From the NCBI RefSeq assembly GCF_004917065.1, contig NZ_SSYA01000001.1:433001-497000 (forward strand): a DNA stretch of 64,000 nt, in the 5' to 3' direction. A program made the position numbers and the translations under genes. The DNA is from Geomonas ferrireducens. GTDB taxonomy: Bacteria > Desulfobacterota > Desulfuromonadia > Geobacterales > Geobacteraceae. Below, piece after piece: positions 1 through 64,000 of the stretch (position 1 is the first letter of the stretch; each line of letters begins with the position of its first letter). The notes below the pieces were generated by a model that saw only the letters and a list, made by a program, of their open reading frames with translations, did not search any database and had not been told where the DNA came from.

Positions 1-2
1 AG

Positions 3-704
3 ATCCTGGACGTGGTGCAGGAGGGACTCAGGCGCTTCCGCACCGTGCGCTCCATGCGGCGCGAGGACGAGGCAGTGCTCCGTTCCCTCGCCCAGACCAT
101 CGAGCTCAAGGACCCGAGCACCAAGGGGCACTGCGACCGGGTCGCCGTGTACGCCCTCTTAATCGCCGATGCCATGGGACTTTCCAAGGAGACCCAGCGA
201 CAGATCAAATACGGCAGCTGGCTGCACGACTGCGGCAAGATCGGCGTCTCCGAGGTGATCCTGAACGGCAGCGGCAGCCTGAACGCCGCCGAGTTCGCCA
301 CCATGAAGATGCACACCGACTGGGGCGCCGACCTGGCTGACAAGGCGAGGCTCTCCGAGGCAGCCCGCAACATCATCCGCCACCACCACGAGAAATACGA
401 CGGCACCGGCTACCCCCTGGGGCTCGCCGGCGAGGCGATTCCGCTCGAGGCGCGCATCGTCTCGGTCGCCGACGTCTACGACGCCCTCACCATGGACCGT
501 TCCTACCGCAAGCGCTACCCCCTCGCCAAGGCGCGCGAGATGGTAGCCGCCATGAGCGGCGAGGCGCTCGATCCGGCGGTCGTGGAGGTCTTCCTCACCG
601 TGGTGCCGGAAGGCTCCCTTCCCACCTCCGAGGATCTGCAGGGGGAGATCCCGCTTCTCACCAGAAAGGGCGTCTCTTTAAGCCTCAAGAGCGCCCACGC
701 CTAA
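3..704 (+). CDS. HD-GYP domain protein, 5' end outside window
   Basis: C-terminal part of a protein with an HD-GYP domain, the class that hydrolyses cyclic di-GMP. The reading frame is open to the window edge (first GTG at 12), so the true start, and probably a receiver or sensor domain, lies upstream. Counting from that GTG, the metal-binding HD pair is H72-D73 (followed by CGKIG) and the signature HHEKYDGTGYP spans 125-135. The SVADVYDALT segment typical of the family follows. All expected catalytic residues are present, so phosphodiesterase activity is likely (inference). Its stop codon overlaps the stop of the convergent NlpC/P60 gene by two bases, with no room for a terminator between them. 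Confidence 0.9.
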   Translation: MLDVVQEGLRRFRTVRSMRREDEAVLRSLAQTIELKDPSTKGHCDRVAVYALLIADAMGLSKETQRQIKYGSWLHDCGKIGVSEVILNGSGSLNAAEFATMKMHTDWGADLADKARLSEAARNIIRHHHEKYDGTGYPLGLAGEAIPLEARIVSVADVYDALTMDRSYRKRYPLAKAREMVAAMSGEALDPAVVEVFLTVVPEGSLPTSEDLQGEIPLLTRKGVSLSLKSAHA

Positions 705-1570
705 GCGCCCCCACCCACGCGGGGAAACCACCGGCGCACCACGAAGGCCCGGTCGCCCGCGCTTCCCTCCGGGAAACGGTCCGCGGGCCTGCGCGTCTTC
801 ATGATCCCCTTCAAGAGTTCCAGCTTCGGCGTCATCATGACGCCGCTTTGCTTCCCGCCGCACCCCATCCTGCTCTCGATCACCGAATCTTCATCGAGCA
901 CGATCATCACGTGCCCCTTCCACACCAAAAGGTCGAGCGGTTCGAGCTTTCTCGCGATCGCCTCAGCGGAAAGCCCCGCCACCGCAACCGCATTGCCGTA
1001 GGAGGTGAGCGTCGAGGTGTTGCGCGGCGTGAAGCCGTCGGTCGCCTCGTACAAAAGCCCCGAGCAGTCCACCCCGGAGAGCGGGTCCCCCTGCGGGTAA
1101 TACTTCCTTAAAAGCGGCACGCCGTCCTTCACGTTGCCGCCCCAGACGTACGGCTTCCCCATCGCGGAGAGGAGCCGTTTCTGGATCTCTTCCAGCGCCG
1201 GAAGACGGCGGCTGCGCTCCGTGACGGGACAGCTCGCCTGCTTCACGAAGCGCTCGTCCACGAAGAGCCCGGTCTTCGAGGGGTACGGGTAGTCGTTGGT
1301 GGTGACGCGCAGGACTTTCACACCGGAGCGCGTAAGCTCGCCGTGCACGGTGAAGAGGGTTCCCGGCAGGGCGATGAACTCGACGGGACGCACGCCGCGG
1401 CAGGGGTCGAGACGGGCAGTACCGCCGAAGCTACCTGCGAAGTCGGGGGTGTTCAGAACAGGGGCATAAGAGAGGGCAACGACGTGTCGCTCGGCCGCCC
1501 CGGCGTGCCCGGGGACGGTGACGGCGAAAGTCGCCACGAGGGTGAGGATGACGAGAAAGAAAGGCTTCAT
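701..1570 (-). CDS. NlpC/P60 family secreted peptidase
   Basis: Likely periplasmic cysteine peptidase acting on cell-wall peptides. I chose the ATG at 1570 because a GAGGTG ribosome site precedes it and it opens a clear signal peptide (hydrophobic FFLVILTLVATFAV, cut near HAGA). This gives 289 residues. An SH3-like N-terminal half is followed by the NlpC/P60 core with catalytic Cys169 in VDCSGLLYE and His220 in KGHVMIVLD. The YVWGGN motif just before the Cys is also typical. It is the last gene of the minus-strand run that begins with def, 91 bases after the deacetylase gene. A longer frame to 1684 exists but lacks a signal peptide at its N-terminus and a good ribosome site. Confidence 0.88.
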   Translation of the reverse strand: MKPFFLVILTLVATFAVTVPGHAGAAERHVVALSYAPVLNTPDFAGSFGGTARLDPCRGVRPVEFIALPGTLFTVHGELTRSGVKVLRVTTNDYPYPSKTGLFVDERFVKQASCPVTERSRRLPALEEIQKRLLSAMGKPYVWGGNVKDGVPLLRKYYPQGDPLSGVDCSGLLYEATDGFTPRNTSTLTSYGNAVAVAGLSAEAIARKLEPLDLLVWKGHVMIVLDEDSVIESRMGCGGKQSGVMMTPKLELLKGIMKTRRPADRFPEGSAGDRAFVVRRWFPRVGGGA

Positions 1571-1661
1571 GACGCACCTCGGCAAAATGCTGCGGCACGC
1601 GGCCGGCAGCCGGTGGTACGCGGCACGCGCCGCGCGGCGTAAAGGGGAAAAGAGCGGGATT

Positions 1662-2630
1662 TCAGCGGGCGAAGGCCTCGGCAAGGGGGAGCAGGCGCGG
1701 CTTTTTCTCCCTCAAAAGCGGCAGCGCGAGCCTGATCCCCTTCGGCTCGTTGCCGTTGCCGTGCACGAGGACGAAGCTGCCGCGGCGCGGCTCCTCACCC
1801 TTGGCGAGCCAGGCGTCGGCACCTATCGGCACCAGGGAGAGCTCGCCCAGGCGCTCCATGACGGCGCGGTCCGAAACGAGGCCGGGAAAACGGAAGAAGG
1901 GGGACGGGACGAGATCCCGGGCGAGGAGGAGTTCCTCAACGTGAAGCACCTCGGCGGTCAGGTCCGTGCCGGGGGCAAGGAGGAAGTTTTCGGCCAGCGG
2001 CGCCTTGGCGTCGTAGTGGTGGTGCCAGGAATGGTTCACCCAGGTGACGGCGAGCCGCCCCGCCGCGACCTCCCCTTTCAGGTAGGCGACCTCTTCCGGG
2101 TGGCTTGCAAGCCACAGCCCCGAGACCATGACCGCGACCGGGACCGGGACCGGTGCCCCCTTCCCAAGCGCCTCCGCCGCCTCGAAAAGCTCGCGCTCGA
2201 AGGGACGCTTCGAGGGGCAAAGGTCGACGGTGAGAAACAGGCCGTCCGCGCCGCTCTCGGCGCGCGTGGCGCCGCCGTTTTGCAGCCGGTAGGGGGGAGC
2301 GGTGTAACGGTACACCGTCCGGCCAAGCCGCGTGCGCCGAAAGGAGTCGGCCGGGGCGTCCTTGACGGGAAAAAGCTGGGCGGCCGGAAGGTCGTAGCTT
2401 GCGAAGCTCTCCGCATCGACCGCGAGCCGGTGCTCCATGCCGTCCTTCTTGAAGCCCCGAACGGCCCAGAGCGCACGCCCGGCGCGGTCGGTGACCGCTT
2501 CGCGCATCACGCGGTAGCCGGTGATTTCCGAGGCGGTCGCGCAGGCGGCGGCGAGCATCATGAGCGTAAAGCAAAGCGCCGCTACACGTAGCGGCGCAAA
2601 ACGGCTTGATGTTGTCTTGCGGGTCGACAT
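1662..2630 (-). CDS. Polysaccharide deacetylase-like exported protein
   Basis: A 322-residue protein with an N-terminal signal sequence (hydrophobic residues about 12-29, then ACATASE; a lipoprotein Cys at 30 is possible but the lipobox is imperfect). Conserved NodB-fold motifs are visible: TVDLCPS with D136 in place of the usual TFDD, a metal-binding HSWHH at 200-204, and the FRFPG motif at 246-250. It probably removes acetyl groups from an envelope polysaccharide; the substrate is unknown. Because motif 1 departs from the usual double Asp, activity is less certain than fold. It begins 4 bases after the DUF116 gene and is very probably cotranscribed with it. Confidence 0.8.
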   Translation of the reverse strand: MSTRKTTSSRFAPLRVAALCFTLMMLAAACATASEITGYRVMREAVTDRAGRALWAVRGFKKDGMEHRLAVDAESFASYDLPAAQLFPVKDAPADSFRRTRLGRTVYRYTAPPYRLQNGGATRAESGADGLFLTVDLCPSKRPFERELFEAAEALGKGAPVPVPVAVMVSGLWLASHPEEVAYLKGEVAAGRLAVTWVNHSWHHHYDAKAPLAENFLLAPGTDLTAEVLHVEELLLARDLVPSPFFRFPGLVSDRAVMERLGELSLVPIGADAWLAKGEEPRRGSFVLVHGNGNEPKGIRLALPLLREKKPRLLPLAEAFAR

Positions 2631-2634
2631 GGGG

Positions 2635-3414
2635 CTAGGCCAGCACGGAGCGGAGCGCGGCGTCGATCTTTTCGACGTCGACGCGGGTGTTGAAGCAAGG
2701 TCCGAAGGGGCGGTCGTTCAGCACCCCGATCACGGGAAGGGGGTAGCAGTCCTTGATGCCGGAGGTGAGGTCGCGCTCGCAGGCGACGGCGAGTACTAAC
2801 TTCGGGCGCTTCTCGATGATCACCTTGCGTGCGAGCGTGCCGCCGGTCGCCACCGAGATATCCACCTGGTAGCGCTGCGCCAGGTCGGCAAGCCCCATGA
2901 TGTCGCAGCGGCCGCAGCGCATGCACTTGTTGATCTCGCCGGTCACCTTGATCTCGCACTCGGCAAGCTGCAGGCAATGCGGCAGCAGGATGAGGATCCG
3001 GTCCGGCTTCACCTTGAGGCGCTGCGAGATGACCAGCGAGTTGTTCATCGCCACGAAGGACTGCCTTATGGTGTCCTTGGAGATGCCGCAGAGCTTCCCC
3101 ATCTGCTCGATGAGCGGGAGGAGGAACTTGATCACCACGCCGCGCATGAACTTCGTGCCGAGGATGTCCTTGCCGAACGCGGTGGTGAGCACGAGAAGCG
3201 CCGTACCGAGCACCGCGATACCGGAGAGGACGGCGAACACCATGCCGACGATACGGGGGAGATCCGGATGGATGTTGGCAAGCCCCATGGTGGGGATGTA
3301 CCACCCGAGGTAGATGAGTCCCACCACGAGCAGGCACGTCACTCCCATGAGGGCGACGAAGAGCCGCTTCTGGGGCGGCTTCTGATAGGTTCCTTTAGAC
3401 GCCAACGGCGGCAT
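2635..3414 (-). CDS. DUF116 family membrane protein
   Basis: A 259-residue protein with two N-terminal membrane segments (about 18-40 and 55-79) and a cytoplasmic cysteine-rich domain. Cys residues at 147, 153, 164, 167, 170, 212, 223 and 240 include a CMRCGRC cluster, which suggests metal or Fe-S binding. This matches DUF116, which as I know it is often found next to def and fmt in Geobacter-type genomes; its biochemical role is not established. The ATG at 3414 lies 20 bases inside the end of fmt, so the two are translationally coupled. The downstream deacetylase follows after 4 bases. Confidence 0.85.
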   Translation of the reverse strand: MPPLASKGTYQKPPQKRLFVALMGVTCLLVVGLIYLGWYIPTMGLANIHPDLPRIVGMVFAVLSGIAVLGTALLVLTTAFGKDILGTKFMRGVVIKFLLPLIEQMGKLCGISKDTIRQSFVAMNNSLVISQRLKVKPDRILILLPHCLQLAECEIKVTGEINKCMRCGRCDIMGLADLAQRYQVDISVATGGTLARKVIIEKRPKLVLAVACERDLTSGIKDCYPLPVIGVLNDRPFGPCFNTRVDVEKIDAALRSVLA

Positions 3415-4351
3415 CCTTTCTACCTAGGGCAAGGCCGGGCTGCACCTTGTAGCCGGCCAGGAAGTCGCCGGCGGCCATCCTCTTTTTCCCCTCGAGCTGC
3501 AGCTCGCTGATCAGGAGGCTTCCCTCGCCGCAGGCCACCTCGATACCGTCGCGCGAGGCGGCGAGCACGGTGCCGGGAACGCCGGTTCCGGCCGCGGTCT
3601 GCACCTTGTACACCTTGAGGAGCTTGTCGTCCAGGTAGCTGAACGCGCCGGGCCACGGCGTCATGCCGCGCACCTGGTTCTTGATGTCGCGGGCGCTTTT
3701 CTGCCAGTCGATCAGCCCGTCCTCTTTTTTCATGATCGGGGCGTAGCAGGTGAGGGAGTCGTCCTGCTTCTCCGGAACGAGTTCGCCCGCGACCAGGCGG
3801 TCCAGGGTCTCGGCCAAAAGCTCCGCGCCGAGCTTGGACATCCGGTCGTGCAGGCTCTGGGTGTCCTCGTCCGGGTCGATGGGGGTGGCGCTTTTCAGGA
3901 GCATGTCGCCCGTGTCGAGCCCCACGTCCATCATCATGGTGGTGACACCGGTCTCGCTCTCGCCGTTTATGATGCACCAGTTAAGCGGCGCGGCGCCGCG
4001 GTAGCGCGGCAGAAGCGAGGCGTGCACGTTGATGCAGCCGTATTTCGGGATGTCGAGGAGCGCCTTCGGAAGGATCTGCCCAAACGCGATCACCACGATG
4101 AGGTCAGGCTCGAGGGCGCGGATCTCTTCGATCGACTCGGGAAGGCGCACCTTCACCGGCTGCAGGACCTTGATGCCGTGCTCCTCGGCTAACACCTTCA
4201 CCGGAGGGGGGAGGGTCTGCTGGCCGCGCCCCTTAGGACGGTCCGGCTGGGTGACCACAGCCACCACGTTCTCACCGCGGTCGATGAGGGTGCGCAGGGT
4301 CGGGCAGGCGAATTCGGGGGTTCCCATGAAGATGATGCGCAAACCGGTCAT
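3395..4351 (-). CDS. fmt: Methionyl-tRNA formyltransferase
   Basis: Transfers a formyl group from 10-formyl-tetrahydrofolate to initiator Met-tRNA. The protein is 318 residues long, the usual length. The N-terminal formyltransferase fold starts with RIIFMGTPEF. Catalytic residues are recognisable as Asn108 and His110 in INVHASLLPRYRGAAP and Asp146 in GLDTGD. The C-terminal OB-like domain (about 205-310) contains the TPWPGAF segment. I chose the ATG at 4351, which overlaps the def stop in a TGATG arrangement, with AAGGAGC as ribosome site; a TTG one codon earlier is also in frame. With def it forms the standard pair that installs and later removes the formyl group. Confidence 0.97.
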   Translation of the reverse strand: MTGLRIIFMGTPEFACPTLRTLIDRGENVVAVVTQPDRPKGRGQQTLPPPVKVLAEEHGIKVLQPVKVRLPESIEEIRALEPDLIVVIAFGQILPKALLDIPKYGCINVHASLLPRYRGAAPLNWCIINGESETGVTTMMMDVGLDTGDMLLKSATPIDPDEDTQSLHDRMSKLGAELLAETLDRLVAGELVPEKQDDSLTCYAPIMKKEDGLIDWQKSARDIKNQVRGMTPWPGAFSYLDDKLLKVYKVQTAAGTGVPGTVLAASRDGIEVACGEGSLLISELQLEGKKRMAAGDFLAGYKVQPGLALGRKDAAVGV

Positions 4352-4866
4352 CAATGCTGCTCCTTTGCTTCCTCCAGGGCGCGCTGGTAGCGCTTCCTGA
4401 AGATCCCCTTCTTGAGCGGGGAGAGGTGGTCTATGAAGAGGACGCCGTCCAGGTGGTCGATCTCGTGCTGGAAGGCGATGGCGAGGAGATCATCGGCGCG
4501 GATCACCACTTCCTCCCCCTCCAGGTTGAGCATCTTCACCACGACGCGGGCATGGCGGCGCACGTTGGCGGAGAACTTCGGCACCGAGAGGCACCCCTCC
4601 TCCTCGAACGCCTCACCCTCGGCGTGGATGATCTCGGGGTTGATGGCGACGATCAGCTCGGGCTTTTCGTCCTTGCCCGAGACGTCTATGACGACGATGC
4701 GCTGGTGCACGCCGATCTGCGGCGCGGCGAGCCCCACGCCCGGGGCGTCGTACATGGTCTCGGCCATGTCGCGCACGAGCTCGCGGGTCTTGTCGGTGAT
4801 CACGGTGACCGGCAGGGAGCGCTGCTTCAGCTCCGGGTCCGGATAGGTCAGTATTCTTCGTACCAT
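4351..4866 (-). CDS. def: Peptide deformylase
   Basis: Removes the formyl group from the N-terminal methionine of new proteins; a metal-dependent hydrolase. The 171-residue sequence has all three signature motifs: GVGLAAPQIG at 43-52, EGCLSVP with metal ligand Cys92, and QHEIDHLDG with His134, Glu135 and His138. The ATG at 4866 is preceded by AAAGGAAGGACTT. It is the first gene of a minus-strand operon (def-fmt-DUF116-deacetylase and probably NlpC/P60), driven from a promoter-like sequence at 4900-4929. Confidence 0.97.
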   Translation of the reverse strand: MVRRILTYPDPELKQRSLPVTVITDKTRELVRDMAETMYDAPGVGLAAPQIGVHQRIVVIDVSGKDEKPELIVAINPEIIHAEGEAFEEEGCLSVPKFSANVRRHARVVVKMLNLEGEEVVIRADDLLAIAFQHEIDHLDGVLFIDHLSPLKKGIFRKRYQRALEEAKEQH

Positions 4867-4899
4867 AAGTCCTTCCTTTGGCTTTGGGCTATCCGGGTC

Positions 4900-4929
4900 A
4901 ATATACTAAAGTTGTCGAGAAAAAATCAA
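4900..4929 (-). promoter_or_regulatory. Putative sigma-70 promoter for the def operon
   Basis: Read on the minus strand, TTGATT (4929-4924) and TATATT (4905-4900) are separated by 18 bases. The predicted start of transcription lies roughly 25-30 bases before the def ATG. Assigned by eye only. Confidence 0.55.
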
Positions 4930-5119
4930 CGAGATACTCATGAGGGAGGGAAGCCCGTCCCGCGTCAAATTACCGTCACAAAAGGGGCGAAAGTCAAAAA
5001 AACCTCCGTCAAAAGCGGGGCGGCCGGAAGGCGCAACCAAGTGATACCTGTCAGTTACGGCAGGGGAACGCCTCTTGCTTGTCCCGATCCCGATGCAGCT
5101 TTGGAACCACGGAGGGAGC

Positions 5120-5326
5120 ATGACGCACGAAACGATCACCATTTTAAAGAGCTTTGCGGAGGCGGGAACGACCGCCGCCCCGGTGGCACTCCTGGCCGCA
5201 GCCGCCGCCCTGCCGCACCTGCTCACCATGGGACACGCCACGGCGCCGGTCCGCGTACCGGCAAGGCGTGCGCGCCGCATCTGGGGGCGCGAGGACGGCT
5301 TCACGACCTCCTCACCCCGCAGCTAG
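5120..5326 (+). CDS. Small hypothetical protein
   Basis: A 68-residue reading frame starting at ATG 5120, preceded by a good ribosome site (GGAGGGAGC). The product has a hydrophobic Ala/Leu-rich middle (about residues 20-35, APVALLAAAAALPHLL) and a basic, Arg-rich C-terminus, so a single membrane segment is possible. I do not recognise the family. It is convergent with the flavin reductase gene, whose stop lies 6 bases downstream. The 253-base gap upstream contains the def promoter and nothing else I can assign. The good ribosome site is the main argument for a real gene. Confidence 0.45.
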   Translation: MTHETITILKSFAEAGTTAAPVALLAAAAALPHLLTMGHATAPVRVPARRARRIWGREDGFTTSSPRS

Positions 5327-5332
5327 CGCCCG

Positions 5333-5944
5333 CTACCGCTCCCGCACCAGCTTCTCGCCCAGAAGACGCGCCCTTATGAGGGCGCGCTTCCCCGCCCCCT
5401 GGCGCTCCTGCCGCGCCGCGAAACCGACGAAAACAGTCCCCACGCAACGAGCCCCCAAAAGATCCGCGCTTTGCCTGAGCGTCTTCAGCACCGGGGTGAA
5501 AAGGCGCGCCATGAAGGCGGGGGCCGCACTGGAGGCGACGAGAACGGCGCGCCGCGGCCTTTCCTGCGAGCGTGTCTTCGGGGCCGGCGTCCCCCAGGGC
5601 CAGTAGGCGTAGCAGACGAGCCGCTCCACGAAGCGCTTCGTAACGGCGGTCACCGAGCCGAAATTGGTGGGGGAGGCAAGGACTAACGCCTGGCACCCCT
5701 CCACCAGGTCGAGCACCCGGGACATCTCGTCGGCTATCGGGCAGATGCCGCGCGCCATCCCGGGCTCTTGGGTGCAGAGGCGGCAGTTGGTGCAGAATTC
5801 CACGTGGGTGTCGAGGAGGTAGAGCTTCTCTGCGCTCCCCCCCGCAGCGACCGCCCCGGCGAGCACCTCGTCCACCACCTGGTCGATGACGCCCCCCCTC
5901 ACGTAGCTCCCAACGATCGCGACGACCTTCACCGCGCCATCCAT
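5333..5944 (-). CDS. NAD(P)H-dependent FMN reductase / flavodoxin-like protein
   Basis: A 203-residue flavodoxin-fold protein. The N-terminus (VVAIVGSYVRGG) is the FMN phosphate-binding loop and SPTNFGSVTAVTKRFVERL matches the second flavin loop of the iron-sulfur flavoprotein/NADPH-FMN reductase group. A Cys cluster CTNCRLC (51, 54, 57) plus Cys68 resembles the Fe-S-binding segment of iron-sulfur flavoproteins, though the spacing should be checked. It probably transfers electrons from a soluble donor to FMN and beyond; the partner is unknown. Ribosome site GGAAGGGGG. A small membrane-protein gene lies 30 bases upstream on the same strand and may be cotranscribed. Confidence 0.8.
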   Translation of the reverse strand: MDGAVKVVAIVGSYVRGGVIDQVVDEVLAGAVAAGGSAEKLYLLDTHVEFCTNCRLCTQEPGMARGICPIADEMSRVLDLVEGCQALVLASPTNFGSVTAVTKRFVERLVCYAYWPWGTPAPKTRSQERPRRAVLVASSAAPAFMARLFTPVLKTLRQSADLLGARCVGTVFVGFAARQERQGAGKRALIRARLLGEKLVRER

Positions 5945-5974
5945 GAAGCCCCCTTCCCCGCCGGCCGCCGGCTC

Positions 5975-6127
5975 CTACCCCCTCTCGCCACTGGCCTCGG
6001 CCTCGGCGCGCGCCTTGCGCTCGAGCCGCCTCCTGCGGCGTCCCCCGAGGAAAGACTCCTCGATCACGATGGCGACGAACAAAACGACAAAAAGGGCGAA
6101 GATCACGCCCAGGATCTTGAACAGCAT
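5975..6127 (-). CDS. Small single-span membrane protein (50 aa)
   Basis: A short minus-strand frame of 50 residues. It starts MLFKILGVIFALFVVLFVAI, one strongly hydrophobic span, followed by an acidic patch and a highly basic RRRRRLERKAR stretch, then ends in GERG. The ATG at 6127 has an AGGAAGG ribosome site six bases upstream; an ATG at 6133 is possible but lies directly on that site. The charge pattern (hydrophobic then Arg-rich) predicts a cytoplasmic tail. It lies between the thiolase-like gene and the flavin reductase, same strand as both. I do not recognise the family. Confidence 0.6.
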   Translation of the reverse strand: MLFKILGVIFALFVVLFVAIVIEESFLGGRRRRRLERKARAEAEASGERG

Positions 6128-6223
6128 GGTCATCCTTCCTGCTCCTTCACTGCTTGCTTGCCCGGGGAGCCCCGGACCGGCGGCTAATATACCGATCCGG
6201 CACGCCCTGTCAAGGCAAACCCT

Positions 6224-7825
6224 CTAGCCGTTGCCGGTGAGTTTCTTCCATCCGCTGCCGGCAAGCTCCAGCACCCCATCCATGGTGCGCCGGTAGAACT
6301 TGCGCACCGGGATCCGGTTCACGAGGATCTCCTCCCCGGCGCGCTCGAGGCTCACCGGATCACCGGTCTTCAGTTGCACGATCTCCGCGTAGTGCTCGCC
6401 TGCGACACCGAAGAGGAAGGAGTAGCGCTTCCCTTCCGCGAAACAGGAGACGATGATGATGATCCCCTCCGGCTCGCCGTTTTTGAAATTGAAGCGGGTG
6501 GTGGCGGCAACGAAGCGCGCGGCTACCGGGGTGCCGTTAACGAGCTCGTTCACGGTGAGGTTCTTGGGCTTCATGCGCCCGAGGGGAGGAAGCCCCCACG
6601 GGGCGAGCTCGGGACGGGGGCGCTGCCGGTAGTGCGAGGTCTTCTCCAAAAGGGTCACCACGTTGTTGTTGATCGGGCCGCCGATGGAGTGGGCGAGCCC
6701 CGCCTGGAAGCGCCCCTGCGTGATGAGTCGGTGGTTCTCGACGATCTGGATCATCCCGGTGGCGCCGAGCGGATGGCCGCGCCCCTTGAGCCCTCCCGTC
6801 ACGTTGGTGGGGAAAGCCCCATTTTCCCCGGTGAGCTCGTCGTCCAGTAGCCCGTCAAGGATGCGGCGCCGGTGCACGAAGCCTAGGTCGACCATGTTGA
6901 TCGGGCCGAAGCCGTTGAAGGGGTCGTGCATGTTGACGTGGATCTTGCCGGCAAAGTCGGTGATCTTTCTTATCCCGGCCATGGCGTACGCCTCGGCAGC
7001 TGCGCGCACCGAGGCGGGGAAGCTGTGGAAGTAGGGGCGGTCCGCGATGGTGGGGATGTCGGTGGCGCTCCCGACGCCGGAGACGATCACCTCGTGCGGC
7101 GTGGCCGACAAAAGGACCGCGGCGACCCCGTCGGACATGGGGCAGAAGTCGTGGTAGCGAAGCGGCCACCAGTAGCGGTAGTTCTTCCCGGTGACGATCT
7201 GGCGGTAGTAATCCTCGAGCGGGATCTCGAAGTTCAGGTGCGCTTCCGGGTTCTTCGCGGCGAAGCGATGCGCCCTTTGCGTTAAAAGCGCCGAGAAGGC
7301 GGTCCACTCCTCGGTGGAGAGCTTCAGCCGCTCGATGAGGGAGCGCGCGACCAGGGCGCCGCAGGCGGGCATGGAGAGGCCGAACTCAGCCTCGTCGCGG
7401 TCGATGACCCCGGCCACGATGCGGGTCGCCTGCCCGGTGGGGACGTCGCTCATCTTCTGGATCCCGATAGCGAGGACGTGGTCGCAGCGCCCCGAGGCGA
7501 TCTGCAGGTAGGCGTACTCGAGCGCCGAGGCTCCCGACGAAGAGGCGGTGTCGATCAGCACCGACTTCGCCCCGGAGATGCCGAGCACCCCGGCGATTTT
7601 GGCCGCGGTGTTGTCCACCCCGGAGAAGGCGACCGGGTTCTGGCAGCCGACCACGACCGCGCCGACGTCGCTGCGACGGATGCGGCTCCCGGCGAAGACC
7701 TCGCCCGCCTTTTCCGCCATCTGCAGGAAGGTGAGCGCCTCGCGCTCGCGACCGTTGTAGCGCCCCACCGGGGCCATGTACGAGGAGGCGACGTAGACCT
7801 CCCTGGGCTTGAAATGCTGCGTCAC
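6224..7825 (-). CDS. Thiolase-like protein with C-terminal OB-fold-like domain, nucleophile Cys replaced by Ser
   Basis: A 533-residue protein. Residues 1-395 have the thiolase fold: DPFNGFG following His300, and GGLKGRGHPLGATG with the catalytic-type His351. The position of the acyl-accepting Cys (normally CxSG after an Ala or Leu) reads TASSSG with Ser95. The C-terminal region (about 420-530) is a beta-rich segment like the DUF35/OB domain that accompanies SCP-x type thiolases, here fused in one chain. Without the Cys, ordinary thiolysis or condensation is doubtful; it may act as a scaffold or an altered acyltransferase (inference). The ATG at 7825 is chosen because it gives MTQHFKPREV directly before the conserved start. 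Confidence 0.82.
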   Translation of the reverse strand: MTQHFKPREVYVASSYMAPVGRYNGREREALTFLQMAEKAGEVFAGSRIRRSDVGAVVVGCQNPVAFSGVDNTAAKIAGVLGISGAKSVLIDTASSSGASALEYAYLQIASGRCDHVLAIGIQKMSDVPTGQATRIVAGVIDRDEAEFGLSMPACGALVARSLIERLKLSTEEWTAFSALLTQRAHRFAAKNPEAHLNFEIPLEDYYRQIVTGKNYRYWWPLRYHDFCPMSDGVAAVLLSATPHEVIVSGVGSATDIPTIADRPYFHSFPASVRAAAEAYAMAGIRKITDFAGKIHVNMHDPFNGFGPINMVDLGFVHRRRILDGLLDDELTGENGAFPTNVTGGLKGRGHPLGATGMIQIVENHRLITQGRFQAGLAHSIGGPINNNVVTLLEKTSHYRQRPRPELAPWGLPPLGRMKPKNLTVNELVNGTPVAARFVAATTRFNFKNGEPEGIIIIVSCFAEGKRYSFLFGVAGEHYAEIVQLKTGDPVSLERAGEEILVNRIPVRKFYRRTMDGVLELAGSGWKKLTGNG

Positions 7826-7865
7826 GTATCCCTCCCGCGGACGAAAAGTCGGCGGCCGATTAACC

Positions 7866-7894
7866 TTGCCAGCGCCCGCTCACTCTGCTATGTA
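7866..7894 (+). promoter_or_regulatory. Putative promoter for the VOC gene
   Basis: TTGCCA (7866-7871), 17 bases, then TATGTA (7889-7894) with an upstream TGC that would make an extended -10. It lies about 40 bases before the VOC ATG in the gap after the divergent thiolase gene. Confidence 0.45.
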
Positions 7895-7934
7895 GTTAAA
7901 ACGCTGTCACAACATACCATTCAAGGTGGTTTCC

Positions 7935-8288
7935 ATGGTAGAGAAAATTAAGAATGTTGTTGTATTTGTCAAGGACATCAAGGCCGCACGCCGCTTTTAT
8001 CGCGAGCAGTTGGGGCTCCCCGCCGGTCAGGAGACCGAGTACATGATGGAGTTCCTCCCCGGCGAGGGTACCGCGCTCGGCGTCTCGCTCGCCATGCACG
8101 ACGCGGCGATAAAGCTCGTCGGACGCCACACCGGCATCACCTTGACCGTGAAGGGGCTCGAGGAACTCTACGCGAAGCTCGTGCGCGAAGGGGTGCGCTT
8201 CACCGAGCCCCTGGAGAAGAGCCAGTGGGGCAAAATGGCGGTTGTCGCCGACCCGGACGGCAACGAGTTCGCCCTGGTGGAGATGTGA
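7935..8288 (+). CDS. VOC family (glyoxalase/dioxygenase fold) protein
   Basis: A 117-residue single vicinal-oxygen-chelate domain. It begins with VEKIKNVVVFVKDIKAARRFYREQLGL, rendered here in the order typical of the family: beta strand, then the D-x-x-x-x-x-F-Y segment. It ends with ADPDGNEFALVEM, the usual last strand with a metal-ligand Glu. The substrate cannot be told. The ATG at 7935 has AAGGTGG upstream; a GTG nine bases earlier is less likely. Its stop overlaps the GTG start of the next gene (GTGA), so the two are coupled. Confidence 0.88.
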   Translation: MVEKIKNVVVFVKDIKAARRFYREQLGLPAGQETEYMMEFLPGEGTALGVSLAMHDAAIKLVGRHTGITLTVKGLEELYAKLVREGVRFTEPLEKSQWGKMAVVADPDGNEFALVEM

Positions 8289-8857
8289 GACACCTTTTGC
8301 TGGGAGCCTTGCTTCTGGCCCTTACCGCCGGTGCCGCGGCGGGCGCCCCGCCGGCGCCGCGCCCCTACAGCGGCAGCGGTGTCCTCATGGTGCAGGACGC
8401 CCCGGGGCGTGAGCCGGGAACGGTCCCGCTCTACCGCGAGCCGGGCGTGGAGCGGCTCACCGAGCTGCCCCCCTTTTCCCTGCCCCACCTTAGCGGAGCA
8501 GCTGACAGTGCGCTCGTCGCGGTGTACGAGAGGCGGCGCGGCTGGTCCCGGGTCGCCCTGGACGATGCGGGGCGCCAGGGGTGGGTGCAGGACGACCGGA
8601 GCTGGCGCTACCTCGCCTGGCGCGAGTTCCTGCCGGGACGTAGCGTACGCGTGCTCCCCGGCATGAAGAAGGAGTGGTACCAGGTGAAAAGCGCCCCGGG
8701 TGCTGCGGGGAGCGCGGCGGGAGCCGTCGCCCGCGACCAGCGCGTGCGCATCCTCGAGGTGGAGGACGCCTGGGCGCGGCTTGAGAGCCCGGCAGGCTGG
8801 ATGCGCTGGCGCGACCCGGACGGCAGGCTCACCGTGGCGACTGAACTTGCCCGGTAG
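8285..8857 (+). CDS. Exported SH3-like domain protein
   Basis: A 190-residue protein starting at GTG 8285, which overlaps the VOC stop. The N-terminus (RHLLLGALLLALTAGAAAGAPP) is a signal peptide. Two segments look like bacterial SH3 repeats: about 50-105 (VYERRRGWSRVALDDAGRQG, then WVQDD) and about 130-180 (DAWARLESPAGWMRWRD). Such domains bind cell-wall or other periplasmic ligands; the specific role is unknown. A longer frame starting at 8225 would run through the end of the VOC gene and lacks a signal at its N-terminus, so I rejected it. Confidence 0.72.
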   Translation: MRHLLLGALLLALTAGAAAGAPPAPRPYSGSGVLMVQDAPGREPGTVPLYREPGVERLTELPPFSLPHLSGAADSALVAVYERRRGWSRVALDDAGRQGWVQDDRSWRYLAWREFLPGRSVRVLPGMKKEWYQVKSAPGAAGSAAGAVARDQRVRILEVEDAWARLESPAGWMRWRDPDGRLTVATELAR

Positions 8858-8869
8858 AAAGAAAAAACG

Positions 8870-8898
8870 TTGACTTTGACATTTTCGCATGATATCAG
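8870..8898 (+). promoter_or_regulatory. Possible promoter before the Ala-rich leader ORF
   Basis: TTGACT (8870-8875), 17 bases, TATCAG (8893-8898). Transcription would then start close to the leader ATG at 8906, making the leader nearly leaderless. A TATACT at 8909 is a better -10 but would start after that ATG. The true start needs mapping. Confidence 0.35.
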
Positions 8899-8905
8899 AG
8901 GCGTC

Positions 8906-8986
8906 ATGTATACTAACAGCGTTACATCACGTGGCATCGTCCACGCAGCAGCAGCGGCCAGAAACTTCCAGAGCCGCCACTGCTGA
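8906..8986 (+). CDS. Putative alanine-rich leader peptide (26 aa)
   Basis: A short frame, ATG at 8906, with AGAGG four bases upstream. It reads MYTNSVTSRGIV, then His, five consecutive Ala (GCA GCA GCA GCG GCC, 8945-8959), then RNFQSRHC and TGA at 8984. The Ala run forms the 5' arm of a hairpin, and a strong terminator follows 26 bases after the stop. This is the arrangement expected for a ribosome-mediated attenuator sensing charged alanyl-tRNA, and the next gene is an aminotransferase. The peptide itself would have no function beyond ribosome stalling. Evidence is architecture only. Confidence 0.6.
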   Translation: MYTNSVTSRGIVHAAAAARNFQSRHC

Positions 8987-9042
8987 TTAGAAAACAAAAG
9001 ATTTCTACTAAAGGCCGTGGGGGACCCCCACGGCCTTTTTTT
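8946..9042 (+). promoter_or_regulatory. Putative transcription attenuator (pause hairpin / antiterminator / terminator)
   Basis: Region 1 (8946-8958, over the Ala codons) can pair with region 2 (8973-8985): 6 bp, two mismatches, 5 bp. Region 2 bases 8974-8980 can instead pair with region 3 (9017-9023), 6 of 7 positions. Region 3 is part of the terminator stem 9013-9023/9025-9035, followed by seven T (9036-9042). A small TAGAAA/TTTCTA stem (8988-8993/9002-9007) would be nested inside the 2:3 structure. Stalling at the Ala codons would cover region 1, free region 2 to pair with region 3 and disrupt the terminator. Confidence 0.6.
9013..9042 (+). terminator. Intrinsic terminator in the aminotransferase leader
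   Basis: GGCCGTGGGGG (9013-9023) pairs with CCCCCACGGCC (9025-9035), followed by a seven-T tract. It sits 52 bases upstream of the aminotransferase ATG, i.e. inside its leader rather than after a gene on that strand only. Confidence 0.85.
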
Positions 9043-9094
9043 ATACAAAATCCGCACGAACAACGGCTGCATACATACCATCAGGGGGAAAGAG

Positions 9095-10399
9095 ATGCGC
9101 AACGAAATAGTTACTCCCGGCGCGGGAGAACTTACCTACGAAATCCGAAACATCGTCACCGTGGCCGAGAAGGTGCAGCGCTTCGGCGTGAAGATCAACT
9201 GGGAGAACATCGGTGACCCCATCGTCAAGGGTGAGAAGATCCCGCTCTGGATGAAGGAGATCGTGGCGGCAGAGGCGATGAACGACGACAGCTACGCCTA
9301 CTGCCCGACGCGCGGCGTCCTCGAGACCCGCGAGTTCATCTGCAGCATCACCAACAGCCGCGGCGGCGCGCAGATCACCCCGGACGACATCATCTTCTTC
9401 AACGGTCTCGGCGACGCCATCGCCAAGGTGTACGGGAACTTGAGGGCGGAGAGCCGCGTGCTCATGCCCTCCCCCACCTACACGACCCACTCCATCGGCG
9501 AGGCGGCCCACGCGAACGCCGTCCCGGTCTGCTACCGCCTGAAACCCGAGGACAACTGGTACCCCGACATGGAGGACCTCGAGTGCCACGTGAAGTACAA
9601 CCCGCAGATCTCGGGCATCATGCTCATCAACCCGGACAACCCGACCGGGATGGTGTACCCCCCCGAGGTGCTCAAGCAGATCGTGGCGATCGCCAAGAAG
9701 TACGACCTGTTCCTTATCGCGGACGAGGTGTACGGCAACATCGTCTACAACGGCGAGCACACCGTTCCCATCTCGGACGTGATCGGCGAGGTCCCGGCCA
9801 TCGCCATGAAGGGGATCTCCAAGGAGCTGCCGTGGCCCGGATCGCGCTGCGGCTGGATCGAGGTCTACAACGGCGAGCGCGACCCGCGCTTCAAGAAGTT
9901 CGTCAACTCGATCCTCTCCACCAAGATGAACGAGGTCTGCTCCACGACGCTGCCGCAGCGCTGCCTCCCCGCCGTGATGAAGCACCCGGAGTACCACAAC
10001 TACCTGAAGGAGCGCATCACCCGCTACGAGAAGATGAGCAACATCATGTACGAGGCGCTCGCGAAGGTGCCCGAGCTCTCGGTGAACCGGACGAACGGCG
10101 CGTTCTACATGGCGGTCCCCTTCAAGAAGGGGGTGCTGAACGACACCCAGAGCCTCCCCATCGCGAACCCCGAGGTCCGCGCCCTAGTGGAGGGGATCGT
10201 GAACCAGCCCGGAGTGGCCCCGGACAAGCGCTTCGTCTACTACATCCTCGCCCACACCGGGATCTGCGTGGTGCCGCTCTCCTCCTTCAACACCGAGCTT
10301 CTGGGCTTCCGCGTGACGCTCCTTGAGCGCGACGAGGAGGAGTGCCGCAAGATCTACCGCACCCTCACCGAGAACATCGCCGCCTACCTCGCATCCTAG
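9095..10399 (+). CDS. Class I/II PLP-dependent aminotransferase, probably alanine-forming
   Basis: A 434-residue fold-type I aminotransferase. PLP-binding features are clear: the NPDNPTG segment at 179-185, the DEVY motif at 210-213, the Schiff-base Lys243 in GISKELPWPGSRCGW, and Arg251. This GISKxLPWPG form is characteristic of one subgroup of bacterial aminotransferases annotated as pyridoxal-phosphate-dependent; AlaA-like enzymes have SKxxxxxGxRxGW. The ATG at 9095 follows AGGGGGAAAGAG; the longer frame starting at 9017 begins inside the terminator and is excluded. Alanine as product is inferred only from the Ala-codon leader upstream. Transcription ends at a terminator 30 bases downstream. 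Confidence 0.9.
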   Translation: MRNEIVTPGAGELTYEIRNIVTVAEKVQRFGVKINWENIGDPIVKGEKIPLWMKEIVAAEAMNDDSYAYCPTRGVLETREFICSITNSRGGAQITPDDIIFFNGLGDAIAKVYGNLRAESRVLMPSPTYTTHSIGEAAHANAVPVCYRLKPEDNWYPDMEDLECHVKYNPQISGIMLINPDNPTGMVYPPEVLKQIVAIAKKYDLFLIADEVYGNIVYNGEHTVPISDVIGEVPAIAMKGISKELPWPGSRCGWIEVYNGERDPRFKKFVNSILSTKMNEVCSTTLPQRCLPAVMKHPEYHNYLKERITRYEKMSNIMYEALAKVPELSVNRTNGAFYMAVPFKKGVLNDTQSLPIANPEVRALVEGIVNQPGVAPDKRFVYYILAHTGICVVPLSSFNTELLGFRVTLLERDEEECRKIYRTLTENIAAYLAS

Positions 10400-10429
10400 A
10401 GTCACCCCTTCACACGTGAAGGACAAAAA

Positions 10430-10458
10430 GCCCCGTCCGGACAAGGCGGGGCTTTTTT
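10430..10458 (+). terminator. Intrinsic terminator after the aminotransferase
   Basis: GCCCCG (10430-10435) pairs with CGGGGC (10447-10452), followed by six T. The preceding A run could also serve the opposite strand. Confidence 0.85.
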
Positions 10459-10558
10459 CATGCAAGTAGACGTCCTCATTGACTTTTGAGCCGCAGTTGT
10501 GCTATCTGATTTGCTGTTTGAACGGCATCTCCAATCACCAAGCTCACAGGGGCTTTTC

Positions 10559-10621
10559 ATGACCTCGGTTGCACCAGGCACGGTAGCGGCGACAAACGCC
10601 CGCGGCGCGGCAGATGCTTGA
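10559..10621 (+). CDS. Possible upstream mini-ORF overlapping cheR start
   Basis: A 20-codon frame, ATG 10559, preceded by AGGGG seven bases upstream and ending TGA at 10619. Its end overlaps the cheR ATG (10614) by 8 bases, so termination and restart could couple translation to cheR, whose own ATG has no obvious ribosome site. It could equally be chance. No homology recognised. Confidence 0.3.
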   Translation: MTSVAPGTVAATNARGAADA

Positions 10622-11438
10622 CGGCTTAAGCGGCGGCGCCGAGCCGGATATCGCCCCGGAAACCTTCGAGGTCATCGGGCGCATCCTGAAGACACGCTCC
10701 GGGTTCACCCTGGAGGGGTACAAGGACAAATGCGTCAAGAGGCGCATCCACATCCGGGTGCGCGCCACCCAGTCCCCCTCCCCGGAGGCGTACGGCGAGC
10801 TCCTGGGCCAAAGCACCGCGGAGCAGGACCACCTGCTGCGCGTTCTCACCATCCACGTCTCCCACTTCTTCAGAAACCCCTCCGTCTTCGAGAAGCTCGC
10901 CACCATGGTACTGCCCGAGCTCCTGGCCTCCCGCGAGCGGCTGAGGCTCATGAGCATCGGGTGCGCGGGGGGCGAGGAGCCCTATACCCTGGCGATGATC
11001 CTGAAGGAGCGCTTCGCCGAGTACGCCGGGAAAGTCGAGATCCGCGGCGTGGACGTCGATGCCACGACACTCGAGCAGGCGCGCGAGGCGATCTACCACC
11101 CGGACCGGCTGGGCGAGCTCGCCCCGGGCCAGCTGGAGCGCTGGTTCGAGCCGGAGGGGGCACGCTTTCGCCTGCGCCCCGAGCTCTCCGGCATGGTCGC
11201 CTTCTCGCAGGCCGACCTGAACCACCAGAGGGAGTGGGAGCCGTGTGACCTGATCCTTTGCCGCAACGTCCTCATCTATTTCGAGAGGGAGCGGCAGGAA
11301 ACCATCCTGAACGCCTTCGCCGACGCCCTCGCCCCCGACGGTTACCTCGTGCTCGGCAAGTCCGAGACCCTCTTCGGCACGGCCCGCAGGCGGTTCAGGA
11401 CCGTCTGCCCGGTGGAACGGATCTACCGGGCCGTGTAG
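10614..11438 (+). CDS. cheR: CheR chemoreceptor glutamate methyltransferase
   Basis: Methylates Glu residues of chemoreceptors using S-adenosylmethionine. The 274-residue protein has the N-terminal helical CheR domain (about 15-75), the SHFFRN motif at 83-88, the SAM-binding motif [14 protein letters not shown] (115-128) and the [10 protein letters not shown] motif near 225-234. Length and order are normal. First gene of a six-gene chemotaxis operon with spacings of 35 bases or less up to cheA. No cheB methylesterase is found in the cluster. The start has no clear ribosome site, but a mini-ORF overlaps it. A weak promoter (TTGACT at 10479, TATCTG at 10503) is possible. Confidence 0.93.
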
Positions 11439-11473
11439 CGCACCGATTCTTGCAGCAAAAAGGAGCTCGCTTC

Positions 11474-12760
11474 ATGTACATCCAAATCGGCTACAAGTTC
11501 ATCCTAGGCTTTCTGGCCGTCGTCGCCGCCGTGGTCTTCGTACCGTCCGGTGTGAAGCTTTTGGAATACTCCCCCGAGATGACCAGCGTCATCTCCTACG
11601 TCGTGGCGCTCACCATCGGGCTCATCCTCGGCTCCTTCTTCTCCAAGAGCTTCACCAAGAACATCTCGATCCTGACCGGCGCGACCGAATCGATCAGCCG
11701 GGGGGACCTCTCGAGCGACGTCGACTTCCCAGAGCCCAGGTTCCCGGATGAGACCCACTCCATGGCGCAGTCCATCAACACCATGCTGGAGAGCCTGAGG
11801 GCCCTGGTGCGCCAGATCCGCGACACCTCGGAGCGGGTCTCCGATTCGGCGCGCACCCTCTCCTCCACCGCACTGCAGATAAACGCCTCCACCGAGGAGG
11901 TGGCCCAGGCCATCGAGACCATCTCCGGCGGCGCGGAGAACCAGGCCGAGATGCTGACCAAGGGGGCCAAGGTGATCCACGAGATGGCGATCTCCATCGA
12001 CCTCGTGGCACGGCGCGCCAAGGAGACCGCGAAGGCGGCGCGCGAGACGAGCCAGACCGCGCAGAAAGGGGGCGAGCTCGCCACCGACTCGGTGGAGCGG
12101 ATGAAGAGCTTCTTCGACTCGGTCGAACTCATCTCGATGCAGTTCATGGACCTGAACGGGAAACTGCAGCAGGTCGGCAAGATCGCCGACTTCATCGTCG
12201 AGATGGCGCGCCAGACGAACCTCCTCGCCCTGAACGCCTCGATCGAGGCGGCCCGCGCCGGCGAGTCCGGCAAGGGGTTCGGCGTGGTGGCCGAGGAGGT
12301 GAGAAAGCTCGCCGACGGGAGTGCGAAGAGCGCCACCGAGATCGTCGAGCTGATCGACATCGTCAAGGTGGAAAGCCGCAGGGTGCAGGAGACCATCACC
12401 GACAGCTCGCGCGGCATCATCGGCGGCAAGAAGAACCTGGACACCACCGCCGAGGCCTTCAGGGAAATCCTCGCCACCGTCGTGGATACCGAGAGGAAGG
12501 CGAACTCGATCGCCGATCTCTCGCAGATGCAGACCACAGGTGCCGCCAAGATGGTGACCATGGTCGACGAGATCGCCAAGGTGGCCGAGGACAACGCCGC
12601 CTCCACCGAGGAGGTCTCCGCTGCCACCGAAGAGCAGCACGCCGCGATGCAGGAAATGGTGTACCAGACCCAGGAACTCGCGAAGCTGGCCGACGAGCTG
12701 CTCCACTCGGTGGAGCGCTTCCAGGTCGACCCGGGGACCGCGCCGGAGCCCGAGGCGTGA
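11474..12760 (+). CDS. Methyl-accepting chemotaxis protein without periplasmic sensor domain
   Basis: A 428-residue receptor. Two membrane segments (about 7-25 and 38-55) are separated by only about 12 residues, so there is no periplasmic ligand domain. A HAMP-like stretch (60-110) leads into a long coiled coil with the conserved hairpin tip around 245-270 ([19 protein letters not shown]). It presumably senses an internal or membrane signal, or relays input from a partner protein (inference). The ATG at 11474 has AAGGAG upstream. The stop overlaps the cheW GTG by four bases. The C-terminus has no CheR-docking pentapeptide that I can recognise. Confidence 0.93.
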
Positions 12761-13206
12761 CTGCGGAGCGCCTGCTCGTTTTCAGCGTGGGGCGGGAGCT
12801 CTTCGCCTTGAACCTGACCGAGGTCTGCGAGGTCATGGAGCCGCAGCAAAGCTACCCCTTTGCCGGCGCCCCTCCCTACTACCTGGGACTCATAAACTTT
12901 CACGGCAACCTGACCGCCCTCCTCGACTTCGCACAGTACCTGGGAGCGGGAAGCCGCCCCCTTCCCGGCAGGCTCCTCGTGATCGACACGAAGCGCGCCC
13001 ACCTCGCCCTGAAGGTCGACGCCGTCGGTTCCATCATCGACGCGCAGGGGATCATCGGGGCGACCCGCTCCGACGATCCCCTTATCGAGGCGCTCCTTGA
13101 GACCACGCAGGGAAACCTGCGCCTGGTGAGACTCGAGACGCTTCTCTCCTCCCTGGAGGAGGATCTGCGCGCGGCCGCCCCCAAGCCCGCCTCAGGAGGT
13201 AACTGA
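12757..13206 (+). CDS. cheW: CheW-type coupling protein
   Basis: Links chemoreceptors to CheA. A 149-residue single CheW domain: [22 protein letters not shown] at the start is the expected first strand pair, and [22 protein letters not shown] matches the GxxNxRGxxxPvxdL region, with Phe-His in place of the usual Arg-Gly. GTG start at 12757 overlapping the receptor stop (GTGA); stop overlaps the cheY ATG (ATG at 13206 within TGATGG). Tight coupling indicates stoichiometric production with its neighbours. Confidence 0.9.
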
Positions 13207-13571
13207 TGGCCATCAAGGTCATGATAGTAGACGACTCCCTGTTCATGAGGAAAATGCTGCGTGACATCCTCACCGAAGAGGGTTACGAGATAACCGCCGA
13301 GGCGTCCGACGGCGATGAGGCGGTGGCCAAGTACCGCGAATCCCTCCCGGACCTGGTCACCCTGGACATCGTCATGCCGAACAAGGGGGGCATCGAGGCG
13401 CTTCAGGAGATCATGGCGTACGACGCCGCCGCCCGCGTGGTGATGTGCTCCGCCATAGGCCAGGAGGCCCTCACCACCGCCGCCACCGAGGCGGGCGCCA
13501 AGGCCTTCATCCTCAAACCGTTCAACCCGGAGCTCGTGACCCGGGTGCTCCGGGAAGTGGTCCAGGGGTAA
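13206..13571 (+). CDS. cheY: CheY-like single-domain response regulator
   Basis: A 121-residue receiver domain with no output domain. Acidic pocket D9-D10 (VDDS), phosphoacceptor Asp in TLDIVMPNKGG (about residue 53), the switch Ser in MCSAIG and the conserved Lys in LKPFN are all present. It probably carries the phosphoryl signal from the adjacent CheA to a motor or another effector. AGGAGG ribosome site within the end of cheW. Three bases separate it from cheA. Confidence 0.93.
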   Translation: MAIKVMIVDDSLFMRKMLRDILTEEGYEITAEASDGDEAVAKYRESLPDLVTLDIVMPNKGGIEALQEIMAYDAAARVVMCSAIGQEALTTAATEAGAKAFILKPFNPELVTRVLREVVQG

Positions 13572-13574
13572 CCG

Positions 13575-15224
13575 ATGGACATGTCGCAGTACAAAGCCCT
13601 CTTCCTCTCGGAATCGCGGGAGTACTTGAGAACCATCGCGGAGCAGGTGGTGGCGCTCGAGCAGTCCCCGGCCGAGCGAAGCGCCATCGACGCGCTGTTT
13701 CGCGGCGCGCACTCCCTGAAGGGGATGGCGGCCTCGATGGAGTACGGCGACGTGGTCGTGGTGGCCCACAGCATGGAAGACATGATGGCGCGGGTGCGTG
13801 ACGGCGCACTCCCCTTCGGAGCCGGGGTGGCCGACCTCTTGCTCGAAGGGGTGGACCTGATCGACGCGCTTTTGAAGGACGTGGAGGACGAGCGTCCCTC
13901 GAGCCTTCCGACCGACGGCTACGCCGTGCGGCTCGCGGCCTTCGTCGCCGCCCCGGCGAGTAAGGCGAAAAAGCCGGACGAAGCGCCCAAGGCCTCCCCT
14001 GCGGCTGTCGAACCCGCGCAGGTCTCCGAGCCCGCCCCCGCCGCGGAAGCGGAACGTGCGAAGGAGAGCACGCCCGAGCTGGGGGGCACGGTGCGGGTGA
14101 AAACCGAGCTCCTCGACCACCTGATCAACCTGACCGGCGAGCTGGTCACCAACAAGCAGCGCCTTTTGAGTATCGGCCGGGAGCTCGCGTCCCCCGCCCT
14201 GGACGACGCGGTATCGGAAACCTCGAAGCTGTTGCGCGCCCTGCACGACGAGGTGATGAAGGTGCGCCTGATGCCTTTCGAGGCGATCAGCGACCGCTTC
14301 CAGCGTTCGGTGCGCGCCGTCGCCAAGAAAAGCGGCAAGGAGATCAACTTCGAGCTCACCGGGCGCGAGATCGGCCTGGACCGCGGCGTCCTGGAGCAGC
14401 TCGTCGATCCCCTGAACCACATCCTCAGAAACGCCGTGGACCACGGCATCGAGGACGGGAAGGAACGGGAGCGGGCCGGGAAGCCGGCACGCGGGCGCGT
14501 TAAGCTGTCGGTGTCGCGGGACCGGGACCGGATCCACATCACGGTGCGCGACGACGGGCGCGGCATGGAGCCGCAGGCGATGATCGCTGCCGCGGTGCGC
14601 AAGGGGCTCATCACCCCCGAGGAGGGGGAGCTCCTCTCCCCCCGCCAGGCGCTCATGCTCTCCTGCATCCCCGGCTTCTCCACCGCCAAAGAGGTGACCG
14701 ACATCTCAGGGCGCGGCGTCGGCATGGACGCGGTGAACGCAGCCATCGCGAAACTTGGGGGGACCCTCGGTATCGAGTCCGAGCCGGGACAGGGCACCAC
14801 CATCACGCTCAAGCTGCCGCTCACCATCGCCATCATCCACGCGCTTTTGGTGCAGTGCGGCCAGATCAAGACCGCCATCCCGGTGAACGCGGTGCAGCGC
14901 ACCGTAGAGCTCTCCCGCCGCCAGATCGAGACGGTGGGGAGAAGGCAGATGTTCCAGCTCGACGACGAGTCGATCCCGCTTTTATCCCTGAACCGGGTGC
15001 TGGGGCTCCCCCTGGGGCGTTTCCCCGACGGGATCCTCCCGCTCTTCGTCACCGAGGCCAAGGGGCGCCGGGTAGGGATGGTGGTGGACCGCCTCCTGGG
15101 GCAGCACGAACTGTTCGTAAAGCGGCTGGGAAGACCGCTCGACGGGATGGCGGGGCTGGCCGGCGGGGCGACGCTCGGCGACGGCGAGATCGTCACCATC
15201 CTCGACATTTCCGAACTCCTTTAG
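13575..15224 (+). CDS. cheA: CheA histidine kinase, short form
   Basis: Histidine kinase that phosphorylates CheY. The 549 residues contain: the HPt domain (1-105) with phosphoacceptor His46 in GAHSLKGMAA; an Ala/Pro-rich linker (about 125-168) where a P2 response-regulator-binding domain would usually be; dimerisation helices (about 172-240); the ATP-binding domain (about 275-415) with HILRNAVDHGIEDG, DDGRGM and the FSTAKEVTDISGRGVGMDAV segment (each present); and a CheW-like domain at 418-549. The missing P2 domain and one HPt make this a compact CheA. Next gene cheC follows after 48 bases. Confidence 0.94.
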   Translation: MDMSQYKALFLSESREYLRTIAEQVVALEQSPAERSAIDALFRGAHSLKGMAASMEYGDVVVVAHSMEDMMARVRDGALPFGAGVADLLLEGVDLIDALLKDVEDERPSSLPTDGYAVRLAAFVAAPASKAKKPDEAPKASPAAVEPAQVSEPAPAAEAERAKESTPELGGTVRVKTELLDHLINLTGELVTNKQRLLSIGRELASPALDDAVSETSKLLRALHDEVMKVRLMPFEAISDRFQRSVRAVAKKSGKEINFELTGREIGLDRGVLEQLVDPLNHILRNAVDHGIEDGKERERAGKPARGRVKLSVSRDRDRIHITVRDDGRGMEPQAMIAAAVRKGLITPEEGELLSPRQALMLSCIPGFSTAKEVTDISGRGVGMDAVNAAIAKLGGTLGIESEPGQGTTITLKLPLTIAIIHALLVQCGQIKTAIPVNAVQRTVELSRRQIETVGRRQMFQLDDESIPLLSLNRVLGLPLGRFPDGILPLFVTEAKGRRVGMVVDRLLGQHELFVKRLGRPLDGMAGLAGGATLGDGEIVTILDISELL

Positions 15225-15272
15225 GACGCATCGCGGTTACCCGCTTCAGCGCGGGAACCTCCGGAGGCTGAC

Positions 15273-15872
15273 ATGGCTGACCAGGCAGAATACGAAGCCG
15301 AACTGAAGACGCTTACCAAGGTGTGCAGCCTCGGCATGGAGCACGCCGCGGTCGCCCTGTCGCAGCTCATGGGTAAAGGGGTGCACATCCAGGTGCCGCG
15401 CCTGCAGGTGCTCGACGGCCCCGGGATGAGCGGCTTGATGGAGTCGCGCGAGGCGACCGTGCTGCAGCTGCAGATCCTCGGCAACGTGCGCGGCAGCATC
15501 CTCATCCTCCTTCTCGAGGAGAACGCCAACAGGATTCTCGAACTCCTCCTCGGGGCGGTCCCGAAGGCGGGGGAGCCGCTTTCCGAGATGGAAAGGGCCA
15601 CCCTCATGGAGGTCGGCAACATCCTCGCCTCGGCCTGCCTGAACGCCCTGGGGAACTCGCTCAAGATGACCCTGCTCCCCTCGGTCCCAGCACTTTGCTC
15701 CGGAAACGGCCGGGAGATCCTTGAACGCGCCATGGAGCCCGGCGCCGACGGGGAAAAAGTGGTCATGATCGACACGGTCTTCGACGTTTCCGACACGCGC
15801 TGCGGGGGGAGCATCGTCCTCATGCCCTCCCCCACGTCGCTGGGCGCCATGCTCACCTCCCTAGGTCAATGA
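15273..15872 (+). CDS. cheC: CheC-family CheY-P phosphatase, apparently one active site
   Basis: A 199-residue CheC-type protein. CheC normally has two pseudosymmetric sites with the pattern D/S-x3-E-x2-N. Here the second copy is intact (SEMERATLMEVGNILASA, with E-V-G-N). The first (TKVCSLGMEHAAVALSQLMG) keeps the helix but has lost both Glu and Asn of the usual EIGNIG. It is expected to dephosphorylate CheY, resetting the signal. ATG at 15273, with CCGGAGG upstream. Last gene of the chemotaxis operon. Confidence 0.85.
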   Translation: MADQAEYEAELKTLTKVCSLGMEHAAVALSQLMGKGVHIQVPRLQVLDGPGMSGLMESREATVLQLQILGNVRGSILILLLEENANRILELLLGAVPKAGEPLSEMERATLMEVGNILASACLNALGNSLKMTLLPSVPALCSGNGREILERAMEPGADGEKVVMIDTVFDVSDTRCGGSIVLMPSPTSLGAMLTSLGQ

Positions 15873-15989
15873 AACAGTTGCACGATATCCGGTTGTATGT
15901 CAGAATGCCCGGTCAAACCGCCGCTTATGCGGCACCAAGAGGGTCCCGAGCTCACGCCCGAGACCTTCACTAATTTTCAGAGGTCGAAC

Positions 15990-16700
15990 ATGAAACTTGC
16001 CAGAACCGTCGTCCTGTGTGTCGCCCTGATCGCCCTTTCCGTCAGTTCCGCCTTCTGCGCCGAGCTCTCCCAGGTGGTGCGCACCCTGGAGCAGGGGTAC
16101 GCCTCCCTGAACGACCTGCAGGCGGACTTCAGCCAGAAAAGCCACGTCAAAGCGCTCAGGCGCGACGAAAAAGGGGGGGGCGAGCTCTTCATCAAGAAGG
16201 GTGGGGGCAAGGACTCCATGTTCCGCTTCAACTACACCAAACCGAAGCAGCAGATCGTTTCCAACGGCAAGACGGTCTGGTACTACATCCCGGACCAGAA
16301 GCAGGTCATGGTGATGGACCTCGCGCAGATGTTCGAGGCGGGCAACGGCATCGCCATGAACTACCTGACCGGTCTCGGTCAGGTCTCCAAGGACTTCGCC
16401 ATCGCCTTCGCCGATAACGCGAAGGACAAAAACGGCAACTACCAGTTGGAGCTCACCCCGCACAAGAAGAGCGCCGCCATGGCGAAGCTGCAGCTCACCA
16501 TCTCCGGCGATGCGGTCGAAAGCTTCATAGCCAAGGGGAAGCCCTCCACACCCTTCCCGGTGGTCTCCTCCACGGTGATTGACCAGATCGGGAACACGAC
16601 CAGGATGGACTTCAGCAACGTGAGGACGAACCGCGGCATCTCCAGCGGCAAGTTCAGCTTCAAGATCCCTTCGGGGGTGCAGGTCATCAAGAACAGATAG
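15990..16700 (+). CDS. lolA: Outer-membrane lipoprotein carrier protein
   Basis: Periplasmic chaperone that ferries lipoproteins from the inner to the outer membrane. ATG at 15990 with CAGAGG upstream, chosen over an in-frame ATG at 15897 because it opens directly on a signal peptide ([18 protein letters not shown], cut after SAFCA). Mature protein about 214 residues. Typical LolA features: [20 protein letters not shown] near the start, then [10 protein letters not shown] and [20 protein letters not shown] forming the sheet. The gap from cheC (117 bases) may hold its promoter. Confidence 0.9.
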
Positions 16701-16728
16701 CAGCAGCTTGAATTTAATAGGGGGTTCT

Positions 16729-17214
16729 ATGCCGTCATTCGACATCGTTTCCAAGGTCGACATGCAGGAAGTCGACAACGCCATCAACCAGACCGTGAAG
16801 GAGATCAGCCAGCGCTACGACTTCAAGGGGAGCAAGAGCGAGGTGACCCTGGAGAAGGAAAGCATCAAGGTCCTTTCCGAGGACGACTTCAAGCTGAAGG
16901 CGGTCATCGACATCCTGCAATCCAAGTTCGTGAAGCGCAACATCTCGCCCAAGGCGCTGCAGTACGGCAAGGTCGAGCAGGCCTCCGGAGGCATGGTGCG
17001 CCAGATCATCACCCTGCAAGTGGGGATCTCCAAGGAGAAGGCGAAAGAGATCGGCCAGGTGATCAAGGAGACCAAGCTCAAGGTGCAGAGCCAGATCCAG
17101 GACGACCAGCTCCGCGTCACCGGCAAGAACATCGACGACCTGCAGGATGTCATCAAGACCCTCAAGGGTAAGGACCTCGACATCGACATGCAGTTCGTCA
17201 ACTTCAGAAGCTAA
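16729..17214 (+). CDS. yajQ: YajQ family nucleotide-binding protein
   Basis: A 161-residue protein of the YajQ/UPF0234 family. It starts [20 protein letters not shown] and has the conserved [11 protein letters not shown] segment at about 34-44. The C-terminal half keeps [28 protein letters not shown] in sequence order and ends DMQFVNFRS. Members bind nucleic acids or, in some bacteria, cyclic di-GMP; which applies here cannot be decided. The ATG at 16729 has AGGGGG upstream. It follows lolA by 28 bases and precedes rimO by 19, suggesting one transcript. Confidence 0.93.
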
Positions 17215-17233
17215 TCAAGAAGAGGGGAATTTT

Positions 17234-18580
17234 TTGAACCAGAAGATTAAGGAAAAAGTGAGCCTGGTGAGCCTGGGCTGCCCGAAGAACTTGGTGGACG
17301 CCGAGGTGATGCTGGGCTACCTCTCCAAGGACGAGTACGAAGTCACCACCGATGAGATGCAGGCCGACATCATCGTGGTGAACACCTGCTCCTTCATAAA
17401 AGAGGCGAAGCAGGAGAGCATCGACACCATCCTCGACCTGGCGGACCGAAAGCACGACGCGCGCTGCAAGCTCCTGATCGTGACCGGCTGCCTTCCGCAG
17501 CGCTACCAGGAGGAGCTCGCCAAGGAGCTTCCCGAGGTGGACATCTTCATAGGCACCGGCGATTACCCGCGCATAGCGGAGATCATCGCGGAGAAGAAGG
17601 GGACCGACGCCCAGCTCTGCTACACCGGCGACCCGAACTTCGTCTACAACGACGAGCTGCCGCGCCTGCAGTCCTCACCGCACTACACCGCGTACCTGAA
17701 GATCGCTGAAGGGTGCTCGAACAACTGCTCCTACTGCGTCATCCCCTCGCTGCGCGGCGCACACCGCTCCCGCCCCTTCGCAACGCTCATGGCGGAGGCC
17801 AAGACGCTCGTGGCGGCAGGGGTGAAGGAGCTGAACCTGATCGCCCAGGACATCACCGCCTACGGCCGTGATCTTCCCGAAAAGCCGAGCCTCGAGCAGT
17901 TGATCCACGAACTCGCGAAACTCGAAGGGCTCAAGTGGATCCGGCTCCTGTACGCCTACCCGGACGGGGTGAGGGACTCGCTCATCGAGCTCATCAAGAA
18001 CGAGCCCAAGGTCTGCAAGTACTTGGACCTCCCGATCCAGCACATAGCCGATCCGGTCCTTAAGAACATGAAGCGCAGAAGCGGCGAGGACGACATCCGC
18101 ACCCTGATCAAGAAGCTGCGCCGCGAGATCCCGGACATCGCCATCCGCACCTCGCTCATCGTCGGGTTCCCCGGCGAGACCAACGAGGACTTCAAGAAGC
18201 TCCTGCAGTTCGTGGAAGAGACCCGCTTCGACCGCCTCGGTGTCTTCTGCTACTCGCGCGAGGAGGGAACCCCGGCCGCCGAGATGGCGGACCAGGTTTC
18301 CGAGCGCGTGAAGCGCGAACGTCACAAGAAGCTGATGCGCACCCAGGCGCGCGTTTCCTTCAAGCACAACCGCACCCTGGTCGACAGCGAGGAGGACGTA
18401 CTGGTCGAGGGGTACAGCGAGGAAACCGAACTGCTTCTGAAGGGTCGTTCCTCCCGGCAGGCACCCGACGTGGACGGCCAGGTATACATCACCGCAGGCA
18501 ATGCCAATGTCGGCGACATAGTGAGATTGAAGATCACAGACTCCTCAGACTATGACCTCATAGGGGAGATCATCGACTAG
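17234..18580 (+). CDS. rimO: Ribosomal protein S12 methylthiotransferase RimO
   Basis: Radical-SAM enzyme that methylthiolates an Asp of ribosomal protein S12. 448 residues in three parts: an N-terminal UPF0004 domain with Fe-S ligands Cys16 (LGCPKN), Cys52 (NTCSF) and Cys86 (TGCLPQ); the radical-SAM core with Cys161, Cys165 and Cys168 (CSNNCSYC); and a C-terminal TRAM domain (about 380-446). LGCPKNLVD and the [14 protein letters not shown] segment distinguish RimO from MiaB. The start is TTG 17234 with AGAGGGG upstream; the earlier in-frame GTG/ATG region overlaps yajQ. Confidence 0.96.
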
Positions 18581-18590
18581 GCTTTTGAAC

Positions 18591-18618
18591 TTGACATGAA
18601 CCTCTATTGCTGTATGAT
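18591..18618 (+). promoter_or_regulatory. Sigma-70 promoter for the DksA-like gene
   Basis: TTGACA (18591-18596), 16 bases, TATGAT (18613-18618). A near-consensus promoter in the 85-base gap after rimO; start of transcription near 18625. Confidence 0.75.
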
Positions 18619-18665
18619 TGCGTCGCTTTTTGAGGGTATTAAGAATCAATGGAGATAGTTTATAC

Positions 18666-19085
18666 ATGACAGAAAAACCAGAAGAAATGAAAGCGATGCT
18701 CCTCAAAATGAAAGAGGAGACGCTTAAAGAGATTAACAAGACTGTCAAGTCCGGCTCTGATGCACCGATCAACGAGCCGAGCGGCGACATCTACGACCAG
18801 GCTTCCAGTGAGCGCGACCGCGAGCTCGGCCTTTTGCTGGGGGACCGGGAGCGCGAGAAATTGCGTAATATAGACGAGGCGTTACTTCGCCTCGAAGAAG
18901 GTGAGTACGGCATCTGCGAGGAGTGTGAAGAGGAGATCCCGATCGGCAGGCTGCGCATCGTCCCCTTCGCCCGCCACTGCGTCAAGTGCAAGGCGGACCT
19001 TGAGAAGCAGCAGGCACAGACCAAACGCTTCGAGGAAGACCGCGCCTACCGCGAGATCGCCCTCGGCGAGGAAGAAGAAGGGTAA
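18666..19085 (+). CDS. DksA/TraR-type zinc-finger regulator
   Basis: A 139-residue protein with an N-terminal coiled coil, the acidic tip motif DIYDQAS (41-47, matching the DxxDxA of DksA), and a C-terminal zinc finger with Cys84, Cys87, Cys105 and Cys108 (CEEC, CVKC). DksA-type proteins bind the secondary channel of RNA polymerase and modify initiation with ppGpp. Because all four Cys and the acidic tip are present, function is likely. I used ATG 18666; a frame from 18618 overlaps the -10 box and is excluded. A terminator follows at 19159. Confidence 0.9.
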   Translation: MTEKPEEMKAMLLKMKEETLKEINKTVKSGSDAPINEPSGDIYDQASSERDRELGLLLGDREREKLRNIDEALLRLEEGEYGICEECEEEIPIGRLRIVPFARHCVKCKADLEKQQAQTKRFEEDRAYREIALGEEEEG

Positions 19086-19158
19086 GCAGGGAGAATCAGG
19101 CGGGAAAAGGGGAGAAACGGCACGATCCATTTTCACCCTCGCCATTCTGAAAATAACA

Positions 19159-19191
19159 AGAGGGGACGGTAGCGATACCGTCCCCTCTTTT
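19159..19191 (+). terminator. Intrinsic terminator after the DksA-like gene
   Basis: AGAGGGGACGGTA (19159-19171) pairs perfectly with TACCGTCCCCTCT (19176-19188) around a GCGA loop, followed by T residues. Confidence 0.85.
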
Positions 19192-19205
19192 CGTTTCATT
19201 CGTCA

Positions 19206-19300
19206 CTTCTCCCCCAGGAGGGGGGAGGTCGGGAAGGGGGAAAGGGGGCACCCGGCCGCGGCGCGTCCCCCTCCCCAGCCCTCCCCCTCCGGGGGAGGGA
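19206..19300. repeat. REP-like inverted pair, G/C-rich
   Basis: Two related elements in opposite orientation. 19206-19240 begins CTTCTCCCCCAGGAGGGGGG and continues with a G-rich end; the reverse complement of 19264-19300 has the same plan (CTCCCCCGGAGGGGGAGG, then GGGGAGGGGG). Each can fold on itself and the pair can fold together. It fills the gap between convergent genes and may also act as a bidirectional stop. Confidence 0.65.
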
Positions 19301-19307
19301 GTATGGA

Positions 19308-20300
19308 CTACGGGTGCTCCACCGGCGGTGCGGCGATGAGCCTCTGGTAATCGCTCTTGGTGATGGAGCTGTGCCAGTGGCCGGTGGCGCGTCCGATCAG
19401 GGTCCCGCCGACGAAGACGGCAACGACGAGGGCCGCATACACCATCCCCGGGATCACCTTGCCGTTCTTCGCCTTCAGCTGCAGCGCCTCCGGTTTCGGG
19501 CAGGCGCTCACGCAGCGCAGGCAGCCGACGCACTCCTCGGAGCAGACCCGCTCCTTGTGCATCACGTCGATGTAAGAGGGGCAGGCCCTGGTGCAGCCGC
19601 CGCAGGAGATGCAGGCGCTTTCGTTACGCTGCACCTTGACCGGCGACAGACGGGAAACGAGTCCCAAAAGCGCGCCGTAAGGGCAGAGGAAACGGCAGAA
19701 CGGGTTCTTGAAGAGAAACGACAGGGCGAGCAGGATGCCGATCACCACGAGCGGCGTCCCCGAGAGGTGCACGAAGAAGTCCAGCATCTTGATGTCGGCC
19801 ATCTTGTTGTAGTCGCCGGCGATGAAGTCGCTCACGCTGTCCGGCGCCATGAACACCAGGATGGAGACCACGAAAAAGGCGAGCAGCAGGTACTTGATGG
19901 GGCGCAGCAGCCAGTCGAGCCAGAGCCAGACCTTGTAGTTTTTCCCAAAGATCTTGAACCCCGCCTTCCAGCAGAGCTCGGTGATGGTGGAGACCGGGCA
20001 GACCCACGAGCAGAAGGAGCGCTTCAGGAGAAGCGACATCGCGATCACGCTCAGAAAGACCACGAGCGCAGCGGGGTGCACGTCGTTGATGGTGCCGGAA
20101 ACGATCCACCCCTTCAGGCTCACCAGAGCGGAGATGGGGAGAAAGGCCTCGACGCCGTTCGGACGCTCCACGAACGGGGTGGCGCCGCCGCTTTGGAAGT
20201 GCAGCACGAAGCGGTAGAAGGTTACTCCCAGGTACAGGGAGAAGAGAAGGAAGCCCCACTGGACGGCCAAGCGAACCTTTTGCACGTTTTTTTCTGACAT
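19308..20300 (-). CDS. NapH/CcoG-like membrane ferredoxin protein
   Basis: A 330-residue membrane protein with about five or six hydrophobic spans and two kinds of Cys motifs. Two CxxxCP motifs (FCSWVCP and FCRFLCP) are characteristic of the NapH/CcoG/RdxA group. They are followed by two 4Fe-4S ferredoxin motifs (CISCGGCTRACP and CVGCLRCVSACP). It probably passes electrons from the quinone pool or a soluble carrier through the membrane to a reductase or assembly factor; the partner is not in this window. ATG at 20300 with GGTGAGG upstream. Confidence 0.85.
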   Translation of the reverse strand: MSEKNVQKVRLAVQWGFLLFSLYLGVTFYRFVLHFQSGGATPFVERPNGVEAFLPISALVSLKGWIVSGTINDVHPAALVVFLSVIAMSLLLKRSFCSWVCPVSTITELCWKAGFKIFGKNYKVWLWLDWLLRPIKYLLLAFFVVSILVFMAPDSVSDFIAGDYNKMADIKMLDFFVHLSGTPLVVIGILLALSFLFKNPFCRFLCPYGALLGLVSRLSPVKVQRNESACISCGGCTRACPSYIDVMHKERVCSEECVGCLRCVSACPKPEALQLKAKNGKVIPGMVYAALVVAVFVGGTLIGRATGHWHSSITKSDYQRLIAAPPVEHP

Positions 20301-20396
20301 GAACCTCACCTTGCTTTGCCTTGCTTATATAGTTGCGACTTTTTTTGTCGCTACCACCTGCTACCGTCGTATCATCACACGAAGCGGAGGTAGCAC

Positions 20397-20711
20397 ATGG
20401 AACCGATGGTCATAGGAGCCGTGGGAATCGTCATCTACTGCGGGCACATCACCGTGAAGGACATCATCACCGACCTGCGTCAGGAGGGCTTTCTCGTCAA
20501 CCCTTTGTCCAGCAAATGGCGCGGGTGGACGTTTGACAAGGCCTTCAGGAGGCTGTTCTTCACGAAGGGGTTGTCCCGCTCCAAGGTGGAGAGGAGTTCC
20601 TTCATCCTCTTGCGCTGCAGGTCCGCGGTCCCGCAGACGGGACAGCAGCAGCAAACCACGGGAAAACGGTTGTTGCGCGAGAACGGGATAATATCCTTCT
20701 CCGGAACGTAG
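20397..20711 (+). CDS. Possible small gene, 5' part coding-like, 3' part antisense to ttcA
   Basis: ATG 20397 has a strong ribosome site (GCGGAGG). The first about 30 codons read MEPMVIGAVGIVIYCGHITV, then KDIITDLRQEGF, with third positions almost all G or C as in neighbouring real genes. From 20480 the frame runs antisense through the end of ttcA and looks like a shadow (many Ser/Arg, no structure). Either a truncated gene whose 3' end was lost, or a genuine overlapping antisense gene. I do not recognise the N-terminus. Confidence 0.3.
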   Translation: MEPMVIGAVGIVIYCGHITVKDIITDLRQEGFLVNPLSSKWRGWTFDKAFRRLFFTKGLSRSKVERSSFILLRCRSAVPQTGQQQQTTGKRLLRENGIISFSGT

Positions 20712-21247
20712 ACCAGTGGCCTGATGACCGTGGTTACGCCGTTGTCCGCCAGCATGCTGGGGGCCATCGCCTTCAGCGAGCCGACGAAGAACTGGTTTAA
20801 AAGCAGCGTCTCGACGAAATCATCCATGTGGTGCCCGAGCGCGAGCTTGTTGCACCCCATCTGCTGCGCGAGGGTGTACAGGGTGCCGCGCTTTAGCCTT
20901 GCGCAGATCGAACAGTAGGAGGAGTTCGGGCGCCGCTTCTCGGAGATGATGTCGTAGTGCTCGGTCTTCTCCATGTGATAGGTGAAGCCGTGCTCCTTCA
21001 GGTGTTCCTCTATGATGTCGGCGCGGTAGCCCCGGTAGCCGGAATCGATGTTGATGGCGACCAGTTCGTAGCGCACCGGAGCGCGCCGACGCAGGGTCTC
21101 CAACACGTGCAGCATCGCGTAGGAGTCCTTCCCACCCGATACAGCGACCGCGACGCGGTCCCCTTCCGAGATAAGATCGAACTCGGAAATCGCCCTGCCT
21201 ACCCTGTTCTTGATGCGCGTGAAGAGCGCGTCCTCAATAAGCGCCAC
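20480..21247 (-). CDS. ttcA: tRNA 2-thiocytidine biosynthesis protein
   Basis: ATP-dependent thiolation of cytidine 32 in tRNA. 255 residues of the PP-loop superfamily: ATP-binding SGGKDS at 37-42, the CxxC pair Cys112/Cys115 (YCSICARLKRG) that holds a Fe-S cluster, the LGHHMDDFVETLLLNQFF segment, and a later CCCCPVCG run. The run of four adjacent Cys is unusual but keeps the family's third Cys. Starts MALIEDALFTRIKNRVGRAI. The gene lies 55 bases downstream of the reductase gene on the same strand. Confidence 0.92.
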   Translation of the reverse strand: MALIEDALFTRIKNRVGRAISEFDLISEGDRVAVAVSGGKDSYAMLHVLETLRRRAPVRYELVAINIDSGYRGYRADIIEEHLKEHGFTYHMEKTEHYDIISEKRRPNSSYCSICARLKRGTLYTLAQQMGCNKLALGHHMDDFVETLLLNQFFVGSLKAMAPSMLADNGVTTVIRPLVYVPEKDIIPFSRNNRFPVVCCCCPVCGTADLQRKRMKELLSTLERDNPFVKNSLLKALSNVHPRHLLDKGLTRKPS

Positions 21248-21302
21248 GTGTCCCTCCCGCGCGTAGATCTTTTCTTGTCATCGTTGCCGCTCTCATCCCG
21301 AC

Positions 21303-21980
21303 CTACTGCTGCGTGCCGAAGATGCGGGCGCGGAAAGCCTCGATGCCGATCTCCTCGATAAGCCTCCCCAGCCGTCCCTGCTGCGGATCGTTCTTGTAGA
21401 CCTCGATCACCTTCGCCACCACCTCGAGCACTTCTTCTTCGGTCTGGATGTTGTCCACGAGCATCTCGCCCAGGCGCGGGCGGGGACCAGCGTTCCCCCC
21501 GACGAGGACGCGCCACCCCTTGTTGTGGCCGACGATGCCGATGTCCTTAACGCCGGACTCGGCGCAGGCAAGCAGGCAGCCGGAGACACCCATCTTCATC
21601 TTGTTGGGGAGCTCCATGGCATGGTAGATCTTGTCCAGCTTGAGACCGAGCGAGGCGGAGTCGAGCACGGCGCGCTTGCACTGCTGGGTGCCGGGGCAGA
21701 TCCTGATGCTCCTGACGCACAGGCCGATGGCGGCGCCCGGCTCCTGGGCGAGGTCGGTCCAGACCGCGTCCAGTTCCTCTTCCTTCACGCCGAACATGGC
21801 GATGCGCTGCGCCGAAGTGATCTTAAGCGTGAGCCCGTACTTGTCGGCCACGTCACAGATCTTTCTCAACGTGGCGGTGTCGGTGAAGCCCCCGGGGATG
21901 TGCGGTGCGATGGCGTAGGTTTCACGGTCGCGCTGCAGGATGGCGCCTTTTTCCAGGATGTCTTTCTTCATCTCGGTCAT
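21303..21980 (-). CDS. Siroheme/4Fe-4S nitrite-sulfite reductase-like protein, half length
   Basis: About 225 residues, corresponding to one ferredoxin-like domain plus the siroheme/4Fe-4S half of nitrite and sulfite reductases. The cluster-ligand pattern is intact: Cys96 and Cys102 (CPGTQQC) and Cys136 and Cys140 (GVSGCLLACAESG), counting from the ATG one codon earlier. Full-length assimilatory enzymes have two such halves (500 residues or more), so this is the short stand-alone form annotated in many anaerobes. Substrate unknown. ATG codons at 21983 and 21980 are both possible; AAGGAGCAG spaces better to the second. Confidence 0.8.
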   Translation of the reverse strand: MTEMKKDILEKGAILQRDRETYAIAPHIPGGFTDTATLRKICDVADKYGLTLKITSAQRIAMFGVKEEELDAVWTDLAQEPGAAIGLCVRSIRICPGTQQCKRAVLDSASLGLKLDKIYHAMELPNKMKMGVSGCLLACAESGVKDIGIVGHNKGWRVLVGGNAGPRPRLGEMLVDNIQTEEEVLEVVAKVIEVYKNDPQQGRLGRLIEEIGIEAFRARIFGTQQ

Positions 21981-22041
21981 CATCTGCTCCTTGGTCTCAA
22001 TTGAAATTGATGCAGGTCAAAATAAGTAAAAACCACACCCC

Positions 22042-22154
22042 GGAACACAGAGGTCACGGAGGTGCACAGAGGTCACAGAGAACACCATAGAGGAGAACCG
22101 GAATCCTGATTTCACCTCTGTGCCCTCCGTGATACTCAGTGTCCTCTGTGTTCC
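22042..22154. repeat. Imperfect inverted repeat reaching into the methyltransferase 3' end
   Basis: The left arm (22042-22073) starts GGAACACAGAGG and contains TCACGGAGG and CACAGAGGT. The reverse complement of the right arm (22114-22154) has the same blocks plus 7-8 extra bases (near ACACTGAG). The last codons of the downstream methyltransferase gene (KAEHRGH, stop at 22136) are encoded by the right arm. It looks like a dispersed hairpin element that inserted at or created the gene end. Confidence 0.7.
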
Positions 22155-24022
22155 GCTTTCCGGGTTCTCTGTTTTATGAAGCTAACCAGTTCCACCGCGA
22201 TCTCGTACTTGCCGAAGGGAGGGATCAGGTAGAAGCCGCCCGCCTTCGCTCCGGCCGCCTCGATGAATTCACGGGCTATGGCTAGTCCCTCGGCGACACC
22301 TTCCTCGCCGGTCTTGCCGGCCATCCGCTTCCTGATCGCCTCGGGGATGACGATACCGGGGACCTCGTTGTGCAGAAACTCGGCGTTTCGCCCCGATACC
22401 AGCGGCAGCACGCCTGGAAGGATGGGGATGCCAAGACCGGCGGTGCGCTCCATCATCTCCTCGAAGCGCGCGATGTCGTAGATCGGCTGGGTCTGCACGA
22501 AGCGGGCGCCGTTGGCAACCTTCTTCTCGAGCCGCCCCACCTGTACGTCCATCCGCTGCGTATTCGGGTTGAAGGCGGCCCCCAAGGTGAAGCCGGTACC
22601 GGCGCCGATCGGGTTGCCGAGCGCGTTCACCCCGCGGTTCAGATCGCTCAAAAGCTTAAGGAGAGTGAACGAGTTGAGGTCGAAGACCGAGGTGGCCCCG
22701 GCCTCGTCGCCAAGGCTCGCGGGATCGCCGGTGACGGCGAGGATGGAGGTGACCCCCAAAAGGCTCGCCCCCATCAGGTCGGACTGCATCCCGATCAGGT
22801 TACGGTCGCGGCAAGTGACGTGGGCGATCACCTCGATGCCGACCACGCGGCGGATGGTCGCGGCGAGGGCGAGGTTCCCCATGCGCACGCGCGCGAGCGG
22901 ATTCTCGGCGAGGTTGATGGCATGCGCCCCGGCGTCCTTGAGCGCGCGGCTCCCGGCCAGCACCCTCTCGCAATCGAGCCCCTTCGGGGGATCGAGCTCC
23001 ACGGTGATCACCGGCTCCACGCCCCACGCGTCGAGGAAGCTCCCCAACGCGACCGGCTCAGATCCGGAAACGGTGTCTGGGACGGGGATGGGCGCCTCGC
23101 CTACTGCGACGCCTCCATCTACTGCCAACGCCTTTCTCACCACTGCGGATGCAGGAGCGCTTCTCCCCTGCATCCGATCCGCCATCACCCGGATGTGTTC
23201 CGGCGTGGTGCCGCAGCACCCACCCACCAGGGAGGCGCCGGCTTCGACCAGTTCCTCGGCGCGGTCGGCGAAGTACTCGGGCGTGGTGCGGTAGATGTAG
23301 CGCCCTTCCAGGTATTCGGGGAACCCGCTGTTGGGATAGGCGGCGATCGGGAGGGAACAGGCGGCGGCGATCCGCTTCACCGTCGCAAGGAGCTCTAGCG
23401 GCCCGGCGCCGCAGTTGGCGCCGACCAGGTCGGCCCCGGCTGCGGCGAGACGCTGCGCGGCGTCCTCGGCGCGGGTTCCGCCGGGGAGGCGCCCCCCTTC
23501 GCCGAAGGCGAGGTTAGCGACCACCGGGAGCCCGGTCTCTTTCGCAGCTGCCAGGGCGGTGAGAAGCTCGTCGAGCTCGGAGAAGGTCTCGAGGATCAGC
23601 AGATCCACGCCCCCCTCGGCGAGTGCCGCCGACTGGACCCGGAAGCACTCCGCGATCCGCTCGGCGGAGAGTTCCGCCTTGCCGCGCCCGAGGGGACCTA
23701 TGGAGCCGGCCACGAAGACGTCACGACCGGCCGCGGCGCTTTTCGCAAGCTGCGCCCCTTTGCGGTTGATCTCGGCCACCTTGGCGCCCAGACCGATGGC
23801 GGAGAGCTTGGCGCAGTTGGCACCGAAGGTGTTGGTCTCGATGACCTGCGCTCCGGCGTCGAGGTACTCGCGGTGCAGCTCCAGTACGAGTTCCGGACGC
23901 ACCAGGTTCAGGTGCTCGAAGTTCGCCTCCGGCGCCACCCCCTTGGCGTAGAGCATGGTGCCAATGGCACCGTCGCCGACAAGGACACCCGCCGCGATTC
24001 GCTCCAGAAAGCTTTCCCTCAT
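22136..24022 (-). CDS. Fused homocysteine S-methyltransferase / methylenetetrahydrofolate reductase
   Basis: A 628-residue bifunctional protein. Residues 1-290 are the zinc-dependent homocysteine methyltransferase domain: VGDGAIGTML near the start, ETNTFGAN, and zinc ligands Cys204 (GANCG) and Cys269/Cys270 (GGCCGTTPEH). Residues about 325-620 are the FAD-dependent MTHFR barrel (VTVELDPPKG, FVQTQPIYD, GVLPL). Together they make 5-methyl-THF and pass the methyl to homocysteine, or use an alternative methyl donor. No cobalamin-binding domain follows. The ATG at 24022 overlaps the stop of the pyrophosphatase gene by four bases. The last residues come from a repeat element. Confidence 0.9.
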   Translation of the reverse strand: MRESFLERIAAGVLVGDGAIGTMLYAKGVAPEANFEHLNLVRPELVLELHREYLDAGAQVIETNTFGANCAKLSAIGLGAKVAEINRKGAQLAKSAAAGRDVFVAGSIGPLGRGKAELSAERIAECFRVQSAALAEGGVDLLILETFSELDELLTALAAAKETGLPVVANLAFGEGGRLPGGTRAEDAAQRLAAAGADLVGANCGAGPLELLATVKRIAAACSLPIAAYPNSGFPEYLEGRYIYRTTPEYFADRAEELVEAGASLVGGCCGTTPEHIRVMADRMQGRSAPASAVVRKALAVDGGVAVGEAPIPVPDTVSGSEPVALGSFLDAWGVEPVITVELDPPKGLDCERVLAGSRALKDAGAHAINLAENPLARVRMGNLALAATIRRVVGIEVIAHVTCRDRNLIGMQSDLMGASLLGVTSILAVTGDPASLGDEAGATSVFDLNSFTLLKLLSDLNRGVNALGNPIGAGTGFTLGAAFNPNTQRMDVQVGRLEKKVANGARFVQTQPIYDIARFEEMMERTAGLGIPILPGVLPLVSGRNAEFLHNEVPGIVIPEAIRKRMAGKTGEEGVAEGLAIAREFIEAAGAKAGGFYLIPPFGKYEIAVELVSFIKQRTRKAEHRGH

Positions 24023-25668
24023 CGGGCGCCCCCGAGCACCTTCATCAGGTGCGGAACCAGCTGTTTCTTACGCGACATGACACCCTTCATCTCGAAGACG
24101 TGCGGCTCGGGCTGCGGGTACCCCATGAAGCGGACGAAGGCCTGTCCCCCTTCCATGACGAACATGGTGCTTTCGCTCGAAATATCGGTGACCATGAGGC
24201 CGGCAAGCTCCAGCCCCTCCTTTTCACGCCGCGCCGCGAGCGCCTTGCGCAATTCCGCTTTCATCTCGTTGAATTCATCGAAGCCGAACACCTCGACCTG
24301 CCCGACGCCGAAGGTCACCTCGCCCTGACTGAAGAGCTTGAAGTCTGAGCCGACCACGCGCTCGGGGCTTCCGTAACCGGAAAGGGCCCCGGAGGCGGCG
24401 AAGATCTCGGCGCCAAAGGACTCCCAGTCTAGCCCTGCGATGCCCGCGAGCCGCTCCACGGTGCTGCGGTCGCGCTGCGTAGTGGTCGGCGACTTGAGGA
24501 TCACCGTGTCCGAGAGGATTCCGGCGAGCAGCAGTGCAGCGATCTCGGCGGGGGGGAGCATGCGGTGCTCGTCGTAGAGTGACGCGACGATGGTGCAGGT
24601 GCTTCCGACCGGCGCGGTGATGAACGGGATCGGGTGGCTCGTCGGGGCGTTCCCAAGCTTGTGATGGTCCACCACTTCCAGGATCTCCACGTCCTCTGCG
24701 CCCGGTACAGCCTGGCCGAGCTCGTTGTGGTCCACGAGGATCAGGGCGTAAGGTAGCGGCGCGAAGAGTGAAGACTTGGTGGCGACGCCGGCGAGGGTCC
24801 CGTCTTCCTCGAGGGCGAGGACCGCGGTCTCCCCGGAATGCAGGAGCTTGTCGCGCAGGCGCCCGAGCGGCTCGTCCACGGAGACGCTCTCGAAACTCGG
24901 AACGGCAAGCTCGAGAACCGGAGTCGCGAGCCTGGCGCGGGAGACGGTCGCCGCGGTGTCGAGCGGCGTCGTCAAGAGAGCAACGCCGCGGGAGGCGGCG
25001 GCACGCACGGTCTCATCGGAGACGGCAAGGCCGCCGGTCACGATGAGCAGACGCACGCCGCGCTCGATCGAGGCGAGCTGAATTGAGGCCCGGTCGCCGG
25101 TCACCACGATCAGGGTGGCGGGGTCGAAGGCGGCGATCCTGTCGAGGAAGGATTCCTCCCCCATCGCGCCGACGAAGAGATGCAGGTGTTCCACTGCCGT
25201 GTCCGGAGCGCCGGCAAGGAAGCTGCCCCCGAGGCAGTCGGCGAGCGAGGCGAGCGAGGCGGATACCAGGCGCAGGGAGTCCGGACCGGTGACAAGGAAG
25301 CGCTCGGCGATCTTTCTGAGCGGGATCACCCCCCTCGGGACACCCGCGTCGTCGACCACCGGGAGGATCCTGATGGAGTTGTGGTGGAATTCTTCCAGCG
25401 CGTTCAACAGCGGCGCCCCGGCCGGCACGGTGACCGGCGAGCGCTGGATCACGTCGCGCACCTTAGGGTGTACGTCGGCCAGGTAGAGCGGCGCTTCGAT
25501 CCCCAGGCGGGGAAGGAGCCAGGTGGTCTGCGGGTTCAGGCTCCCCGCCATCGCCGCGGTAACGCGCTCGTTGCCGAGCTCTCGTTTCAAATGGGCGTAG
25601 GCGATGGCCGAGGCGACCGAGTCGGTGTCCGGGTTCCTGTGGCCGATTACGAAGATCTGTTTGTCCAT
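24019..25668 (-). CDS. Manganese-type inorganic pyrophosphatase (DHH family) with CBS and DRTGG insertion
   Basis: Family II pyrophosphatase of 549 residues, nearly twice the basic length. The N-terminal DHH motif has His10, Asp14 and Asp16 (GHRNPDTDS); the DHH triad VDHHKLGN lies near 350; the C-terminal DHHA2 domain ends the protein. Inserted between them (about 65-310) are CBS repeats flanking a DRTGG-like segment, the arrangement known to bind adenine nucleotides and regulate activity. ATG 25668 has AAGGG upstream and starts MDKQIFVIG; longer in-frame starts exist but add non-conserved sequence. Coupled to the downstream methyltransferase gene by a 4-base overlap. Confidence 0.9.
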   Translation of the reverse strand: MDKQIFVIGHRNPDTDSVASAIAYAHLKRELGNERVTAAMAGSLNPQTTWLLPRLGIEAPLYLADVHPKVRDVIQRSPVTVPAGAPLLNALEEFHHNSIRILPVVDDAGVPRGVIPLRKIAERFLVTGPDSLRLVSASLASLADCLGGSFLAGAPDTAVEHLHLFVGAMGEESFLDRIAAFDPATLIVVTGDRASIQLASIERGVRLLIVTGGLAVSDETVRAAASRGVALLTTPLDTAATVSRARLATPVLELAVPSFESVSVDEPLGRLRDKLLHSGETAVLALEEDGTLAGVATKSSLFAPLPYALILVDHNELGQAVPGAEDVEILEVVDHHKLGNAPTSHPIPFITAPVGSTCTIVASLYDEHRMLPPAEIAALLLAGILSDTVILKSPTTTQRDRSTVERLAGIAGLDWESFGAEIFAASGALSGYGSPERVVGSDFKLFSQGEVTFGVGQVEVFGFDEFNEMKAELRKALAARREKEGLELAGLMVTDISSESTMFVMEGGQAFVRFMGYPQPEPHVFEMKGVMSRKKQLVPHLMKVLGGAR

Positions 25669-25788
25669 GTTTCCCTTCATCCGCCCGCCGCAGTTCCGGC
25701 AGGCGGAGATAAATATTAAATTGGTCGTTTTTTTGCGGCGACCCGTATAGAATGACCGCCGCACAAAAAGTCAAAAGGAGAGTCAGGC

Positions 25789-26400
25789 ATGCACGCAGCG
25801 GTACAGTGGCTGGTAGAAACGATAGGCGCGATGGGATACCCGGGGATCTTCCTCCTGATGGCGATGGAGAGTTCCGTCTTCCCGATCCCCAGCGAGCTCG
25901 TAATGCCGCCCGCCGGCTACCTGGCGCAGCAGGGGCAGATGAACATGCTCGCGGCCATCGTCTGCGGCACCGTGGGGAGCCTCATCGGCGCCTACGCCAA
26001 CTACTACGCGGCCCACTACCTCGGCCGTCCCCTGGTTCTTAAGTACGGCAAGTACGTCTTCATCACCGAGGAGAAGTTCGCCAAGGTGGAGCGCTTCTTC
26101 AAGGATCACGGCGAAATCTCCACCTTCATCGGGAGGCTTCTGCCGGTGGTCAGGCACCTGATCTCGCTTCCCGCCGGGCTTGCCGGGATGAACCACGTGA
26201 AGTTCTCGCTCTACACGCTTTTGGGCGCCGGGATCTGGGTCACCGTGCTCACCTTCATCGGCTACTTCATCGGGAGCAACCAGGACCTGATCATGAAGTA
26301 CTCGCACCAGGCGCTCATCGGCGTCGTCATCGTAAGCGCCGTGATCATCACCATCTACGTGAAGCTGCAGCGCAGAAACGGCGCCAGCTCGCCGGAATAA
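25789..26400 (+). CDS. DedA family membrane protein
   Basis: A 203-residue inner-membrane protein with several hydrophobic spans. The family motifs are present: FPIPSELVMPPAGYLA near residue 32, GAYANYYAAHYLGRPL near 67, and the F-x-GRLLPVVRHLISLPAG segment near 113-130. DedA proteins are linked to membrane lipid transport (flipping of undecaprenyl phosphate or phosphatidylethanolamine) and proton homeostasis. AAAAGGAGAG ribosome site. Transcribed divergently from the pyrophosphatase gene; a hairpin follows at 26414. Confidence 0.92.
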   Translation: MHAAVQWLVETIGAMGYPGIFLLMAMESSVFPIPSELVMPPAGYLAQQGQMNMLAAIVCGTVGSLIGAYANYYAAHYLGRPLVLKYGKYVFITEEKFAKVERFFKDHGEISTFIGRLLPVVRHLISLPAGLAGMNHVKFSLYTLLGAGIWVTVLTFIGYFIGSNQDLIMKYSHQALIGVVIVSAVIITIYVKLQRRNGASSPE

Positions 26401-26413
26401 CCCCACATAAATG

Positions 26414-26436
26414 AAGGGCGGGTCCAAGACCCGCCC
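26414..26436. terminator. Hairpin between convergent dedA-type and transaldolase genes
   Basis: AGGGCGGGTC (26414-26423) pairs with GACCCGCCCT (26427-26436). It has no T tract on the plus strand and a weak one on the minus strand, so a bidirectional stop is possible but not certain. Confidence 0.55.
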
Positions 26437-26502
26437 TCAGATAACGCCTTTGTTACCCGTCGCGGGGGGGAGCCCCCCGCGTCACCCTTCGAAACTCCCG
26501 CC

Positions 26503-27147
26503 TTACTTGGGAACCTTCTCCCAGTCCTCCAGGAACTTCTTGATCCCCGCGTCGGTGAGCGGGTGCTTCGCAAGCTGCAGCATGACCGAGTACGGGATGG
26601 TGCAGATGTCGGCGCCGATCATGGCGGAGTTCAGCACGTGTATGGGGTTCCTGATGCTCGCCACGATGATCTGGGCGTCCATGCCGTAGTTGTCGAAGAT
26701 GGTCCTGATCTCTTCGATGATCCCCATGCCGTCCTGGGAGATGTCGTCCAGGCGGCCGACGAACGGAGAGACGTAGGTGGCGCCCGCCTTGGCGGCGAGG
26801 AGAGCCTGCATCGGGGTGAAGATCAGCGTGACGTTGGTCTTGATCCCCTGCTTGTGCAGGGTCTTGGTCGCCTTGAGCCCTTCCGGGGTCATCGGGAGCT
26901 TGATGACGATGTTCGGGTGGATCTTCGCGAGCTCGGTTGCCTCGGCGATCATGCCGTCGTGCTCAAGGGAAATGACCTCGGCGGAGATCGGGCCGTCCAC
27001 GATCTCGGTGATCTCCTTGATCACTTCCTCAAAACGCCGGCCACTCTTGGCGATCAGGGAGGGGTTGGTGGTGACGCCGTCCACCAGGCCCAGTTCGTTG
27101 GCCTCCCGAATTTCCTTAACATCCGCTGTGTCGATAAAAAACTTCAT
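26503..27147 (-). CDS. Transaldolase / fructose-6-phosphate aldolase family
   Basis: A 214-residue short-form transaldolase. Begins [20 protein letters not shown] with the [14 protein letters not shown] motif (23-36). The Schiff-base Lys is Lys83 in [39 protein letters not shown] is present in order, and the [10 protein letters not shown] segment near 165 is typical. Short forms of this length are usually transaldolases (pentose phosphate pathway) in this group of bacteria, but fructose-6-phosphate aldolase activity cannot be excluded from sequence alone. Ribosome site GGAGGA. Downstream hairpin at 26414. Confidence 0.93.
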
Positions 27148-27166
27148 CTTTCCTCCGGTTGGTTGT

Positions 27167-27403
27167 TTATTGCCGCTGTTGCATCGCTTCGAATTTTCTC
27201 AGGCACTCCATGGAGCAGAAGTGATAGCGCTTCCCCTCCAGCCTGCCGACCACCGCGTCGGCCTCGGCTATGTACACGCCGCAGACCGGGTCCTGAAAGG
27301 TCTCGGCGGCGCTTTTTTCCTGCTTTTCTATCTTTTGGGGCGCTTTCCCCACGAACATGCGGTACACGAGGTACCCCAAAAGCGCCCAGATCAAAAATTT
27401 CAC
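27167..27403 (-). CDS. Small YHS-domain membrane protein
   Basis: A 78-residue protein. An N-terminal hydrophobic span ([15 protein letters not shown]) is followed by a charged linker and a YHS/TRASH metal-binding segment: DPVCGVYI and [13 protein letters not shown]. Such domains bind copper or other metals or accompany metal transporters. Located between folK (upstream on the same strand, 8 bases away) and the transaldolase gene, probably cotranscribed with folK. Confidence 0.8.
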
Positions 27404-27411
27404 GTTTCCCC

Positions 27412-27900
27412 CTAGATCCTGACCACCTTCTCGGGAGAGGTCAGTTCCGTCAACAGTTCGATGATTCGCTTGCCCAAGGTCGGGTGTACCAGGTCGGGGG
27501 CGAGGTCGGCCAGCGGCTGGAGGGCGAAACGACGCTCGGCCAGGCGCGGATGCGGGATGGTGAGCTCGTCGCCGGTCATGACCAGCTCGCCGTAGAGGAG
27601 GATGTCGAGGTCCATGCTGCGTGCGCCCCAGCGCTGCGACGGCGCCCGGTGGAAGACGTCCTTTTCCAGCCGCTTCAGCCGGGCCAGGAGATCGAGCGGC
27701 GCAAGCTCCGTGTTGAGGCGCACCACGGCGTTGTAGAAGTTATCCTGGGGCACCCCTCCGACCGGTTCGGTCTCGTAGAAGGGGGACACCGCGGTGACAC
27801 GCGTTTGCGGCAGCTTCCCGAGCTCGGCAATCGCCATCAGAAGCTTCAACTCGCGGTCGCCGATGTTGCTCCCCAGTCCTATGTACGCGCATTGTTCCAC
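27412..27900 (-). CDS. folK: 2-amino-4-hydroxy-6-hydroxymethyldihydropteridine pyrophosphokinase
   Basis: Folate biosynthesis enzyme that transfers pyrophosphate from ATP to the pterin. 162 residues with GLGSNIGD (8-15), the SPFYETEPVGGVPQDNFYN substrate region, and the RWGARSMDLDILLYG motif carrying the magnesium-binding Asp pair, then IPHPRLAERRFALQPLADL. All are standard. Transcribed away from the 21-bp repeat array, whose first degenerate unit begins about 40-60 bases upstream of the ATG. Confidence 0.95.
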   Translation of the reverse strand: MEQCAYIGLGSNIGDRELKLLMAIAELGKLPQTRVTAVSPFYETEPVGGVPQDNFYNAVVRLNTELAPLDLLARLKRLEKDVFHRAPSQRWGARSMDLDILLYGELVMTGDELTIPHPRLAERRFALQPLADLAPDLVHPTLGKRIIELLTELTSPEKVVRI

Positions 27901-27961
27901 AGTGGCAGATTAGAACATAAATCCCTTTTTTTTTCAACCCTGCCCCGCGATTCGGATCAGG

Positions 27962-28402
27962 CGCCGGTTCACCCCACGGACGCGTTCCAAGTTGGTACGC
28001 GCGCGTTGCAAACTTATACGTCCACGTTTCAAGTTCGCACGTCCATGTTTCAAGTTCACACGTCCGCGTTGCAAGTTCGCACGTCCACGTTGCAAGTTTG
28101 CACGCGCACGTTGCAAGTTTGCATGTCCACGTTGCAAGTTTGCACGCGCAAGTTTCAAGTTTGCATGTCCACGTTGCAAGTTTGCACGCGCACGTTTCAA
28201 GTTTGCACGACCACGTTGCAAGTTTGCATGTCCACGTTGCAAGTTTGCACGCGCACGTTTCAAGTTTGCACGCGCACGTTTCAAGTTTGCACCACCACGT
28301 TGCAAGTTTGCACGCGCAAGTTGCAAATTCCCACGCGCGCGTTCCGAATTCCCACGGGCTCGTTCCGGTTCACCCCAATCAGGTTCCGGTTCAGCCTAAA
28401 TC
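27962..28402. repeat. Tandem array of a 21-bp unit, about 18-20 copies
   Basis: Contiguous 21-base units in fixed register from 27983 to 28381, with decaying copies at each end (27962 and 28382). The central unit is CGTTGCAAGTTTGCACGCGCA or close variants (one base changed in most copies). Seven or more units contain TGCAAGTTTGCA, a perfect dyad with a 2-base centre. The period equals two DNA turns and seven codons, so several frames stay open on both strands (for example VASLHAH on plus, ANLQRGR on minus). GC content is visibly lower than in flanking genes. No spacers, so not CRISPR. Confidence 0.95.
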
Positions 28403-28483
28403 GCCGCAGCTTTTCTCTGCAGGGGCCGGGCCCGTAAAATTTCTCGTGGAAACGCGGGCATGGCGGATAGGATGGTCCGAAGT

Positions 28484-28512
28484 TTCACAGCACGTGGATT
28501 AGATGCTATACT
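28484..28512 (+). promoter_or_regulatory. Sigma-70 promoter for the small TPR gene
   Basis: TTCACA (28484-28489), 17 bases, TATACT (28507-28512) with TGC directly before it (extended -10). Lies just past the repeat array and about 75 bases before the GTG start. Confidence 0.7.
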
Positions 28513-28587
28513 TTTCCATCTTAATCTGCCAAGGGCGCGGACCTCCCCGTGCACCGGCCGACCGGCGAAGCAACAACAGGAGAACGC

Positions 28588-29046
28588 GTGAACACTGCAG
28601 AGATTGCCGAAATGGAAACCGACGAACTGGTGCATCTCGGGAAGGAGGCGCTGGAAACGCGCCGCTTCACTGTGGCGCAACGCTACCTGCATGCCGCCCT
28701 GGAAAAGGAGCGCACGCCAGAGCACCTCTCCCTTTACGCCCTGGCTTTGGCCCAGGCGACAGGAAACGTGCAGACGGCGGTAACCCTCTGCCAGGAGGCG
28801 GTCAAGAGAGAGCCCAAGAATTCGAACCATTACCTGCGACTTGGCACAATCTACCTAGCCGCCGGAAGAAAGAAAGAGGCGATCAGGGCGCTGCATCTGG
28901 GACTCAGGGTGGGAAAGAATCCCGCCATCACGAAACTTTTGCAGGCACTTGGGCAGCGGGAACGGCCGGTGCTCCCGTTCCTTTCCAGGGGGAATCCGGT
29001 CAACAAGTATCTTGGCAAGATAAGGAGCAGCCTCTTCAAAAAGTAA
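28588..29046 (+). CDS. Small TPR-repeat protein
   Basis: A 152-residue helical protein with two to three tetratricopeptide repeats (about 10-115): for example LVHLGKEALETRRFTVAQRY and HYLRLGTIYLAAGRKKEAI. TPR domains bind other proteins; the partner is unknown. The C-terminus (SRGNPVNKYLGKIRSSLFKK) is basic. GTG 28588 is chosen because AGGAG lies seven bases upstream; an in-frame start at 28549 has no ribosome site. Expressed from a good promoter located beside the repeat array. Confidence 0.8.
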   Translation: MNTAEIAEMETDELVHLGKEALETRRFTVAQRYLHAALEKERTPEHLSLYALALAQATGNVQTAVTLCQEAVKREPKNSNHYLRLGTIYLAAGRKKEAIRALHLGLRVGKNPAITKLLQALGQRERPVLPFLSRGNPVNKYLGKIRSSLFKK

Positions 29047-29149
29047 AAGGCTCATCCGGGAATGCCGTGGCGGGTGCCACGAAGCGCCGCAGGGTGGGGA
29101 ACTATCTCCGGGGGAGGAGAGATCCATATATAAACGGACGGGGGGACGG

Positions 29150-29548
29150 ATGATCCAATACATTACGCTGAAAAGCAGGGAGAGGACGGAGTTGATCGAC
29201 ATCACCGCGCGGGTGGAGGATCTGGTCGCGGCGGCAATGGTGGGAGGCGGCACCTGTGATGTCTTCGTGCTGCACACGACGGCCGGGGTCACCGTGAACG
29301 AAGGGGCCGACCCGGCGGTGAAGCGGGACATCGCGAACTGCCTCGACCAGCTGGTGCCGGACGCGCACTACTTCACCCACGCGGAAGGAAACTCCGCGGC
29401 GCACGTGAAATCGACCCTGGTGGGGACCTGCCAGAGGCTCTTGATCGATAGGGGCAAGCTTTTGCTGGGGACCTGGCAGGCGCTCTACTTCTGCGAGTTC
29501 GACGGCCCGCGTGAGCGGCGCGTGGCGGTGAGGATCAGCGGGGATTAG
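29150..29548 (+). CDS. yjbQ: YjbQ family protein (secondary thiamine-phosphate synthase-like)
   Basis: 132 residues, full length for the family. Conserved features: VFVLHTTAGVTVNEGADP, the DAHYFTHAEGNSAAHVKS motif with several His, and GTWQALYFCEFDGPR near the end, all in order. E. coli YjbQ has a weak thiamine-phosphate synthase activity and the fold is a trimer with a metal site. Notably, the convergent neighbour is thiL, whose product uses thiamine phosphate. The stop overlaps the thiL stop (TTAG), so the two messages overlap at their ends. Confidence 0.88.
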   Translation: MIQYITLKSRERTELIDITARVEDLVAAAMVGGGTCDVFVLHTTAGVTVNEGADPAVKRDIANCLDQLVPDAHYFTHAEGNSAAHVKSTLVGTCQRLLIDRGKLLLGTWQALYFCEFDGPRERRVAVRISGD

Positions 29549-30519
29549 GCGAAATGGTCGAAGCCGCGCCTCGGCGCGCGGTAGGGCGTCCCGTCGGGAG
29601 CGGCGAGCTCGATTCCGGAGCCGGCGGTGACCGTTCCGATCACGGAAACCGGGACTCCGGCGCGGGCACAGACCTCCATGGCTTCAGCATCCCTACCTTC
29701 AGGAATGCAAAACAGCAACTCATAGTCCTCCCCACCCGAGAGCGCCAGGGCGAACGGGTCTTCGGCGCACTCGGAGAGGTATTCGTCGGACAGCGGCAGC
29801 TTCGCAAGCTCCAGACGCGCACCCACGCCTGACATCTCGCAGATGTGCCCCAAATCCTGCAGCACCCCGTCGCTTACGTCGATCATGGCGGTGACGCACC
29901 CCGCCTCGGCGAGGGCGATCCCCGCCTCCACCCTCGGGGTCGGGTCGAGCTGCCGCGAAACCAGGAATCCCTCCCGCTCCCCGCGCATGAGCTGGTTCAG
30001 CCCCGCCGCCGCGTCCCCGACCGTCCCGGTCACGCAGACCAAATCCCCCGGCTGCGCGCCGCTTCGCTTCAAGACCAGCTCGGGACGCTGCTCGCCAAGC
30101 GCGGTGACCGAGATGGCAAGCCCCCCCTTGGAGGCGCAGGTGTCCCCGCCGACCAGGGTCGCGCCGAAGCGCTCCGCCTGCTCCAGCATACCGGCCATGA
30201 AGCCGTCCATGAATTCCAGAGGTACGTCCTTGGGAAGTGCCACGCCGAGCAGGAAGTGGCGCGGGTGCGCCCCCATGGCCGCGACATCGGATAGGTTGAC
30301 GGAAAGCGATTTCCTGCCGAGGGTGCGCGGATCGCAGAAGGAGAGGTCGAAGTGGACCCCTTCAAGGAGCATGTCGGAGGTGATGAGGGTGACGAATCCT
30401 TGGGTGGGAACGAGCGCCGCCGCGTCGTCCCCGATGCCCAGAAGCACCGAGGGTGACGCGGCGACGTGTGCCTTTATCCTGTCGATGAGGCCGAATTCCC
30501 CGAGTTCAGCAAGTTTCAA
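29545..30519 (-). CDS. thiL: Thiamine-monophosphate kinase
   Basis: Phosphorylates thiamine monophosphate to the active cofactor. 324 residues: LGIGDDAAAL near the start (metal and ATP), the SDMLLEGVHFDL segment, KSLSVNLSDVAAMGAHPRHFLLGVALP, LVGGDTCAS, and SGGEDYELLF near 263. All are characteristic of ThiL in the PurM superfamily. The ATG at 30519 overlaps the lon stop by four bases, so it is translated from the hsp20-lon-thiL message. Confidence 0.95.
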   Translation of the reverse strand: MKLAELGEFGLIDRIKAHVAASPSVLLGIGDDAAALVPTQGFVTLITSDMLLEGVHFDLSFCDPRTLGRKSLSVNLSDVAAMGAHPRHFLLGVALPKDVPLEFMDGFMAGMLEQAERFGATLVGGDTCASKGGLAISVTALGEQRPELVLKRSGAQPGDLVCVTGTVGDAAAGLNQLMRGEREGFLVSRQLDPTPRVEAGIALAEAGCVTAMIDVSDGVLQDLGHICEMSGVGARLELAKLPLSDEYLSECAEDPFALALSGGEDYELLFCIPEGRDAEAMEVCARAGVPVSVIGTVTAGSGIELAAPDGTPYRAPRRGFDHFA

Positions 30520-32951
30520 GCCTTGCCCCTCACCGTGGATACCGGGACCCTGGTCCTCACCTTGGTCTTCGGAGGCTCAGCCTTTTGAGGCTTGGGCGCC
30601 GGGGGGGGATACTTCTCGAGGGCGACCGCCAGTACATCGTCGATGTTGGAGGCGGTGACGATCTTCAGCTTCTTGAGGATGGTCTTCGGAACGTCCTCGA
30701 GGTCCTTCTTGTTCTGCACCGGGATGATCACCGTGGTGACGCCGAGGCGCGCCGCGGCGAGGATCTTCTCCTTCAGGCCGCCGATCGGGAGCACCTTGCC
30801 GCGCAGGGTGATTTCGCCGGTCATGGCAACCTCTTTTCTGACCGGGATCTTGGTGAGCGCCGAGACCAGCGCGGTCGCCATGGTGACCCCAGCCGAGGGT
30901 CCGTCCTTCGGAATGGCGCCGGCGGGGACGTGCACGTGGATGTCGATGCCGGAGCTGAAGTCCTCGCCTATGTGCAGTTCCGTGGTCCGGGAGCGGATGT
31001 AGGAGAGTGCCGCCTGGACCGACTCTTTCATCACGTCGCCCAGCTGGCCGGTGAGCGTCAGCCCCCCCTTCCCTTTCATCACGGTCGCCTCGACGAAGAG
31101 CACCTCGCCCCCCACGGGGGTCCAGGCAAGGCCGGTGACCACGCCGACCTCGTTCTTATCCATCTCCTCCTCGCGCAGGAACTTCGGAGGGCCCAAGTAC
31201 TTGGCGACGGTGCCCGCGGTGATGACGAATTTCTCACCCTTCCCTTCGGCGTACTTCCGCGCCACCTTGCGGCAGACGCTGCCGATCTCGCGCTCCAGGT
31301 TCCTAAGCCCCGCCTCGCGGGTGTACTTGGCGATGATCGCCCTCAAGGCCTCCTCGGAGAAGACGACGATCTCCTCGGTGATGCCGTTTTCCTTCACCTG
31401 GCGCGGCACGAGGTAGCGCTTGGCGATGCCGAGTTTCTCCTCTTCGGTGTAGCCCGCGAGGTTGATCACCTCCATCCTGTCCCTAAGCGGACCGGGGATG
31501 GTGTCCATCTGGTTCGCCGTCGCGATGAACATCACGTTGGAGAGGTTGAAGGGGAGGTTTATGTAGTGATCCGAGAAGCTGTTGTTCTGCTCCGGATCGA
31601 GCACCTCTAAAAGCGCCGAGGAGGGATCCCCCCTGAAGTCGCTCCCGAGCTTATCGAGCTCGTCGAGCATGAAGACCGGGTTGTTCGAGCCGGCCTGCTT
31701 GAGCCCCTGGATGATGCGACCGGGAAGCGCGCCGACGTAGGTGCGCCGGTGCCCGCGGATCTCGGCCTCGTCGCGCACGCCCCCAAGGGAAATGCGCACG
31801 AACTTCCTCCCCATGGCGCGGGCGATGGACTTGCCGAGGCTCGTCTTGCCGACCCCCGGGGGGCCGACGAAGCAGAGGATCGGGCCCTTCATCTTCTTCT
31901 TGAGTTTCCTGACCGCCAGGAACTCGAGGATGCGCTCCTTCACCTTCTCCAGGAAGTAGTGGTCCTCGTTGAGGATCTCGGAGGCGCGGTTGATCTCGAG
32001 GGAGTCCTTGGTCGCCTTCCCCCACGGGATGTCCACCATCCAGTCGAGGAAGGTCCGCAGCATACCCGCTTCGGCGGCGTCCGGATGCATCTGCTCCAGG
32101 CGCCCCAGCTGCTTCAGGGCCTCCTTCTCGACGTTTTGAGGCATCTTGGCGTTTTCGATGGACTTTCTGAGCTCCGCCATCTCCTCGCTGCGCGCGTCGG
32201 TCTCGCCTAGCTCCTGCTGGATGGCGCGCAACTGCTCGCGCAGGTAGTACTCGCGCTGGCTCTTACCCATCTCCTCCTTGGCGGCGGACTGGATGCGCGC
32301 CTGCATGTTGAGAAGCTCGCTCTCCTTGTTCAAGAGGTCGTTCACGCGCTTCAGGCGCTCCAGCGGATCGACCACCTCCAAAAGCCCCTGCGCCTCCTCG
32401 ACCTTGAGCCCTATGTTGCTCGCCACCAGGTCGGCCAGGGCACCAGGCTCCTGCATGTTCTCGACGATGACCATGACCTCGGGGGAAACGGCCTTGCCGA
32501 GCGCCACGATCTTCGCGAGTTCCTCTTTGACGGTACGGATGAGCGCCTCGGCCTCGAGGGTATTCTCAGGGGCGGCGGGCTCCAGGATGCGGTCGATGCG
32601 CACCGAGTAGAAGGGCTTGTCGGCCAGGTATTCGGTGATGCGCGCCTTGGTGAGCCCCTGCACCAGGATCTTAACCCTGCCGTCGGGGAGCTTCAGCATG
32701 CGCATGATCATGGCGACCGTGCCGACCTCGTAGATCGCCTCGGGTGCCGGGTCCTCGTCCCCCACGTCCCGCTGCGTCGCAAGGAAGATCATGCGGTCCT
32801 TGGAGAGTGCGTGATCGACGGCGGCGATCGATATCTCCCGCCCCACGAAAAGCGGCAGAATCATGTATGGATAGACGACCACGTCCCGAACCGGGAGCAG
32901 CGGCAGAACATCCGGTATGTTCAGTTCTTCGGTCTCCTGCCTGTTTTCCAT
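30516..32951 (-). CDS. lon: ATP-dependent protease Lon
   Basis: 811-residue serine/lysine protease of the AAA+ class that degrades damaged and regulatory proteins. N-terminal substrate domain (about 12-210), coiled coil, Walker A GPPGVGKT at 363-370, Walker B FMLDELD at 427-433, and the catalytic dyad Ser686 (PKDGPSAG) and Lys729 (GLKEKI). Ends in a basic, Pro-rich tail (about 780-811). Ten bases after hsp20 on the same strand, and overlapping thiL, so heat-shock genes and thiL share a transcript. Confidence 0.97.
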   Translation of the reverse strand: MENRQETEELNIPDVLPLLPVRDVVVYPYMILPLFVGREISIAAVDHALSKDRMIFLATQRDVGDEDPAPEAIYEVGTVAMIMRMLKLPDGRVKILVQGLTKARITEYLADKPFYSVRIDRILEPAAPENTLEAEALIRTVKEELAKIVALGKAVSPEVMVIVENMQEPGALADLVASNIGLKVEEAQGLLEVVDPLERLKRVNDLLNKESELLNMQARIQSAAKEEMGKSQREYYLREQLRAIQQELGETDARSEEMAELRKSIENAKMPQNVEKEALKQLGRLEQMHPDAAEAGMLRTFLDWMVDIPWGKATKDSLEINRASEILNEDHYFLEKVKERILEFLAVRKLKKKMKGPILCFVGPPGVGKTSLGKSIARAMGRKFVRISLGGVRDEAEIRGHRRTYVGALPGRIIQGLKQAGSNNPVFMLDELDKLGSDFRGDPSSALLEVLDPEQNNSFSDHYINLPFNLSNVMFIATANQMDTIPGPLRDRMEVINLAGYTEEEKLGIAKRYLVPRQVKENGITEEIVVFSEEALRAIIAKYTREAGLRNLEREIGSVCRKVARKYAEGKGEKFVITAGTVAKYLGPPKFLREEEMDKNEVGVVTGLAWTPVGGEVLFVEATVMKGKGGLTLTGQLGDVMKESVQAALSYIRSRTTELHIGEDFSSGIDIHVHVPAGAIPKDGPSAGVTMATALVSALTKIPVRKEVAMTGEITLRGKVLPIGGLKEKILAAARLGVTTVIIPVQNKKDLEDVPKTILKKLKIVTASNIDDVLAVALEKYPPPAPKPQKAEPPKTKVRTRVPVSTVRGKA

Positions 32952-32961
32952 GTACTTCTCC

Positions 32962-33402
32962 TTACTCTATCGGGATCTCCCGGATGTGCGGTTTGTCGTT
33001 CTTGCGCCAGGGGAACGCCACGGTAAGCAGACCGTTGCGGCAGCCGGCTTTCACCCCGTCCAGGTCGGCGCCTGGGGGGACCTCGACGGCCCGGCAGAAG
33101 CGCCCGGCGGGGCGCTCGAGGCAGATATAGGTGGCGCCGGGGTCGGTCTCCTCGCGGATGTTCCCCTCGATCACCAGGGTGGAACAGCAAAGGCTCAGGG
33201 TGATGTCTTCGCGGTTGCAACCGGGGAGCTCGACCTCGACGACGAACGAGTTGCCGGTCTCGTAGATGTCCACCAGCGGGGCATGTTCCTTTTCGGCGAC
33301 TCCCTCCCGCCCCTCAAGCGTGGTGAGATAACGGAAGATCTCGTCCATCTGCTGGCGGAACAGGTTCAACCACTCCAACGGTTCCTTCGGAATCACCGCC
33401 AT
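32962..33402 (-). CDS. Small heat-shock protein, Hsp20 family
   Basis: 146 residues with an alpha-crystallin domain (about 40-135): VDIYETGNSFVVEVELPG, the FCRAVEVPPG region (FxRxxxLP-like) and NGLLTVAFPW near the end. Holdase chaperone that binds unfolding proteins. Several Cys (62, 77, 78, 94) are unusual for the family and could be redox sensitive. Located first in the hsp20-lon-thiL run. A terminal IxI-like motif (REIPIE) is present, as in other members. Confidence 0.9.
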   Translation of the reverse strand: MAVIPKEPLEWLNLFRQQMDEIFRYLTTLEGREGVAEKEHAPLVDIYETGNSFVVEVELPGCNREDITLSLCCSTLVIEGNIREETDPGATYICLERPAGRFCRAVEVPPGADLDGVKAGCRNGLLTVAFPWRKNDKPHIREIPIE

Positions 33403-33499
33403 TTCGACCCTCTCGCCCGACGCCCTCTTCCCGGCCGCCGGGGCCGTGACCGCTAAAGAAAAACCGGCCCCGTGGTGCCCACCCGGACCGGTGCAGATG

Positions 33500-33527
33500 A
33501 TTTAACCATCTTTATCATGAAAGTCAA
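33500..33527 (-). promoter_or_regulatory. Putative promoter for hsp20-lon-thiL
   Basis: On the minus strand TTGACT (33527-33522), 16 bases, TTAAAT (33505-33500). It lies about 100 bases before the hsp20 ATG in the 330-base divergent gap (33403-33732). I could not see a clear sigma-32 consensus or CIRCE element in that gap. Confidence 0.45.
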
Positions 33528-33616
33528 GGTAATCCGCCTTAACCTTGGAGCCCCCGCGCCAGGCAAGGCTTCCGGGGCGCAAAGGATCGGTATCGTTAAT
33601 GATTGGCGTTTTGGAA

Positions 33617-33645
33617 TTGAATTTAGCACCCCCGATGTGTATAAT
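33617..33645 (+). promoter_or_regulatory. Sigma-70 promoter for the large TPR gene
   Basis: TTGAAT (33617-33622), 17 bases, TATAAT (33640-33645). Perfect -10. The leader is about 80 bases. Confidence 0.8.
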
Positions 33646-33732
33646 CCGCCATCCTCGCACGGTCCCCAGGACCGAGCCGCCGGCGCCCACGGCGCCTTCC
33701 ATGTCCTCATTAAATTTTCAAAAGGGCCTTAC

Positions 33733-35670
33733 ATGAAACGATACGTAGCACTTTCATCGCTTTTTGCGGTGACCCTGTTCGGCACCGGCTTCAGCTGGCC
33801 TTTCCCGGCGACGAACAGCTGCCTGCAGGCGAAGAAGATCATCATGGAGCTCCCGCCGCAGGCGAGCGAGCAGAAACGAAACGACGCCGAGAAGCGCGTG
33901 GCAGAGCTCTGCCCCACCGGCGCCCCCGGGCGCTACCTTAAGGCGCTTGCTTTCGAGCGCAGCGGCAACATCGACGCGGCCATCCAGGAGTACCGCGAGA
34001 CGCTCGCGCTCGACCCGGAGTTCTACCCGGCAAGCGGAAACCTGGGGCTCTTGCACCAGCAGAAAGGGGCAAGCGAAGAGGCCGCGGTCGAGCTCTCCCA
34101 GGGGCTCAAGGCCGGCGACCCGCGCTACCACGGCGGGCTGGCCCGCATCCTCGCCCAAAAAGATCTGCACCAACTCGCCGTCTTCCACTACACCGAGGCG
34201 CTCGCCGCCTTCCCGGAAGACGCCTCCCTGCATGGCGACCTTGCCGTCTCCTACCAGGCCCTCGGGCAGCAGCAAAAAGCGGAGGACGAGTACCGCAAGG
34301 CGCTCGCCATCCAGCCCGGCAATGCACGGGCACGCCTGGGCCTTGGTGCGCTCCTGCTCGCCCGCGGCGAGACCGATAAGGGGGTCAACGAGCTGAAACA
34401 GGCGGCCATCGCCGACCCGAAGAACAAGGAGGTGCACCGCCTCCTCTCCGAGGGGTACGCGAAGAAGGGTGACCAGAAGAGCGCCGACTACGAGCGCATG
34501 CTCGCCGGAACAGCCTCGGCCGAGAAGGACGCCCCCAAGGTGGACCACATGGCGCTTGCCGAGCAGCACCGGACCGCCAAGGACCTCGACATGGCGATCA
34601 GCGAGTACCGCCTGAGGCTTGCCGAGGAGCCCAACGACGCGGTGGCGCAGCAGCGCCTGGGGGACGCCCTGATCGCAGCGGGCCGCGAAGACGAGGCGAT
34701 GAACTACTACCGCGACGCGATCAGGAACAAAGCGGAGAACCCGCAGTTGCACCTGAACCTCGCCGGGATCTACGAGAGAAAAGCGCTCCTAGACGAGGCG
34801 GTGGTCGAGTACCGCCAGGTGCTCGCGAGCACGCCGGACAACGTCCAGGCCAGACAGCGCTTAGCCGACATCTACACCCTGAGGGGGAGCTTCCCGCAGG
34901 CGCTCGAGCAGTACCAGGAACTCGTCAAGCTGACCCCGACTGATGCGGGGGCCCAGTTGAAGCTCGCGCGGGCCTACGTTAACGCGAAGAACCTCGACTC
35001 GGCGATCACCGCTTACCAGACCGCGATCAAGCTGGACAGCGAGTCGCTGGATGCCCACCGCGAGCTCGCCGGGCTCCTGCGCAAACGAAACGAAATGGAC
35101 CAGGCCGCCGGCGAGTACCAGGAGGTGCTGCGCCTGAAAAAGGACGACCAGGACGCCCGGACCGCGCTCACCGCGATCTACGTAAAGAATAAGAACTACG
35201 ATGCCCTGGCGAAGCTCCTGAAGGAAGGGGTGGAGCTTGCTCCCACCGATGCCAACGCCCATTACAAGCTGGGCCTGGTCTACGAGTTCCAGAAGAACTA
35301 CGCCGCCGCGACGGACGAGTACAAGGAGGCGGTGAAGCTCAAGGCCGACCACGCGAAGGCGTTGAACGCGATGGGAAGGGTCCAGATGAAAGACGGCCAC
35401 ATCGCCGAGGCGAAGGAGTCGCTGGAGGCGGCCCGCAAGGCCGACCCGGAACTCGAAGAGGCCCAGGTCCTCTTGAGCAACATCAAGGACGAGTTCAACC
35501 CGGAGCCGAGAAGCTATCGCAAGCACAAGTCCAGCTCCTCCAAGTCTTCGAAGGGGAGCAAGGCAAAGAAAGGAAAGAAGGGGAAGAAATCCAAGGACAG
35601 CGACGACAAGCCGTCCAAGAAGTCCTCCAAGAAGAAAAAGAGCTCCAAGAAGAAGCACAAGGAAGATTAG
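33733..35670 (+). CDS. Large exported TPR protein with Lys/Ser-rich tail
   Basis: 645 residues. N-terminal signal peptide (MKRYVALSSLFAVTLFGTGFS), then at least 13 tetratricopeptide repeats from about 55 to 585 with regular 34-residue spacing (for example SAITAYQTAIKLDSESLDAH). The last about 55 residues are almost only Lys, Ser, Asp and Gly (SKGSKAKKGKKGKKSKDSDD type). Such a polycationic tail could bind nucleic acid, polyphosphate or acidic polymer; that is inference. The ATG at 33733 has AAAAGGG upstream. Longer frames from 33472 would start before the promoter and are excluded. Confidence 0.85.
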   Translation: MKRYVALSSLFAVTLFGTGFSWPFPATNSCLQAKKIIMELPPQASEQKRNDAEKRVAELCPTGAPGRYLKALAFERSGNIDAAIQEYRETLALDPEFYPASGNLGLLHQQKGASEEAAVELSQGLKAGDPRYHGGLARILAQKDLHQLAVFHYTEALAAFPEDASLHGDLAVSYQALGQQQKAEDEYRKALAIQPGNARARLGLGALLLARGETDKGVNELKQAAIADPKNKEVHRLLSEGYAKKGDQKSADYERMLAGTASAEKDAPKVDHMALAEQHRTAKDLDMAISEYRLRLAEEPNDAVAQQRLGDALIAAGREDEAMNYYRDAIRNKAENPQLHLNLAGIYERKALLDEAVVEYRQVLASTPDNVQARQRLADIYTLRGSFPQALEQYQELVKLTPTDAGAQLKLARAYVNAKNLDSAITAYQTAIKLDSESLDAHRELAGLLRKRNEMDQAAGEYQEVLRLKKDDQDARTALTAIYVKNKNYDALAKLLKEGVELAPTDANAHYKLGLVYEFQKNYAAATDEYKEAVKLKADHAKALNAMGRVQMKDGHIAEAKESLEAARKADPELEEAQVLLSNIKDEFNPEPRSYRKHKSSSSKSSKGSKAKKGKKGKKSKDSDDKPSKKSSKKKKSSKKKHKED

Positions 35671-35702
35671 AGCCGCGGCCGCGGCCCCGATCCACGCGAA
35701 AA

Positions 35703-35727
35703 GGCAGCCGGTAACGGCTGCCTTTTT
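35703..35727 (+). terminator. Intrinsic terminator after the large TPR gene
   Basis: GGCAGCCG (35703-35710) pairs with CGGCTGCC (35715-35722) around GTAA, followed by five T. Confidence 0.88.
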
Positions 35728-35854
35728 CGTTTCCCGCACTTACGCCCCCTTGCGCGCGGCCGCCCTTACATTACTATTAGCGACAGGTGATGATCCTCTT
35801 AATCTTCCACGGTCCGGAATGACGCCTCGTTGAGGCGCCCGGCGAGGAGGCCAC

Positions 35855-36952
35855 ATGAAGCCCGGTCTGCGGGTGACTCTTTCTGGCGCATGCATCGCGG
35901 CGGCGCTCGCCCTGCTGCCGGCTGCGGCCCAGGAGACGCCCGCCCCCCTGGAACCCGCTCTCGCCGCCGCGGTAGTCTCCCCGGCTCCCCCCGGCGGGGT
36001 CAACTCGGCCCTGAGCGCCCCCGACACCATGGTGATCAGCTGGACTCCCGCCACCTCGCTCGGGATCAGCGCCTACCGCGTCTACTACGGCAACGCCACC
36101 GGAACGTACAACGGCGTAGAGGCCCGCGAGGGGGCTTCACCCGTCCAAATCCCACTGACCAGCAACAGCGCCAGCCTGAGCGGACTTTCGACCATACCGC
36201 CTGCTACGCCGCCCGCCCCCGGGCTCGTCTCCCTCGCCCCGGCCGCAGGCGCCTTCCAGGTGACCTGGAACACGGTACCCGGCGCAACCGGTTACCGCAT
36301 CTACTACAGTAAAACCAACTTCGACGACAACGCGCGCCCTGACACCTTCATCGATGTAGGGGAATGGGGCACCACCCCGACGGCACTCATGACCACCCTG
36401 TCCGGCCTGGAGGAAAACGTATTTTACTTCGTGGCGGTTTCAGCGCTGGCGCAGCGCACCGTCTACGCCGCGGTCACCGCGGTGGTGAACCCGGCGCTCG
36501 CGCCCGCCCCGGGAAGCGGCAACGAGAGCGTCTATTCAGAGGAAACGAGCCAAGGCGTCGGGACGCTCCAGTTGAGCCCGCTCTCCAACAGTATGAGCGC
36601 AACAACCACCTCGGCAGGCCCGGTCATCGTTTTGAAGGAAGGATGCTTCATCGCCACCGCCGCCTACGGCTCGCCGCTCGCTCCCAAGGTGCAACTGCTG
36701 CGCAGCTTCAGGGACCGCTACCTTGTCACCAACGCTCCCGGCCGCGCCTTCGTGGCCTGGTATTACCGCCATGGTCCGGCTTGGGCGCACTCCATCGAGG
36801 AACACCCCTGGCTCAAGGCTCCGGTGCGCGCAGCGCTGCTCCCAGCCATCCTCTTCGCCTGGCTCATGCTTCACCCGCCGGTCGCCGCGGCACTGGTCCT
36901 CGCGAGCGCGGCGCTCCTCCCCCTTAAGCGGCGCCGCTCCTCGCGCGCCTGA
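35855..36952 (+). CDS. Fibronectin type III protein with CFI-box C-terminal anchor
   Basis: 365 residues. Signal peptide (residues 1-25), then two fibronectin type III-like beta domains (about 45-120, with SWTPATSLGISAYRVYYG; and about 125-225, with VTWNTVPGATGYRIYYS). Near the C-terminus is EGCFIATAAYGSPLAPKVQLLRSFRDRYL, the so-called CFI box, followed by RAFVAWYYRHGPAWA, a hydrophobic span and a terminal Arg cluster (KRRRSSRA). This terminal arrangement resembles C-terminal sorting signals. Surface display is likely; ligand unknown. Note the written motif exceeds one block and was read as contiguous pieces. Confidence 0.82.
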   Translation: MKPGLRVTLSGACIAAALALLPAAAQETPAPLEPALAAAVVSPAPPGGVNSALSAPDTMVISWTPATSLGISAYRVYYGNATGTYNGVEAREGASPVQIPLTSNSASLSGLSTIPPATPPAPGLVSLAPAAGAFQVTWNTVPGATGYRIYYSKTNFDDNARPDTFIDVGEWGTTPTALMTTLSGLEENVFYFVAVSALAQRTVYAAVTAVVNPALAPAPGSGNESVYSEETSQGVGTLQLSPLSNSMSATTTSAGPVIVLKEGCFIATAAYGSPLAPKVQLLRSFRDRYLVTNAPGRAFVAWYYRHGPAWAHSIEEHPWLKAPVRAALLPAILFAWLMLHPPVAAALVLASAALLPLKRRRSSRA

Positions 36953-36964
36953 CTGCGCATCAAC

Positions 36965-36995
36965 GAAAAAAGGCCGGGGTTGCCCCCGGCCTTTT
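36965..36995. terminator. Bidirectional intrinsic terminator
   Basis: GGCCGGGG (36972-36979) pairs with CCCCGGCC (36984-36991). Six A precede and four T follow, so it can stop transcription from both the CFI-box gene and the convergent rlpA gene. Confidence 0.85.
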
Positions 36996-37027
36996 CCTCT
37001 GTTCGCCCAGATTGTATTTTGATGTTT

Positions 37028-37492
37028 CTAGGATTCGCCTTCGGTGAGCGGGATGATGGCCACCTTGGCCTTCCCTTCTCCGAAGAAACCCAGCTTCCTT
37101 GCCGCAGCCCGTGAAAGATCGATGAACGGGAAACTCTTCTTGCGGCAACGGTCGTTGATAACAACCGTAACTTCCTTGTCGTTGGCGAGGTTCCTTACGA
37201 GAACCTTGGTCCCCAACGGCAGGCTCTGGTGGGCGGCGGTCAACTTCTCCGGATGGTAACGCTCTCCGGAGGTGGTTTCCCTGCCATGAAACTTCTTGGC
37301 ATAGTAGGTCGCTATGCCGATCAGCTTTTTCACCACCGATTTTTGCTGCGGTTCTACTTTTTCAACAGAGGATTCTACTACCGGTTTTACTACTTGTTCT
37401 GAAGCCAGCAGGGGAAGCGTGTGGATCGGGAGGAGCATCAGGGCCAGGGCGACTATGCGCACCAGCCTGAGACTCCGCTCGGGTGATGCCAT
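37028..37492 (-). CDS. rlpA: RlpA-like septal-ring/lytic transglycosylase family protein
   Basis: 154 residues. Strong ribosome site AAGGAGGTG six bases before ATG 37492, then a signal peptide (hydrophobic VRIVALALMLLPIHTLPLLA). The C-terminal half is a double-psi beta-barrel: GIATYYAKKFHGRETTSGE, LPLGTKVLVRNL and VVINDRCRKK with the conserved Asp. This is the short form with no SPOR domain, and the first Cys for a lipoprotein anchor is missing. It probably cleaves denuded glycan strands, but short RlpA proteins have not all been shown to be active. Confidence 0.88.
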   Translation of the reverse strand: MASPERSLRLVRIVALALMLLPIHTLPLLASEQVVKPVVESSVEKVEPQQKSVVKKLIGIATYYAKKFHGRETTSGERYHPEKLTAAHQSLPLGTKVLVRNLANDKEVTVVINDRCRKKSFPFIDLSRAAARKLGFFGEGKAKVAIIPLTEGES

Positions 37493-37599
37493 GCGCACCT
37501 CCTTTGTTGGGCGAGGCATTCGTATAACATACCCCCGCGGCGAAGTCAAGTTCCAATGAGCCCAGAGGCGGCCAACCCTTTAATCTTGCGCAGGTTTTT

Positions 37600-39804
37600 C
37601 TACCGGACGGCGGACACCTGTACCGGCGCAGCTTCGTGCCCCCCAACCTCCTCGGGGCGCCGGCCGATATTGGTCGTGTCGTTAATGATGACCACCTCGC
37701 GCGTGGTGCCGTCCACCTCGGCGGTCGGAAACGCGTGCCTTTTGAGGACGAACCACTTCCCGGTTTCCTTGTGCAGAAGCTCGATCCCCGGAGCGGCCAG
37801 GTGCCCCTTGAGCCCATGCTCCTCGAGGAAGGAGAGGCAGTCGCGCCCGACGATGTCCCGGTGCGCCTTGCCGGTGAAGGTCTCGACGGCACGGTTGAAG
37901 CGGCGGATCTTGCCGTACTGGTCGGAGAGGATGAACATGTCGGAGATGCAGTCCATGATCTCCTCCCACTCGCGCCGGATTCCCTCCATCTGGTGGAAGA
38001 CGTTCTTCAGCTCCTCGTGCTTCATGTAAAGGCGTGCGTCGCTCTCGAGCAGCTCCCGCTCCATCTGGCGCTGGTCGGTGACGTCGCGCGAGATGGCGAT
38101 CAGGCAGGCCTCCCCCTGGTACTCGATCACGTCGGCGGACCATAAAAGCTCGCGGATCTCGCCGGACTTCACCCGGAAGCGGACGTCCAGGTTGCGCACA
38201 TGGCCGTGCTCGTTCAGAAGCTTCAGCATCACCATCCTGGCGTCGGGGTCCGCCCAAAGCAGCAGGTCGGTCGAGGTCCTGCCGATGACCTCCTCCCTGC
38301 GGTAGCCGGTGATCTCCTGGAACGCCTCGTTGACGTCGATGTAGGTGCCGTCCTCGGCGCGGGTGATGACGATGGAGTCGGGGCTTGCATGGAAGGCCTT
38401 GGAGAACTTCTCTTCAGAGTTTCTGAGCGCCTGCTCCGCCTCGATGCGCCAGGTGATGTCCTGGGCGGTGCCGAGCATGTGCAGCGGTCTGCCCTGCGCG
38501 TCGTAGGTCACCTCGCCCCGTGCCGACAGAGTGCGGACCGCCCCGCTTGCCAGCACGATGCGGTAGTCCATCTGGTAACTCTTGCGGTTGTAGATGGCGT
38601 CGTTCACGGAGCGGATCACCATCTCACGGTCATCCGGGTGGACCGCCAGCAGGACGAGTTCGTGGGAAGGGGTGAAGTCTGCGGGGTCCACGTCGTGGAT
38701 GCGGAACATCTCGTCGGACCAGATGAGCGTGTCGGTGGCGAGATCCCAATCCCAGTTGCCGAGACGTGCTATGCGCTGCGCGACGGCGAGGGTGGCGCGG
38801 CTTTCCCTAAGCGCCTCCTCGACTTCCTTGTGGGCACTGATGTCGACCAGGGAGAGCACCGCCTGTTCGGTCCCTTCGATGGGGGCCCAGTTGCCGACCA
38901 TGGTGCGTACCGCGCCGTTTCTGTCCACAAGCTGCACTTCGAAGCTGCGCCTTGGCGTGGCCGGCTCATCGACGAGCGGTGCGGCCGCGATCCCGTCGGA
39001 ATCGCAGCTGCCGAGGAACTCGGTCCAAAGCTTCTTCCCTTCGAGCTCCTCACGCGAAAGCCCGGTGGCGTCCTCGAAGCCGCGGTTCACCGTCTGGAGC
39101 GTGCCGTCCGGGAGCACGATGGCCATGGCGGTCCCGGTGTTCTCGAATATGGCTCGATAGCGGGCCTCGGACTCCTCCAGCTGTTCCTGGGAGCTGCGGC
39201 GCGAGGTGATGTCGCGCGCCGCGTAAAGGACGGTCTGGATGCCTTGTTGCAGGTCGCCGATGGGATGGATGGAAATCTCTTCGTAGCGGCTGCCGCCATC
39301 CTCGGTGTGGTAGCTTATCTCGCTGCTTACCGCAGTGGCGGTGCAGACGCACTGGGAGAGCTGGCTCATGACCTGCTCGGAGAGCCCGTAGCGGGTGATC
39401 AGCTCAGGAAAGCTTCGCCCGACGGCCTCTGCTTCAGCCAGAGCATATTTGGCGAGGAAGGCCCCGTTGCAGTTGACGATGGTGTAGTCGTCGGTCCGCA
39501 CCACGCAGATCGCGTCGCGCGAGGAGGCAAGGAACATGCTGGAGAGGTCGTCGGAATGGCGCAGCGCCGTCTCCACCCTGCGGCTGCGCTCGCAAAGTAC
39601 CGAGAGGGAAGCGAAGAACACGCCGAGCAGGCACGCGTAGAAGGTGCGCATCCCGAGCTCGTACCCGTTCGGTGCGGTGAGCTGTGCGCGCAGCGGCTCG
39701 CGTCCCAGAAGCAGGGCGTCGATGAGCGCGTCCCCCACCCAGAAGAGCAGGATGAAGCCAAAAGCCACCGCTATGTGCCGCTTCCAGTTGAAGGGCTTGG
39801 TCAT
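37600..39804 (-). CDS. Membrane protein with five PAS domains and no output domain
   Basis: 734 residues. Two N-terminal membrane segments (about 11-33 and 53-72) are followed by roughly five PAS/PAC modules: about 85-200, 213-330, 345-455, 465-580 and 600-705. PAC-type endings such as YAARDITSRR, LSLVDISAHK, LGTAQDITWR, IAISRDVTDQ and IINDTTNIGR are visible. After the last one the chain ends in a short Pro/Val tail, with no HisKA, HATPase, GGDEF, EAL or methyl-acceptor domain. It may work by binding a partner, or be a kinase that lost its C-terminus. ATG 39804 has GGAGGA six bases upstream; ATG 39810 is adjacent to that site. Confidence 0.85.
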   Translation of the reverse strand: MTKPFNWKRHIAVAFGFILLFWVGDALIDALLLGREPLRAQLTAPNGYELGMRTFYACLLGVFFASLSVLCERSRRVETALRHSDDLSSMFLASSRDAICVVRTDDYTIVNCNGAFLAKYALAEAEAVGRSFPELITRYGLSEQVMSQLSQCVCTATAVSSEISYHTEDGGSRYEEISIHPIGDLQQGIQTVLYAARDITSRRSSQEQLEESEARYRAIFENTGTAMAIVLPDGTLQTVNRGFEDATGLSREELEGKKLWTEFLGSCDSDGIAAAPLVDEPATPRRSFEVQLVDRNGAVRTMVGNWAPIEGTEQAVLSLVDISAHKEVEEALRESRATLAVAQRIARLGNWDWDLATDTLIWSDEMFRIHDVDPADFTPSHELVLLAVHPDDREMVIRSVNDAIYNRKSYQMDYRIVLASGAVRTLSARGEVTYDAQGRPLHMLGTAQDITWRIEAEQALRNSEEKFSKAFHASPDSIVITRAEDGTYIDVNEAFQEITGYRREEVIGRTSTDLLLWADPDARMVMLKLLNEHGHVRNLDVRFRVKSGEIRELLWSADVIEYQGEACLIAISRDVTDQRQMERELLESDARLYMKHEELKNVFHQMEGIRREWEEIMDCISDMFILSDQYGKIRRFNRAVETFTGKAHRDIVGRDCLSFLEEHGLKGHLAAPGIELLHKETGKWFVLKRHAFPTAEVDGTTREVVIINDTTNIGRRPEEVGGHEAAPVQVSAVR

Positions 39805-39880
39805 GCACATTCCTCCACAATGCTACGTACGGCTCATCCCCGTTTCGGCAGCAAGGCAGATAACTTGAGAGGTATCCCTG

Positions 39881-40741
39881 TCACGAGATCAGCAGCGGCT
39901 CCTGCCAGCGGGGTATGATCCCCGCTTCGGCCGCCCGGTTAAGCAAAAGTCGCACGGCATCCTCCCCCTCGGGGCCGAGCCCGCGGGAGAAGTCGTTCAC
40001 ATAGAGGGAAATATGGGCGTCGCACACCTCGTCGCTCATCTCCTGCGAGTGGGCGCGTATGTAAGGACGCGCCTCACCGGGGTGGGCGAAGGCGTACTCC
40101 ACGCTCCGCGCAAGCCCACGCTCCAGGGATAAAAGGGCCTCCCGCCCGAGCGAGCGTTTCGCCGCGATGCCGCCAAGCGGTATGGGGTGCCCCGTCTCCC
40201 GCTCCCACCACTCACCCAGGTCGAGCACCTTCTTCAGGCCGTACCCCTGGTAGGTGAAGCGCGACTCGTGGATGATCACCCCGGCCGCGACCGAACCGTC
40301 GGCGACCGCGCCCATGATCTCGTGGAACGGAAGGTAGACGAAGTCGGCAAGCGACGGGTTGAAAAGCCTCAAAAGAAGCGCCGCGGTGGTGTACTGCCCG
40401 GGGAGGGCGATCCTCTTGCCGGCAAGCTTTTCCGGGTCGATACCGTCGCGCGCGACGACCAGGGGGCCGCAGCCGCGCCCGAGCGCCCCCCCGCTTCTGA
40501 GCAGGAGGTAGTCCTTCAGGATGTGCCCGAGGAGGTGGTAGGAGACCTTCGAAACGTCCAGCGTCGCGGAAAGCGCCATCCGGTTCAGGGTCTCAACGTC
40601 CTCGAGCTGCTCGCGAAAGGAAAAACCGCAGTCGACCCGCCCGTGGATCAGGGCGTCGAAGATGAAGGTGTCGTTGGGACAGGGAGAAAAGCCCAGGGTG
40701 AGCGTCGGGCGTTGCCCGTTTTCTGACAGTACGCAATCCAT
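39881..40741 (-). CDS. mqnD: 1,4-dihydroxy-6-naphthoate synthase (MqnD), futalosine pathway
   Basis: 286 residues of the periplasmic-binding-protein fold. Characteristic opening TLGFSPCPNDTFIFDALIHG, then DVSKVSYHLLGH, the GKRIALPGQYTTAALLLRLF region and AAGVIIHESRFTYQGYGL. MqnD converts cyclic de-hypoxanthine futalosine to dihydroxynaphthoate in menaquinone synthesis. The start at ATG 40741 gives the family length; a TTG at 40807 would add an unrelated stretch. mqnB lies 192 bases upstream on the same strand with a gap of AT-richer sequence in which I see no gene. Confidence 0.9.
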   Translation of the reverse strand: MDCVLSENGQRPTLTLGFSPCPNDTFIFDALIHGRVDCGFSFREQLEDVETLNRMALSATLDVSKVSYHLLGHILKDYLLLRSGGALGRGCGPLVVARDGIDPEKLAGKRIALPGQYTTAALLLRLFNPSLADFVYLPFHEIMGAVADGSVAAGVIIHESRFTYQGYGLKKVLDLGEWWERETGHPIPLGGIAAKRSLGREALLSLERGLARSVEYAFAHPGEARPYIRAHSQEMSDEVCDAHISLYVNDFSRGLGPEGEDAVRLLLNRAAEAGIIPRWQEPLLIS

Positions 40742-40933
40742 GTCTTGTACAAGCTCCGATAAATCAGTCAAAGAGGCCGGGTTGTCTCTCAGATCCGCCC
40801 CTTGCAAAGTTTTTAAGACTCACCAATATACTACTTGAGGGAAGGTTGTGCAAGAAAAGCTTAACGAGCGCGCGATATATATAGGAGCGACACTGCAAAC
40901 GGAAGGAAGCATACGAAGAGAAAACGGTGCAGA

Positions 40934-41671
40934 TCAGCCCCCGAAGAGTGCATCGGGGCACTTAAGAAGGGTGAAGAGAAAGCGCTGCACCTCGCCTACG
41001 GCACGCTTTAAGTCCCAGCGCGACATGTCCCGGTCCTCCACCATGTTGCTGATGCCGCGCACCTCGAGACAGGGAACGCCGTAGATGAGGGCAACGTGGG
41101 CGATCGCCGCCCCCTCCATGTTCTCGCAGATGCCGGGGAAGCGGCGCAGCATCTCCTCCCCGCGGCGGGAGGTCCCGGAGCAGGTGGAAACGGTGAGAAA
41201 GGGTCCGAGGGCGGCGGCAAAGCCTTCGGCAGCAGCATGCGCGAACGCGCGTCGGGCCGGCTCAAGCGGCAGCGGGACGCGGTTGAAGACGCGCTCCCCC
41301 TTCCCCTCGTAGAGCGGGATGCCGATTATGTCGAGCCCGCGCCACCCGTCAGGGGTCAGCACCCCCTCGTCCGCAAAACACTCGGCGTCGGCGACCGCGA
41401 TGTCCCCGACGCCGATCCCGCAGCCGGGGAAGGCGCCGCCGCAGCCGGTATTGATGAGAAGGTGAGGGGTAAGACGCTCGCAAAGAACGGTCGCCGCGCA
41501 GGCGGCGTTCGCCTTGCCCATGCCGGTCTGGGCGATGAAGAGCTCCTGCCCCGCGAGCTCGCCGCGCCAAAGGGGGAGGTGCCCCACCCCGGAGGCCGGT
41601 TGTGCGGAAGCGGCTTCGATCAGCTGCGAGAGTTCCATCCTGGTCGATGCGGTAACGACGACTCGTCTCAT
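40934..41671 (-). CDS. mqnB: Futalosine hydrolase
   Basis: 245 residues of the nucleoside phosphorylase/hydrolase fold. TGMGKANAACAATVLCERL and LINTGCGGAFPGCGIGVGDI are present in order. A NMEGAAIAHVALIYGVPCLEVRGISN stretch near 190-215 carries the ribose-binding Met-Glu. It removes hypoxanthine from futalosine, the step before cyclisation and MqnD. ATG 41671 has GGAG seven bases upstream; a TTG four codons earlier (41683) is less likely. mqnA and mqnC are not in the window. Confidence 0.9.
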   Translation of the reverse strand: MRRVVVTASTRMELSQLIEAASAQPASGVGHLPLWRGELAGQELFIAQTGMGKANAACAATVLCERLTPHLLINTGCGGAFPGCGIGVGDIAVADAECFADEGVLTPDGWRGLDIIGIPLYEGKGERVFNRVPLPLEPARRAFAHAAAEGFAAALGPFLTVSTCSGTSRRGEEMLRRFPGICENMEGAAIAHVALIYGVPCLEVRGISNMVEDRDMSRWDLKRAVGEVQRFLFTLLKCPDALFGG

Positions 41672-41842
41672 GTGCGGCTCCAAGGTGCGTGGTTGCGCGA
41701 GTCTAACACAGCAGTCGGCGGCAGTTCAACAACGCTGTCAAAAAGCCGTCGGAAGTCAAAAAGCCGCTTGCCTTCCTTGGGCATCCTTGGCACCCATTGG
41801 CGGGAACATCGGACGAGCCCGATGGCCTTCATTGGAAAAAGT

Positions 41843-41871
41843 GTGGCAATGCGGGAAGGTTTTGTTACAAT
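41843..41871 (+). promoter_or_regulatory. Putative promoter of the gspC leader or an sRNA
   Basis: GTGGCA (41843-41848, 4 of 6 consensus), 17 bases, TACAAT (41866-41871, 5 of 6). Transcription from it would run about 215 bases to the terminator at 42093. Confidence 0.45.
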
Positions 41872-42036
41872 AGGCCCTGCGACTTCGCTCCAGAAGCGGC
41901 GGCACAGGTTTTGCTGTAACTGTGGCGTTTGGTTGAGGCACGGGCAGCGCAAGCTCTCATTATCCTTCACCTCCATGAGCTGAAGCTGCAGCGGTCCGGC
42001 GCCGGAAACGCAAAGGCGAATCGACGTCGATGCAGG

Positions 42037-42093
42037 GGGGGAAGAACGAGCGTGCCGGAGGGCCTCCGGAGCAGCACTCGTACCCCCTTTTTT
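42037..42093 (+). terminator. Strong terminator in the gspC leader
   Basis: Nested stem: GGGGG (42037-42041) with CCCCC (42083-42087), ACGAG (42046-42050) with CTCGT (42077-42081), GTGC (42052-42055) with GCAC (42074-42077, sharing a base), and inner CCGGAGG (42055-42061) with CCTCCGG (42063-42069), followed by six T (42088-42093). It lies 67 bases before the gspC ATG. Confidence 0.75.
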
Positions 42094-42120
42094 GTTGCAT
42101 AACTCAAGGCCATCTAATAT
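42092..42120 (+). promoter_or_regulatory. Weak putative promoter directly before gspC
   Basis: TTGTTG (42092-42097), 17 bases, TAATAT (42115-42120). It would bypass the upstream terminator. Confidence 0.35.
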
Positions 42121-42159
42121 ATTCGCACCGTTTCGACTACTCGCAGAGAAGGGTCTTTC

Positions 42160-43056
42160 ATGCCGCGTTGGATTCTCCCCCTGAACATAACCCTGGGCAT
42201 CGCCATCATCGCGGTGGCGGCGCTCATCGCAGCGGACCTGCTGAGCTTCAAGATCTCCGGACTTTACCCACGTAACGCGCAGAAACCTGCCTCGCAGAGC
42301 GCGACCGCACCGGCGGCGAGCCAGGACCTCCTTACCTTCGGTCCCATCCTCGAGCGCGCCCTGTTCGGCAAGGCGACCCAGGGGAGACTGACCCCGATCG
42401 TGCAGACAGCTTCGGCCGCCGGGGGGCAGGCGGCGGCGCCTCCCCCCGCCGCGGTGAACGACCTGATCCTTTTGGGGACCGCAGTCGGCTCGTTCCGCGA
42501 AACCTTCGCGCTGGTGCTTAAGAGCTCGACCCACGAGGAGCGGGTTTTCCGCCTCGGCGAGACGGTGTTCTCGGCGGGACCGCTGGTTTCCGTCAAGAAG
42601 GACGTGGCCGAGATCCTGGTGGGAGGGAAAAGGGTGAAGATCCTCACCCCGACCGCGGCAGCGGAAGCTGCGGCGACTGCAGCGGCGGCCCCCGCGGCAC
42701 CCGCGTCCGGCGGCGGTCTCGCCGCCTCCGCCGGCGCCGGGAACTACATCGTGGACCAGCGCGCCTTGAACGCGGCCCTTGACAACATCGGGCAGGCCAT
42801 GACCGACGCGCGCCTCCTGCCGAGCATGAAGGACGGCAAGGTCGAGGGTTTCCGTGCCACCGAGGTGAAGCCCCAGGGGATCTTCGGCACCGTCGGCATC
42901 AGAAACGGCGACGTCCTCTTGAGGATGAACGATTTCCCGATCGACTCCCCGGAGAAGGCGATCCAGTCCTTCGCCTCGCTCAAGGGGCAGAGCCGGATCA
43001 AGCTCGACCTGATCCGGGACGGCCAGCCCACCACATTCACTTACGACATACGGTAA
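42160..43056 (+). CDS. gspC: Type II secretion protein GspC
   Basis: Inner-membrane component that links the cytoplasmic motor platform to the secretin. 298 residues: a short cytoplasmic start, one membrane span (about 7-27), the homology region (about 65-165) that contacts GspD, an Ala/Gly-rich linker (about 165-198), and a C-terminal PDZ domain (about 200-298) with FRATEVKPQGIFGTVGIRNG and the GDVLLRMNDFPI segment. AGAAGGG upstream of ATG 42160. First gene of the twelve-gene gspC-N operon. Confidence 0.92.
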   Translation: MPRWILPLNITLGIAIIAVAALIAADLLSFKISGLYPRNAQKPASQSATAPAASQDLLTFGPILERALFGKATQGRLTPIVQTASAAGGQAAAPPPAAVNDLILLGTAVGSFRETFALVLKSSTHEERVFRLGETVFSAGPLVSVKKDVAEILVGGKRVKILTPTAAAEAAATAAAAPAAPASGGGLAASAGAGNYIVDQRALNAALDNIGQAMTDARLLPSMKDGKVEGFRATEVKPQGIFGTVGIRNGDVLLRMNDFPIDSPEKAIQSFASLKGQSRIKLDLIRDGQPTTFTYDIR

Positions 43057-43156
43057 AGAAGGTTGCCGCAAAGACCCAAAGATCATCTGTCACTAAAAGC
43101 TGTCACCAGCCGGCTTGAGGTTCGTCTCGACCTCGACCCGGTTTTAGGGGGGTGCA

Positions 43157-45094
43157 TTGAAAAGTAGAGTTACCCGCATAGCCGCCATGCTCATGTTCCT
43201 GATCGCCGCACCGAACCTCGTCTTCGCGAAGGGGGTGGTGCTGAACTTCACCGACGTGGACATCGCCACCATGGTGAAATTCATCAGTGACCTCACCGGC
43301 AAGAACTTCATCATGGACGACCGGGTCAAGGGGAAGATCTCCGTCTTCTCCCCGGCCAAGCTCTCCAACGAGGAGGCGTACAACGTCTTCACCTCGGTGC
43401 TCGAGCTGAAGGGCTTCACCGTGGTGCCGGCGGGCAAGGTGATGAAGGTGGTGCCGACCGCGGCGGCCAAACAGGCCGGGGTGAAGGTGCTTTACGACGG
43501 CGAGAAGGGGACGGTGAACGACAGCTATCAGGCGCGCGTGATCCAGTTGGAGCACGTGGCACCGCAGGACGCGGTGACCTTCCTGCAGCCCCTGGTCTCC
43601 AAGGACGGCCAGATCTCGGCCTTCGGCGCTGCAAACCTCATCCTCGTCATCGACTCCGCCTACAACATCCAGAAGATCCTCGGGATCCTGAAACATATCG
43701 ATACCGACCAGGTGCGCGAGGGGGCCGAACTGGTCTTCCTCAAAAACGCCGCCGCCGACAGCGTCGCCGCCATGGTGAAGGACTGGCTCTCCGGCAAGCA
43801 GAGCGCGAAGCCTGGGGCGCCTACCGCCGCCACCGGCGCGGCCCCCGTGGTCGCCGACACGAGGCTGAACGCCCTCATCATCTTCGGCTCGGACAAGGAC
43901 AAGGCAGACGTCAAGAAGCTGATCGAGCTTGTCGACGTGGTGCCGCCGACCACGAGCAGCAAGGTTAACGTCTACTACCTGGAAAACGCCGAGGCGACCG
44001 AGGTCGCCAAGGTGCTGGACGGCCTCGTGAAGGGAACTTCCACCACACCTGCCGCCACGACACCGGGGGGCACCGCGGCCGCACCGCAGCAGGCCGTCTT
44101 CGAGGGTGGAAAGATCACCATCACCCCGGACAAGGCCACCAACTCGCTGGTAATCATGGCCTCCCCGACCGACTACCAGAACCTCCTGCAGGTGATCCAG
44201 AAGCTGGACAGAAGAAGCCGCCAAGTCTTCGTACAGGCGATGATCGCCGAGGTGTCGGTGAACAAGGCCAAGGACCTCGGGGTACAGGTCGGGGCGATCA
44301 GCGCCGCGTCCAACGGCACCGCCATCTCGGTCGGCACCTTCGATCCGTTCGGCACCGTCACCAGCCTCACCACAACCGTCGCCGCCATGAAGGCCGCCGG
44401 CATCGACACCTCGGGCCTCTCCGGGAAGGTCGCCTTCCCGGTGGTGCTGCAGGCTCTGCAGACCAACGGCGCGCTGAACGTACTTTCCACCCCGAACATC
44501 ATGACCAGCGACAACAAGGAAGCGGAGATCTTCGTCGGTGAGAACGTCCCCTTCCTCTCCGGCACGAACCTCACCTCGACCGGCCTCTCGCAGCAGTCCA
44601 TCGAGAGGAAGGACACCGGTATCATCCTGAGGATCAAGCCGCAGATCAGCGAGGGCGAGTACGTAAAGCTCGACATTTACCAGGAGATCTCCGCGGTGAA
44701 GGACTTCGGCACCGCGTCCAACCCGAACCTCGGGAGCACCAAGCGCTCCGCCAAGACCTCGGTGGTGGTGAAGAACACGGACACCGTGCTGATCGGCGGC
44801 CTGATACAGGACACCGACCAGGTGACCGAGAGCAAGATCCCCCTCTTGGGCGATATCCCGGGGCTGGGCTGGCTCTTCAAGACCAAGACCACCAAGCGGG
44901 ACAAGACGAACCTCCTCATCATGCTCACCCCGCGCATCATCAAGGACGCGCGCGACCTGGCCGAGGTTTCGGCGACCCAAAGGAACAACTTCTCCGATGC
45001 GGTGAAGAACAACGCCCCCTTCAACCTGGAGCGAGCGCTGGAGGAAAAGCCGAAGTCGGTGACCGCGGACAAGCCCGAAATTCGCAACCAGTAA
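43157..45094 (+). CDS. gspD: Type II secretion secretin GspD
   Basis: Outer-membrane channel of the type II system. 645 residues: signal peptide (cut after NLVFA), N0 domain (about 25-95, VLNFTDVDIATMVKFISDLT), N1-N3 modules (about 110-350) with Ala/Thr-rich loops, and the C-terminal secretin domain (about 370-620) with VPFLSG, TGIILRIKPQISEG and the PLLGDIPGLGWLF motif. No pilotin-type S-domain is obvious; the chain ends soon after the secretin core. Start is TTG 43157 with TAGGGGGG upstream; no lipobox. 100 bases separate it from gspC. Confidence 0.95.
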   Translation: MKSRVTRIAAMLMFLIAAPNLVFAKGVVLNFTDVDIATMVKFISDLTGKNFIMDDRVKGKISVFSPAKLSNEEAYNVFTSVLELKGFTVVPAGKVMKVVPTAAAKQAGVKVLYDGEKGTVNDSYQARVIQLEHVAPQDAVTFLQPLVSKDGQISAFGAANLILVIDSAYNIQKILGILKHIDTDQVREGAELVFLKNAAADSVAAMVKDWLSGKQSAKPGAPTAATGAAPVVADTRLNALIIFGSDKDKADVKKLIELVDVVPPTTSSKVNVYYLENAEATEVAKVLDGLVKGTSTTPAATTPGGTAAAPQQAVFEGGKITITPDKATNSLVIMASPTDYQNLLQVIQKLDRRSRQVFVQAMIAEVSVNKAKDLGVQVGAISAASNGTAISVGTFDPFGTVTSLTTTVAAMKAAGIDTSGLSGKVAFPVVLQALQTNGALNVLSTPNIMTSDNKEAEIFVGENVPFLSGTNLTSTGLSQQSIERKDTGIILRIKPQISEGEYVKLDIYQEISAVKDFGTASNPNLGSTKRSAKTSVVVKNTDTVLIGGLIQDTDQVTESKIPLLGDIPGLGWLFKTKTTKRDKTNLLIMLTPRIIKDARDLAEVSATQRNNFSDAVKNNAPFNLERALEEKPKSVTADKPEIRNQ

Positions 45095-45110
45095 CGGCGG
45101 AATTATTCCC

Positions 45111-46673
45111 ATGGCAGAAACGCTCGATATAGAAAGCATAGCGGAACGCCTCGGCCTCCCCTTCCAGGCCGAGATCGACGACACGAAGGTGGACGGCGCC
45201 CTGGTTAACCGGGTGCCCCTGAACTTCGCCAGGAACAACCTCCTGTTGCCGCTGCGCGAGGAGGATGGCGCGGTGGTGGCAGCGAGCGCCGACCCTGCTA
45301 ACCTCTTGGCTCTCGACGAGATGGCGGGGCTCTTCCAGCTTCCGGTGCGCACCGTCGTGGTCCCGCAGCCGGTCCTCATCGACGCGGTGAACCGGCTCTA
45401 CTCGCGCCTCTCCGGCTCCGCCCAGGAGGTCGTCGAGGAACTCGAGGGAGAGGAACTCTCCACCCTCGCCACCTCGTTTAACGAGCCGCGCGACCTGATG
45501 GAGCTGACCGACGAGGCGCCGGTGATCCGGCTTCTGAACTCGATCCTCTTCCAGGCGGTGAAGGAGCGTGCAAGCGACATCCACATCGAGCCGTTCGAGC
45601 GGGAGCTCGAGGTCCGTTTCCGGATCGACGGCCTGCTCTACAAGATGCTCTCCCCCCCGAAGGTGATCCAGGAGGCGCTCACCTCCCGCGTGAAGATCAT
45701 GTCGGGGCTGAACATCGCCGAGAAGAGGCTGCCGCAGGACGGCCGCATCCGGGTGAAGGTCGCCGGGCGCGACGTTGACATCCGCGTCTCGCTCATCCCG
45801 ACCTTCTTCGGCGAGCGCGTGGTGTTGAGGCTTCTGGACAAGCAGCGCGGCGTGCTCTCCCTGAAGGAGATCGGCCTCTCGGACAAGAACGACCTCGTCA
45901 TGGAGCGGCTTTTGTCCCGCACGAGCGGCATCATCCTGGTCACCGGCCCGACAGGCAGCGGCAAGACCACGACGCTCTACGCGGCGCTCTCCCAGATCAA
46001 CTCGCCGGAGAAGAACATCATCACGGTCGAGGACCCGATCGAGTACCAGTTGAAGGGTGTGGGGCAGATCCAGGTGAACCCGAAGATCGACCTCACCTTC
46101 GCGAACGGTCTGCGCTCCATCCTCAGGCAGGACCCGGACATCGTCATGATCGGCGAGATCCGCGACGCCGAGACCGCCGAGATCGCCATGCAGGCCTCGC
46201 TCACCGGCCACCTGGTCCTCTCCACCCTGCACACCAACGACGCTGCTACCGCGGTGACGCGACTCATCGACATGGGGATCGAGCCCTTCATGGTCGCCTC
46301 TTCGCTCTCCGCGGTGCTCGCCCAGCGTCTCGTGCGCGTGATCTGCCCGCACTGCAAAGAGTCCTACGTCCCGGACCGCAGCTATCCCGGTGTCGAGCTC
46401 CCGCCGCTTCTGTACCGCGGCCGCGGCTGCGAGAAGTGCTTCAACCTCGGGACCATCGGCCGGGTCGGCATCTACGAGCTCCTCCCCATCGACGCGGAGC
46501 TCTGCTCCATGATCATCCGGCAGGCCTCCTCCGGCGCCATCAAGGAGTACGCAGTCTCGAAAGGGATGCGCACCCTGCGCGAGGACGGTCTTTTAAAGGC
46601 GGCCCAGGGGATCACTTCCATCGAGGAGGTCCTGAGGGTGACCCAGGACGACTATGCCGACCTTTCGCTATAG
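45111..46673 (+). CDS. gspE: Type II secretion ATPase GspE
   Basis: Cytoplasmic hexameric ATPase. 520 residues: an N1E-like domain (about 1-110), Walker A GPTGSGKTT at 279-287, Asp box and Walker B (IVMIGEIRDAETAEIAMQAS), and the conserved His box LVLSTLHTNDA. A tetracysteine zinc site has Cys412, Cys415, Cys440 and Cys443. Follows gspD by 16 bases and overlaps gspF by 20. Confidence 0.95.
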   Translation: MAETLDIESIAERLGLPFQAEIDDTKVDGALVNRVPLNFARNNLLLPLREEDGAVVAASADPANLLALDEMAGLFQLPVRTVVVPQPVLIDAVNRLYSRLSGSAQEVVEELEGEELSTLATSFNEPRDLMELTDEAPVIRLLNSILFQAVKERASDIHIEPFERELEVRFRIDGLLYKMLSPPKVIQEALTSRVKIMSGLNIAEKRLPQDGRIRVKVAGRDVDIRVSLIPTFFGERVVLRLLDKQRGVLSLKEIGLSDKNDLVMERLLSRTSGIILVTGPTGSGKTTTLYAALSQINSPEKNIITVEDPIEYQLKGVGQIQVNPKIDLTFANGLRSILRQDPDIVMIGEIRDAETAEIAMQASLTGHLVLSTLHTNDAATAVTRLIDMGIEPFMVASSLSAVLAQRLVRVICPHCKESYVPDRSYPGVELPPLLYRGRGCEKCFNLGTIGRVGIYELLPIDAELCSMIIRQASSGAIKEYAVSKGMRTLREDGLLKAAQGITSIEEVLRVTQDDYADLSL

Positions 46674-47856
46674 CGCATTCAACCAGAAGGGGGCCGAGGT
46701 CACCGGCACCATGGACGCGGCGACTGAAGCCGAGGCGCGCCTGCAGCTCAAGGGAAAAGGTCTCTTCGCCAAGGAGATCGCCCCGGCGACCGAGGCGGGC
46801 TCGCGCTGGTCGTTTGGTTCCGGCGTCAGCGTCCCCGACCTCTCCCTTGCCACGAGGCGCCTTGCCACCCTCTTGGGCAGCGCCGTCCCGGTGTACGAGG
46901 CGGTCGCGACGCTATGGGAGCAGGAGGCGCCCGGCGAGCTGAAGCGCGTGCTCGGGCGGGTGCGGGACCGGCTCGCCGAGGGCCAGGGGCTTGCCCAGTC
47001 ACTTGCCGCGGAGCCGCAGGTATTCTCCGAGAGCTACATCGGCATGGTTTCCGCCGGCGAGGCGAGCGGCGCGCTCGACGTGGTGCTGGAGCGCCTGGCC
47101 GAGTTCCAGGAGGACCAGGCCGAGGTTAGAAGCCGCGTCATCACCGCCCTCATCTACCCCGCCATCATGGTGGTGGTCGGAGTCGGCGTCATGATGGTGC
47201 TGCTTGGTTTCGTCGTTCCGAAGATCTCGGCGGTCTTCGAGAGCAACAAGGCGACCCTGCCGCTCGTCACCGTGCTTCTCATCAAGGCGAGCACCCTGGT
47301 AAGGAAGGGGTGGTGGGCCATGGGCGTACTCGCCATCCTGGCGGTCGCCGCTTGGAAACGGGTGAAGACGAACGAGGAGCTTCTCATCAGGCGCGACCGC
47401 TTCATCCTGCGCCTTCCGATTGCCGGGCAGCTCTGGCGCCGCCTGGTGCTGTCTCGTTTCGCCAAGGTGCTGGGCCTTTTGCTGCAAAGCGGCGTCCCCA
47501 TCATCAAGGCGATGGAGATCACCGGCGAGGCCGTGGTTAACCGCGAGTACAAGAGCTTTCTCGCCCAGGCGCGGGAGACCCTGATCCAGGGTGGGAGCCT
47601 CTCCGGAGCGCTCAAGACGAGCCCTCTCTTCCCGCCGCTATTGACCCACATGACCGCAGTGGGCGAAAAGAGCGGCGAACTCGACGCCATGCTCATCAAG
47701 GCGGGCGACGCCTTCCAGAAGGAGTTCAACGCCCAGGTGACCCGTTCCATGGCGCTTCTGGAGCCTATGCTGATCCTCGGCATGGGACTCAGCATAGGCT
47801 TCATGGTCATCGCGGTACTGCTCCCCATCATGCAACTGAACCAGCTGGTTAAATAG
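46654..47856 (+). CDS. gspF: Type II secretion inner-membrane platform protein GspF
   Basis: 400 residues with two T2SSF domains (about 65-190 and 265-390) and three membrane spans (about 168-190, 215-235 and 375-395). Starts PTFRYSAFNQKGAEVTGTMD, typical of GspF. Contains the glycine-rich GLLLQSGVPIIKAMEITGE segment in the second domain. The ATG at 46654 lies inside the gspE end. Confidence 0.94.
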   Translation: MPTFRYSAFNQKGAEVTGTMDAATEAEARLQLKGKGLFAKEIAPATEAGSRWSFGSGVSVPDLSLATRRLATLLGSAVPVYEAVATLWEQEAPGELKRVLGRVRDRLAEGQGLAQSLAAEPQVFSESYIGMVSAGEASGALDVVLERLAEFQEDQAEVRSRVITALIYPAIMVVVGVGVMMVLLGFVVPKISAVFESNKATLPLVTVLLIKASTLVRKGWWAMGVLAILAVAAWKRVKTNEELLIRRDRFILRLPIAGQLWRRLVLSRFAKVLGLLLQSGVPIIKAMEITGEAVVNREYKSFLAQARETLIQGGSLSGALKTSPLFPPLLTHMTAVGEKSGELDAMLIKAGDAFQKEFNAQVTRSMALLEPMLILGMGLSIGFMVIAVLLPIMQLNQLVK

Positions 47857-47893
47857 TCGACGGACTCCATAAAATTCTTTGCGAGGTCTCCCC

Positions 47894-48337
47894 ATGCTGA
47901 AACAACTGAAAGACAGCCGCGGCTTCACCCTGATCGAACTGATGGTGGTCATCGTCATCCTGAGCCTTCTGGCCGTCCTGGTCGGGCCGAAGATCATCGG
48001 CCGCAGCGACGACGCGAAGGTCGCCGACGCCAAGGTGCAGATCCGCAACATCGAGACCGCCCTGAAGCTTTACAAGCTCGACAGCGGCGTTTTCCCGACC
48101 ACCGAGCAGGGGCTGCAGGCCCTGGTGACCAAGCCGACCACCGGCAAGGTTCCCAACAACTACCGGGCCGAAGGTTACCTGGAGAACAAGAACATCCCGA
48201 AGGATCCCTGGGGCAATGACTACGTCTACCTCTCCCCCGGCGAGCACGGCGACTACGACCTCTCCTCATACGGCGCGGACGGCGCCCGCGGCGGCGAAGG
48301 GAAGAACGCCGACATCGAAAGCTGGAGCATGAAGTAG
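47894..48337 (+). CDS. gspG: Major pseudopilin GspG
   Basis: 147 residues. Class III leader [10 protein letters not shown] followed by [20 protein letters not shown], with the cleavage Gly, +1 Phe and +5 Glu. The C-terminal calcium-binding loop is recognisable: [20 protein letters not shown] and [10 protein letters not shown]. Main subunit of the secretion pseudopilus; processed by a prepilin peptidase not in this window. ATG 47894 has GCGAGG upstream. Confidence 0.96.
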
Positions 48338-48363
48338 GAATAAGTTGTCGGGAGACTGATTCT

Positions 48364-48891
48364 TTGGCTGGCAAGCAAACCGGTAAATCGTCCCGCCGCG
48401 AGGCGGGCTTCACCCTCCTGGAGCTCATGGTGGTGATCTTCATCATCGCCCTGGCGGCGGGGATCGTGCTCCCGCGCCTGCCGGACACGGAGGGGACCCG
48501 GCTGAAGAACTCGGCACGCAACCTGGCGAGCGGCATCAGGTTTCTGAACGATCAGGCCATCATCACCAAGAAGGTCTACCGCCTGCACCTGGAGCTCGGG
48601 GAGAACACCACCCGCATCACCGAACTCTCCCCCACCGGCGAAGAAATGCAGCCGCAGGACCAGTTCATGGGACGTCGCCTCGTCGAAGAGGGAATCGACA
48701 TCGAGGACGCGAGCGTGGGCAGCAAGGGTGTCGTCAACGAGGGTGAGATGATCATCCCGTTCGGACCGGGCGGCCTGGGAGACGGCGTCACCATCCACCT
48801 GAAAGCGGGAAAGGCGCAGTACACCGTGATCGCATACCCCTCCGGGGGGAAGGTGACGGTCCAGGAAGGATACCAGGAGGTTACTTCGTGA
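48364..48891 (+). CDS. gspH: Minor pseudopilin GspH
   Basis: 175 residues. A longer leader (KSSRREAG) then FTLLELMVVIFIIALAAGIV with +5 Glu. The globular part is beta-rich with HLELGENTTRITELSP. Tip or near-tip subunit of the pseudopilus. TTG start at 48364 with TCGGGAG upstream. Overlaps gspI by four bases. Confidence 0.85.
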   Translation: MAGKQTGKSSRREAGFTLLELMVVIFIIALAAGIVLPRLPDTEGTRLKNSARNLASGIRFLNDQAIITKKVYRLHLELGENTTRITELSPTGEEMQPQDQFMGRRLVEEGIDIEDASVGSKGVVNEGEMIIPFGPGGLGDGVTIHLKAGKAQYTVIAYPSGGKVTVQEGYQEVTS

Positions 48892-49232
48892 GAGGCTTCA
48901 CCCTGCTCGAGGTGATGATAGCCCTCGCCATCACCGCCGGCGTCCTTTTGACCGTTATCTCATCGGTCAACTACCACCTCTCAAGGATCGCCGAGGACTC
49001 GGAGGAGACCACCGCGGTCCTTCTGGGACGCGCGAAGCTCGAGGACCCGGAGTTCGCCAAGAAGACCGACTCGAAGGGGACCTTCGCCCCCGATCATCCC
49101 GATCACAAATGGGAGCGCGAGATCTCGAAGACCGAAATCCCGGGCCTGAACATGATCCGCTTCACCGTGATCTGGGGCAACGACAGCAAAAGGCTCTCCC
49201 TTGTGCAATACGTGCCGCAAAATGCCCAATAA
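48888..49232 (+). CDS. gspI: Minor pseudopilin GspI
   Basis: 114 residues. Very short leader (MRG) then FTLLEVMIALAITAGVLLTV with +5 Glu. Forms the tip complex with GspJ and GspK. GTG start overlapping the gspH stop; the end overlaps the gspJ start by 11 bases. Confidence 0.88.
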   Translation: MRGFTLLEVMIALAITAGVLLTVISSVNYHLSRIAEDSEETTAVLLGRAKLEDPEFAKKTDSKGTFAPDHPDHKWEREISKTEIPGLNMIRFTVIWGNDSKRLSLVQYVPQNAQ

Positions 49233-49860
49233 CAAGGGCTTTACGCTCATAGAAGTCCTGATTGCACTGGCTCTTCTGGTCATCCTCGCCGGCGCGCTTT
49301 ACGGCACCTACTTCTCCGTGGTCGGGGCGCGCGAGAAGGGTGGCGTCCGGATGGAGGAGCGCCGCGAACTCTCCACGACGCTCGGGAGACTGCACGACGA
49401 GCTGTCTTCGGCATTTTTCAAGGCAGCCACATCAAACGCCGGCGCGACGCCAACGACAACGACGCAGCGGTTCCACTTCGTGGTGGAGGACCGGGACAGC
49501 TTCGGCAAACCCGCGTCGCTTTTGCAGTTCACTGCGGTCACCCCGCCCCGCATCGACCCCTCGCCTGCGTCGGACCTCATGGTGGTGCGCTACTCAGTGC
49601 AGGAGAAGGAGGAAGACCAGGTACTCACTCTGGTACGTGAGGCGCGCGATCTCTACCTCGACACGAGCGTTGCCTCGGTCCCCTACCCGGTCATGGACCG
49701 TCTGGAAGGGTTCCTGGTCGAGTGCTGGGACGGATCCAAGTGGGTGAAGACCTGGGACACCGCGCTCAACAACCAGATGCCGCAGAAGGTCCGGATCACC
49801 ATCACCGTAAAGGGGGGAGAGACCTTCAGCACCGTCGCCACACCGAGGAAAGGGATATGA
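49222..49860 (+). CDS. gspJ: Minor pseudopilin GspJ
   Basis: 212 residues. Leader MPNNKG then FTLIEVLIALALLVILAGAL with +5 Glu. Globular domain about 30-205, rich in beta strands. ATG 49222 is preferred over the earlier in-frame TTG at 49201 because it places the leader correctly. Its stop overlaps the gspK ATG (ATGA). Confidence 0.9.
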   Translation: MPNNKGFTLIEVLIALALLVILAGALYGTYFSVVGAREKGGVRMEERRELSTTLGRLHDELSSAFFKAATSNAGATPTTTTQRFHFVVEDRDSFGKPASLLQFTAVTPPRIDPSPASDLMVVRYSVQEKEEDQVLTLVREARDLYLDTSVASVPYPVMDRLEGFLVECWDGSKWVKTWDTALNNQMPQKVRITITVKGGETFSTVATPRKGI

Positions 49861-50789
49861 GGGGGGAGAAGGGGTTCGCCCTCGTCATAGCGCTCATCGT
49901 GACCACGCTCCTCGTGGCGCTTCTGGCCGAGTTCGTCAACGAGGTCTACGTCGACGTCTCGCACAGCCGCAATTTCGTGGCGTCGCAACAGGCGGGTATG
50001 CTGGCGGAATCGGGTGTCGCCGGGGGAATCAAGCTCCTGCAGGTCTCCAGCTCGCTCAGGCTTGGCGAGCAATACAGCTCGCTTCTCGAGCCGTGGGCGC
50101 AGCCGCAGTCCCTTCAGGCGGACAACGGGACGGTGACCGTCACCATTGAGGAGGAGAGCGGCAAGATCGACCTGAACGCGGCGACTTCGCAGACCGGAAC
50201 GCCGGACGACTTCTTCAAGAACGCCCTGCTGCGGCTTTTCGACAACCTAAAGCTGTCGCGCGACCTTTACGATCCCCTCGCCGACTGGGTGGACACCGAT
50301 GACACGCCGCGCCCGAGCGGCGCCGAGAAGAACTACTACGGCACGCTGAAGCCGCAGCTGCAGGTGCATAACGACAAGCTGGAGACGCTCGAGGAACTTG
50401 CCCTCGTCAAGGGATACACCCCGGAGGTGCTGGCCAAGCTGCGCGGCCGGGTGACGGTGTACGGCGTGGCGAACGGCATCGCGGCGGCGCCGATCAACAT
50501 CAACACTGCCCCCAAGGAAGTCCTCATGTCGCTGGACGACAGCCTCATGACCGGTGACCAGGTAGCCCAGATCCTCGAGTACCGCAAGACCAAGGTGATC
50601 AAGACGCTCGCTGACGTGTTCGGGAGTTCGCCGCTCACCAACACGCTGGCCCTGAAGGTTGGGTGCAAGGGGTCCATCTACCGCATCCGTTCCGAGGGGA
50701 AGGTTGGCGAAAGCGTGAGCGTCGCCGAGGCCGTAGTGACCAACGTGGAGAGCACATCGCCTACGATCCTTTACTGGAGAGAATATTGA
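49857..50789 (+). CDS. gspK: Pseudopilus tip protein GspK
   Basis: 310 residues. Leader MRGEKG then FALVIALIVTTLLVALLAEF. As normal for GspK, the +5 Glu is absent, which lets it cap the filament. The large helical domain has GKIDLNAATS near 100, LADWVDTDDTPRPSGAEKNY near 145, and the ININTAPKEVLMSL segment near 220. The ORF extends upstream, but only the ATG at 49857 gives a prepilin leader. Confidence 0.93.
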   Translation: MRGEKGFALVIALIVTTLLVALLAEFVNEVYVDVSHSRNFVASQQAGMLAESGVAGGIKLLQVSSSLRLGEQYSSLLEPWAQPQSLQADNGTVTVTIEEESGKIDLNAATSQTGTPDDFFKNALLRLFDNLKLSRDLYDPLADWVDTDDTPRPSGAEKNYYGTLKPQLQVHNDKLETLEELALVKGYTPEVLAKLRGRVTVYGVANGIAAAPININTAPKEVLMSLDDSLMTGDQVAQILEYRKTKVIKTLADVFGSSPLTNTLALKVGCKGSIYRIRSEGKVGESVSVAEAVVTNVESTSPTILYWREY

Positions 50790-52078
50790 TGGACATGCTG
50801 ATCGTACAACTGAAAAGGTCCGAGCTGGTGCTCGCCTCCTTCAAGGCGAAGAAGGGGGGCGCGACCTTCCTCTCCGCGGAGCGGCACCCGCTCATGGGCG
50901 AAGAGGGGGAACTCTCCCGCATCATCGCGGGAAGCTCCATCGCCGCCGGGGAGCACCGCGTGGTTCTCGCCCTCCCGCCGTCCTCGCTGTTCATGAGGGA
51001 GCTGGAACTCCCCATCACCGACCGGGCCAAGGTACGCGAACTCCTCCCGCTCGAACTGAAGGGTGAGACCGCACTCGACACCGACCAGCTCGCCTTTGAC
51101 GCCCTGCCGCTTGCCGGCGGCAAGGTGCTCGCGGTCTGGGGCAAGGTCCAGGACCTTTCCGAAAAGATCGCGCTCCTAAAGGAAGCGGGGCTCGAACCGG
51201 AAGTGGTCACGGCGTCCCTTTTCCACTGGGAAAAGCTCGCCCCCGCCACCGGGACCGTGGCGGTGAGCGATGGCGAGGCGCTGGCGGCGTACCGCGACGG
51301 GGCCCCCATCTACTTCCGTGCCCTCCCCCCGGGTGCCACCGAAGCGGAGCTCACGCGCACCATCGCCGCGCTGGAACTCTCCCGCGAACTGCGCGTTGAT
51401 CGAATCATCTCGCACGCCCCCGGAAAGGTGGAAGGCGACGCGGAGTCGCCATCGGGCAAGGATCTATTCGAAGCCTTCGGCGATGACCCGCGCGCCTCGC
51501 ACGATCTCGCCGGCGCCTATGCGCTCGCTGCCGCAGTAGCGGACGGCTCCGCCGTCAACCTGCGTCGCGGGCCCCTCGCCTACACCGCCGCCACCGAAAA
51601 GCTCTACCAGCGTCTCAAGGTGAGCCTCATACTCGCCGCGGCCCTCGTCCTTCTCATCTTCGCCGAGAGCGGCGTGCGCTACTACCTCGTGAAACGCGAC
51701 CTCACCTCGCTTGACCGCACCATCACCGGCATCTACAAGGAGGTCTTCCCGACCCGCAAGAAGGCGGTGGACGAGGTGGCGGAACTGCGCTCCGAGATCA
51801 AGCGCCTGGAAGGGGCCAAGACATCCAGCAACGTGCTCAAGTTCCTGAAGGACCTCTCCGAGGTGAAGGGGGAGGATGTGGGGGGGATCTACGAGACAGA
51901 GGTAACCGGAAACGACGTGCGCCTCAAAGGTGACGCGAAGAGCATCCAGGCAGCGAGCGATTTCAAAGGGCGGGCCGCCGCCCTCCTCGAGGGGGCCGAG
52001 GTTAGCGAGACGAAGTCCCGCGCCGACGGCAGCATCACCTTCACGCTTAGCGGGAAGATCAAGGGGGTGAACCAATGA
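50789..52078 (+). CDS. gspL: Type II secretion protein GspL
   Basis: 429 residues. An N-terminal cytoplasmic domain of the actin-like fold (about 1-260; for example ALPPSSLFMRELELPITDRA, then VRELLPLELKG) binds GspE. One membrane span lies near 278-293. The periplasmic C-terminal part has a coiled coil and a ferredoxin-like domain (about 350-429). ATG 50789 overlaps the gspK stop; ATG 50795 is also possible. The gspM start overlaps its stop by four bases. Confidence 0.9.
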   Translation: MDMLIVQLKRSELVLASFKAKKGGATFLSAERHPLMGEEGELSRIIAGSSIAAGEHRVVLALPPSSLFMRELELPITDRAKVRELLPLELKGETALDTDQLAFDALPLAGGKVLAVWGKVQDLSEKIALLKEAGLEPEVVTASLFHWEKLAPATGTVAVSDGEALAAYRDGAPIYFRALPPGATEAELTRTIAALELSRELRVDRIISHAPGKVEGDAESPSGKDLFEAFGDDPRASHDLAGAYALAAAVADGSAVNLRRGPLAYTAATEKLYQRLKVSLILAAALVLLIFAESGVRYYLVKRDLTSLDRTITGIYKEVFPTRKKAVDEVAELRSEIKRLEGAKTSSNVLKFLKDLSEVKGEDVGGIYETEVTGNDVRLKGDAKSIQAASDFKGRAAALLEGAEVSETKSRADGSITFTLSGKIKGVNQ

Positions 52079-52617
52079 GCCGCCAGGAGATGATCAGCAT
52101 GCTGCAGGGACTGGACAGCACGATCCGCCAGCGCATCGGCATCGCACTCGCCGTCCTCCTCGCCATCGTGGTCGCGCTCTCGGCGATCAACAGCCGCATC
52201 ACCGCGCTCGAGCACAAGCGCACCGCGCGCGAGGCGGACATCGCCGAGATGATGCGCCTGAAGCTGCGCTACCAGGAGGCGAACGCCGGCGCCCAGCGCA
52301 TGGCGAACCGGCTCATGGCCACTCGACCAGACGACTCGCCGGCCAAGATCATCGAGGAGACCGGCATCAAGGGTCGCGGCAGCCAGATCAAACCGGTCAA
52401 GGGTGACGACATCCCCGGCTACGTCGAGGACGCCGCCGAGGTGAGGATGGAGGGGCTCACCGCCAACGAGGCGGTCAACCTCATCTACCGCCTTGAGAAA
52501 GGAACGCGCCCGGTGACGGTGAAGAAGGCCCTTATCAAGCAGAGGTTCGACGATCCCTCGAAGCTCGACGTAGCACTCACCATCGCGCTGATCAAGCCTG
52601 CACCGGCGGGGAAATAG
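52075..52617 (+). CDS. gspM: Type II secretion protein GspM
   Basis: 180 residues. One membrane span (about 20-38), a coiled coil (about 40-75) and a small periplasmic domain with EGLTANEAVNLIYRLEKG and the VKKALIKQRFDDPSKLDVAL segment. Bitopic partner of GspL. Sequence conservation in the family is low, so the call rests mainly on topology and on its place between gspL and gspN. Confidence 0.85.
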   Translation: MSRQEMISMLQGLDSTIRQRIGIALAVLLAIVVALSAINSRITALEHKRTAREADIAEMMRLKLRYQEANAGAQRMANRLMATRPDDSPAKIIEETGIKGRGSQIKPVKGDDIPGYVEDAAEVRMEGLTANEAVNLIYRLEKGTRPVTVKKALIKQRFDDPSKLDVALTIALIKPAPAGK

Positions 52618-53454
52618 ATGAACAGACGTGCCCTATACCTTGCCCTGGGCATCCCCTCGGCGCTCCTGCTGTTTTTGCTGCTTACGCTTTTGTTCACCCC
52701 GAACTACGCCATAAAGGGTGTGCTCGTGCGGGCTGCGGAAAATGCCGGTTATACCCTTGAGTGCGCGGGCCTGGGCAAGGGGTTCCCGCTTGCCTTGCAC
52801 GCCGACAAGGTGGAACTGGGCACGGCCAAAGGGACCGTTTTGAAGCTTTCCGACGTGAAGGTGCGCCTCGAAATGCTTCCCCTTCTCACCGGCAAGGCCC
52901 GCATCGCCTACCGCTGCGCCATCGGTACCGGTGAGGCGAATGGGGATCTGGAGCTTGGCAAGGGCAAGGGGTGGAGCCTGCAGTGCCGCGGCGTTCGCCT
53001 GGAAGACATCCCCTTCTTCAGTACCGTGGCCGAGGCCAAGGTCAGAGGGGAACTGAGGGTGAACGGTAAAATGGAGGGGGGCAAGGGTGGCGACGTGGGC
53101 GACCTGCAGTTGGAGGTCCGTTCAGCCGAGGTAGCCGGTGTCAAGATCGGCGCCATGCCACTTCCAGATGCCGCTTACCGGGAAATACGCGGTGTGCTGA
53201 AGGTCGAAAAAGGGCGCGCCGTTTTAAAAAGCTTCACCCTCAACGGCGACGGCATCTACGTCCGCCTTTCCGGGGACACCGTCCTCGGTACTCCGCTAGG
53301 CGCATCCCCGCTCAACCTGACCATGGAGATGATGCCGAAGCCCTCCTTCCTCGAGCGGCAGAAGTTCGTGTTTTTACTGCTGACTAAGTACCAGAGCTCC
53401 CCCGGCGCCTTCAGCGTGCCGATCCGCGGCACCCTCGCCCATCCATCCATGTAG
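52618..53454 (+). CDS. gspN: Type II secretion protein GspN
   Basis: 278 residues with one N-terminal membrane span (about 5-27) and a periplasmic part rich in beta strands, of the GspN/AsmA-like type often found last in gsp operons of this group. GFPLALHADKVELGTAKG and the C-terminal QSSPGAFSVPIRGTLAHPSM are typical. Starts one base after the gspM stop. GspN is not essential in all systems; its role is unclear. End of the operon. Confidence 0.82.
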   Translation: MNRRALYLALGIPSALLLFLLLTLLFTPNYAIKGVLVRAAENAGYTLECAGLGKGFPLALHADKVELGTAKGTVLKLSDVKVRLEMLPLLTGKARIAYRCAIGTGEANGDLELGKGKGWSLQCRGVRLEDIPFFSTVAEAKVRGELRVNGKMEGGKGGDVGDLQLEVRSAEVAGVKIGAMPLPDAAYREIRGVLKVEKGRAVLKSFTLNGDGIYVRLSGDTVLGTPLGASPLNLTMEMMPKPSFLERQKFVFLLLTKYQSSPGAFSVPIRGTLAHPSM

Positions 53455-53485
53455 CTTTAAACAGAACACAGTTTCAGATTTTGGG

Positions 53486-53514
53486 TTGCATTTGTCCCCT
53501 CTCTTACTTAACAT
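53486..53514 (+). promoter_or_regulatory. Weak putative promoter for the ABC ATPase gene
   Basis: TTGCAT (53486-53491), 17 bases, TAACAT (53509-53514). Confidence 0.4.
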
Positions 53515-53524
53515 TACTGTAATG
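53512..53524. promoter_or_regulatory. Perfect 13-base dyad, possible operator
   Basis: CATTAC-T-GTAATG at 53512-53524 overlaps the putative -10 region and precedes the ATPase ATG by about 40 bases, where a repressor could block initiation. Confidence 0.45.
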
Positions 53525-53563
53525 AGCGAGGTGCAGCGCTCGTCTTAACGAGAGGACCACCCC

Positions 53564-54298
<735 letters not shown>

Positions 54299-54311
54299 AC
54301 CTAAAGGCCGT

Positions 54312-54520
54312 TCTAAGTTCTATGTTCTACGTTCTAGGTTAACGGCGAAACCGAACATCGCGCTGACGCGGGACATGCCTAGCAGCATCTCCACTCAGAT
54401 AGAACAGAGAGCAGCCATGGGAAGTTTTTTTGTGTGACGGGATGCGTGTGATAATCACTCTGGTATAATCCCGTACGCTTTGTGTTTAAACGTAGAACCT
54501 AGAACTTAGAACGTAGAACG
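54312..54520. repeat. Inverted pair of GTTCTA-rich elements
   Basis: 54312-54341 is built of GTTCTA-type words (TTCTAAGTTCTATGTTCTAC, then GTTCTAGGTT). 54490-54520 holds the opposite strand version (GTAGAACCTAGAACTTAGAAC). They flank a stretch with the extended -10 promoter of the binding-protein gene. The two arms could pair over about 25 bases with some mismatches. Confidence 0.65.
54448..54469 (+). promoter_or_regulatory. Extended -10 promoter with overlapping dyad
   Basis: TGG-TATAAT (54461-54469) is a full extended -10. Just upstream, GTGAT-A-ATCAC (54448-54458) is a perfect dyad that occupies the -35 region, so a regulator bound there could replace or block the -35 contact. Drives the amino-acid-binding protein gene. 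Confidence 0.6.
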
Positions 54521-54554
54521 ATTCTTATCCCACGGTAGAACGATTCTTATCCCA
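54513..54554 (+). repeat. 20-base direct repeat, two copies
   Basis: GTAGAACGATTCTTATCCCA occurs at 54513-54532 and 54535-54554, spaced 22 bases apart, directly before the ribosome site of the binding-protein gene. Looks like a recent local duplication. Confidence 0.85.
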
Positions 54555-54567
54555 AGGAGGAATGTTG

Positions 54568-55383
54568 ATGAAGAAACTGATGACGTTTTTTGCTGCAATG
54601 GTCCTGACAGTACTTATGGCGCAGGTAGCTCTCGCGGCGGACACCCTGGCGGAAGTGAAGAAAAAGGGCGTACTCGTGGCGGGCGTGAAGGACTCGCTCC
54701 CCCCCTTCGGCTACATCGATGAGAAGAGCCGCGAGATCGTTGGCTACGACATCGACTTCGTCAAGTACATCGCCAAGAAACTCGGCGTGAAGGTCGAACT
54801 GAAACCGGTCACCTCGGCTTCCCGCATGCCGCAGCTCATGGAAGGGAACATCGACATCATCGCCGCCACCATGACCAAAAACCCGGAGCGGGCGAAGCAG
54901 ATCGACTTCAGCTACACCTACTTCCTCACCGGCCAGAAGTTCATCACCAAGAAGGGACAGGTGAAGAGCCTCAAGGACCTGCAGGGCAAGAAGATCGGCA
55001 CCGCCAAGGGGTCCACCTCCGAGCAGAACGTCTCCAAGGCGATCCCCACAGCCACCGTCCTCTCCTTCGACGATTATCCGCAGGCGTTCCTCGCACTGCA
55101 GCAGGGCAAAGTTGCCGCCGTCACCACCGACGAGTCGATCCTCGCCGGCATCCTCGGCAAGGCGCCCAACCGCAGCAAGTTCGAGATCCCGAACCTGCAG
55201 ATCTCCGAAGAGCCGTACGGCCTCGGCATGCGCAAGGACGACAAGAACTTCGTCGCCTTCGTGAACAAGACCCTGCTCGAGATGGAGAAAAACGGCGAAG
55301 CGAAGAAGATCTTCGAGAAGTGGTTCGGCCCGAAAACCGCCACCCCGCTCAAGCGCACCTTCAAGATCACCGCCGACAAGTAG
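54568..55383 (+). CDS. Amino-acid ABC transporter substrate-binding protein
   Basis: 271 residues of solute-binding family 3. Signal peptide (MKKLMTFFAAMVLTVLMAQ, cut after VALAA), then VLVAGVKDSLPPFGYIDEKS, the IVGYDIDFVKYIAKKLGVKV lobe 1 region, MTKNPERAKQIDFSYTYFLT and DLQGKKIGTAKGSTSEQNV. Binds a polar amino acid in the periplasm. Start: ATG 54568 with AAGGAGG seven bases upstream; the ATG at 54562 is too close to that site. Forms an importer with the ATPase upstream but no permease is present. Confidence 0.93.
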   Translation: MKKLMTFFAAMVLTVLMAQVALAADTLAEVKKKGVLVAGVKDSLPPFGYIDEKSREIVGYDIDFVKYIAKKLGVKVELKPVTSASRMPQLMEGNIDIIAATMTKNPERAKQIDFSYTYFLTGQKFITKKGQVKSLKDLQGKKIGTAKGSTSEQNVSKAIPTATVLSFDDYPQAFLALQQGKVAAVTTDESILAGILGKAPNRSKFEIPNLQISEEPYGLGMRKDDKNFVAFVNKTLLEMEKNGEAKKIFEKWFGPKTATPLKRTFKITADK

Positions 55384-55400
55384 CAGCATAAGCACCGGCT

Positions 55401-55429
55401 CCTGCGCCTCCGTTTGACGGAGGCGCAGG
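55401..55429 (+). terminator. Perfect 12-bp hairpin after the binding-protein gene
   Basis: CCTGCGCCTCCG (55401-55412) pairs with CGGAGGCGCAGG (55418-55429) around TTTGA. No T tract follows, so it may stabilise the 3' end rather than terminate by itself. Confidence 0.6.
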
Positions 55430-55601
55430 TCCTCAACGGCATATCTTTCACACCCATTTTCCCGGCTGAATTCCCTTTTTCCCTCCCCTCAATCTTGGTC
55501 ATCTTTACCTGAGACAGATCGTTTCCCGCTCAGCACAAGATTAAGTTCAACGTTCATTACTTGAATGCTGGATCAGAGCCTCCCCTTTAGTGCCTAAACC
55601 C

Positions 55602-55631
55602 TTGACAATTCACCTCAAGACGTTATATAAA
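55602..55631 (+). promoter_or_regulatory. Sigma-70 promoter for the 12-haem cytochrome
   Basis: TTGACA (55602-55607) with TATATA (55624-55629, spacer 16) or TATAAA (55626-55631, spacer 18). Consensus -35. Leader about 40 bases. The 150 bases between the hairpin at 55429 and here hold no gene. Confidence 0.75.
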
Positions 55632-55675
55632 TCCATGCTTAAAATTAACTCTGTTTTAATACCAAGGAGGGGGCA

Positions 55676-56560
55676 ATGAGAGTAGCAAAGTTTTTCAACC
55701 TTGTAGCGGCCCTTGCGCTGTTCGCTTTTGTGGGAACCGCAGCCGCTGCCGATCCCGCACAACCTGCGGCAGTACTGAGCAACACGGACTGTGTTAAGTG
55801 CCACGAGCAGCCGCCCAAGGATATCGCCGCTGCAGGTGGCAAGCACAAGACCGAGGTGACCTGCCAGGACTGTCACGTCGGCCACCCGCCCAAGGTTAAG
55901 AAACCGATCCCGCAGTGCAGCCAGTGCCACGACGGCAAGCCGCACTACAAGCTCCAGGGCTGCCTCGGCTGCCACTCCAACCCCCATACTCCGAAGAACA
56001 TAAAGTTCGGCAACAACGTAACCGATCCGTGCCTCACCTGCCACAGCGGCCAGATCGAGCAGCTGCGCACCTTCAAGAGCAAGCACACCGCCCTCAACTG
56101 CTCGTTCTGCCACAACGTCCACGGCCGGATTCCGGCGTGCACCCAGTGCCACAAACCGCACTCCAACGACATGGTTGCCAAAGACTGCAAGGTCTGCCAC
56201 CAGGCCCACAAGCCGGCTGACGTGACCTACAAGTCCGACACCCCGTCGAAGATGTGCGCGGCCTGCCACGGCAAGGCGTTCAGCCTGCTCACCGCAAGCA
56301 CCGCGAAGCACAGCAAGCTCGCCTGCGTTTACTGCCACCAGAACAAGCACAAGATGGTCCCGCAGTGCACCCAGTGCCACGTGAAGCCGCACCCGGCTGC
56401 CATCATGGCGAAGTTCCCGAAATGCGGCGAGTGCCACAGCATCGCCCACGACCTGAACCGTTGGGGTGACGCGGCGGCCCCTGCCCCGGCTCCGGCCAAG
56501 CCTGCTGCAAAGCCGGCTGCCAAGCCTACTGCAAAGCCGGCCAAACCGGCCAAGAAGTAA
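55676..56560 (+). CDS. Periplasmic/outer-surface 12-haem c-type cytochrome
   Basis: 294 residues. Signal peptide (hydrophobic VAALALFAFV, cut after TAAA). Twelve CxxCH haem motifs: CVKCH, CQDCH, CSQCH, CLGCH, CLTCH, CSFCH, CTQCH, CKVCH, CAACH, CVYCH, CTQCH and CGECH. Many extra His (for example KHKTEV, KHTALN) can be distal ligands. A C-terminal tail (about 268-294) is made of Pro, Ala and Lys only, and has no haem motif. Likely electron carrier in extracellular or periplasmic electron transfer, as is usual for Geobacter-type bacteria. Ribosome site AAGGAGGGGG; strong promoter. Confidence 0.93.
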   Translation: MRVAKFFNLVAALALFAFVGTAAAADPAQPAAVLSNTDCVKCHEQPPKDIAAAGGKHKTEVTCQDCHVGHPPKVKKPIPQCSQCHDGKPHYKLQGCLGCHSNPHTPKNIKFGNNVTDPCLTCHSGQIEQLRTFKSKHTALNCSFCHNVHGRIPACTQCHKPHSNDMVAKDCKVCHQAHKPADVTYKSDTPSKMCAACHGKAFSLLTASTAKHSKLACVYCHQNKHKMVPQCTQCHVKPHPAAIMAKFPKCGECHSIAHDLNRWGDAAAPAPAPAKPAAKPAAKPTAKPAKPAKK

Positions 56561-56577
56561 CGACTCCTGCAGTACAT

Positions 56578-56609
56578 CGGGGAGGCCGCACGGCCTCCCC
56601 GACCTTTTT
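56578..56609 (+). terminator. Intrinsic terminator after the cytochrome
   Basis: CGGGGAGGCCG (56578-56588) can pair with CGGCCTCCCCG (56591-56601), with the innermost pairs probably open, followed by five T (56605-56609). Confidence 0.82.
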
Positions 56610-56669
56610 ACCCCTCCCACGTAATCCAAGCCTTTAAAAATTCAGTTCCCGTAACACCAGGAGGATCGC

Positions 56670-57065
56670 ATGCTATTTCTACAGATAACCTCGGCAGTGA
56701 CGGCGGTAACACTCGTGATCCTGGCAATGTGCATGATACCGGTACTCGCGGAACTAAAGAAGGCGGCTGTCTCAATGCAGGGTGCCGCCGACCTTTTGCA
56801 AAAGGAAATCACCCCGCTCGTGAAGGAGTTGCGCGACACGGTCTCCGACGTACAGACAGTGACGAGCGCCGCTGCTGCCAACGCCGACGGAGTAAACATG
56901 CTTTTGTGCGAACTCGGCCACGCCGGACACAACATACGCATGATCAACAAGGTGCTTGGGATCGCCTCAGACATCGTTACGAACTCTTCGGTCTATGCGA
57001 CCGGCCTCAAGGTTGCGGCGAGATATATTGTTGATAGAATAGTGAAATCCAAAATTAGGGGGTAA
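56670..57065 (+). CDS. DUF948-type small membrane protein
   Basis: 131 residues. N-terminal membrane span (about 3-25, LQITSAVTAVTLVILAMCMI) and then a long amphipathic helix region (ELKKAAVSMQGAADLLQKEI) typical of the DUF948 family. Function unknown; such genes often pair with YtxH-type genes, as here, and with general-stress proteins in other bacteria. ATG 56670 with AGGAGG upstream. Followed by the YtxH gene after 4 bases. Confidence 0.75.
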   Translation: MLFLQITSAVTAVTLVILAMCMIPVLAELKKAAVSMQGAADLLQKEITPLVKELRDTVSDVQTVTSAAAANADGVNMLLCELGHAGHNIRMINKVLGIASDIVTNSSVYATGLKVAARYIVDRIVKSKIRG

Positions 57066-57069
57066 CACC

Positions 57070-57387
57070 ATGTCAAAAGATAAAGATATCGGGACCGGAA
57101 CCATGCTGCTTTCCTTTCTTGCCGGAGCCGCGGTAGGCATCGGCGCCGCACTTTTGTTCGCGCCGAAGACCGGCGAGGAACTGCGCGGCAGGATCAAGGA
57201 CATGGCCGACGACGCGGTGGACAAGATCAAGGAATACGCGACCGAGGCACAGGAAAAGATCAGGACCAGCTACGAGGACGGCAAGGATCTGGTATTGGAA
57301 AAGAAGAACATCATCGCCTCCGCCATCGAGGCGGGCAAAGAGGCGATGGAGCGGGAAAAGGAAAAGCAGAAGTCCCAAGAGGTATAA
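57070..57387 (+). CDS. YtxH domain protein
   Basis: 105 residues. Gly/Ala-rich membrane segment (about 12-31, MLLSFLAGAAVGIGAALLFA), PKTGEELRGRIKD which is the YtxH signature, and a long charged helix with a basic, Lys/Glu-rich end. Associated with stress in Bacillus; function elsewhere unclear. The four-base spacing to the DUF948 gene indicates a two-gene operon ended by the terminator at 57410. Confidence 0.85.
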   Translation: MSKDKDIGTGTMLLSFLAGAAVGIGAALLFAPKTGEELRGRIKDMADDAVDKIKEYATEAQEKIRTSYEDGKDLVLEKKNIIASAIEAGKEAMEREKEKQKSQEV

Positions 57388-57409
57388 GGGGAGATCCCCC
57401 GCCGAAAAA

Positions 57410-57432
57410 GCCCACCCCGGTGGGCTTTTTTT
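57410..57432 (+). terminator. Intrinsic terminator after ytxH
   Basis: GCCCACC (57410-57416) pairs with GGTGGGC (57419-57425), followed by seven T. The preceding AAAAA allows the reverse direction. Confidence 0.85.
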
Positions 57433-57476
57433 CGTTCAAGCAGACGCCCTGCGGGGCAGCAGGTGGTGCATCCAGT

Positions 57477-58814
57477 ATGAATGACAACAACAAGAACAAA
57501 CTCCCCGGCATGATCTGGCGCCAAGACCCCGCCGAGGTCGGCGGCTGGAAGGGTAAGGGGCTCAGGCTGCTGCAGTTTCTGGACTTCGTGTTCGCCAATT
57601 TCATGGCCAACAACGCGCTCTTGCGCGCAACGGCCCTCTCTTTCACCTCGCTCCTTTCGCTGGTCCCCCTGCTGGCCCTCGCCTTCTCGGTGCTGAAGGG
57701 GCTCGGCGCCCAGAACCGCCTGGTACCGCTCATCCTGAAGCAGGTGACCGCCGGCAACGAGGAGGTGGTGGACCGGGTCGTCTCCTACATAGGCAACACC
57801 AACATGGGATCGGTCGGGGCCATAGGCCTCGCCGCCCTCCTCTTCACCGCGATCAGCATGCTCGGAAGCATCGAGGAGGCCTTCAACGCCATCTGGGGCG
57901 TCCCAGAGACCCGCTCCTTTTACCGCAAATTCAGCGACTACTTGAGCGTCCTCGTCAGCGCACCGCTTCTGCTACTCGCCGCGACCAGTATCACCACCAC
58001 GTTGCAGAGCAAGTGGCTCACCAGTTGGATCATCGAGAAGACCTACCTCGGGGACCTGTTCCTGTTCACCCTGGGACTCACCCCCTACCTCGTGGTCTGG
58101 ACCGCCATCTTTCTTTTGTACGTCTTCATCCCCAACACCCGGGTACGCTTCGACTCGGCCGCCGTGGGCGCGGTGCTCGCCGGGACACTCTGGCAGTTCG
58201 CCCAGTGGGCCTACATCCATTTCCAGGTGGGGGCCGGCAACTACAACGCCATCTACGGCACCCTGGCCGCCCTCCCGATCCTCATGGTCTGGCTCTACGT
58301 CAGCTGGATCATCGTCCTCTTCGGGATGGAGGTCGTCGCGGCGCACCAGAACAGGAGCACCTTCCGGCGCGACATCCGCGGGCGCGAGATAAGTCATGCC
58401 CTGCAGGAGCTGATTGCGCTGGCGGCGCTTCGGCATATCGCCGACTCCTTCTACCGCGGCGAGCCCGCCTGGGGCGAGCACCACCTCGCCGTCAAACTCG
58501 GCATCCCGCTGCGCATCGTGCGCGACACACTCGAGCATCTGCGCGAACAGGGGTTCATCGTGCAGGCGGGCGAGGGACGCGGCAGCTTCTATCCCGCCCG
58601 TGACCTCGACCAAGTCTCCATCGCAGCGGTACTCATGTCCCTCAGGCGGCGCGGCGCCTCGGCGGCCATCGTCGGCGAGGAGCAGGCGGAGGCGATTCTG
58701 GCGAGCTCCGAACGCGCCCTTTGCGCCGCTCTGGAGGGGCTTTCCCTAAAGGATCTCGCGCTGCCGGAAAAGCGCCCTGACGGCGTTGACAAAGGGGGAG
58801 CAGTTGACATATAG
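57477..58814 (+). CDS. YihY/BrkB family membrane protein with winged-helix-like C-terminus
   Basis: 445 residues. Six membrane spans in the YihY domain (about 35-300): ALLRATALSFTSLLSLVPLL, GAIGLAALLFTAISMLGSIE and the GAGNYNAIYGTLAALPILMV signature. The C-terminal 130 residues (about 310-430) look like a winged-helix module (SHALQELIALAALRHIADSF, VRDTLEHLREQGFIVQAGEG), so membrane and DNA- or ligand-binding parts are joined. Once misnamed ribonuclease BN; transport or export function is more likely. Start ATG 57477, with only a weak AGGTGG. Confidence 0.88.
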   Translation: MNDNNKNKLPGMIWRQDPAEVGGWKGKGLRLLQFLDFVFANFMANNALLRATALSFTSLLSLVPLLALAFSVLKGLGAQNRLVPLILKQVTAGNEEVVDRVVSYIGNTNMGSVGAIGLAALLFTAISMLGSIEEAFNAIWGVPETRSFYRKFSDYLSVLVSAPLLLLAATSITTTLQSKWLTSWIIEKTYLGDLFLFTLGLTPYLVVWTAIFLLYVFIPNTRVRFDSAAVGAVLAGTLWQFAQWAYIHFQVGAGNYNAIYGTLAALPILMVWLYVSWIIVLFGMEVVAAHQNRSTFRRDIRGREISHALQELIALAALRHIADSFYRGEPAWGEHHLAVKLGIPLRIVRDTLEHLREQGFIVQAGEGRGSFYPARDLDQVSIAAVLMSLRRRGASAAIVGEEQAEAILASSERALCAALEGLSLKDLALPEKRPDGVDKGGAVDI

Positions 58815-58847
58815 TGGCCCGATTAAACTGACGGCCAGAAGCGGGAC

Positions 58848-60179
58848 ATGCAAGATTTCAAAGATATAGACAAAGAGAAAAGCAAAAGAAGATTCCTCGG
58901 GGCGAAGGAGCAGGACGGGCGCAACACCTTCAGGCAGATCAAGGAGACCAAGCCGCAGAAGAAACGGCTCAAGTACATCCTCCCTGCCATTGCACTCCTG
59001 CTCGCCGGCTACCCCATCATCTCCCTCTTCGGTTCCCCGCGCGCCAAGAGCGCGCCGACCGCTGCGAAGCCCGCCGCGGTATCCCTCTCCAAACTGGACC
59101 AGGGAAGCGCCTTCAAACTCGCCGCCGGGGTCTATTCCAGTGCCCGCGTGCAAAACGGCAAGCTGTCGGCACCCCTGCCGCAGGGGGGAGAGGTGATCTA
59201 CAGCATCGACGCCGAGGTGCAGCAAAAGGTCGCGAAGCTCTTCACCGACTACAAGGTCCCCTACGGGCTCTTCGTCGCCATGGATCCGAAGACCGGACGC
59301 ATCCTCGCCGCCGTATCCCACTCCGCCTCCCGCCCCGGCTGGGAGAAGGACGCCAACTACCACCTCTACCCGATGGCCTCTCTCTTCAAGATCGTGACCG
59401 CGACGGCCGCCCTCGAAGAAAAGAAAGTCGGGCCCCAGACCCCCTTTGCGTTCAACGGCAAGCTCACCTCGGAAAGCCCGAAGTACTGGAGGGTGAAACC
59501 GGGGCGCGGCAACCAGACCATGCCGCTCTCCCTCGCCATGGGTAAATCGGTGAACCCGGTGTACGGCCGCCTGGCCGGCGAGGTGGTGGGACGCGACCCG
59601 CTGCTTCTGTACGCAGGTAGGTACGGCTTCAACCAGCCCATGTTCTCGAACAGCCCGATAGCGGCCAGCACGGCCCCGGCGCCGGGCACCATCGACGAGC
59701 TGATGAGGATGGGGGCTGGACTCAACCGCGAGGTGAAGATCTCCCCGTTCCACGCCGCCGCCATCATGGCATCGGTGGCCAACGGCGGGGTGATGATGGC
59801 CCCTTCGCTTGCCAGCGAGATCCGCGACGCGAAAGGGAGCGTCGTCTTCACCCAGAAGCCCCAGCCGCTGCGCACCGTGATGACCCCGCAGACGGCGAAC
59901 TCGCTCGCGCAGATGCTCGCCACCACCGTGGAGAGCGGCACCTCGCGCCGCGCCTTCCACGACCGCAGGGGAAGAAGGATGCTCGCCTCGGTGAAAATCG
60001 CCGCCAAGACCGGCTCCATCGACGGGACCGATCCTGCGGGACACTACAGCTGGTTCGCCGCCTATGCTCCGATGGAAGATCCCCAGATAGCGCTCGCCGC
60101 GCTGGTGATCAACGAGAACAAGTGGCGCATCAAGGCGACCACGGTGGGCGAACAGGCGCTCGAGGCGTTTTTCCGATAG
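58848..60179 (+). CDS. Penicillin-binding transpeptidase (monofunctional)
   Basis: 443 residues. A short cytoplasmic start, one membrane span (about 43-60), then a penicillin-binding domain with the three motifs in order: Ser178-x-x-Lys181 (MASLFKIVT), Ser234-Val-Asn236 (GKSVNPVYG) and Lys387-Thr-Gly389 (AAKTGS). No transglycosylase or dimerisation domain precedes it, unlike classical high-molecular-weight PBPs. It could crosslink peptidoglycan or be a beta-lactam sensor. A motif GLFVAMDPKTGRILAAVSHS just before the Ser is typical of PBPs. The next gene overlaps its transcript by five bases of spacing. Confidence 0.88.
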   Translation: MQDFKDIDKEKSKRRFLGAKEQDGRNTFRQIKETKPQKKRLKYILPAIALLLAGYPIISLFGSPRAKSAPTAAKPAAVSLSKLDQGSAFKLAAGVYSSARVQNGKLSAPLPQGGEVIYSIDAEVQQKVAKLFTDYKVPYGLFVAMDPKTGRILAAVSHSASRPGWEKDANYHLYPMASLFKIVTATAALEEKKVGPQTPFAFNGKLTSESPKYWRVKPGRGNQTMPLSLAMGKSVNPVYGRLAGEVVGRDPLLLYAGRYGFNQPMFSNSPIAASTAPAPGTIDELMRMGAGLNREVKISPFHAAAIMASVANGGVMMAPSLASEIRDAKGSVVFTQKPQPLRTVMTPQTANSLAQMLATTVESGTSRRAFHDRRGRRMLASVKIAAKTGSIDGTDPAGHYSWFAAYAPMEDPQIALAALVINENKWRIKATTVGEQALEAFFR

Positions 60180-60184
60180 GTGTG

Positions 60185-60424
60185 ATGATGGAATGTTCGG
60201 GATGCGGGACCTGCTGTGTCGCTCCTGACATCAGCGCCCTGGGGAAGAAGGTCGGCGAGAGGTGCCAGCACCTGGCAGAGGGGGAGCGCTGCGGCATCTA
60301 CGCCGAGCGCCCCGCGGTATGCCGCGGCTATCGCCCCGACGATATATGCCGAAGCGTGGCGGCGCCGACACTGGAGGAGCGGGTGACGCGTTACCTCGAG
60401 CTTTTCGGCCTGGAGCGTTCCTAG
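60185..60424 (+). CDS. YkgJ family cysteine-cluster protein
   Basis: 79 residues. CSGCGTCC with CQHL, CGIY and VCRGY spaced along the chain match the YkgJ/UPF0153 Fe-S or zinc-binding cluster. The cluster likely binds iron or zinc; the role is unknown. ATG at 60185 or 60188, ribosome site weak. Follows the transpeptidase by five bases and its stop overlaps the lpxH stop (CTAG), so the two convergent messages overlap. Confidence 0.8.
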   Translation: MMECSGCGTCCVAPDISALGKKVGERCQHLAEGERCGIYAERPAVCRGYRPDDICRSVAAPTLEERVTRYLELFGLERS

Positions 60425-61134
60425 CGGAAGCGCTCCAGCGTCACGTTGCCGTCCAAGAGCTGCGCGTACGAGTAATGGGTGATCCAGTCCCCGAGCGCCA
60501 CGAACCGGCGCCCCCCCTCGTCTTTGACCATGGGAAGGTGAAAATGCCCGGTTATGACGACGTCGCACCCGGCGGCGAAGCGCCCGCGGGCGAAGCTTTC
60601 CAGGATGGCACGGTAGTCCCAGCGTACCTTGCGTGCGGCGTGTCGGCCGCTGGAACGGCGCGAGAGGGCCTCCGCGGTCCGGTCGGCGAGGCGGCGCGAG
60701 AAGACGGGAACGAGGGCACGAACCAGGGGGCTGTGCAGCACGAACCGGAAGAGACGGTAGCGGTAGTCGGCGCGGTTGATCTGGTCGCCGTGACACAGAC
60801 AGACCCTGAGGCCCTCGATGGAGAGTTCGGCACCGCCTGAATGCACCTCCGCCTGCAGCTGCTCAGAGAAGAAGCGCCCCAGATGGAAATCGTGGTTCCC
60901 TTCGAAGTAGACGATGCGCACGCCGCGCGCCCTCACCCTCTTCAGGCAGTCGATGATGTCCCGGTAGTGGCCGTAGACCGGCTGCGGGTTCCCGATCCAG
61001 AACTCGAAGATGTCCCCCAGCAGGTAAAGGGCGTCCGTGTCGGCGGGGAGCGTGTCCAGAAAGCGGACCAGGGCCCGGTAGTTGTCGTCTTGCGGGGCTC
61101 TCAGGTGGGCGTCGGCGATGAAGATCTTGCGCAT
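60421..61134 (-). CDS. lpxH: UDP-2,3-diacylglucosamine hydrolase LpxH-like
   Basis: 237-residue metallophosphoesterase. The five metal-binding motifs are intact: IADAHL (Asp8, His10), LGDIFEFWIG (Asp41), EGNHDFH, LCHGDQIN and ITGHFHLPM. LGDIFEFWIG is the form typical of the lipid A enzyme LpxH. It removes UMP from UDP-diacylglucosamine in lipid A synthesis. The Arg-rich cap (about 145-165) is longer and more basic than in E. coli. Divergent from UPF0158. Confidence 0.88.
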   Translation of the reverse strand: MRKIFIADAHLRAPQDDNYRALVRFLDTLPADTDALYLLGDIFEFWIGNPQPVYGHYRDIIDCLKRVRARGVRIVYFEGNHDFHLGRFFSEQLQAEVHSGGAELSIEGLRVCLCHGDQINRADYRYRLFRFVLHSPLVRALVPVFSRRLADRTAEALSRRSSGRHAARKVRWDYRAILESFARGRFAAGCDVVITGHFHLPMVKDEGGRRFVALGDWITHYSYAQLLDGNVTLERFR

Positions 61135-61234
61135 TGGCGCAATATATACAAAAATAGCGAGTTGGTAAAGGACAGGTTCAACATGGTAGAACCCGAGACC
61201 TGGACCTTGAGCTAAAAGCCATCAAGAGGTATCG

Positions 61235-61669
61235 ATGCACGCATTGCGTAACCTGGAGATCGTCTGGGAGGACCTGATGGAGGCCTTCGAAAACGTGGAC
61301 TCCGACATGATATTTTTCCTGGACCGCGAGACAGGTGAGGTCTTCTCGGTCCCCACCGAGTACGACGACGAGGCGTTCTGGCTGGAGGTGGACGCCCAGC
61401 AGGAGCGCTTCCTCGAGATCCCCCCCTTCGACTACGGCCAGGAGCGCCAACTGGTGCACGCCTTCATCCAGGGGATCGAAAACGAGGGGCTCAAGGGGAT
61501 GCTGGTGCGCGCCTTCACCGGGAAGCAGTCCCACGGCAGGCTGAACGAAATCCTCTCCTTCTACCCGGAGGAGCAGGAGCGCTTCCATGCCATCAGGGAA
61601 AGCTTTCTGACCGACCGGGCGGCGAACTGGCTCGAGGAGCACGACATCTATCCGCCGGAGCGCCTGTAA
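61235..61669 (+). CDS. UPF0158 family protein
   Basis: 144 residues of the UPF0158 family: NLEIVWEDLMEAFENVDSDM at the start, a FLDRETGEVFSVPTEYDDEA segment, PPFDYGQERQLVHAFIQGIE and FYPEEQERFHAIRESFLTDR later. Strongly acidic. Function unknown. ATG 61235 has AAGAGGT upstream. It lies divergent from lpxH with 100 bases between, where both promoters should be. Confidence 0.85.
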   Translation: MHALRNLEIVWEDLMEAFENVDSDMIFFLDRETGEVFSVPTEYDDEAFWLEVDAQQERFLEIPPFDYGQERQLVHAFIQGIENEGLKGMLVRAFTGKQSHGRLNEILSFYPEEQERFHAIRESFLTDRAANWLEEHDIYPPERL

Positions 61670-61743
61670 GCGTCACCGTTGACCAAGATCCTTCTTTTGC
61701 GTAACATCTCCCAGGTACTTAACGCCCACGGATGCAATAGGCC

Positions 61744-62247
61744 ATGACGAGAATGCGCTCCATCCATCCCCTGCCCGAAATCGCCCTCGTGGTTTTGCTC
61801 GCCGCCCTCATCGGCGTCGCCTGGAACAAAACCCTGCTCACCGACGCTTGGCGCGGCGAGACCTCCAAAGCCGCCGTCATCGCGCAACCGGCCCAGGCCG
61901 CCGAGGCGGTTCCCATGCCGGTGGGGCTTGCCCAGGCGAAGGAGTTGCACGATTCCGGGCAGGCCGTGCTGGTCGACGCGCGCAGTGCCGACAGTTTCAC
62001 CAAGGAACACATCACCGGGGCCCTCTCCCTTCCCCTTGCCATCGCAGGCGGGAAAAAGCCTCCCCTGCCGAAGAACGTCACCCCCGACACGATCATCATC
62101 GCCTACTGCAACGGTTTTTCCTGCCACGACAGCATGGAGCTCGGGAAATTCCTGATCAAGGCCGGCTACCGCCAGGTCTTCGTCTTCGAGGGGGGACTTC
62201 CCGAGTGGCGCGATGCCGGCTACCCGACCGCAGGAGGGGCATCATGA
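61744..62247 (+). CDS. Exported rhodanese-like domain protein
   Basis: 167 residues. An N-terminal signal anchor (about 9-28, PEIALVVLLAALIGVAWNKT) and one rhodanese domain (about 60-165) with VLVDARSADSFTKEHITGAL and the active-site loop IAYCNGFSCHDSM, where the catalytic Cys is the one in AYCNGF. The loop carries a second Cys. GLPEWRDAGYP closes the domain. Likely a periplasmic sulfur or thiol transferase. The stop overlaps the next gene start by four bases (ATGA). Confidence 0.88.
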   Translation: MTRMRSIHPLPEIALVVLLAALIGVAWNKTLLTDAWRGETSKAAVIAQPAQAAEAVPMPVGLAQAKELHDSGQAVLVDARSADSFTKEHITGALSLPLAIAGGKKPPLPKNVTPDTIIIAYCNGFSCHDSMELGKFLIKAGYRQVFVFEGGLPEWRDAGYPTAGGAS

Positions 62248-62663
62248 AACGCATCGACTTCGTGACGCTGCTCCGCATCGCCCTGGGTGGCGTCTTCATC
62301 TACGCCGCGGTCCCGAAGATCGCCGATCCCGTCGCTTTCGCCGGGAGCGTGGCCGCCTACCGCATCCTCCCCTATTTCTGGAACTACGTCGCCGCGGCGG
62401 TGCTCCCCTTCCTCGAACTGATCTGCGGAGTGCTCCTCGTGCTCGGCATCCGGGTCAGGACCGGCGCCCTGATCATCGGCGCGCTGAATCTCGTCTTCAT
62501 GGTCGCCCTTGCCTCCGCCATCGTGCGTGGCCTGGACATCGACTGCGGCTGTTTCCGCCAGGGAGGCGAAAAGACCACCCCATGGCTAGCCCTCGCCAGA
62601 GACGCCGTCTTCCTCGCCATGGCCGCCGCCGTGCTGCGCTACGAGCGGCTCCGCGCCGGATAG
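62244..62663 (+). CDS. MauE/DoxX family membrane protein
   Basis: 139 residues. Four membrane spans (about 8-26, 45-67, 75-95, 110-130) with LRIALGGVFIYAAVPKIADP at the start, a hallmark of the DoxX/MauE group, and IDCGCFRQGG after the third span. MauE-type proteins help form disulfides in methylamine dehydrogenase, and DoxX pairs with sulfur oxidation. Coupled to the rhodanese gene, which suggests a joint thiol or sulfur process. ATG 62244 has AGGAGGGG upstream. Confidence 0.85.
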   Translation: MKRIDFVTLLRIALGGVFIYAAVPKIADPVAFAGSVAAYRILPYFWNYVAAAVLPFLELICGVLLVLGIRVRTGALIIGALNLVFMVALASAIVRGLDIDCGCFRQGGEKTTPWLALARDAVFLAMAAAVLRYERLRAG

Positions 62664-62762
62664 TTTTTTTGCGCAGTGCGAAAGCTCTTCCCCCGCCGCT
62701 TGCAGTTTTCCCGGAAATCCTGTAGGATGCCACGTTGTTTCATTAAGCTTCAGGAGAACGTT

Positions 62763-63344
62763 TTGAACGAGATAGTGCTCCTCATCGGCGCGTACCTGCT
62801 CGGATCGGTACCGACCGGTCTGCTCCTTGCCCGGAGCATGGGCATCAACATAAGGGAATGCGGCAGCGGCAACATCGGGGCGACCAACGTCTACCGCACC
62901 GCAGGCAAGAAACTCGGCATCATGACCCTCCTGGGCGACTGCCTGAAGGGACTCATCCCGGTATTGGCCGCGAAGGCGCTCGGGCTTCCTCCCGTCTGGG
63001 TCGCCGGCATTGGCCTTGCCGCCTTTCTCGGACACGTCTACACCGTCTTTCTCGGCTTCAAGGGCGGCAAAGGCGTGGCGACGGCACTAGGCGTCCTGCT
63101 CGGCACCGCGCCACTCGCCGTCCTCTTCGGCATCCTCGTTTTCGCCGCCGTCCTTTACAAGTGGCGCTACGTGTCGCTTGCCTCGATCAGCGCCGCAGCA
63201 GTCATCCCCGTCCTCGCCTGGGCGACCTGCGCTCCCCGGGAAGTGATCGGCATGGCATCCGTCATCGCGGTCATCGTGATCCTCAAACACCACGAGAACA
63301 TCGCAAGGCTGCGGGCCGGAACCGAGAACAAGTTCAAGGCCTGA
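62763..63344 (+). CDS. plsY: Glycerol-3-phosphate acyltransferase PlsY
   Basis: 193 residues, the usual length. Five membrane spans. Conserved motifs: YLLGSVPTGLLLARSMGINI, then GSGNIGATNVYRTAGKKLG (phosphate-binding loop), FLGHVYTVFLGFKGGKGVAT, and KHHENIARLRAGTENKF at the end. Uses acyl-phosphate to acylate glycerol-3-phosphate in phospholipid synthesis. Start is TTG 62763 with CAGGAG nine bases upstream; an earlier in-frame ATG would add an unrelated N-terminus. Confidence 0.95.
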   Translation: MNEIVLLIGAYLLGSVPTGLLLARSMGINIRECGSGNIGATNVYRTAGKKLGIMTLLGDCLKGLIPVLAAKALGLPPVWVAGIGLAAFLGHVYTVFLGFKGGKGVATALGVLLGTAPLAVLFGILVFAAVLYKWRYVSLASISAAAVIPVLAWATCAPREVIGMASVIAVIVILKHHENIARLRAGTENKFKA

Positions 63345-63576
63345 CCTTCCGCTCCCTCACGCCCATTCCCGCACGCTTTGCGGGGAAATTCGGCCCCACA
63401 TTGCACACCAAATGGGTCATTTCGCCTAAAAAGCGTCTTTCGCCACACCGGCGCAAACCTCCCCTGCGGCGCCGCCGCCCTAACCTGCCGTAATCACGTT
63501 CATTCCAGGCAACCAGGCGACGCGGTACGCGTCTTGCTCTCCACAACAGGTCAAGAAAGATCTGCGTGGAGGAGTG

Positions 63577-64000
63577 ATGTTTTTCAGAAACAGGCCGATT
63601 CTCGCCGCGATCATCGTGCCGCTTTTTTCGCTCGCCCTTGCCGCGTGCGACGTCTCCCGCGAAGAGCATGGAGAGGCAGCCTCGCTGCTTTCGCCTGAAG
63701 GTGCGCCGAACGAGCCGGTTCAGAAGGTGAACGGCTCGGTGATCACCCGGGGCTCGGTGCAGCGCCGCCTGCAGTTGCTCCTGGACCGGAGAGGTCCCGT
63801 GCAGCCGACCGGCCCCGAAGAGATTCGCCTGTTAAGACGCGAGGCGCTGGAGCAACTGATAGCGGCGGAACTCCTCTACCAGGAGGCCAGGAAGAGTCCG
63901 GTGAAAAACCTGGACGAGCTCGTGGCCCAGCGCATAGAGCAGTACCGCAACAGGCTCCCGAGCGACGACGCCTTTGCCAGAAGCCTCGACGAGGCAGGGC
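63577..64000 (+). CDS. SurA-like lipoprotein, 3' end outside window
   Basis: Open from ATG 63577 (GGAGGAG upstream) to the window edge, 141 codons. Signal peptide with lipobox LALAAC (Cys about residue 24), then VNGSVITRGSVQRRLQLLLD and LRREALEQLIAAELLYQEAR, which match the N-terminal helical domain of SurA/PpiD/PrsA-type peptidyl-prolyl isomerases. The parvulin domain, if any, would lie beyond the window. Likely periplasmic folding factor. The gap 63345-63576 holds two small hairpins (GACGCG-GTA-CGCGTC at 63519-63533 among them) and no other gene. Confidence 0.8.
   Translation, partial: MFFRNRPILAAIIVPLFSLALAACDVSREEHGEAASLLSPEGAPNEPVQKVNGSVITRGSVQRRLQLLLDRRGPVQPTGPEEIRLLRREALEQLIAAELLYQEARKSPVKNLDELVAQRIEQYRNRLPSDDAFARSLDEAG

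Follow-up and report, generated by a model that had tools for sequence, protein, structure and literature searches.

The gene for a PLP aminotransferase of Geomonas ferrireducens is, very probably, governed by a ribosome-mediated transcription attenuator which would sense charged tRNA-Ala and so control an alanine-forming enzyme. The reading frame of a short leader, its Ala codons, a terminator, the pairing of regions 2 and 3, a promoter and the target gene all support this interpretation, which follows the 1:2, 2:3, 3:4 layout given in the preliminary description. The stretch analysed (the window) comprises 64,000 nucleotides. In it, the leader region sits between a gene with a weak SH3-domain match and the gene of the 434-residue aminotransferase, and contains the following elements:

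8870 to 8898, + strand: predicted promoter, with TTGACT at 8870-8875, 17 nt, and an extended -10 TGA-TATCAG (-10 at 8893-8898)
8906 to 8986, + strand: leader-peptide ORF, 26 codons and stop, ATG to TGA, probably leaderless; sequence MYTNSVTSRGIVHAAAAARNFQSRHC
8945 to 8959, + strand: five Ala control codons within region 1, GCA GCA GCA GCG GCC
8946 to 8958, + strand: region 1, the 5' arm of hairpin 1:2 in the predicted fold
8973 to 8985, + strand: region 2, the 3' arm of hairpin 1:2 and 5' arm of the antiterminator
9012 to 9023, + strand: region 3, the 3' arm of the antiterminator and 5' arm of the terminator
9010 to 9042, + strand: intrinsic terminator, stem 9010-9038 (13 pairs), then a T run
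9095 to 10399, + strand: PLP aminotransferase of the PRK06855 family (NF005334; 760.8 bits, cut-off 443), the proposed regulated gene

According to the mechanism that we propose, transcription would begin at or slightly ahead of the leader ATG, and a ribosome would translate the Ala-rich peptide. With ample Ala-tRNA the ribosome would reach the stop codon and place its footprint on region 2; region 3 would then pair with region 4, leading to termination at 9010-9042. When Ala-tRNA is scarce, the ribosome would stall within the Ala run and leave region 2 free to pair with region 3 while region 4 is still to be transcribed, and the polymerase would read through into the aminotransferase gene. 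We infer transcription start, translation, stalling, termination, alanine specificity and the substrate of the enzyme from sequence.

The five consecutive Ala codons described earlier within a 26-codon ORF are indeed there. They lie in hairpin 8946-8958/8973-8985, as had been proposed, which by our own reading has 11 of 13 pairs and forms part of the fold predicted for 8906-9042 (-54 kcal/mol, z -6.9). The ORF length of 26 codons holds for the window and is a minority length, since 15 of the 21 Geomonas-type leaders have 21 codons and end ahead of region 2. The early stop codon of most Geomonas-type leaders is lost in the window and in L002, L003 and L008, so that the window-type peptide continues through region 2. 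The suggested alternative pairing of CCGCCAC (8974-8980) with GTGGGGG (9017-9023) shows 6 of 7 pairs; a longer duplex, GCCGCCACTGCTG:AGGCCGTGGGGG, amounts to -14.2 kcal/mol; when the upstream stretch is shuffled, 4 of 200 sequences reach this value. Region 2, GCCGCCACTGCT, is without differences among the 21 Geomonas-type leaders. The strong terminator reported after the leader was likewise found, with a 13-pair stem at 9010-9038 and a T run. By itself it is not rare, as shuffles of the terminator region hold a mean of 0.6 such sites. An Ala run of at least five was seen in 0 of 20000 mononucleotide shuffles of the leader ORF. The run alone is not decisive either, because the window, both strands counted, has 10 places with five GCN triplets in a row; it is conservation that decides.

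The aminotransferase was found in all 58 relatives searched. Immediately ahead of the orthologue, 50 of them have an Ala-rich ORF with 4 to 13 Ala codons and then a terminator. In G041 the leader lies 1.1 kb upstream of the aminotransferase, ahead of an inserted ORF of 316 residues (L178:1539-2486, - strand), which has no Pfam match at E 0.001. Seven relatives (G035, G037, G038, G044, G048, G054 and G056) have no leader in the 420 nt upstream that were read. Among 80 named loci the leader motif was found in 50 and is missing in 30, two of which have just 41 and 121 nt of upstream sequence. The Ala codons, whose absence from relatives had been named as a refuting case, are conserved in the order and beyond. 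The enzyme of the window shares 98% identity with its counterparts in Geomonas edaphica and G. oryzae. Its leader belongs to form B (Geomonas-type), known from 21 sequences of Geomonas, Citrifermentans, Geomesophilobacter and two MAGs, with the peptide ...HAAAAAR and an uninterrupted run of 4 or 5 Ala in each of the 21. Form A has the peptide ...AARAISAAAxxAAGLPAA and was studied in sets of 29 sequences, selected by the Ala-rich ORF, and 54 sequences, selected by the CGAGC motif; the alignment of the latter (A4) is therefore no test of CGAGC invariance. In one Geomesophilobacter-type leader (L021:2861-2999, - strand) the form A nucleotides CACGAGCT are kept in a different frame and the Ala run is in-frame, which looks as if paired indels had shifted the frame.

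A generic consensus scan returned no promoter. For comparison, 108 distinct upstream regions were taken, and the 75 with a motif anchor were counted. The hexamer 17 nt after TTGAC-N begins with TAT in 62 of these 75 leaders, and the leader ATG, searched for 0-18 nt past the assumed -10, lies 6-9 nt past it in 70; the promoter-distance rule went wrong in L035, L057 and L087, where the ATG or the promoter that it chose is spurious. A transcription start downstream of 8959 had been considered as a further refuting case; the conserved predicted promoter instead lies upstream of the Ala run. The AGAGG at 8897-8901, previously taken for the ribosome-binding site of the leader ORF, is unlikely to act as such, because 4 nt separate it from the ATG and part of it falls within the predicted -10 (8893-8898). 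The gap between -10 and ATG is short and leaves little Shine-Dalgarno space, and the leader ORF of Geobacterales is therefore predicted to be leaderless or nearly so. In other orders, by our own reading, the 5' region of several leaders is longer and includes a Shine-Dalgarno-like stretch.

That the leader is translated is suggested by its frame. When the ATG is set by promoter distance alone, its frame is that of the Ala motif in 74 of 75 leaders, and the spacing from ATG to motif differs among leaders by in-frame length changes. Ala codons vary synonymously: in form A the fourth codon past CGA is GCC/GCA/GCG/GCT, and in other orders GCA/GCG/GCC are found ahead of CGA (29 of 30 rows, those with CGA). 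Over the 23 codons of form A third positions have a variability of 0.89 bits versus 0.78 bits at the others (L024, L026, L053 and L138 are left out of the codon-variation set for indels); so small a difference is what one would expect if RNA pairing constrains the third position too. Ala makes up 32% of residues in 74 leaders (L035 excluded) versus 6.5% in 80 downstream enzymes, with 21% in form B and 36% in form A.

Conservation of the alternative 2:3 pairing, lack of which had likewise been named as a refuting case, was found on an alignment of eight pairs, where 89.8% of cells are paired as compared to 30-53% when the arms are slid. In form A the antiterminator consists of region 2 CTGCCCGCTGCC and region 3 GGCCGTGGGCAG, with one near-constant mismatch. 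For the eight pairs its covariation score is 0.221 versus 0.047-0.111 slid, and 11 of 500 shuffles reach 0.221; two-sided pair changes in them are no commoner than in shuffles (393/500). Support from the shuffle controls is modest; taken on twelve pairs it is weaker, with 153 of 5000 shuffles reaching the observed value. In the terminator, 6 of 20 predicted pairs are kept despite two-sided changes (alignment A2). The usual region 3 of other orders is GGCCATGGGCA, facing a region 2 of TGTCCATTGCC or a similar sequence, and the mismatch sits at the same position. A leader's own arms pair better than the mean with the arms of the other clade in 44 of 54 Geobacterales and 24 of 29 leaders of other orders (L212 excluded); judged from these alignments, the differences in region 2 between Geobacterales and other orders are matched by differences in region 3. 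Duplex tests on single sequences are weak (mean z -1.8 for Geomonas-type leaders and -1.1 for others), and several match shuffles.

The effect of the ribosome was modelled on the window RNA preceding region 4. With a ribosome in the Ala run the predicted energy is -17.9 kcal/mol and region 3 is upstream-paired with a probability of 0.78. A ribosome that has reached the stop codon leaves -3.7 kcal/mol and a probability of 0.61. In the absence of a ribosome the probability is still 0.66, so that region 3 would stay largely paired upstream, although hairpin 1:2 is present in the predicted fold. Hence the modelled pairing probabilities of region 3 differ little by ribosome state, whereas the folding energies differ. 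In equilibrium folding of the window the terminator is favoured in all ribosome states, so that the choice between terminator and antiterminator would have to be kinetic, as in the classical attenuators.

We built two covariance models, R1 from form A alone and R2 with other orders added, still without form B. Of the 141 genomes of the order, 80 have one strong R1 match apiece, at 71 bits or more; many of these 80 belong to or neighbour the training set. R1 recovers 8 of 21 form B leaders at E 0.001. By our own count, 38 of the 141 genomes have neither a strong R1 match nor a form B leader. In the genome of the window the leader is the sole R1 match (E 2.3e-4, window 8933-9043) and ranks first with R2 at 36.6 bits, a small margin over the runner-up at 31.6 bits; neither model matches it at E 1e-6. 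The weight of the match lies in its position and not in its score, since chance matches of like score occur in other genomes.

Across the class, R1 matches 124 of 277 genomes at E 1e-6; the match in G056 was rejected as a chance match. Of these genomes 41 are outside the order (own count), and the loci of 30 were fetched. All 30 have an Ala-rich ORF with 7 or more Ala (L207 from GTG only), and 29 precede the orthologue; the remaining contig ends too early. Five further class-level R2 matches all precede it as well. At the level of the phylum R2 matches 21 of 395 genomes at E 1e-6, and of 7 matches outside the class 6 stand ahead of the orthologue, whose identity is 59-62%; DRASDAAAAAAWLC is an example of their leaders. 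One match of the later set of 12, L232, does not precede that gene. Overall, the same gene follows 40 of the 42 covariance-model matches that were fetched from outside the order. We also read 20 off-site, displaced or weak R1 matches, leaving out weak ones in G094, G031, G075 and G012. Two are true leaders, L178 (displaced by the inserted ORF) and L181. The other 18 (49.3 bits or less) have no leader of this type; at least 14 of them, by our own reading, are places where an Ala/Lys-rich ORF ends ahead of a terminator. The next matches of R2 in the genome of the window, L242 and L243, have no Ala leader. There is therefore no second target gene among the matches read.

A further constant feature is the Arg codon CGA ahead of Ala codons. 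An in-frame CGA GCN occurs in all 29 leaders of the form A set that was selected on the Ala-rich ORF and not on the motif, in 29 of 30 other-order leaders, found by a model containing the motif, and by our own reading in 4 of 6 leaders outside the class; examples of this rare codon with its third base fixed are L022:1326-1458 (+ strand) and L200:1037-1173 (+ strand). In the downstream genes CGA makes up 3.2% of 1892 Arg codons. The CGA-Ala core is lost in form B, the window included, and in L221, and the Ala run is retained. Pairing of CGAGC with a downstream complement was considered and rejected: complements occur in 7 of 54 leaders versus 18.4 expected, and in other orders in 9 of 29 versus 9.5. 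As these counts are not above expectation, base pairing does not explain the invariance of CGA.

The near-constant Arg-Ala core could also be taken as a nascent-peptide arrest signal that stalls the ribosome via the exit tunnel on a metabolite and leaves the RNA switch unchanged. CGA GCN in every form A leader of the 29-sequence set and in all but one of the other-order leaders fits such an arrest, but the core is gone in Geomonas-type leaders, the window included, and in L221 while the Ala run stays, and the third base of CGA is fixed beyond what a peptide need demand; we consider arrest improbable. Still less probable is a riboswitch or protein-binding RNA ahead of the terminator, with the ORF as a mere by-product. 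Invariant nucleotides that include third codon positions (CGAGCT in form A) would be natural for an RNA of this kind. A by-product ORF, however, would hardly keep its reading frame in 74 of 75 leaders, change its Ala codons synonymously, take up in-frame length changes between ATG and motif and keep a constant spacing between promoter and start codon, and Rfam is without a match.

The smallest probability of all falls to chance, that is, a GC-rich ORF with an Ala run before the ordinary terminator of the upstream gene. Runs of five GCN at 10 places of the window speak for it, and so does the fact that such terminators are not rare; the arrangement is nevertheless conserved at the same gene in the order and beyond, and we deem chance excluded. 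Attenuation by charged tRNA-Ala remains the preferred reading. A bolder version, which we offer only tentatively, is that this may be the first alanine-specific leader-peptide attenuator, an old element common to several orders and to families outside the class and tied to one gene family, with the invariant rare CGA just ahead of the Ala control codons as a built-in ribosome timer and a start that turned leaderless in Geobacterales. The invariant CGA would offer a handle on how ribosome and polymerase stay in step.

Rfam 15 gave no match in the window at gathering thresholds. Ten related loci, of which nine carry the leader, were without a match up to E 1 as well. An alanine attenuator was not found in the accessible parts of open-licence papers, including a term search of PMC2965389; it is apparently undescribed, and priority is not certain. 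The trp, his, leu and thr attenuators, as treated in passages of PMC7298713, share with the present leader a short ORF bearing a codon run for one amino acid, mutually exclusive antiterminator and terminator, and an enzyme gene downstream; they differ from it in that here control would be by alanine, with one enzyme gene family among the matches read and no match in Rfam. The same passages (PMC7298713) state that the trpL attenuator RNA of Sinorhizobium meliloti begins at the ATG of the leader ORF, as predicted for the Geobacterales leader. That system concerns tryptophan in Alphaproteobacteria, whereas here several other-order leaders have a longer 5' region. Cys-rich upstream ORFs of mycobacteria, candidate attenuators found by comparison in a paper on leaderless transcripts, whose role is there called speculative, are likewise short and enriched in one amino acid (PMC4633059); they differ in using cysteine, and no terminator switch is mentioned in the passages seen of that paper. 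If our interpretation is true, alanine joins the amino acids sensed through leader-peptide attenuation, and a regulatory RNA family absent from Rfam is defined that can be tested in Geobacter relatives.

The downstream enzyme passes the curated cut-off of PRK06855 (NF005334; 760.8 vs 443 bits). It is the best match in its genome to the PRK08363 alanine aminotransferase model (NF006230), though far below that cut-off (190 vs 534 bits). Its best solved sequence relatives are 1xi9 (putative transaminase, E 1.6e-48) and 4cvq (glutamate-pyruvate aminotransferase AlaA, E 4.5e-42), from which its own family, PRK06855, is separate. The AlaA of 4cvq is the E. coli enzyme. From these relationships the enzyme likely makes alanine, and under the attenuator model the PRK06855 family would gain a likely physiological role, alanine supply. 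The genome of the window also encodes an alanine dehydrogenase (L240:1492-2604, + strand; TIGR00518, 496.7 bits), a second possible route to alanine.
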